Source: a virus. From it: a DNA stretch of 22,284 nt. This document shows positions 1-22,284 of the stretch, in pieces. The stretch is from positions 1 through 22,284 of IMG/VR virus record IMGVR_UViG_3300020180_000126, one strand, 5' to 3'. The position numbers were made by a program, and so were the translations under genes. The number at the start of each line of letters is the position of its first letter. The first letter of the stretch is position 1. Below the pieces are notes generated by a model that saw nothing but the letters and a program-made list of their open reading frames with translations, was not told the origin of the DNA and made no database searches.

Positions 1-187
1 GTCTGCCTAAGCATGCCAGTGTTCCGCATGGACACATTACCATTGGCGCTTCATCTAATTCGTATGCGGCCTGTTTGCCGCATTTGTCGCAGAAAAACGA
101 ACGCAGTGTTTTACCGCGATGCTTTGCCTGGATTAAATGGATTAGATATTCCTCCAGCGTTTCGAGAGTTCCTTCAATTACTTTCAT
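1..187 (-). CDS. Partial small zinc-ribbon protein (3' end off window)
   Basis: The ATG at 187 opens a frame that stays open to the window edge (62 codons seen). The visible protein begins MKVIEGTLETLEEYLIHL, which looks helical. It then has C33-x2-C36 and C52-P-C54, a pattern expected for a small zinc ribbon. It starts 5 nt after the stop of the upstream gene (193-417), so translation is probably coupled; no strong Shine-Dalgarno is seen. Function is unknown. Phages carry many such ribbons, which may bind nucleic acid or protein. The zinc-binding reading is inference from cysteine spacing only, and the C-terminus is missing. Confidence 0.6.
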   Translation of the reverse strand, partial: MKVIEGTLETLEEYLIHLIQAKHRGKTLRSFFCDKCGKQAAYELDEAPMVMCPCGTLACLGR

Positions 188-192
188 GTGAA

Positions 193-417
193 TTAAATCC
201 CAAGCCTCTCGTGCAATGATCGCAGGCTCGGAAACGGAATGGACTTGTACCACATTTCATCGAACCAGCAGACTGTTGCACCGCTCCAGTATGATAGAGT
301 TATCGCAGGCATTCCATTAATTGTCCCGCACCAATTTGTTGTTCCAAACATCGGGTAAGCACGCATGCCAGCTTTCTGAATATCTTCGAAATCAATCACG
401 GTAATACAGACAAACAT
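193..417 (-). CDS. Hypothetical protein, 74 aa
   Basis: I do not recognise this protein. The ATG at 417 is preceded by an AAGGGA Shine-Dalgarno, 6 nt upstream. The frame extends back to a TTG at 459, but that would overlap the upstream zinc-ribbon gene and lacks its own ribosome site, so 417 is preferred. The product begins MFVCITVIDFEDIQKAGM and is rich in Trp and Cys (NWCGT, ATVCWFDEMWY), with beta-type sequence. It lies between two cysteine-pair proteins in a tightly packed run of tiny genes. No function can be assigned. Confidence 0.6.
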   Translation of the reverse strand: MFVCITVIDFEDIQKAGMRAYPMFGTTNWCGTINGMPAITLSYWSGATVCWFDEMWYKSIPFPSLRSLHERLGI

Positions 418-442
418 TACATGTCCCTTAATTTCTCTGACT

Positions 443-691
443 CTACTTGCAGCTTTCAATCAATTGTTGGCCGCACGATTGGCACAACACCTTGTTTCCG
501 TTGTTTGCGATCGCCAGCGCCATCATTTCGCCGTCAACGAATTTGTGACTGCACCATTCACACTTATCCATCGGATTTCTTGAATTCCGCCTTACGTGCC
601 TAAAACCCTGGTTCATTTCCATGAAATCCAAGTCGCATTCTAATGCCTTAAAATTGACTTTACGAGCTGCGATTGTTTTCGATAATTCCAT
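443..691 (-). CDS. Small zinc-ribbon protein, 82 aa
   Basis: The first 40 residues are mixed and basic (RHVRRNSRNP). The second half carries C44-x2-C47 (CEWC) and C70-x2-C73 (CQSC), spaced 22 residues apart, as in small treble-clef or zinc-ribbon domains. The start at 691 lies just after the 37-aa membrane protein gene (698-811). A GAGG lies 13 nt upstream, which is long, and a nearer out-of-frame ATG at 698 makes only a short peptide. Zinc binding is inferred from the Cys spacing; the partner and role are unknown. It is one of three separate tiny zinc-ribbon genes in this accessory block. Confidence 0.65.
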   Translation of the reverse strand: MELSKTIAARKVNFKALECDLDFMEMNQGFRHVRRNSRNPMDKCEWCSHKFVDGEMMALAIANNGNKVLCQSCGQQLIESCK

Positions 692-697
692 GAGCCA

Positions 698-811
698 TCA
701 CTTAACCTCTTCGTCCTGGCTATCATCAGGATCGCAAATGAGGTAGCAACACAAAACACCGAACAGCAGGCATCCAGCAGCCACCGCGATGACCGCAAAA
801 ATATCAACCAT
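698..811 (-). CDS. Tiny single-pass membrane protein, 37 aa
   Basis: The ATG at 811 overlaps the stop of the upstream gene by 8 nt and follows AGGTGG. It encodes MVDIFAVIAVAAGCLLFG and continues to 37 residues. Residues 4 to 25 are almost wholly hydrophobic, enough for one transmembrane helix, with Cys residues at 14, 21, 22 and 26. The tail is acidic (DPDDSQDEEVK), so the C-terminus could sit on either face. It fills the only gap between the 804-1001 and 443-691 genes. Small phage membrane proteins include holins, superinfection-exclusion proteins and Rz-like proteins. No lysozyme is nearby, so I do not assign any of these roles. Confidence 0.6.
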   Translation of the reverse strand: MVDIFAVIAVAAGCLLFGVLCCYLICDPDDSQDEEVK

Positions 812-1001
812 TGACCACCTCGCTTTTATTCGCTCGGTGCAGCGCTTCCTCCGCAATTGCAATCTCTAATCCACGCCTGACGCCTTCCGCAAAATCCAGC
901 CTACTTGGATGCGATTTACCGGCTATCAATAATGCTTGGGTTCGATCTGTCTCATCCGTATAGATGGCTAATTGAATAGCCAGCCGCTCACGTAGTTCCA
1001 T
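804..1001 (-). CDS. Hypothetical helical protein, 65 aa
   Basis: The product starts MELRERLAIQLAIYTDETDR and is predicted mostly helical by composition, with an acidic and amphipathic pattern. The start at 1001 is chosen because GGAG lies 8 nt upstream; a second in-frame ATG at 1007 lies only 2 nt from the same GGAG. The 14-base initiation block GGAGAATGCAAATG is identical to the one before the 988-1278 gene. The start overlaps the 3' end of that upstream gene by 14 nt, so translation is likely coupled. Function unknown. Confidence 0.6.
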   Translation of the reverse strand: MELRERLAIQLAIYTDETDRTQALLIAGKSHPSRLDFAEGVRRGLEIAIAEEALHRANKSEVVNG

Positions 1002-1278
1002 TTGCATTCTCCTTATCGAAACTATCTCTAATCAGCAGCAGTGGCTCCAGTGCCTTTACTGCTGCACCTTGGCCGTTGTCGCGATCGTACAGTCCGACAC
1101 GCAGCATGCTTTCCCACAAATCCACCTTCAGGCTTCTGCCACGCAAATAAACACAGTAGAGACCACCATCAGCATCTTCGACGGTCATCGGCAGTCCAGC
1201 CTGCTTTTTGCTTGAGTTGAACAGCGCTACCAACACCTCAGCCTTGTCTAGTCCAGTGATGTCAATCGCATTACTCAT
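988..1278 (-). CDS. Hypothetical protein, 96 aa
   Basis: The product begins MSNAIDITGLDKAEVLVALF. The opening, a statement of 'IDITGLDKAEVLVALFNSSK' type, resembles small phage proteins of unknown role, with a beta-rich middle (GGLYCVYLRGRSLKVDL) and an acidic C-terminus. GGAG lies 8 nt before the ATG at 1278, and the in-frame ATG at 1284 is too close to it. The start overlaps the stop of the 1271-1504 gene, and its last codons (ENANGTT) contain the ribosome site of the next gene. No function is assigned. Confidence 0.6.
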   Translation of the reverse strand: MSNAIDITGLDKAEVLVALFNSSKKQAGLPMTVEDADGGLYCVYLRGRSLKVDLWESMLRVGLYDRDNGQGAAVKALEPLLLIRDSFDKENANGTT

Positions 1279-1504
1279 TTGCATTCTCCAATTCAAAAAG
1301 ACAAAGCACAATCGAAACATAATCAACCCCAGGCCGCATGCTACACATCCTGCCGCACGATTCCTCGACCTCATCGTCCGCGTGATTGCGTATGAAGTGC
1401 GCGATGTCCTTGCGGTTGCTGAGCGTCCGCGTGCCACCGCGTCCCGTGCGCCGTGACAGCACAATGCGGCGAATCGTTGGCACTGGTATTTCTGATAGTC
1501 TCAT
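1271..1504 (-). CDS. Hypothetical protein, 77 aa, N-terminus shared with neighbour
   Basis: Starts MRLSEIPVPTIRRIVLSRRT and ends LFELENANE. The first 11 residues match the pattern MxLSExxVPxI seen at the start of the adjacent 1510-1740 product, and the DNA around both ATGs is similar (ATCATG then A-purine-ACTATC). The rest of the two proteins differs. The start at 1504 is preferred over 1570, which would overlap the neighbour by 61 nt. Only a distant AAGGAAG precedes it. Middle residues are basic and then acidic (DDEVEES). Role unknown; the shared start suggests duplication of a 5' gene end followed by divergence or a swap of the body. Confidence 0.5.
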   Translation of the reverse strand: MRLSEIPVPTIRRIVLSRRTGRGGTRTLSNRKDIAHFIRNHADDEVEESCGRMCSMRPGVDYVSIVLCLFELENANE

Positions 1505-1509
1505 GATTT

Positions 1510-1740
1510 TTAATCGACTTCCTTTGCGAGACCCAACCCGAACTGAACAATCAGATACATCATTTGACATTCGGACTGCACAACCTCAGCGTGTTCGCCT
1601 TGAGTCTTAATTTTTGCATCAATCCACTTGGTTGCTGGCGAGTCATCCCCTGTTAGCACTGCCGAAATCCTGCGATACGTCGCAAGCGTGGATGGCTCGC
1701 CCGTTGAAATAGACGGAACTGATTTTTCAGATAGTTTCAT
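1510..1740 (-). CDS. Hypothetical protein, 76 aa (frame open upstream to 2010)
   Basis: Starts MKLSEKSVPSISTGEPSTLA and ends LGLAKEVD; the C-terminal half looks helical. The start at 1740 is chosen because its N-terminus matches that of the 1271-1504 product. The same frame is open back to 2010, which would give a 166-residue protein. That longer form starts with a hydrophobic segment (LVIKLIVIWAVVDIVLLPWW). It then reads a duplicated DNA block in a non-native, Arg-rich frame before reaching this protein. I favour the short form, but a chimeric long protein is possible. The ATG overlaps the stop of the truncated paralog (1738-1740). Function unknown. Confidence 0.5.
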   Translation of the reverse strand: MKLSEKSVPSISTGEPSTLATYRRISAVLTGDDSPATKWIDAKIKTQGEHAEVVQSECQMMYLIVQFGLGLAKEVD

Positions 1741-1946
1741 GATTGCACGCTCATTTCGACTGCCGAAAAGTTGTCGCTTCCGGCGGCAATCAGCATACGA
1801 TGCCTCAATGCACCGGAGCACTCGACCGGACGCACATTTATCATTTCCGACTCCGGCGGAATGTGCCCACGGATGGCAACTACCTTCCCGCTTTCGACAG
1901 TTACGTCGCCGCTGTCGAAAACGAACCTGCATACGCCACCACGGTA
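1738..1946 (-). pseudogene. Truncated duplicate of the 2920-3165 gene
   Basis: Read in the native frame, this stretch encodes the C-terminal two thirds of the 2920-3165 protein (for example FVFDSGDVTVE, GHIPPESEMINV, GALRHRMLIAAGSDNFSAVE). It ends with a different tail, MSVQS, before a stop at 1738. Just upstream of the block the frame has no ATG, and a stop lies about 50 nt further up. The homologous N-terminal MKMSRQECVIGF part is missing. Only internal starts exist, such as the ATG of EMINV, so an intact protein is unlikely. The copy is about 97 percent identical at DNA level, so the duplication is recent. Confidence 0.6.
1757..1946. repeat. Direct repeat copy 1 (about 190 bp)
   Basis: The block matches 2934-3126 in the same orientation. 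Differences are four scattered substitutions, a small cluster near the upstream end and one 3-base indel. Most differences in the shared coding frame are silent; one changes Ser to Gly. The high identity against short, diverse surroundings indicates a recent intragenomic duplication. Confidence 0.9.
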
Positions 1947-2010
1947 ACAGCACGATATCCACCACAGCCCAGATAACGATCAGCTTGATTACTAACATGA
2001 CATATCCCAT
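1947..2010 (-). other. Hydrophobic N-terminal coding remnant joined to the duplicated block
   Basis: The ATG at 2010 (or the one at 1998, after GGGA) opens a frame encoding MGYVMLVIKLIVIWAVVDIV then LLPWW, a convincing single transmembrane helix. Immediately after it the DNA enters the duplicated block at TACCGTGGTGGCG, which both repeat copies share. The frame continues through the block out of its native phase and on into the 1510-1740 gene. This looks like a small membrane-protein gene whose 3' end was replaced by the duplication. Confidence 0.4.
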
Positions 2011-2013
2011 AGT

Positions 2014-2313
2014 TCATCGAATCAAACTTGCGATCTTTGGTTGCGCCCAACAACCGCCAGCCTTAAACGTGTCCCAAGCGGGACCGATACCAATCTCGGC
2101 AATAATACGACGACCGTGCTGAGTGTGTTTCCATTCGTCAAACCTGTCTGCGACATTTCTGGTTAGTCCTTCCATTTCCAATCGCCTGTATTGTTTTGCG
2201 AGTAGTTGCGTTGCTTTAATCAGCAAGCAAATAGATTCTGGTGTCGGCGTTTTGTGGGCCGCATCGTAAATTTGAACTGCTTCTTCTATACTCATGATCG
2301 ATGAACAATCCAT
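2014..2313 (-). CDS. Hypothetical helical protein, 99 aa
   Basis: The product starts MDCSSIMSIEEAVQIYDAAH and is rich in helix-forming residues through position 70, ending in a Gly/Trp-containing segment (GIGPAWDTFKAGGCWAQPK). The ATG at 2313 sits 2 nt after the 3' arm of an inverted repeat (2316-2375) whose GGGAAC or CGGTG could act as a weak ribosome site. An internal ATG at 2295 has no ribosome site. The gene is separated from 2428-2541 by a 114-nt leader. No family recognised. Confidence 0.6.
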   Translation of the reverse strand: MDCSSIMSIEEAVQIYDAAHKTPTPESICLLIKATQLLAKQYRRLEMEGLTRNVADRFDEWKHTQHGRRIIAEIGIGPAWDTFKAGGCWAQPKIASLIR

Positions 2314-2315
2314 TG

Positions 2316-2375
2316 CACCGAAGTTCCCAACGACGGCTAAACTGCTTTAGTAAATCCACCGATGGGAACTCGGTG
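2316..2375 (-). promoter_or_regulatory. Structured leader hairpin upstream of the 2014-2313 gene
   Basis: On the plus strand CACCGAAGTTCCC (2316-2328) is the inverse of GGGAACTCGGTG (2364-2375), 12 bp with one bulged base. The loop is 35 nt and contains an inner CTAAA/TTTAG hairpin with a 4-nt loop. In the transcript the 3' arm ends 2 nt before the ATG, so folding would mask the initiation region. There is no T-run, so it is not a standard terminator. Read by eye only. Confidence 0.4.
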
Positions 2376-2427
2376 AATGGAAACGTTCCAAAGCTTTCGT
2401 ATATTCAGAATGGTTACTCAAATACGA

Positions 2428-2541
2428 CTATCCAATCAATCTCCGCTGCCGGCTCCGGTACTCTGCTGCTATCGAACGGGACTCCTCCACGGTCCGGCCC
2501 ATAATCGAAACAAACACACCATACTTACGCTGATTTACCAT
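2428..2541 (-). CDS. Tiny basic protein, 37 aa
   Basis: The ATG at 2541 lies 9 nt after GGAG and overlaps the end of the 2525-2803 gene by 17 nt. The product starts MVNQRKYGVFVSIMGRTVEE and ends QRRLIG; it has a short beta-like first half and an Arg-rich amphipathic helical second half (EESRSIAAEYRSRQRR). Such a shape could bind RNA or DNA, but this is only composition. Its last 14 bases (TTGATTGGATAGTC across the stop) are identical to those at the end of the 2920-3165 gene, pointing to a shared 3' junction. Confidence 0.5.
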   Translation of the reverse strand: MVNQRKYGVFVSIMGRTVEESRSIAAEYRSRQRRLIG

Positions 2542-2803
2542 CGGTGTGATCTCCTACAACAAGCATCTCCCGCAGCTTTTCATGACTAGGAAACGCATCG
2601 CAAATCTGCCTTGCGATCGCATCGCGATCTTGCGTCGGCCCTTCTGAATACCGTATTCTCGTTGGCTCGTAGTACGACTGGCAATCCCAAGTCTCGGACT
2701 GATGCCCGAGAGCCACATCGACTAGCGTACCGTCCGCGAGACGGTATCTCTCGTGTCGAATGAACGGCTGATTTGTGTTGCTTTCACTGATTCGTTCTGC
2801 CAT
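2525..2803 (-). CDS. Hypothetical protein, 92 aa, paralog of the 3197-3274 remnant
   Basis: Starts MAERISESNTNQPFIRHERY, has a central segment ending SYYEPTRIRYSEG, and a helical C-terminal part with DRDAIARQICDAFPSHEKLRE. That last part has a close match in the short remnant at 3197-3274. The ATG at 2803 lies 10 nt after GGAG; an ATG directly abutting the GGAG is out of frame. The open frame reaches a TTG at 2893, but the ribosome site supports 2803. A long inverted repeat (2842-2900) precedes it. No function recognised. Confidence 0.65.
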   Translation of the reverse strand: MAERISESNTNQPFIRHERYRLADGTLVDVALGHQSETWDCQSYYEPTRIRYSEGPTQDRDAIARQICDAFPSHEKLREMLVVGDHTDGKSA

Positions 2804-2841
2804 TTTCGTCCATCTCCAAAACGCCGCATAACAATTGATTG

Positions 2842-2900
2842 CAGAAAAGTTGCGGGTAAGCCTCTTCTGCAATGGTTGCGTCACTCGCCGCAACTTTCTG
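2842..2900 (-). promoter_or_regulatory. Inverted repeat in the leader of the 2525-2803 gene
   Basis: CAGAAAAGTTGCGG (2842-2855) and CCGCAACTTTCTG (2888-2900) form a 13-bp stem with one bulged A around a 32-nt loop. It lies about 40 nt upstream of the ATG at 2803 and has no T-run, so it is more likely an mRNA structure or an operator than a terminator. Its layout (12-13 bp arms, one bulge, loop near 33 nt) parallels the hairpin at 2316-2375. Confidence 0.4.
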
Positions 2901-2919
2901 AATCAAAGCGTTCGTCGGA

Positions 2920-3165
2920 CTATCCAATCAACTCGACTGCCGAAAAGTTGTCGCTCCCGGCAGCAATCAGCATACGATGCCTCAATGCACCGGAGCACTC
3001 GACCGGACGCACATTTATCATTTCCGACTCCGGCGGAATGTGCCCACGGATGGCAACTACCTTCCCGCCCTCGACAGTTACGTCGCCGCTGTCGAAAACG
3101 AACCTGTGTATCTCGCCACCACGGTAGCCGTTTTCAAATCCAATCACGCATTCTTGTCTAGACAT
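2920..3165 (-). CDS. Hypothetical beta-rich protein, 81 aa (intact repeat copy)
   Basis: Starts MSRQECVIGFENGYRGGEIH and continues with FVFDSGDVTVEGGKVVAIRG, a beta-rich sequence with many Gly turns. The start at 3165 has GGAG 8 nt upstream; the in-frame ATG at 3171 lies only 2 nt from it. The leader cassette at 3173-3205 precedes it. Residues from about 15 to 78 are duplicated, with about 97 percent DNA identity, at 1757-1946, where the N-terminus is lost. Function unknown, but an intact and a recently duplicated copy show this gene is mobile within the block. Confidence 0.65.
   Translation of the reverse strand: MSRQECVIGFENGYRGGEIHRFVFDSGDVTVEGGKVVAIRGHIPPESEMINVRPVECSGALRHRMLIAAGSDNFSAVELIG
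2934..3126. repeat. Direct repeat copy 2 (about 193 bp)
   Basis: Same orientation as the copy at 1757-1946, 1177 bp away over most of its length. This copy contains one extra codon near 3107-3112 and lies within an intact gene, so it is probably the donor. Confidence 0.9.
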
Positions 3166-3172
3166 TTTCATT

Positions 3173-3205
3173 CTCCGGTTCGAGTTTTGTTTCGGCTTAC
3201 TTGCC
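3173..3205 (-). repeat. Gene-leader cassette copy 1
   Basis: In transcript sense this reads GGCAAGTAAGCCGAAACAAA then ACTCGAACCGGAG. It matches leader copies at 4229-4267 and 4494-4537 over the CGAAAC-[AG]-AAAC core and the ACCGGAG ribosome site. Here its 5' end includes the stop of the 3197-3274 remnant. Confidence 0.65.
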
Positions 3206-3274
3206 GTTAAGTTCTCTCAGCTTTTCCGAAGTCGGAAAAGCTTCGCAAATTTCCTTAGCGATTGCGTCGCGATC
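3197..3274 (-). pseudogene. C-terminal remnant of a paralog of the 2525-2803 gene
   Basis: Codons here read DRDAIAKEICEAFPTSEKLR then ELNGK and a stop. They align with DRDAIARQICDAFPSHEKLRE of the 2525-2803 protein. The remnant follows directly, in the same frame, after the TGA (3275-3277) of the 3275-3643 gene. It is therefore either a tail cut off by a stop mutation or recombination, or a readthrough extension. It has no start codon of its own. Confidence 0.6.
3219..3242. promoter_or_regulatory. Perfect 11-bp palindrome with 2-base centre
   Basis: Arms AGCTTTTCCGA (3219-3229) and TCGGAAAAGCT (3232-3242) flank AG. It lies inside the 3197-3274 remnant. The matching stretch in the 2525-2803 gene is not palindromic, so the symmetry is particular to this copy. 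It could be a dimeric regulator site or a hairpin. Confidence 0.35.
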
Positions 3275-3643
3275 TCATCCTACAGTTGAGAAGCCCGGGT
3301 CCGCGAACACGGCCCTATCCCATGCTTTTTCCGCGTCTTCGAAGGTTCTAAAGAACCCAAGGAGTTCCCACCGCTCCACCGTCTCTCCCAATCGGCTGCT
3401 CGGAGGATACGCCTTGGTTGGCGAATGCATCATCCCGTTGCGGACCCAATTCCGCTTCGGCAACTCTAGCCATGCCTTCGCCGTTTCCGGTGTTGCTCGA
3501 ATTAGAGCAAACCTCTCATGTGCATTGGCATCACCCGTACCCCAGGCGTCTCCGTATACTGTGGCGGGGATGACTACTTTCTCCGTGCATTTTGCGTATG
3601 CAGGATCAACGTAATGGCCTTCAATTCCGATTTTTTTAATCAT
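3275..3643 (-). CDS. Hypothetical protein, 122 aa
   Basis: Starts MIKKIGIEGHYVDPAYAKCT and contains a segment ERFALIRATPETAKAWLELP followed by RNWVRNGMMHSP. Its C-terminal WELLGFFRTFEDAEKAWDRA looks like a small protein with a helix ending. The start at 3643 lies 8 nt after GGAG; the in-frame ATG at 3649 is 2 nt from it. It overlaps the stop of the HTH gene upstream by 8 nt. Its TGA at 3275 is followed in frame by a paralog tail (3197-3274). Function unknown. Confidence 0.65.
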   Translation of the reverse strand: MIKKIGIEGHYVDPAYAKCTEKVVIPATVYGDAWGTGDANAHERFALIRATPETAKAWLELPKRNWVRNGMMHSPTKAYPPSSRLGETVERWELLGFFRTFEDAEKAWDRAVFADPGFSTVG

Positions 3644-3950
3644 AATCATTTCTCCAAAAAGTAAGGGACCACGCTCGCATTCGCTTGCACGCATTCGCAT
3701 CGGGCACATGCTTGCCGCTCAGCCAGCGTCGGATAGTGTACTCACCGACTCCGCAATACTCCGCTAGTGCTCGCCGCGACACTCCGCTTGTCCGCACCAC
3801 GACAGCCAGCAGCGAATTTAGCCGCTCGCGTGTCGACTCCCAGTCGGCAGCGGGTGCATTGCGAGACTTGCCCTTGGTCCAATGGCCTCTTGGCCCGGTG
3901 CGATTGCCTACTGGCTTAGCCTTCGCGTGTGCTGCTGCTGTTGATGTCAT
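3636..3950 (-). CDS. Helix-turn-helix DNA-binding protein, 104 aa
   Basis: Residues 1-35 are a basic, Pro/Gly-rich tail (GNRTGPRGHWTKGKSRNAP). From about 38 the protein is helical (WESTRERLNSLLAVVVRTSG). A helix-turn-helix then follows at about 58-85, SRRALAEYCGVGEYTIRRWL with SGKHVP after it, in the style of XRE/Cro-type repressors or phage transcription factors. GGAG lies 8 nt before the ATG at 3950, and an in-frame ATG at 3956 is too close. It is probably a local regulator of phage genes, but its operator is not identified. The DNA-binding call is from motif shape; the target is unknown. Confidence 0.65.
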   Translation of the reverse strand: MTSTAAAHAKAKPVGNRTGPRGHWTKGKSRNAPAADWESTRERLNSLLAVVVRTSGVSRRALAEYCGVGEYTIRRWLSGKHVPDANACKRMRAWSLTFWRNDYD

Positions 3951-3966
3951 GGTCATTTCTCCGAGT

Positions 3967-4218
3967 CTATCCGAAAACAGCAACTGCGCAGTTGTATTGA
4001 CTAAACCACTTCGCGACTTCACCACCCTCGCTGCTTTTGTCGGGCGCTTCCAGGCCGCCACAATGGCCTGCCGCTCTCGCCGTGTCGTACATTGACGCAG
4101 CGAGGCTTCGCCCCTTGGCGAGGCGTCTCGCTGCGGCTAGCGACTTCGCAAATCCGTAAAATTCCTCTGCACATCCGTCCGCGCAGCGGTAGACGTTGTA
4201 TCCGATTATCTTGTTCAT
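3967..4218 (-). CDS. Hypothetical protein, 83 aa
   Basis: Starts MNKIIGYNVYRCADGCAEEF and contains an Ala/Arg-rich helix (AKSLAAARRLAKGRSLAASM), ending YNCAVAVFG. GGAG of leader cassette copy 2 lies 10 nt before the ATG at 4218. An ATG at 4228 opens a different, Arg-rich frame that abuts the GGAG and looks like a shadow. A short gap with GGAG separates it from the HTH gene. No family recognised. Confidence 0.6.
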   Translation of the reverse strand: MNKIIGYNVYRCADGCAEEFYGFAKSLAAARRLAKGRSLAASMYDTARAAGHCGGLEAPDKSSEGGEVAKWFSQYNCAVAVFG

Positions 4219-4228
4219 GATTCATCAT

Positions 4229-4267
4229 CTCCGGTTCGAGTTTCGTTTCGCGTCATTCGCTTGCCAT
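4229..4267 (-). repeat. Gene-leader cassette copy 2
   Basis: In transcript sense it begins ATGGCAAGCGAATGACGC and ends CGAAACTCGAACCGGAG. It shares ATGGCAAGCGAATGACGC exactly with copy 3 (4494-4537) and ACTCGAACCGGAG exactly with copy 1. The first bases form a four-codon mini-frame, Met-Ala-Ser-Glu-stop. Confidence 0.7.
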
Positions 4268-4274
4268 CAGTGGG

Positions 4275-4484
4275 TTACTTTGCTTCCCTCCACTGTCCGG
4301 AGGCGAGCATATGGGTCAACACACCACTCATGATTTTCTCACCTTGCTCATGGTGACATCCCGCGATAATGCGGCAGCCACCAGACTTTGCGAATGCTCG
4401 GCATTTTTCAATGCTGCCGACATACCAGACAGTTGCTGCGGTGCCGAAGTGTCCTTCTGCGTCGATTACTACTACGTTTGCCAT
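4275..4484 (-). CDS. Hypothetical protein, 69 aa
   Basis: Starts MANVVVIDAEGHFGTAATVW. It contains three cysteines and a CHHE stretch (GGCRIIAGCHHEQGEKIM) that could bind metal, though no full motif is seen. GGAG of leader cassette copy 3 lies 9 nt before the ATG at 4484; the in-frame ATG at 4490 is only 3 nt from it. It lies downstream of the 4586-4786 HTH gene, separated by a 101-nt leader with a perfect 8-bp inverted repeat. Function unknown. Confidence 0.6.
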   Translation of the reverse strand: MANVVVIDAEGHFGTAATVWYVGSIEKCRAFAKSGGCRIIAGCHHEQGEKIMSGVLTHMLASGQWREAK

Positions 4485-4493
4485 TTTCATCGT

Positions 4494-4537
4494 CTCCGGT
4501 TAGTGTTTCGTTTCGGCCTGCGTCATTCGCTTGCCAT
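4494..4537 (-). repeat. Gene-leader cassette copy 3
   Basis: In transcript sense it runs from ATGGCAAGCGAATGACGC through AGGCCGAAACGAAAC to ACTAACCGGAG. It is the longest of the three copies and again contains the Met-Ala-Ser-Glu-stop mini-frame. Copies 1-3 precede the genes at 3165, 4218 and 4484. Confidence 0.7.
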
Positions 4538-4549
4538 GTAATCATCTTA

Positions 4550-4575
4550 GCTATTGCTTCGACCGTTGCAATAGC
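4550..4575. promoter_or_regulatory. Perfect inverted octamer GCTATTGC / GCAATAGC
   Basis: GCTATTGC (4550-4557) and GCAATAGC (4568-4575) face each other across 10 bases, just downstream of the HTH gene 4586-4786. There is no T-run, so it fits a dimeric operator better than a terminator. The same octamer recurs at 4801-4808, with a 7-base form at 4846-4852. Confidence 0.45.
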
Positions 4576-4585
4576 GAAACGAAAG

Positions 4586-4786
4586 TTATTTCAAAGTTTT
4601 TCCGAAATTAGGATTGCCGACGCAGAAATGGCCGCTTTTCCTGAGCTTTTTGAACTCGGCTGCGGAAAAAATAATCGTGCGACCGACCTTGCGGCCCAGA
4701 TTTAGACGATGTGCGGTGCGAATAATCGTGCTGCGATGCACGCCGATTTGCTCGGCTGCATCAGCGATCGAAAAGAAAACAGGCAT
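4586..4786 (-). CDS. Small MerR/excisionase-type HTH protein, 66 aa
   Basis: Starts MPVFFSIADAAEQIGVHRST and carries a helix-turn-helix in residues 6-40 (IADAAEQIGVHRSTIIRTAH). It is followed by a wing-like GRKVGRTIIFSAAEFKKL, the usual layout of MerR-like or excisionase-like phage proteins of this size. GGAG lies 6 nt before the ATG at 4786; a TTG at 4798 would place the GGAG inside the gene. Octamers GCTATTGC/GCAATAG flank the gene on both sides and may be its own sites. It could be a transcription regulator or an excisionase; no integrase is visible. Confidence 0.7.
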   Translation of the reverse strand: MPVFFSIADAAEQIGVHRSTIIRTAHRLNLGRKVGRTIIFSAAEFKKLRKSGHFCVGNPNFGKTLK

Positions 4787-4800
4787 CAGAGACTCCAATT

Positions 4801-4852
4801 GCTATTGCGTGTAAGCAATCAGAGTAGCCATTCGCAGCGAAAAAAGCAATAG
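4801..4852. promoter_or_regulatory. Octamer pair upstream of the HTH gene
   Basis: GCTATTGC (4801-4808) and GCAATAG (4846-4852) lie in the gap between the 4853-5134 and 4586-4786 genes, facing each other across 37 bases. They repeat the sequence of the inverted octamer at 4550-4575. This suggests a common binding factor, most simply the HTH protein encoded between them. Confidence 0.4.
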
Positions 4853-5134
4853 TCAGTATGGCCAGAGCGAGTTCCACGCATCCTGTCTGTCTGCACAGCC
4901 GCAGGGGATGCCGATGCGCTCAGCGAATGCCTTTACCCGCTCGCCTCCGAATCTCGCTGCGAGCCGCTGAGCAGTGTCACCGACGCCTCTATCTGTGGGT
5001 CCTCGCATACGTTCGAGCGTCTTGACCCATCGCGGCTTTTCGTAGTCCCATGATCCGGTGTCCTTGCATCGAGGACATCGCATTGGTTCTTCGGCGAATA
5101 ATTCCCAACCGCATTTTGTACAGGTAAATTTCAT
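4853..5134 (-). CDS. Zinc-ribbon protein with CGC-containing tail, 93 aa
   Basis: The N-terminal ribbon has C5-x2-C8 and C20-P-x-C23 (MKFTCTKCGWELF, MRCPRC), a rubredoxin-like pattern. The C-terminal part is helical (RVKAFAERIGIPCGCADRQD) and ends WNSLWPY. I have a general impression that similar endings (IPCGC then a basic/acidic helix) occur in small environmental phage proteins. The ATG at 5134 overlaps the stop of the large tail gene by 4 nt (ATGA), so it belongs to the late operon. An upstream frame to 5221 lacks support. Its precise role is unknown; zinc binding is inferred. Confidence 0.65.
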   Translation of the reverse strand: MKFTCTKCGWELFAEEPMRCPRCKDTGSWDYEKPRWVKTLERMRGPTDRGVGDTAQRLAARFGGERVKAFAERIGIPCGCADRQDAWNSLWPY

Positions 5135-7209
5135 AGTCCCCACGTCATGCTTACTGCGAGATCCGGAACGCATGTCAGCGGTGGGCATGTAATTGCACCT
5201 CCTAGTTTGGAATCTGTACATCGGGATACAGTGCCTTCTAAAATTGTCGATAAACCACTAGGACATTTTGTAACTGCAAAACCAGCGATGCGAGCTTGCG
5301 AAACAATTGACCCATACCATTGCTTAGTTGCGATAGCTGGCCCAAACTCAGTATTGGCCTGCCACGGAACTGTGAGGAATGGATTGCCGTTGCCGACCGC
5401 GGGAAGTATTTCAGTCAATACTGGATAGTGACTTGTTGTTGGTGCCACTCCTTGCTTGCGATACCAAAACGATTGATATTGCACGATCATATCGACGCCA
5501 CCTGCAAAAGAAAAAGGATACAGCAGGTAATTTATATAAAGCCCTATCTGAACAAATGTGTGATAAGTGTTGCATCCTGTAGCCTGCGTTATTCTGAAAA
5601 TCTTCGAAGGTGGTCGCCCGCAATACATGGCAGCAGAAAAACCGATCGTCGGACAGAAGCTTGATCCAACGCAAAATCCGTATGCACTAGCTGAAGTTGT
5701 CCCTGCGATCGTCACGAGCACTGGCGGAATAGATCCCCACTTGTCCGCTGTTTCATTATCGAAATGCAAGCAGTCACAAATCGGAAGTACGTAGTTCCTC
5801 GCGACCTCGTATACAGGCCCGCATTCGTTTTCTGCATCAATGCGATACCAGCATGTGCCGGTTCCTAGTGGCAATGTTCCAGTCGCCGCTCCCGCAGTCA
5901 GCGTGATAGGAACAATTGTTTCTGCGTCACTATTGCATTTGTAAGTCAGTGTCGCGCTATCGGCACCAGACACTTGCCATTCAACTGTTGCCAGAACAAT
6001 CTCTACATTCACGTGAGGCAACACGCAACAATCGCAAGCACACGCAGTAGGTCCAAACCAACGTGGTGTTGGCGGTGGAGTTATATCGACTGGACTCGAC
6101 GAGGTGATGAACGCCGCACCTTCAGCCACCAGAAGCCTAGATCCAACACTTGATCCACCATCGACGATGAACTCCATCGGTGCCGCATTCATGGCTGGCG
6201 GCGTTCGAATAACTTCTGTCACCTCGCCTATAATCGCGAACACTCCACCGCTTGCGAGCAGTACGCCAGTCGCACCAAACTCGACACCTACGCCGCTGAT
6301 CGCGAAGTGAGCCGATTCAGCCGCAAGTGCTCTCGTGCGAGATAGTGTGGCAGCGTTACCCGTCAATGCAAATGACGCAGCAGAGGCACTGAGTTGCAAG
6401 CCGCGTGCGAGGGTTGCATCGTTACCAGTGACAGTAAATGAGACAGAGTCAGCACCGAGTCGCAAGCCACGAGCAAGCGTTGCGGCAATACCTGTCAGAG
6501 CAAATACACCAGCATCGATACTGATACTCTGACCGCGTGAAAGAGATGCTGCGATGCCGGTTAGTGTGAACGAACCAGTGCCAGCAGTAATCGGTGGCGA
6601 GTAGAGTAGGTATTCAACCTGCCACGATATCGCTAGCCAGTCTGCACTCGCTGATAGCGCGAACACGCCAGGGTCTTCTGTTGTCGTTACAACTTTTATA
6701 GCCGCGCCCGATCCGATATACGGAACGCCCGCCGACCTTCTGTTAGTAAGCTGGCTCGTGCTGTATCCCGTCGGATAAGTCGAAAGCGATATATTCCCCA
6801 GCCACGTACACGCAGCGAATTCATCGCAGGCACCGAGTCCAATTGTCGGAATCGGTGGGTCAGGTGAACTATTATTTCCAGTCGCTGAATCGAAACCAAC
6901 TAAATTAGCATTAGGATCATATTGATAAATCAGAGTAACCGAAGTGTCGCTAACTGCCGTTGTGAAGGTAAGCGTCGTCTGCGATGCAGCTAGTCGGCCA
7001 TACAATAGATACGACCTGCCGAGCGTAGTAACTATCGCATCGCCTGCCGAAGTAAGTCCTCCAAAGTCGCTGACCGTGCTGTCATCATGCACGGTAAAAA
7101 GCACGACAACATAATCACCAGCGTTAGCCGTCACCGGCAACGATGTCGTATGCGTAGTCGTCGCTGTCTGGACGCTCGAGCTTGTCCCGCGTAGGGTTGG
7201 TGTTGTCAC
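5131..7209 (-). CDS. Large tail or fibre protein with period-22 repeats, 692 aa
   Basis: The GTG at 7209 follows AGG and starts just after the previous gene. Residues 1-200 are Thr/Ser-rich and beta-type, like jelly-roll domains of surface proteins. Residues 207-338 hold six units of 22 residues with consensus GxFxLTGxAATLxRGxxLxA. A Cys-rich hinge follows (CACDCC, residues 390-395), then an Ig-like segment (about 400-470) and a C-terminal domain of about 220 residues with many Cys. There is no enzyme motif. Position after the tape measure and distal tail genes, plus repeats, suggests a tail tip or receptor-facing protein; exact role is inference. Confidence 0.6.
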   Translation of the reverse strand: MTTPTLRGTSSSVQTATTTHTTSLPVTANAGDYVVVLFTVHDDSTVSDFGGLTSAGDAIVTTLGRSYLLYGRLAASQTTLTFTTAVSDTSVTLIYQYDPNANLVGFDSATGNNSSPDPPIPTIGLGACDEFAACTWLGNISLSTYPTGYSTSQLTNRRSAGVPYIGSGAAIKVVTTTEDPGVFALSASADWLAISWQVEYLLYSPPITAGTGSFTLTGIAASLSRGQSISIDAGVFALTGIAATLARGLRLGADSVSFTVTGNDATLARGLQLSASAASFALTGNAATLSRTRALAAESAHFAISGVGVEFGATGVLLASGGVFAIIGEVTEVIRTPPAMNAAPMEFIVDGGSSVGSRLLVAEGAAFITSSSPVDITPPPTPRWFGPTACACDCCVLPHVNVEIVLATVEWQVSGADSATLTYKCNSDAETIVPITLTAGAATGTLPLGTGTCWYRIDAENECGPVYEVARNYVLPICDCLHFDNETADKWGSIPPVLVTIAGTTSASAYGFCVGSSFCPTIGFSAAMYCGRPPSKIFRITQATGCNTYHTFVQIGLYINYLLYPFSFAGGVDMIVQYQSFWYRKQGVAPTTSHYPVLTEILPAVGNGNPFLTVPWQANTEFGPAIATKQWYGSIVSQARIAGFAVTKCPSGLSTILEGTVSRCTDSKLGGAITCPPLTCVPDLAVSMTWGL
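6196..6591 (-). repeat. Six 66-bp coding repeats (22-residue units)
   Basis: Six consecutive units encode versions such as GSFTLTGIAASLSRG, GVFALTGIAATLARG and VSFTVTGNDATLARG; two degenerate units follow (to about residue 368). The DNA is not identical between units, so the array has been under protein-level selection rather than very recent slippage. Confidence 0.8.
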
Positions 7210-7218
7210 TGCGATTAC

Positions 7219-7626
7219 CTATGCAATCGTAAGGACGCCAGCAGCTCCATCGAAGTCGATCAGAAACGTCTCTGGTGAAGCAAGCGTTACCGATGATAGA
7301 TAATCCCACCAGCCAATTAGCTCGTCATTCGTTGCTGTGTCGTTGTATAGAACAACATAGCGAAACGGTCCTACAGCGCCCGAAGCAGTCAGCGTCAAGT
7401 CAGCGAGAATAAGCTTGTAAGTCCCCGAAGTTTGCAACGAAGATGTTGTCGTCACTACCCTCGTTGAACAGTTGGTATAACTTATTTCAGTGATGTGCGA
7501 CAACTGAGTGTTTGCCGCTGCCGGGACAGTATTCGTCAATGCGATTCTCAGTGAATCGCTGCCGAGGTTGTGCACCTTTTCGGCTAAAGCTTCGACGAAC
7601 GAATTGAATTTATTGAATGATGCCAT
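7219..7626 (-). CDS. Small phage late protein, 135 aa
   Basis: Starts MASFNKFNSFVEALAEKVHN and continues LGSDSLRIALTNTVPAAANT, followed by an all-beta sequence (GTYKLILADLTLTASG, GPFRYVVLYNDTATNDELIG, ETFLIDFDGAAGVL). I recognise this pattern from hypothetical proteins encoded next to tail genes of siphoviruses; the structure appears to be a beta-sandwich. AGGA precedes the ATG at 7626. It could be a tail-tip or fibre-associated component. There is no experimental function known to me. Confidence 0.65.
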   Translation of the reverse strand: MASFNKFNSFVEALAEKVHNLGSDSLRIALTNTVPAAANTQLSHITEISYTNCSTRVVTTTSSLQTSGTYKLILADLTLTASGAVGPFRYVVLYNDTATNDELIGWWDYLSSVTLASPETFLIDFDGAAGVLTIA

Positions 7627-7644
7627 TTGTGAACAGTTCCTAAA

Positions 7645-7980
7645 TTATGGACATGGTGCTTGAATTGCGTAGTACTTACCAGCTTGCAGAATTGCCAGTA
7701 AGTGGTCGCCTGTTGTCAGACTAGCGAAAATTGAAAGCCCGTCGTAAACATTTGCGTCTATCGTCGTGTCAGTAAATGTTACTCCGTCTATTGAGTAAAT
7801 ATCACAATTGGCAACTCCCGACGACCATGGTGCTTTCATCGTGACTTTGAATAGCGATGTGCCTCTACCTCCGCCGCTTGGATAACCTTCTGGATGTTCA
7901 ACATCGCCATTGCCAATCAAATGCACCAATGCAGTGGCATCAGTTTTATTAAATCCGTATGTAGCTTCGTCACGAGGCAT
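7645..7980 (-). CDS. Small late protein, 111 aa
   Basis: Starts MPRDEATYGFNKTDATALVH and contains a Gly-rich segment (YPSGGGRGTSLFKV) and a beta-type C-terminus ending AGKYYAIQAPCP. The ATG at 7980 overlaps the stop of the preceding gene (TAATG), so translation is coupled. It lies in the late operon between a decoration-like protein and the 7219-7626 protein. Function unknown; probably structural from its location. Confidence 0.65.
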   Translation of the reverse strand: MPRDEATYGFNKTDATALVHLIGNGDVEHPEGYPSGGGRGTSLFKVTMKAPWSSGVANCDIYSIDGVTFTDTTIDANVYDGLSIFASLTTGDHLLAILQAGKYYAIQAPCP

Positions 7981-8390
7981 TATGCGTGCAGTATCCCTGT
8001 AGCGCTCACGGATAGATTGATTTGTGTTGCGCTCGCCGCAGTGCCTATCCTGGTGACATAATCGCCGGTAGTTAAATCTGCATCAGGAACAATAGAACCA
8101 GCAGCAGCTCCAACGAAATAGTTAGCACCAACCACTGCGGTTGTGCCGACTAAAATAATTCCTCCACCGGTTGCAATAACTCCATAGCCTGATGCGATTC
8201 CTGGTGTCATTGAAACGCCCTTGGCCGCTGCGATCGCGGCACTTGCGTTGCTGTCGGCCAGCTTCCATTGCGAGTCTGCTGAATCTTGATACACAGACTG
8301 GCCTGCTGCTATCGTTGCACCGTAGATGCCCAGCGTCGTAACCGTATCTGCTGTTGGCCGAACTGCTGTTATTGATGCGAGTGCCGCCAT
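7980..8390 (-). CDS. Small Ala/Gly/Thr-rich structural protein, 136 aa
   Basis: Starts MAALASITAVRPTADTVTTL and contains AGQSVYQDSADSQWKLADSN and a second half with GANYFVGAAAGSIVPDADLT then GDYVTRIGTAAS. This resembles small all-beta phage virion proteins of the DUF2190-like type, used on heads or tails. AGGA lies before the ATG at 8390. Its place after the tail genes leaves open whether it decorates the tail, fibre or capsid. Similarity is by pattern memory. Confidence 0.6.
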   Translation of the reverse strand: MAALASITAVRPTADTVTTLGIYGATIAAGQSVYQDSADSQWKLADSNASAAIAAAKGVSMTPGIASGYGVIATGGGIILVGTTAVVGANYFVGAAAGSIVPDADLTTGDYVTRIGTAASATQINLSVSATGILHA

Positions 8391-8393
8391 TGT

Positions 8394-9245
8394 TCATATC
8401 CTCAAGAATGATGCAAATGCGATCGGATTGTATTGATCGAATGACCTGACTCCAGGTGGATCACCAACTGCTACCTTAGCGCCCGTCGAACCGTCTAAGC
8501 CACCTAATATGACATTGCCGTTGTTATCAGTGTATGCAAGGTGATTCGATCCGCTCTTGTATACAGTGCCAACATCAAGCCGCTTGTGCGTCCACAGTCT
8601 TGAGTTGTATTTCAGGCTGTACTTTGTCAGCCGTCTGCGCGAGCCGTAATAGAATCCTACAGAAGATTCCAGTATTGTGAGCAGCAAGGATTTTATCGCC
8701 CTGCCTTTGAATATTGCACTGTTCGTAGTCTCGTTGCGGTCGATGATTGTTTCATCGGTAACTGTTGCTGGTTCAAATTGATAGAATTCCCAGATAGGAA
8801 TAAAACGACCAATAGTTAATCCAGTTTGGAAAGGCTGGCCAGCAGAATTTGCAATTGCGGTTCCTGAAAAATCTTTCGTTACAATTTCTTGCAGCCGTTC
8901 AAATTTTGTTTCGTAGATCGGTATCCACGCAACTGGATCAGTTTTTGGATCTTGATTATTTTGCTTCTCATCGACTTCACTGGAGAATGTACAAGTCACA
9001 TCCCATATCAGTGGATTCTCTGATCGTCGTGATGCTTCCTTTCCAACACATACCGAAAAGCCAAATGCGGAAACGGTCAATCCAACAACTGGCAAGCCTG
9101 GAGTTGTGATAATGTCCAGACGAGAGTTGTTTTTGTTATCGCTAAGCACTGTGAACGCATACGATTCCTCTAAAACCGGCATACCTTGCCGCGATCGCAG
9201 GCTGCCCGATCCTTCTCGTTTTTCTCCTAGGATTGTATTTGCCAT
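8394..9245 (-). CDS. Distal tail-type protein, 283 aa (unassigned)
   Basis: Directly follows the tape measure; the start ATG shares a base with its stop (TAATG). The product begins MANTILGEKREGSGSLRSRQ, then has a beta-rich body with WDVTCTFSSEVDEKQNNQDP and VAWIPIYETKFERLQE. It also contains an Arg-rich stretch (YYGSRRRLTKYSLKYNSRLW) and ends FDQYNPIAFASFLRI. Siphovirus gene order puts distal tail or baseplate-hub proteins here, and the size fits. I see no diagnostic motif, so the role comes from position alone. Confidence 0.55.
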   Translation of the reverse strand: MANTILGEKREGSGSLRSRQGMPVLEESYAFTVLSDNKNNSRLDIITTPGLPVVGLTVSAFGFSVCVGKEASRRSENPLIWDVTCTFSSEVDEKQNNQDPKTDPVAWIPIYETKFERLQEIVTKDFSGTAIANSAGQPFQTGLTIGRFIPIWEFYQFEPATVTDETIIDRNETTNSAIFKGRAIKSLLLTILESSVGFYYGSRRRLTKYSLKYNSRLWTHKRLDVGTVYKSGSNHLAYTDNNGNVILGGLDGSTGAKVAVGDPPGVRSFDQYNPIAFASFLRI

Positions 9246-10885
9246 TAGCGAAGCCTCTTGAATCCATTCTGCTTGAGTTCATCTAGCACATCTTTCAGCA
9301 CCTTTGTTTGATCGTCTTGCTTTGCGATTATTTCTTTTTCACCTTGCGTTGGAGCTGCGTCGGCTATTGCAGCGTTGACTTGATCGGCCATGTATTTCGC
9401 CGCCTCTGCTGATCCGACCTCCATTCCTGAACCAGGTCCTTTTGCTACATCGTCACGCATTTTATCAGCGTCTATAATCGCTTTCTTACCAGCGGCTTCA
9501 AGCTCTCGCTCGCCTAACTTTCGTTTTTTTGCTGCGTCATCGATATCTCGGCTTATTTGCCTGATCGACAATTCCTCCTGGCGATCCTCTTCTTTTTGAA
9601 ATCGCTTGTACTGCTCGTGCGCTATCTTGCTTTCCATTTCGAGCGCGCGACTTTCCTTATCTTCGTCAAGCTTCTTTATTAAATCTGCTTTGCGTTCCTC
9701 TGCCGTGAGCACTCCCTCTATCTCAGGGGGATTATCTAGCAAAGCTTGACGTTCTGCGTCTCGCTTTTCAATGTCGTCGAGCAATTTAAACAAACTTGGC
9801 AACTTGAAATCGACATCGCCTGATAGCATCCCGATTATGCCACCACCTCGTATATCTTTACCTACAGCAACTACAGCACCGAGGCCGTTAGCTAGTTTTT
9901 CAACAGTATATACCACACCATCGATGACGCTTTTGCCTTCCTCCATTCCGTCGGTTAGCTGAATAATTAGTGGTGCTATCGCAGTGCCAACTCGAGTCAT
10001 TGCAAGTTCCAGATCTGCCATGGCAATCATGAGCTTGCCACCCATAGTCTCAGCTAGCTTATCTGACATTCCCTCGAACCGACCTCCTGCGGATGATGCG
10101 TCGAGAAATGCAAGCGTCACTTCCGCCGTCGATATCCCTCCATCCTCCATTCTTGCCTTGAGATCGATCATACTTTCGCCGGTCCGCGCAGATATTTCTT
10201 GCAGTGGATTAAATCCAGCGTTGACCATTTGCAGCAAGTCTTGACCCATCAACCGACCAGCCGCTGCCGACTGCGAAAACGCTAACGTCAAGCTATCGAA
10301 ACGCTGCTGATTACCACCTGAAATATCTCCGAGCATGCGAAGGTTCGCGCCAACATCAGTTACCGAGATATTAAACGCCAGCATCATTTTGGCGGCAGCT
10401 TGAGCACCACCCAGAGAAACTGGACTCTTATTCGCAAAGTCCCTAACGTCCAATAATAATGCTTTTGCATCGCTGACGCTTCCCGTGAGAACTGCAAACG
10501 CTGCGGCAGCTTGCTCAGCGTCAATTGCAAGACGAATTGACTTTGTGATTGCCTGGACGCCGACATAACTAGCAACTAAGCCCTTCATGCTACCCGCTAG
10601 CGTTTGCGTTGATGCATTGTGCTTATCCATCGAGCCAGTTGCGGCATCAAGCTTGCTTTTCTTATCCGCAAGTAGCCGCGAATATGTTGATGTGGTTATA
10701 GCCCCCCTCTTCTGCGCCTCAGTTAGCCTGTCTTGCGCTCTAGTAAAATTTTCTGCTGGTGTTCTCGCTGCTTCGATGTCTCGCCTCAGCTTCGCGGTTT
10801 CATTTCTCGCTAGCACGCCACCAGTTACATACGCACTAGTATCGAGCCCAAGGCTTACGCTGTACGAATTGATAGTTGTTGCCAC
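9245..10885 (-). CDS. Tape measure protein, 546 aa
   Basis: Residues 1-120 are helical (QDRLTEAQKRGAITTSTYSR). Residues about 120-240 match the phage tape-measure N-terminal domain (AAAFAVLTGSVSDAKALLLD, SPVSLGGAQAAAKMMLAFNI, LGDISGGNQQRFDSLTLAFS, LMGQDLLQMVNAGFNPLQEI). A hydrophobic Gly-rich segment follows, and then charged coiled coil (about 380-500). The GTG at 10885 is chosen because GAGG lies 10 nt upstream and it starts just after the chaperone stop; a frame to 10963 would overlap that gene. Known tape-measure scaling of about 1.5 angstrom per residue suggests a tail near 80 nm (inference). Confidence 0.85.
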   Translation of the reverse strand: MATTINSYSVSLGLDTSAYVTGGVLARNETAKLRRDIEAARTPAENFTRAQDRLTEAQKRGAITTSTYSRLLADKKSKLDAATGSMDKHNASTQTLAGSMKGLVASYVGVQAITKSIRLAIDAEQAAAAFAVLTGSVSDAKALLLDVRDFANKSPVSLGGAQAAAKMMLAFNISVTDVGANLRMLGDISGGNQQRFDSLTLAFSQSAAAGRLMGQDLLQMVNAGFNPLQEISARTGESMIDLKARMEDGGISTAEVTLAFLDASSAGGRFEGMSDKLAETMGGKLMIAMADLELAMTRVGTAIAPLIIQLTDGMEEGKSVIDGVVYTVEKLANGLGAVVAVGKDIRGGGIIGMLSGDVDFKLPSLFKLLDDIEKRDAERQALLDNPPEIEGVLTAEERKADLIKKLDEDKESRALEMESKIAHEQYKRFQKEEDRQEELSIRQISRDIDDAAKKRKLGERELEAAGKKAIIDADKMRDDVAKGPGSGMEVGSAEAAKYMADQVNAAIADAAPTQGEKEIIAKQDDQTKVLKDVLDELKQNGFKRLR

Positions 10886-10886
10886 G

Positions 10887-11557
10887 TTATCCGTACCTCG
10901 CTTCCATCTGGCGTTCCACTTCGTCCATTGACTTGCTTTCGTCCTTTTGCACTGGCTGACCAATCCAATCGCTAGGCATTAGGCCCGGCACAATCGCATC
11001 GACCATCTTCTGCACCGCATCAAATTCTGTGTGCTGCATTGCAATCGTGTACAACAGAGCCACAACTTTGGCCAGCAACTCGCGCTCGCCGCCAAATGGC
11101 TCGCAGCGATAATGCGCAACCCAATTTTTGTATACTCGCTCAGGCACTTCCTCGAGCCATTGCTCTGGATCTTCGACACCAAGTCTTTGACTCAACCTAT
11201 GCGCGAAGTTTAGCTCTCGGTTGAGTCTGAATCTTTTGGGTCTCGTTGCACGTCGTCCTTATCTAATCCGCATAGGTTCATGACGACACCCATTAGCGGC
11301 CCAGTTACGCTGCGAGGTGCTTCACCCCATTCATCCGCAGTTGCTGTCGATGCGTCATCTGGATCGCACACGCAAGACGCCAGTAGCGTTCGGTCAAACT
11401 TGTCACCGTCAAGCTTTTGGTCTTTACCCTTTCGGCATTTTGCCAGAACGCTTGCCGTGTCGTTTAAGCTCAACCCTCTGACGCTGTATCGCTCTCCATC
11501 AATTGTTACGATTTCTTGCGGGACTTTTTTCTTACGTAGTTTTTCGCTTAGACTCAT
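10887..11557 (-). CDS. Tail assembly chaperone frameshift fusion (G-T type)
   Basis: This is the predicted -1 frameshift product of the 11210-11557 frame and the overlapping downstream frame ending at 10887. Ribosomes slipping at C CCA AAA (11240-11234) would continue as RFRLNRELNFAHRLSQRLGV then EDPEQWLEEV and W-x-x-H-Y-x-x-EPFGGERE. That is the usual layout of the T part of lambda-like chaperones (basic RL segment, then W and EPFG). Alone, the downstream frame could start only at a TTG at 11195, which lacks a ribosome site. The long form binds tape measure and the short form is made in excess, by analogy with lambda gpG and gpGT. Confidence 0.8.
11189..11240 (-). promoter_or_regulatory. Programmed -1 ribosomal frameshift signal
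   Basis: The slippery heptamer CCCAAAA (11240-11234) sits in frame as C CCA AAA within the upstream chaperone gene. After a 6-nt spacer, GACTCAACC (11227-11219) is perfectly complementary to GGTTGAGTC (11197-11189), giving a 9-bp stem with a 21-nt loop. The zero-frame stop (TAA, 11212-11210) lies within the loop. Heptamer, spacer and stem match the standard -1 frameshift design. Confidence 0.85.
11210..11557 (-). CDS. Tail assembly chaperone, short form (G type), 115 aa
   Basis: Starts MSLSEKLRKKKVPQEIVTID, continues GERYSVRGLSLNDTASVLAK and ends with LCGLDKDDVQRDPKDSDSTE. This 'E-x-Y-x-V-R-G-L-S' opening and length fit the upstream chaperone of siphovirus tails, encoded between tail tube and tape measure. 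It overlaps the downstream frame used by the frameshift fusion. The stop lies 24 nt after the slippery site. Its start overlaps the acidic protein gene by 4 nt (ATGA). By family knowledge it would coat tape measure during tail assembly. Confidence 0.8.
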   Translation of the reverse strand: MSLSEKLRKKKVPQEIVTIDGERYSVRGLSLNDTASVLAKCRKGKDQKLDGDKFDRTLLASCVCDPDDASTATADEWGEAPRSVTGPLMGVVMNLCGLDKDDVQRDPKDSDSTES

Positions 11558-11850
11558 TCGTCGTCTTCCTCTTCTTCTTCGAGTTCAACAATTGACTCAG
11601 GCGCACCACCGAAGCGGATAGGACGCTTCTTGATCTTGGTGCATTCTTGCGCAACCGCAACGCCTAATTCCTGCGGAAAATCAACCAGGCCAGTGAACAC
11701 CCAAACCGCATGGGATAGGTAGCCAACATGCTTCCAGATTCCAGTCTCGTTTTTTACGTAGACCTTATCCTGGCCTGTCGAGCGTTCGATTAGTCCGAAC
11801 TGGGTTGGCTTCGTAATTACGAAATCATCACAGCGTACTTCGAGTTTCAA
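11554..11850 (-). CDS. Small acidic-tailed tail-region protein, 98 aa
   Basis: The start is TTG at 11850, supported by a strong GGAGG 6 nt upstream; no nearby ATG exists in frame. The product runs from KLEVRCDDFVITKPTQFGLI through VWVFTGLVDFPQELGVAVAQ and ends ELEEEEEDDE. It lies between the tail tube and chaperone genes and overlaps the chaperone start by 4 nt, so it is in the tail operon. No known family is recognised; a tail assembly or tube-associated role is inferred from place. Confidence 0.65.
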   Translation of the reverse strand: MKLEVRCDDFVITKPTQFGLIERSTGQDKVYVKNETGIWKHVGYLSHAVWVFTGLVDFPQELGVAVAQECTKIKKRPIRFGGAPESIVELEEEEEDDE

Positions 11851-11852
11851 AA

Positions 11853-12284
11853 TTAGCCTCCACGTGTGTAAGCCGGCCCAGTATCACCGTCAGGCGAGAA
11901 CACAATCTGACCCTTCATGACATTGCCGTTTTGTAGATCTGGCAACTTAAACTTTGTGACAACACCGCTACAAACGAACGTAGCGCCGGTGGTCGTTGTC
12001 TGCGCCGGTGCGATTGGAAACGTGATCGTAGCTGTATCGACCAGACCTGTAATCGTGACAGCCGTTGCCGATTGGCTGTAGACAAAATCGACAGTGATGT
12101 CACCGGTTTTCTGCAGGTCGCTAGGCATGCGCTCCATGATCGTCGATGTGCCAAGCGTCGAAATGTCCAGCATATCCAGTGATAATTCACCGATCCCAAT
12201 CTTTTCGATCTTCATCGAAGCCGCAGCAGTCTGCGTCGTCAATGTAAATGTCGCACCGTTGCCGGTATCTCCAACTAGAGGCAT
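11853..12284 (-). CDS. Major tail tube protein, 143 aa
   Basis: Starts MPLVGDTGNGATFTLTTQTA and is beta-type throughout, with the turn-and-strand pattern of siphovirus tail tube proteins (GTSTIMERMPSDLQKTGDIT then VDFVYS, and MKGQIVFSPDGDTGPAY at the end). TAGGAGA lies 7-8 nt before the ATG at 12284. It sits between the tail terminator and chaperone genes, the standard place. The 'D-L-x-x-G-D-I-T-V-x-F' block is typical of tube subunits. I am fairly sure of the role, from order and fold pattern. Confidence 0.75.
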   Translation of the reverse strand: MPLVGDTGNGATFTLTTQTAAASMKIEKIGIGELSLDMLDISTLGTSTIMERMPSDLQKTGDITVDFVYSQSATAVTITGLVDTATITFPIAPAQTTTTGATFVCSGVVTKFKLPDLQNGNVMKGQIVFSPDGDTGPAYTRGG

Positions 12285-12294
12285 TTTCTATCTC

Positions 12295-12714
12295 CTAAGT
12301 CCGAAGCCAATGAACCATTAAATCGAATGAGCATACGTGTCGCTGTAGGTCGCCGCCGTCGCTGTCCTCATCCTCATATTCTCGCCGACCATCTTCCAAC
12401 ATCACGCTCCGAATTTGCAAGCTCGCATAAAGACCTTTGAGTGTATCTATACCGCACCAAATTATGGAATCCGCCACACTACGGCACGACTCAGCCGTCG
12501 CTGCGAAGCACTCTAATTGAATCCTTGTAGATACAATTCCAGCCAATCCGTCTAGTGCGTGATCGTATGACTCCGAGAGTATCCTCATAGTCACAGCCGG
12601 TATCACAGCGTTTTGCCGCAGCCGCTTAACCTCAATGCGTTGCCCAACTAAATCGGTTATTGCCGTCTTATTTAGCAGATACATTCGCACGGATTTGATT
12701 ACGTCTGCTGCCAT
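12295..12714 (-). CDS. Tail terminator / tail completion protein, 139 aa
   Basis: Starts MAADVIKSVRMYLLNKTAIT with D-L-V-G-Q-R-I, and contains AVIPAVTMRILSESYDHALD, STRIQLECFAATAESCRSVA and a C-terminal FDLMVHW. That is the layout of DUF3168-type tail completion proteins (helix, strand, then a strand with 'RIQLEC-A'). These cap the growing tail and join it to the head. The ATG at 12714 overlaps the stop of the previous gene by one base. Gene order supports the call. Confidence 0.75.
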   Translation of the reverse strand: MAADVIKSVRMYLLNKTAITDLVGQRIEVKRLRQNAVIPAVTMRILSESYDHALDGLAGIVSTRIQLECFAATAESCRSVADSIIWCGIDTLKGLYASLQIRSVMLEDGRREYEDEDSDGGDLQRHVCSFDLMVHWLRT

Positions 12715-13190
12715 CAATTGTCTTTCATTACCTGATCGATTTTTGTACTGAGCGTTGCTTTCATATTGCTTAGTTGCTCCGATCTCGTTTCATCGAATGC
12801 CTGTACTATCCAATTGCGTATTTGTGAGACTACTTTTCCTGTGCGAAGGCCCCACAGTACTTGCCTACGACCTTTCGGACTCGTGTTGAAATAAGCCTTA
12901 TTGCCTGCTGGCCATTCTGGACCAACCACACCAAGCGTTCCCTTTTGATATTTCCGCACCACACGCTTGATTGTTTTCCAAAGTGGAATATTCCAATTAG
13001 CCGAGTTGACTTGATTCTTGATGCGTTTTTTTGCTGAACCTGTTTTGCTGGATCTAGGAGCCAGCGCCCTAGCTCGTGTTACGATTGGCTGCGTACCTGC
13101 TTTGATTACGGCATCACCCACCTGCCAACGCTCCAATTTTGGCACCATGTTGAACATGCGTTCTAATTCCGCATCCGTTGGCAATTGCAT
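12714..13190 (-). CDS. HK97 gp10-like head-tail protein
   Basis: The product from the preferred ATG at 13190 begins MQLPTDAELERMFNMVPKLE and has RARALAPRSSKTGSAKKRIK, the 'A-P-x-x-T-G-x-L/A-x-x-x-I' signature region of gp10-like proteins. Then come VGPEWPAGNKAYFNTSPKGR and a helical C-terminus. Alternatives are the ATG at 13253 or GTG at 13214, which would add residues and overlap the head-closure gene by up to 47 nt; none has a clear Shine-Dalgarno. The start is therefore uncertain. Family role is head-tail joining or tail completion. Confidence 0.7.
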   Translation of the reverse strand: MQLPTDAELERMFNMVPKLERWQVGDAVIKAGTQPIVTRARALAPRSSKTGSAKKRIKNQVNSANWNIPLWKTIKRVVRKYQKGTLGVVGPEWPAGNKAYFNTSPKGRRQVLWGLRTGKVVSQIRNWIVQAFDETRSEQLSNMKATLSTKIDQVMKDN

Positions 13191-13206
13191 TTTTACGTCG
13201 AGTTTA

Positions 13207-13551
13207 TTAGCCACTTGCAGTACAGTGCAGTTCGATGAATCGTCTTCCGCCATCAACAGGATTGACGTACAAAATTCCGTATGTTGTCGAGCCGTAAAGG
13301 AGCCTCTGCGTAGTTAAATATCCGTCGCGAAAGTGAACTGTGAAAATTGCATTTACTCCTGCGTCAACTTGTCTGCCGCGAAGTGTTTCTCCACCTGAAA
13401 TAGGATCGTAGCTCGCTGGTTCATTGGCCCATAACGCTGCCCATGTCTCTGTGCGATCGCCCGCAGAAGATACAGCAATCGTCAACGACTGAACCTCTAC
13501 GCGCTCGCGCATCGCACCCAATCGGAATCCTCTGCCCGGTCGCCAAGTCAT
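13207..13551 (-). CDS. Head closure / head-tail adaptor protein, 114 aa
   Basis: Starts MTWRPGRGFRLGAMRERVEV then QSLTIAVSSAGDRTETWAAL and WANEPASYDPISGGETLRGR, ending GILYVNPVDGGRRFIELHCT. The 'M-R-E-R-V-E-V-Q-x-L ... W-A-x-L-W-A ... R' pattern is that of SPP1 gp16-like head-closure proteins. The ATG at 13551 overlaps the connector stop (ATGA). An internal Met at residue 14 is where many family members start, so the first 13 residues could be an extension. Order between connector and gp10-like protein supports the call. Confidence 0.8.
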   Translation of the reverse strand: MTWRPGRGFRLGAMRERVEVQSLTIAVSSAGDRTETWAALWANEPASYDPISGGETLRGRQVDAGVNAIFTVHFRDGYLTTQRLLYGSTTYGILYVNPVDGGRRFIELHCTASG

Positions 13552-14135
13552 GGATAAGTTGGCCTCAGTGTTCTCGCAACCAAATTTTCATAAGCCCTCC
13601 ATGTTTGCATGTTATCACTTAGCAGCATGTCGCGATTCAGAAAGTTATGGCCGACCAGTAGCTTCATCGCTTGCTTGTGGTACGCAGGAACCGCTGCCGC
13701 GCTCGAATAACCAGCCACGTAAGTTATGGTCATCGCGTCCCATCTCGAAAGCGTCGATGGCCAGAACTGTAGGTACTTGAGCCGCACTGATCGACTCGGC
13801 GCATCAAGCCCATAAATGGAACTCAGTAGAGTCTGCTGCGTATTTGTCGAGTCGTAATAAGTAATCGATGTGATTGACTGAATAGGTCTCGATGGTAGGT
13901 CAATTTCATCGTCGTTAGGGAATCCGACCGTCACCGATAATGTTTGCGTCAGGCATGTAGAGTCAGTGTCTTTTTCCCACTGTTCCCTTGCCGCCTGGAT
14001 CAGTTCGTTGAGGTGGTCGTCGTGTGAGGTGTCCGTCGGGCTCAGTTCGCACTGCTTCGCTGCTTGCGCTCTCGTCAGCGGCTCGATTGTCGGCCCGGTT
14101 ACTACTGTCGGCCTGCTGACTGATACTCCCGACAT
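13548..14135 (-). CDS. Head-tail connector protein, 195 aa
   Basis: Starts MSGVSVSRPTVVTGPTIEPL then TRAQAAKQCELSPTDTSHDD, HLNELIQAAREQWEKDTDST. This 'EPLT-x-x-x-A ... DD-x-L-x-x-L-I-x-A-A-R-x-x-x-E-x-x-T' is the signature of HK97 gp6-like connectors. The C-terminal half (MTITYVAGYSSAAAVPAYHK, AMKLLVGHNFLNRD) is also as in the family. AAGG lies 9 nt before the ATG at 14135. Its first 173 nt overlap the 13963-14244 gene in another frame. Confidence 0.85.
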   Translation of the reverse strand: MSGVSVSRPTVVTGPTIEPLTRAQAAKQCELSPTDTSHDDHLNELIQAAREQWEKDTDSTCLTQTLSVTVGFPNDDEIDLPSRPIQSITSITYYDSTNTQQTLLSSIYGLDAPSRSVRLKYLQFWPSTLSRWDAMTITYVAGYSSAAAVPAYHKQAMKLLVGHNFLNRDMLLSDNMQTWRAYENLVARTLRPTYP

Positions 14136-14244
14136 CTTTAGCGACCTTTCTGGAAATCAATAGATTTGCAACACCGTCCGACATTAAAGTAAATACGTGA
14201 CCTGGACGAAAGCCATTCCAATGCACTAACAATTCAACTCGCAT
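13963..14244 (-). CDS. Small protein with overprinted C-terminal tail, 93 aa
   Basis: The ATG at 14244 follows a strong GGAGG and overlaps the stop of the glycosyltransferase-like gene. Residues 1-36 (MRVELLVHWNGFRPGHVFTL then MSDGVANLLISRKVAK) match a familiar small phage protein placed just before the connector. Such proteins usually end soon after the 'LLISR-x-x-A' segment. Here the frame runs on for about 57 low-complexity residues (DSSNRADNRAADESASSEAV and a Pro/Gly/Arg tail) inside the connector gene. The start is secure; the tail may be accidental. Function unknown. Confidence 0.6.
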   Translation of the reverse strand: MRVELLVHWNGFRPGHVFTLMSDGVANLLISRKVAKDVGSISQQADSSNRADNRAADESASSEAVRTEPDGHLTRRPPQRTDPGGKGTVGKRH

Positions 14245-14995
14245 TTTGTTCCTCCCAGTCGCTTGGATAAATATGCCTTGCATTCATCCGCTCATCGTGA
14301 ATCGCAACCATTTCCTCGAGGTGTCCAATTCTCGTTGCTGGATCGAAATAGACTGAGTTGCCCGCCTTCTTCCAGGCCATCCAAAACGATACATCGTCAT
14401 CAATCTTGTTCGGTCCCCAGCTTCCGTTTTCGTCAGGCGTCGCGTGAAACCATGGCTTCGGAACGCCCTTCAACTTTTTAAGATCCAGGACAGTCAAACC
14501 AAAGTGTGCCGTCGTACCGAGTAGCGGCGAACCATCCCATTGAATCTGCTTTGCATCACCTACCTGCACGCCCAGTGGTGACGTGCCAAGCATGGCTAAC
14601 TTGCCTCTTCGTACCTGCATCGGTGCGATTGCGTCGATGTGATCGTGTTCAACAACTAGCGCAATCAACCGAGTCAATTGTTTTGCAGTGAACAGCGAAT
14701 CAAAATCGATTGTTACAGCGTACTGACAATCAGACTCAACTAACTGCTCGAGCATTATCTGCATGCACTGACCGTAAAAAACACCAAGTGAAACAGTCAG
14801 AGGAATCTGCAATTCCTTCAGCACTGCCTCAATTTTATTTCTTGCGTAAGTGATCTCATGCCTTGGTGCGGTCATGATCGCCGCAATCTTAATTAATTCC
14901 GACCCTTGTCGCTGGGTTAGAATAAATCGCGTTGCTAAGCTTTTTACAAGCCGATATATACTGGCCGAAATCTTAATCAATTTGCTTTGTTCCAT
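14234..14995 (-). CDS. GT-A glycosyltransferase-like protein, 253 aa
   Basis: The core begins at about residue 36 (KIAAIMTAPRHEITYARNKI) with a helix (QIMLEQLVESDCQYAVTIDF) leading to a D97-F-D99 DxD-type motif, as in GT-A enzymes using a nucleotide sugar. Later segments are HFGLTVLDLKKLKGVPKPWF and DDDVSFWMAWKKAGNSVYFD with H225, typical of the acceptor/metal side. The first 35 residues are an extra amphipathic stretch. GGAG with an 8-nt spacer precedes the ATG, sharing CGGAGCGAAAC with the methyltransferase leader. It may glycosylate a virion or host target. Sugar and acceptor are unknown. Confidence 0.7.
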   Translation of the reverse strand: MEQSKLIKISASIYRLVKSLATRFILTQRQGSELIKIAAIMTAPRHEITYARNKIEAVLKELQIPLTVSLGVFYGQCMQIMLEQLVESDCQYAVTIDFDSLFTAKQLTRLIALVVEHDHIDAIAPMQVRRGKLAMLGTSPLGVQVGDAKQIQWDGSPLLGTTAHFGLTVLDLKKLKGVPKPWFHATPDENGSWGPNKIDDDVSFWMAWKKAGNSVYFDPATRIGHLEEMVAIHDERMNARHIYPSDWEEQNAS

Positions 14996-15017
14996 CTGTT
15001 TCGCTCCGGATGGTTTT

Positions 15018-15443
15018 TTATCCTACTTTGACATCAGCTCCGAGCATCGTCGCTGATTCCGATATGACATTCTTGTAAACTGTCGCTTGAACTATCGTTC
15101 CAACAGCACCGTTAGTCGTGGTGTCAGGTGTGACAGTTACGTTCAAATAACGCTTGCGGCCTTCCATGTCGATCATCGTCGTACCAACCATCGCCGCAGT
15201 GTTGTCCAGCGTCCGGTTAAACGATGCGTTGAATGTCGCAAAGTTACTCGCAGTCGTGTCGTCAGATTCCTTGACAACGATCGCTACGTTAGTGGAATTC
15301 GTATTCACTTCCACGCCGAGGATGACGCGAAGAACAGCATAATTTGCTCCCGCACAATCCAAATTGCTTGAGGTTCGAGCTGTCGTTGCCGCCGTAATTG
15401 GTGCGAGGATAACGCTATCAGTTCCTAATTGTCCGATTTTCAT
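15018..15443 (-). CDS. Small capsid-associated protein candidate, 141 aa
   Basis: Starts MKIGQLGTDSVILAPITAAT and is beta-type and Thr/Ala/Asn-rich throughout (GVEVNTNSTNVAIVVKESDD, GRKRYLNVTVTPDTTTNG, ending ATMLGADVKVG). GAGAGA lies before the ATG at 15443. It is the first gene after the major capsid protein, across a stable UUCG hairpin. In many phages this place holds a decoration or head-stabilising protein; here that is an inference from location and fold type. Alternative: an unrelated structural protein. Confidence 0.6.
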   Translation of the reverse strand: MKIGQLGTDSVILAPITAATTARTSSNLDCAGANYAVLRVILGVEVNTNSTNVAIVVKESDDTTASNFATFNASFNRTLDNTAAMVGTTMIDMEGRKRYLNVTVTPDTTTNGAVGTIVQATVYKNVISESATMLGADVKVG

Positions 15444-15484
15444 TTTGTGTATCTCTCTATTTCGATTTGAATAATGTTAAAGGT

Positions 15485-15514
15485 GTGCCGGTCAATCCGA
15501 AGACTAACCGGCAC
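15485..15514 (-). terminator. Stable UUCG-capped hairpin after the capsid gene
   Basis: In transcript sense GTGCCGGTTAGTC, the loop TTCG, and GATTGACCGGCAC form a 13-bp stem (two G-T pairs) closed by a C(UUCG)G tetraloop, 24 nt after the capsid stop. Only a weak T-tract follows (ACCTTTAAC), so it may act as a partial terminator or an mRNA 3' stabiliser rather than a full stop. Confidence 0.6.
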
Positions 15515-15538
15515 GAACCCACCGGAGCGAACAGTGGA

Positions 15539-16930
15539 CTAGGATGCAGCCGACTTCAGCGCAATGATTGGACGGTTCCGAATAGTCTCGCCGCGCTCGT
15601 GGTTGTTGATCGCGATGCGTTCGGTCGTTTTTACGCCGATCTGGTCAAACTCAAAGTAGCGCTCAGTGGCAATTTCGGTTCTAACGCTGCGGCGAGTTCC
15701 GTAACTTGAAGACAAGCGAAGGTCACCGAAGTAGGCCAGAATGGTCGAAATTAAAGTGCCACTTGTGCTTGGCATAACCTGCACAAATGAAACCGGATAT
15801 CCGAGGAACATAGGTTGCATAACACCGTTTGAAAGCGTTACGTTGCTGTTCCCGCCCGCAGCATTCATTAGCCGATACGCACTAGCGTAATAGACAGCCG
15901 AATGCATGAACCAACGTGGTGATGCCGCAGCGTACTGTGGATACAATCCAAGTGCAGCCTCGAAGTCGGCAAAATCAAGAGTAGATGCACCCACGTTGCC
16001 AGCCAGTGCGTCTTGAATAGCGCCTGATGCAAGCGCGTTTTTCAAACCAAGTATGCCACCATACGTCGATGTTCCGTCACCGTTGAATGCAGCGTCGTCA
16101 ATCTTGTCGGCCATCGAGTAAGCCATCGACATAGTGAGCATGTCACCGATATCGATAACCGCATCCTCATCAAGTTCGGAAGATATTCGAGTGAGCGCCG
16201 CCAACTTGCGAGCCATCAATTCAGCTTCGCCGATTACAGGATCGCTGGCAGTGATTTCTCCAGTGTTGGAGGAATTCGCTTCGCCGACCCAATAGGCAAC
16301 AACGTCAGTCAGCAACCGAGGAACTCGTATGATGTCAGCGCCCATCGGAACCCTGTTCGCGAACTGCGGGAAGACACCCCTTTCCTCTCGCAAGCGAATC
16401 ATAGCGGTCTGCATTTCCTCAGGCACCATGAAGCCACCCTTACTGTTGTCGCTGGTACTCATCGCAGCAGAGACGTCAAGCAATCCGTGGTTGCGGCAGA
16501 AATGAATTGCTGCCGAATTGCCGAACACCTTAGCGAGAATCACATTGCCAGCGATGTATGCGTTGCGCTCCGCATCTTCGCCCTTGAATGCCTTCAATTC
16601 GCTGTGCATTTTCGCTTTGGCCGGAACCTTGATCGCGGAAAAGCGATAGTTACTTGCTTCTCTCGCGACGATCTCACCACGCTCTTTTTGCTGATCCGCA
16701 ATCTCAGCATCGATGCGTGCCGATGCTCGCTGGTTGCGTTCGTGTTCCACCTTGATCGCAGTTTTGAGTTGCGCTTGGCAATTAGGAATGAGCTTTTCCG
16801 CAAGGTCCGTTACTCGAACGGTTTCCTCCGGGCTCATTTCGCGTTCTTCGCGCTCGCTGACGGCTACAATCGCATCCAATTCGTCGCGATATTCGCCGAT
16901 CGTTTCGTTAATCTGACTTGCAGTTCTCAT
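15539..16930 (-). CDS. HK97-type major capsid protein, 463 aa
   Basis: Residues 1-90 are a charged coiled-coil delta region (MRTASQINETIGEYRDELDA). The capsid fold begins near residue 150 with GLLDVSAAMSTSDNSKGGFM then VPEEMQTAMIRLREERGVFP. P-domain and A-domain blocks follow (YWVGEANSSNTGEITASDPV, ALTRISSELDEDAVIDIGDM, DDAAFNGDGTSTYGGILGLK). Protease cleavage between delta region and mature shell is expected near residues 150-160. GAGG lies 7 nt before the ATG at 16930. A promoter and structured leader lie upstream. Call is strong from sequence and order. Confidence 0.95.
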   Translation of the reverse strand: MRTASQINETIGEYRDELDAIVAVSEREEREMSPEETVRVTDLAEKLIPNCQAQLKTAIKVEHERNQRASARIDAEIADQQKERGEIVAREASNYRFSAIKVPAKAKMHSELKAFKGEDAERNAYIAGNVILAKVFGNSAAIHFCRNHGLLDVSAAMSTSDNSKGGFMVPEEMQTAMIRLREERGVFPQFANRVPMGADIIRVPRLLTDVVAYWVGEANSSNTGEITASDPVIGEAELMARKLAALTRISSELDEDAVIDIGDMLTMSMAYSMADKIDDAAFNGDGTSTYGGILGLKNALASGAIQDALAGNVGASTLDFADFEAALGLYPQYAAASPRWFMHSAVYYASAYRLMNAAGGNSNVTLSNGVMQPMFLGYPVSFVQVMPSTSGTLISTILAYFGDLRLSSSYGTRRSVRTEIATERYFEFDQIGVKTTERIAINNHERGETIRNRPIIALKSAAS

Positions 16931-17030
16931 TGTCTGGCCTCTCTTTAGTGAGCAGGCCAGATACGAAAAAAGCAGCTTGGCCTGCGAACGTGAAAACTAA
17001 TGTTCCTCGTTGCTTGGCCGTGCTGCTTAA
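16931..17030 (-). promoter_or_regulatory. Structured capsid leader with competing hairpins
   Basis: In transcript sense three pairings compete. AAGCAGC (17028-17022) with GCTGCTT (16976-16970) is followed by six U, terminator-like. GCAGGCCA (16985-16978) pairs with TGGCCTGC (16959-16952). TCTGGCC (16961-16955) pairs with GGCCAGA (16939-16933), and this last stem covers part of the capsid ribosome site. The second and third share bases 16955-16959, so they exclude each other. The layout resembles an attenuator or switch, but no known riboswitch class is recognised. Confidence 0.5.
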
Positions 17031-17090
17031 GAGTCTGACGGTTGAGCGAATCGATTTGTTATTTGCAGATATTTCTTCCGCGTGCCATTG

Positions 17091-17120
17091 AATATAAGCA
17101 AACTATTGTCGTAATGTCAA
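17091..17120 (-). promoter_or_regulatory. Sigma70-like promoter of the capsid gene
   Basis: TTGACA (17120-17115) is a perfect -35 box, 18 nt from TATATT (17096-17091), close to the TATAAT -10. The predicted start is near 17084, about 150 nt before the capsid ATG. The -35 box overlaps the methyltransferase stop codon. It would allow the capsid gene and downstream genes to be expressed more strongly than terminase and portal. Confidence 0.65.
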
Positions 17121-17851
17121 GCAGTTGCGCGAATAAATCCTCGACACTCACCTAAGGATTTAGGTTTATCCGTCAATTTCCAATACTCAATATCTTTGAA
17201 TCCAGCCGCTTGCACCATCGACGCCCAGCACTTTATCGTGGCTACCCACCAGTTGCTGCGGTTCATTCCGTACTCTTCCCCTGGGTAAAACTCAGCTACC
17301 ATTTCACTGCCGTCATAGACTTTATCCGAATAGGCCGACTTCATATTGTCCAGGATTGCCGTCTCAATGTGAATTGTTCCTCCTCGTCGCGTTAATTCGA
17401 AAAGATCCCGAAGTGCCTTGAATGGGTTTTGTAAATGATACAAAACACCAAAAAGGAAAATGCAATCGTACCGCCCGCCCTCATGTCCTGAAATATATTC
17501 AACGCCACGTTCAATTCGAGTGCATTTATTTCGATAACCTAATGCATCCGCACATAGATCAAATGTTTGCCACTCATTGTCACGGTCGGCATTGGTTATC
17601 TTCCCGCAAGTGTCCGAAAAATCATCAACTGCATAAACATGATCGGCACCACGCTTGATCGCCTCAAAGGTCCAGAATCCATCCCATGCGCCAACGTCAA
17701 GCACAGTCTTTCCAGTTAGATTATCTGGAATGTGATAGGCCCCGACGCTAATTGGTGCCCATCCAGGCGTCGTTATTCCATATGGCAATTCAATGCGATG
17801 ATACCAGTACGGAATAGCCGCAACAGCCGCTTCTAGCTCTGATTTTTCCAT
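17117..17851 (-). CDS. Class I SAM-dependent methyltransferase, 244 aa
   Basis: Motif I is VLDVGAWDGFWTFEAIKRGA (from residue 50), motif II acidic end is YAVDD (residues 73-77), and motif IV-like IFLFGVLYHLQNPF lies near 131-144. The N-terminal WYHRIELPYGITTPGW block resembles CmoB/DUF1698-type methyltransferases. Here it sits between prohead protease and capsid genes, not with tRNA genes, so its substrate is unknown; it may modify a virion protein, sugar, DNA or tRNA. GGAG precedes the ATG at 17851 by 8 nt in the leader CGGAGCGAAACG, similar to that of the 14234-14995 gene. Likely a cargo gene. Confidence 0.75.
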   Translation of the reverse strand: MEKSELEAAVAAIPYWYHRIELPYGITTPGWAPISVGAYHIPDNLTGKTVLDVGAWDGFWTFEAIKRGADHVYAVDDFSDTCGKITNADRDNEWQTFDLCADALGYRNKCTRIERGVEYISGHEGGRYDCIFLFGVLYHLQNPFKALRDLFELTRRGGTIHIETAILDNMKSAYSDKVYDGSEMVAEFYPGEEYGMNRSNWWVATIKCWASMVQAAGFKDIEYWKLTDKPKSLGECRGFIRATA

Positions 17852-17869
17852 CGTTTCGCTCCGATGTGT

Positions 17870-18583
17870 TTAGTTACTTGGAATTCTCGCAATCATACTT
17901 CTCGCCTCAGCTATCGTCATTCTCAAATTTGAAAACTTAGCCGCCTCGCGCTTTGGAAATGGTGTCCGATCTCCTGCTTTGATTTCGCGATTCTGGATCA
18001 GGCTAGCCGGTACATTGCGTGCGATGTGACGCAGGCCTGCCACCACCGGCTCAATTGCTGCACCATCCATTGTCGCTAGCCCATCAGCAAAACCTGCGTC
18101 AACTGCTTCCTGGCCAACGTACCACGACTCGTTCAACATGATGGTCTTGATCTCATCAACCGTCCGACCGCTTCTTGCTGCGTAATCCGGAATCATTCTC
18201 TGCGCGTACTTATCAAGCACGTCAGCATCTTTCCGCAGTTGCGTAGCATTGCCAAGACTGATTGACCACGGATCGTGAATCATCGTCATCGAATTAGGAG
18301 CCACCAGCCGCGTCGTACCAGCTTGCAGAAGATAGCTACCCATCGACGCAGCAAGCGAGTCAACTATCGTTGTTACGCCTCCTGGATGGCTTTTCATCGC
18401 GTTGTAGATGGCAATGCCTTCATCGACCGATCCGCCAGGCGTGTTCAACCGCACAGTTACGTGTTTGTCTCGCATCTGCGCGAGCGCCCCGATCACGGAC
18501 GCACCGTCAATCAGTCCCCACCATCCTGGACCGATTTCGTCGTAAATTAAAATCTCTGAGGTGTCTAAATTAAACGAGAACAT
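17870..18583 (-). CDS. ClpP-like prohead (head maturation) protease, 237 aa
   Basis: The ClpP/S14 fold shows strand LNTPGGSVDEGIAIYNAM, catalytic serine S80 in DSLAASMGSYL and histidine H103 in MIHDPW; the third Asp is expected in the segment after 140 but was not fixed by eye. C-terminal residues from about 195 are basic (NREIKAGDRTPFPKREAAKF). AGGAG lies 6 nt before the ATG at 18583, which overlaps the portal 3' end by 14 nt. By family knowledge it cuts the capsid delta region and scaffold during head maturation. Order portal-protease-capsid is classical. Confidence 0.9.
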   Translation of the reverse strand: MFSFNLDTSEILIYDEIGPGWWGLIDGASVIGALAQMRDKHVTVRLNTPGGSVDEGIAIYNAMKSHPGGVTTIVDSLAASMGSYLLQAGTTRLVAPNSMTMIHDPWSISLGNATQLRKDADVLDKYAQRMIPDYAARSGRTVDEIKTIMLNESWYVGQEAVDAGFADGLATMDGAAIEPVVAGLRHIARNVPASLIQNREIKAGDRTPFPKREAAKFSNLRMTIAEARSMIARIPSN

Positions 18584-20174
18584 TTTTAACTCCTATTGAA
18601 TTAGCACGATTGGACCAGCTTGAAACGCACTTCGCCACGTTTTCAGCAAGGTTTTCGGTAGTGGAATAGTCGCAAACCTCAAGTATACGCGCTCTCGACT
18701 CAGTACAGTGCGATGTCGCTTCGTCGCGATCGATACCTAGTTCTTCGATCGTATCAGCTAATTTAGGAAGCCAATTTGTATCGTAAAAAGAATCAATCCA
18801 TTGCAGGAAATTCTTTCCCTTGGAAGTCGCTTGCGATGCGCCTTCGCAAACTCGCTTAGCTTCCGTTGAAATCATCTGCTTGAGCCGCGAATCTATGGCT
18901 CTACGTGCAATTTGCGTAGCGTTTCCGTCAGCCGGCGGTGCTTTTGTCGCAGGTAATGCGGCAGCACCTGGAGTGATAGCAGGGTTGCGGAACTCGTCGC
19001 CACCATCGTATGGATTCATATCGAGTTTATCTCGAGCTTCGTTCGGACTCATGATAGTAGCCGCGATCGCACCGGCAAGTGATGTAATAGAAGTTTGGAA
19101 GTCTGATTTCAGCAATGCGGCCGTGTTGAACCGCACAAAGTAGGATTCAGCGTCGAATTCTCTGCGAGGTAACAGCTTATATTCGAGTTCTTCCTCCCAT
19201 CGCTTCAATAATTTATTCAAACAATTCATTAAATACGCAAGGCTTTTCTGCTCGAGTGAATTGTAACTGACACTAGTATCGTCACCTAAAATAGACTCTA
19301 GGCCGAGATACAAAGCCGCGTCTTGACGTTGAAACTTGCGGTTCTCAAGCATTTCCGCGTCTTTATTCGTCGAACCAAGCACGTTGGCAGTCATGCCATC
19401 GCGTAGCAGTCCAGGCAAACCCGCTTTCTCCTTGCCATAGTGCCGCTCCTCAAAGGCTGTCATGAATTCCTGCGCGTCCTTCTCGCCTCGGAATGTATTC
19501 GGCCCAGCTTGCAGCATTAGAGAACCGCCAAAGCCCTTGTCGAGCTGCTTGGCTAGCCGCGTTTCCGTCGAGATCGATGCACCTAAGTTACGCTGTGCAA
19601 TTTTCCGCAGTGCTAATCCATTTATGCCGTCCAGCGACAAACCAGGAATGTGCATTACATCCGCATCGTTGAGCTGAATCAGGCCGTCTTTCTTGCCATC
19701 AATTGAAGGGAAAAACAGACGCAATCTATCATCTTCACTTGGCCGCGAACCATGTATCTTGATTCCGTCGATCATCGTCGTGACACTGCAATCAGGTAGC
19801 AGTGGAATTAACTCAACTGCAAGACCTCCACGCCTTACGATCGCAGCCCTACCGTTGCCATCCAGTAGACAATGAGTCGCCAACAACTCTTTGAAAACGA
19901 TTGGAGTTTGATATGCGTTAGGCCGACGCATCAGCTTGTGGAGATTATGATCGCGGTCTCGCTCGCTGCCTTTTGGTAGCCGCTTGTAGACGCATATCGG
20001 AAGCTGTCCAATGTGGCCGCTGATCTTATTCACACCGTGCCAAATAGGAGCGTAAGACAACGCCTTTTCGCTGCTAATTCGCTTCTCATAGTACGCATCA
20101 CCATCATCAGACCAAGCACCACCAAGCAGCCTGGACAGCCAGCCACCGGTCAAATCAGCAAGTACGTTTATCAT
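18570..20174 (-). CDS. HK97-family portal protein, 534 aa
   Basis: N-terminal part WLSRLLGGAWSDDGDAYYEK leads to the wing and stem regions (ISSEKALSYAPIWHGVNKIS, GHIGQLPICVYKRL) with the family's ELLATHCLLDGNGRAAIVRR and DADVMHIPGLSLDGINGLAL. The crown and clip (RKFQRQDAALYLGLESILGD then LNKLLKRWEEELEYKLLPRR) end near 375. Beyond lies a C-terminal extension of about 120 residues after a Pro/Ala linker, longer than many family members, whose role is unknown. The ATG at 20174 overlaps the terminase stop (ATGA). Confidence 0.92.
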   Translation of the reverse strand: MINVLADLTGGWLSRLLGGAWSDDGDAYYEKRISSEKALSYAPIWHGVNKISGHIGQLPICVYKRLPKGSERDRDHNLHKLMRRPNAYQTPIVFKELLATHCLLDGNGRAAIVRRGGLAVELIPLLPDCSVTTMIDGIKIHGSRPSEDDRLRLFFPSIDGKKDGLIQLNDADVMHIPGLSLDGINGLALRKIAQRNLGASISTETRLAKQLDKGFGGSLMLQAGPNTFRGEKDAQEFMTAFEERHYGKEKAGLPGLLRDGMTANVLGSTNKDAEMLENRKFQRQDAALYLGLESILGDDTSVSYNSLEQKSLAYLMNCLNKLLKRWEEELEYKLLPRREFDAESYFVRFNTAALLKSDFQTSITSLAGAIAATIMSPNEARDKLDMNPYDGGDEFRNPAITPGAAALPATKAPPADGNATQIARRAIDSRLKQMISTEAKRVCEGASQATSKGKNFLQWIDSFYDTNWLPKLADTIEELGIDRDEATSHCTESRARILEVCDYSTTENLAENVAKCVSSWSNRANSIGVKNVLV

Positions 20175-21877
20175 AGGTATAGTCGTCCTTTAGAACGCAC
20201 TGGCTCAAGTGTCGCGAGGCGAAATGCCATTGTCATAGCTACGGCAGCGTCAATCTTATCAGATGAGTCTCGTTTATCGAACATCCATCTATCTTGTCGG
20301 TCTCGTATCAATACTGCATTTGATACACACCACCTAAGTAATGGATTGCCATCGTGAGTAAATCGCCCCTCGCGAATCGCTGCCATTAAATCGTGAATTG
20401 GTTCATTAAAATTTGTGCAATTCTGCCCCATGGAAGCCGCAATCAATCCAGCCTGCGATAGTTCTTCCGAAGTTCCACGCGCGTTGCTCGGATCGAATGC
20501 AACTTTTTGCACAGAGTATGTTTCCGAATCCTCAATTATTGATTCGCGCAGGTCGGCAGTAGGATGCCTACTGACGGTCAGCAGACCTTTGTAGATCCAA
20601 TCGTAAAAAGGCTGCTTAGTCAGATCCCGCAGCGTCTTATCGCTAATGAATGCCCTTGATCGCACTTCATATCGGTGCACTGGCTTCTCGCCTGTGTCGT
20701 CCAGCAGAAACCGAGCGCACATTGCAGGAGAGGATAAGTCATCGTACCCGCCGAGGTCAAAGCCCGCACAAACACAATCAGCTTCAGACCAATCAGACAA
20801 CTCACCCTTGCAAGCATCCCATTCGTCCATGTCGAATGCTTGCTCAATCGATGTGACTATGCGATTGCCATGGTATCGTGTGAATCTATTTGTATTGATC
20901 TTCGACGCCTTCGCTTCGGTCGCTTGTTGGCGCAAGTAGTCCAGGCTGATCGATACTCCGATGTTGGGATTCGCTTTGACCCACATCTGCTCATCAAAAG
21001 GATCGTCGTATTCGTCCAGTTCGGCAATAAACGCGAAGTAGGTTTCATCTTGAATTTCGCCAGCGACCACTGCTTTTGCATAGGTATAGACTTCCTTCCA
21101 TAGATGCGACTTGTCGTCACCTGCTGTCGTTATTACGTTAATTAAAGGTTGATCTCGGAATCCGCTGCCTGTCATCATCGTGTCGTAAAACTCGCGATGA
21201 TGTTCCTTCCATGCGTGTAACTCATCGAGATTGACGCAATGCGGATTCAGACCGTCATAAGGTTTATCGCTGCCAGTTGTAATGATCTCGCCATCGTTGC
21301 CGTAAAACCGAATTTCCTTTCGTACAAACTTCGACCGCTTGGCAATTGATGGAGACTTTTCGCGCATTCGTTTTGCTTCTGCGAATAGTATTTTATCAAC
21401 CTGATCCCTCTTAGTGGCTGCCATTACTACTTGCGCCACTGGCTCCATAATTCCGCGAATTGGATTGCGATCGAAACCAGCCATATATATCGATTCACCT
21501 GCAATGTCAGTACTTTTGCCATTCTTTCTTGCATAGCTTCGATACGTCTTTCGGAACCTCCGAGTATCATCACAGTCGCGCAGCCAGCCGAATATCATCG
21601 ACTTGCAGAACACTTGAAAATCAGACAACTCAAACGGCATTCCAGCGTAACGACCAATCGAATGACGCAACACTCCAGGAAAAAACCTACACGTCTTAGC
21701 TGCCAGCGAGGGGCTGAAGTGATACGGAAATGTAGCCGTTGATTGTTTAGCCATATCCGATACATGCCTTTGAACCGAACAATGTACGGACCGCGAAACG
21801 ATCAAGCGTCCAGATAAAACGCCGTCGATATATTCGCTCAACTGCTGCGCGTACGTGTCACTTATCAATCTGTCCAT
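20171..21877 (-). CDS. Terminase large subunit, 568 aa
   Basis: Translocase and nuclease domains of a Terminase_1-type packaging motor. The variant Walker A is SYARKNGKST (114-123), Walker B is CVNLDELHAW (214-223) and the coupling motif is NVITTAGDD (247-255). Nuclease Asp residues appear in CAGFDLGGYDD (370-380), AFDPSNARG (460-468) and SSDKIDAAVAM (538-548). The start at 21877 follows AGAGGA with almost no spacing, so a TTG at 21868 is an alternative start. Overlap of 13 nt with the small subunit gives coupled expression. This enzyme cuts and pumps phage DNA into the prohead with portal. Confidence 0.95.
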   Translation of the reverse strand: MDRLISDTYAQQLSEYIDGVLSGRLIVSRSVHCSVQRHVSDMAKQSTATFPYHFSPSLAAKTCRFFPGVLRHSIGRYAGMPFELSDFQVFCKSMIFGWLRDCDDTRRFRKTYRSYARKNGKSTDIAGESIYMAGFDRNPIRGIMEPVAQVVMAATKRDQVDKILFAEAKRMREKSPSIAKRSKFVRKEIRFYGNDGEIITTGSDKPYDGLNPHCVNLDELHAWKEHHREFYDTMMTGSGFRDQPLINVITTAGDDKSHLWKEVYTYAKAVVAGEIQDETYFAFIAELDEYDDPFDEQMWVKANPNIGVSISLDYLRQQATEAKASKINTNRFTRYHGNRIVTSIEQAFDMDEWDACKGELSDWSEADCVCAGFDLGGYDDLSSPAMCARFLLDDTGEKPVHRYEVRSRAFISDKTLRDLTKQPFYDWIYKGLLTVSRHPTADLRESIIEDSETYSVQKVAFDPSNARGTSEELSQAGLIAASMGQNCTNFNEPIHDLMAAIREGRFTHDGNPLLRWCVSNAVLIRDRQDRWMFDKRDSSDKIDAAVAMTMAFRLATLEPVRSKGRLYL

Positions 21878-22242
21878 TCCTCTGCATCGTCATGTTCTTC
21901 TGTCTTCTGTAATTTCATCCTGCGTCTATCAATTGGACCAAGGCCGAACACAGGACTAAGCCGCTGTATCTGTTGCACCGTCCGCATGTAGTGGCTGAAT
22001 AATGTCTTATCTAAAAGATCTGCTTTTACTTTTGCGTACAGTACTTCTCGAACCGCCATGCATTCGCAAAGCGTAGCCAACTGATGCGAGTCAACGCGCC
22101 GCAGCAACTCATTAGGAATCTGATCCATCAATACTGTCCAGAATGCGTTTTCCTCAACCGAAAAACGCACAGGTCGGCTCGGCAATCCGTCCTGTGGAAA
22201 GCTATCTTCGCCGTTTGCTACCCTGTCGCCGCCGCTCGTCAT
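21865..22242 (-). CDS. Terminase small subunit, P27-like, 125 aa
   Basis: The first 25 residues are a flexible tail (GEDSFPQDGLPSRPVRF). Residues 30-85 are helical (FWTVLMDQIPNELLRRVDSH, QLATLCECMAVREVLYAKVK), then LSPVFGLGPIDRRRMKLQKT, the 'G-L-x-P-x-x-R-x-R' end seen in P27-family small terminases. GGGGTGGAAG precedes the ATG at 22242. It recognises DNA and recruits the large subunit encoded directly after it. Family is inferred from pattern and position. Confidence 0.75.
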   Translation of the reverse strand: MTSGGDRVANGEDSFPQDGLPSRPVRFSVEENAFWTVLMDQIPNELLRRVDSHQLATLCECMAVREVLYAKVKADLLDKTLFSHYMRTVQQIQRLSPVFGLGPIDRRRMKLQKTEEHDDAEEWTD

Positions 22243-22251
22243 CTTCCACCC

Positions 22252-22284
22252 CTATGGCTGTTTTCTAACCTCAAATTGTTTGTC
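22252..22284 (-). CDS. Possible 3' end of an upstream gene
   Basis: From the window edge one frame reads DKQFEVRKQP then TAG at 22254-22252, just before the small terminase ribosome site. A second frame is open for fourteen codons, so the choice is weak. In many phages an HNH endonuclease gene lies here, but nothing in 10 residues can show it. Confidence 0.25.
   Translation of the reverse strand, partial: DKQFEVRKQP

Follow-up and report, generated by a model that had tools for sequence, protein, structure and literature searches.

A leader RNA with competing pairings precedes the major capsid gene in a lineage of Planctomycetota phages and is probably a cis-acting switch

The major capsid protein (MCP) gene of the phage studied here is preceded by a leader that is almost certainly a functional structured regulatory RNA. 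It probably acts in cis as a switch that sets the amount of capsid protein made from a dedicated capsid promoter, and a true two-state switch on ribosome access is very likely. The RNA belongs to a family that precedes the capsid gene in a lineage of Planctomycetota phages and that has very probably been undescribed so far; its logic is of a known kind. Of the products of a tailed phage, capsid protein makes up the bulk; it is needed late and in correct proportion to scaffold and portal. To our knowledge, RNA control of the capsid gene in DNA phages has been little described, and we know of few phages of Planctomycetota.

Results

Architecture of the capsid leader

The window (the whole IMG/VR virus record of 22,284 bases, a phage contig) carries on its minus strand the genes for terminase, portal, head protease, methyltransferase and the HK97-type MCP, in this order. 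The leader element lies in the gap between the methyltransferase and MCP genes, on the same strand:

20171-21877, minus strand: terminase gene
17117-17851, minus strand: methyltransferase gene, between the head protease and MCP genes
17091-17120, minus strand: sigma70-like promoter (TTGACA, 18 nt, TATATT), overlapping the methyltransferase stop
17018-17041, minus strand: P0 hairpin (segments 1:2), CCGU 17041-17038 with ACGG 17021-17018, loop core CUCUUAAG
17026-17035, minus strand: P0 loop element (A)CU NN U(U)AG, candidate effector site
17022-17028, minus strand: 5' arm of helix A, AAGCAGC (segment 2)
17016-17019, minus strand: GGCC, 5' arm of the helix A extension A'; pairs with 16982-16979 and overlaps P0
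16987-17011, minus strand: inner hairpin P2 (AACG..CGTT) inside the helix A loop; from the minimum free energy (MFE) fold, variable in alignments
16978-16985, minus strand: 5' arm of helix B, GCAGGCCA (segment 3), adjacent to helix A's 3' arm
16970-16976, minus strand: 3' arm of helix A, GCTGCTT (segment 3), running into the U-run; 94.9% of cells paired, compensatory changes at 4/6 pairs
16960-16971, minus strand: TTTTTTCGTATC, comprising the U-run and the L3 loop; rich in U, and in relatives often with a core resembling (U)CGUUU
16954-16961, minus strand: 5' arm of helix C, TCTGGCCT (segment 4)
16952-16959, minus strand: 3' arm of helix B, TGGCCTGC (segment 4), bases shared with helix C
16938-16943, minus strand: Shine-Dalgarno GAGAGG, 7 nt 5' of the ATG at 16930
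16933-16940, minus strand: 3' arm of helix C, AGGCCAGA (segment 5), overlapping the Shine-Dalgarno
15539-16930, minus strand: controlled gene, encoding the HK97-type MCP of 463 aa (match to phrog_10 major head protein, E 7e-42)

The initial annotation had proposed a near-consensus promoter over the methyltransferase stop and a leader of about 150 nt. The promoter is indeed present, with TTGACA at 17120-17115 overlapping the stop TGA (17119-17117) and, after a spacer of 18 nt, TATATT at 17096-17091. With a score of 11/12 it is the top promoter match within 15000-19000, and it leaves a leader of ~154 nt. Furthermore, when the 170 nt 5' of the P0 loop were searched in the relatives described below, matches of at least 10/12 to the sigma70 consensus were found in 24 of 57 leaders vs 2.6% of shuffles, typically 47-86 nt from the P0 loop. 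The MCP gene therefore appears to have a dedicated promoter, with a start predicted from the sigma70 consensus.

The terminator-like pairing with six U was confirmed as AAGCAGC (17028-17022) with GCTGCTT (16976-16970) and a TTTTTT directly after the stem (16971-16966), and so was the 8-bp anti-hairpin of GCAGGCCA (16985-16978) with TGGCCTGC (16959-16952). The hairpin on the ribosome site lies where it had been placed and covers the Shine-Dalgarno in part, namely the 3' part of GAGAGG at 16943-16938, but it is 8 bp rather than 7 bp long. As had been recognized, it shares bases with the anti-hairpin (16954-16959), and GGCCAAGC occurs twice as a direct repeat, at 17019-17012 and 16982-16975. The leader folds at -53.4 kcal/mol, compared with -37.7 +/- 3.9 for 200 dinucleotide shuffles (z -4.0, 0/200), and the joint three-helix architecture reaches -52.3 vs -22.2 +/- 6.9 (0/100 shuffles).

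The methyltransferase gene is present in the relatives L014, L017 and L023 and absent from L005, which has kept the leader; the methyltransferase is therefore dispensable for the leader. In the window this enzyme may act on virion sugars or DNA. A glycosyltransferase-like ORF, recognized by eye, is kept 3' of the capsid gene (L014:6691-7506, L017:3867-4694, L023:4197-4937, L005:5815-6483).

Conservation of the pairings

About 300 viral loci were collected by protein searches that started from the MCP and the methyltransferase, and the pairings are kept in 33-34 leaders of MCP relatives that are <80% identical. Leaders of relatives with 36-69% identical capsid proteins follow a common plan in mostly different letters. 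Four pairings are conserved among five consecutive segments, each of which pairs with its neighbours only: P0 between segments 1 and 2, the terminator-like A between 2 and 3, B between 3 and 4, and C, over the Shine-Dalgarno, between 4 and 5. Examples of helices B and C are given below; note that they were picked in each leader for maximal pairing and are illustrative, whereas the statistics rest on the arm-swap, column-count and architecture-score tests.

Helix B, window: GCAGGCCA/TGGCCUGC
Helix B, L041: GUUGGCAGU/ACUGCCAAC
Helix B, L059: CGUGAGCCA/UGGCUCACG
Helix B, L270: GUGGCAGUC/GACUGCCAC
Helix B, L177: CCAGCAGCCA/UGGCUGCUGG
Helix C, window: UCUGGCCU/AGGCCAGA
Helix C, L041: GUGGACU/AGUCCAC
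Helix C, L209: GGAAUGCC/GGCAUUCC
Helix C, L176: UUUCAUGG/CCGUGAAA
Helix C, L215: UGUGCUGCC/GGUAGUACA

RNAalifold on the sequence alignment detects helix A only, because B and C are misaligned between clades, and a test independent of the alignment of paired columns was therefore used. In this arm-swap test, segments were cut by the columns of a sequence-only MAFFT alignment (A6) that is blind to pairing, for 23 leaders <80% alike, and the duplex energy of each leader's own arms was compared with that of arms exchanged between phages in 10,000 permutations. Pairing is much stronger between own arms in A (z -7.2), A' (z -8.2, a value that also contains the inner hairpin P2 and cannot separate the two), B (z -10.3) and C (z -10.8), with 0/10,000 in each case. 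Seven control segment pairs were null (|z| <= 1.6), so neither common base composition nor kinship accounts for the signal. In alignment A7, helix A has 12 cells changed on both sides vs 1.6 in shuffles (score 0.248). The architecture scores of MCP leaders (median -42.3) differ from those of other ORF starts (-25.2, P 8e-23). Helix C covers at least 3 nt of the Shine-Dalgarno window in 31 of 33 leaders, a proportion that describes the family as selected, since leaders were picked by MCP relatedness and, for the statistics, by the P0 motif, with start codons assigned by rule.

The pairings that had been noted in the window alone are thus, together with P0, conserved in relatives with compensatory changes and always before the MCP gene, which is the opposite of the outcome that had been named as refuting them. 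The element is absent from some MCP relatives. In L081 and L113, from a capsid group with another N-terminus, a different long hairpin (GUUGUUUCCGUG..CACGAAAGGAACAAC) lies over the Shine-Dalgarno and is possibly an independent leader control.

The P0 hairpin

The fourth helix, P0, lies upstream of the terminator-like stem; it had been overlooked by the initial annotation and emerged from a column-by-column scan. Its arms pair better when matched than when swapped (z -7.2, 0/10,000; 33 leaders, controls null). In alignment A7, 41 cells are changed on both sides vs 16.4 in shuffles, and the covariation score is 0.410 vs at most 0.097 when the helix is slid. Forced folds of several leaders consist of a stem, a 2x2 internal loop, CU/AG and a four-base loop. 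The C, U, U, A and G of the loop are identical in 33/33 distinct leaders, a figure that overstates the invariance, since this motif was used in choosing the leaders. In L249, L253, L255 and L266, A/B/C-like pairings are found and the conserved P0 loop is absent; these leaders form a divergent branch that may use another input.

The region between promoter and P0 behaves differently from the rest of the leader. In L008 and L009, whose MCP is 99% identical to that of the window, this spacer of ~45 nt (17038-17090 in the window) is wholly replaced, while everything from CAACAAATCGATTCG onward is kept apart from one substitution and a 2-nt deletion in A'/P2. Replacement of the spacer next to a retained remainder sets the 5' limit of the functional part, and its occurrence between near-identical relatives speaks against a leader peptide. 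The short ATG frame in the spacer of the window is not common to relatives, as judged by eye. A peptide-coding attenuator of the trp or leu type was therefore rejected, as there is no conserved reading frame and the spacer is exchangeable.

Occurrence and hosts

A core pattern that uses no protein information matched 40 stretches in 2.9 million viral contigs; 29 of them were examined, and all 27 with a readable downstream ORF lead into an MCP gene. In 72 loci (537 kb), each contig with the element gave a single strong match to the covariance model R1, at the MCP leader. The model gave one match among 392 Planctomycetota genomes and three among 241 genomes of the same family, and all 4 places in these 633 genomes precede MCP genes. 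A complete, single-contig Planctomycetota chromosome of 10,769,056 bp contains two identical copies of the element 44,455 bp apart (L336 and L337; G592:C1:7963579-7963713 and 8008034-8008168). As three 2-kb probes are also 100% identical at the 44,455-bp spacing, this is a tandem prophage or a tandem assembly duplication. The same leader is carried by L130, a locus from a Planctomycetales MAG and the one close relative yielded by a contig scan with peptide patterns; these patterns were narrow, and the covariance model found more. The host phylum of the genome-borne members is Planctomycetota, and we infer the same for the host of the window.

In four of the isolated phages whose capsid proteins come nearest (25-29% identical), the protease and MCP genes overlap or are separated by a gap of at most 73 nt. 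The covariance model had no match at the capsid loci of these four phages, nor on a distant viral contig or at three loci from Chloroflexota MAGs. As no such leader was found in these four phages, it seems to have been acquired by the present lineage.

Discussion

Switch logic

Segment 2 has the choice between segment 1 (P0) and segment 3 (A), segment 3 between 2 (A) and 4 (B), and segment 4 between 3 (B) and 5 (C). In 22 of 32 leaders, at least 2 nt belong to the arms of both B and C; in the remainder, C begins within the loop that B encloses, and the two helices cross. Two conserved helices thus occupy the same bases, as expected of a mutually exclusive leader switch: B and C both covary, and they share or cross bases wherever both are found. 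Since neighbouring helices compete in this way, the pairings fall into two sets, A with C (OFF) and P0 with B (ON). In the OFF state the ribosome site would be hidden, with a terminator in addition in about one third of the phages, those with a U-run, the window included. In the ON state the ribosome site would be exposed by B, formed either with P0 or with A kept as a pseudoknot.

According to nearest-neighbour folding, A + C is the MFE structure in most leaders, and forcing B costs on average 12 kcal/mol above the ground state (pseudoknots not counted). Partition functions at nascent lengths let P0 form first, A displace it once segment 3 is out, and C come last; B is scarcely populated in the nested equilibrium, even before C is transcribed. 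Forcing P0 raises the mean probability of B from 0.03 to 0.33 and lowers that of C from 0.76 to 0.50. In the window and in about two thirds of the leaders, P0 alone leaves C in place in the nested equilibrium model, and switching would therefore need kinetics or an A+B pseudoknot, beyond the scoring of these programs. The relay is thus plausible in the models, with kinetics or the pseudoknot needed in many members.

The state would be switched in the cell. We favour a factor that would bind the near-invariant P0 loop and hold P0, allowing B to form ahead of transcription of the Shine-Dalgarno; candidates are a phage protein (capsid or late regulator), a host factor or a small molecule. The case for a P0-binding effector that turns expression on is nearly balanced, falling slightly short of even. 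Somewhat more tentatively, the leader may be an effector-gated switch class of its own, dedicated to a tailed-phage capsid gene: a putative factor would recognize CUNNU(U)AG in the loop of P0, and the five segments, acting as a relay, would free the ribosome site of the capsid gene.

Translational control and termination

The initial annotation had left open an attenuator or a translational switch. The logic of alternative folds is borne out by covariation and by the constant gene, whereas intrinsic termination is not the conserved output: at least 6 U follow stem A in only 12 of 33 distinct leaders, and the others carry a AUCUGCGUUU-, AAUUUCGUUU- or AACUAUCUC-like sequence there. An intrinsic-terminator attenuator, which the window itself would fit, was therefore rejected as the mechanism of the family; termination may be an added output in some U-rich members. 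As helix C lies over the Shine-Dalgarno nearly throughout and the U-run is confined to a minority, translational control is the common denominator. The conserved output appears from the sequences to be access to the Shine-Dalgarno, and we infer the direction of switching.

Alternative explanations

A timer that needs no effector is an unlikely alternative, though the strongest of those considered. The ribosome site would be open only briefly, between transcription of segment 4 (B) and closure of helix C, so that capsid is translated from nascent mRNA alone and older mRNA turns itself off, analogous to the leader of the MS2 maturation gene. The order of the prefix equilibrium (P0, then A, then C, with OFF last) agrees with this and makes a ligand unnecessary, but a near-invariant P0 loop and a long-conserved B exceed the needs of a timer, and B is hardly populated before C is transcribed.

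Less probable still is a static pseudoknot of A and B that recruits ribosomes or protects the mRNA, with C as a weak side structure. The order A5'-B5'-A3'-B3', with B5' mostly abutting A3', suits an H-type pseudoknot; however, covariation is as strong for C as for B, and C occupies or crosses the bases of B, which means that selection maintains two incompatible pairings.

It is very improbable that stem A is an ordinary intrinsic terminator for the transcript of the upstream head genes that happens to follow a promoter. Stem A and the six U of the window make a good terminator (the promoter/terminator scan of the window did not list it, as its loop is too long for the scan), but A, B and C persist in the 21 leaders without such a U-run, the stem comes after the promoter, and B, C and P0 are left unexplained. 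We consider equally remote, and have rejected, a nut-like antitermination site loading Nus factors: ACUCUUUAGC resembles boxA (GCUCUUUAAC) with an 8/10 match in some relatives of the window, and capsid operons are long, but the family mostly has ACUCGUUAGC or ACUGAUUAGC, the loop varies at core positions of boxA, the P0 pairs covary whereas boxA acts as a linear site, and the sole boxA-like stretch in the rRNA leader of the complete host genome is CUGAUCAUUGACAAUUU, whose conserved 3' half (aligned by eye with E. coli boxA) is missing from the element.

Relation to known leader RNAs

Rfam 15 gave no gathering hit in the window, and seven loci that carry the element had no match even at E <= 5; BLASTN of the leader had no match in 50,697 phage records, and no capsid-leader RNA of phages was found in the open-access papers searched. 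The relay resembles the trp-type attenuators of amino acid biosynthesis (1:2, 2:3, 3:4) in that neighbouring segments pair exclusively and an early 1:2 hairpin decides the later ones. It differs from them in having one segment more, in a last helix that covers the Shine-Dalgarno instead of, or besides, forming a terminator, in that no conserved leader peptide was seen and in that the gene encodes a phage capsid. With pseudoknotted translational riboswitches such as preQ1-II and SAM-II it shares folds that hide or expose the ribosome site, a possible H-type pseudoknot and conserved unpaired bases. Unlike these, it is without an Rfam match at that threshold, its conserved core is a hairpin loop, and its gene is structural rather than metabolic; the gene context suggests no ligand.

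Protein-gated leaders include the RAT/LicT antiterminators, the T4 gene 32 pseudoknot and the leaders of ribosomal proteins. As in these, a small hairpin with a conserved loop stands upstream of competing helices, although the capsid leader has no sequence match to them. By analogy, autogenous control by a virion protein is conceivable.

Structured leader RNAs of phages have been found by comparative genomics before, namely manA and wcaG (Weinberg 2010, PMC2864571). These precede host-metabolism genes of cyanophages, whereas the leader described here precedes the capsid gene of Planctomycetota phages. With its own promoter, a 120-nt core and a single gene, the element is a compact, testable device, and the set of leaders gives a ready alignment for covariation work and possibly an RNA-binding partner new to science. 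For the phages that carry it, the switch would set the timing or the amount of capsid synthesis.
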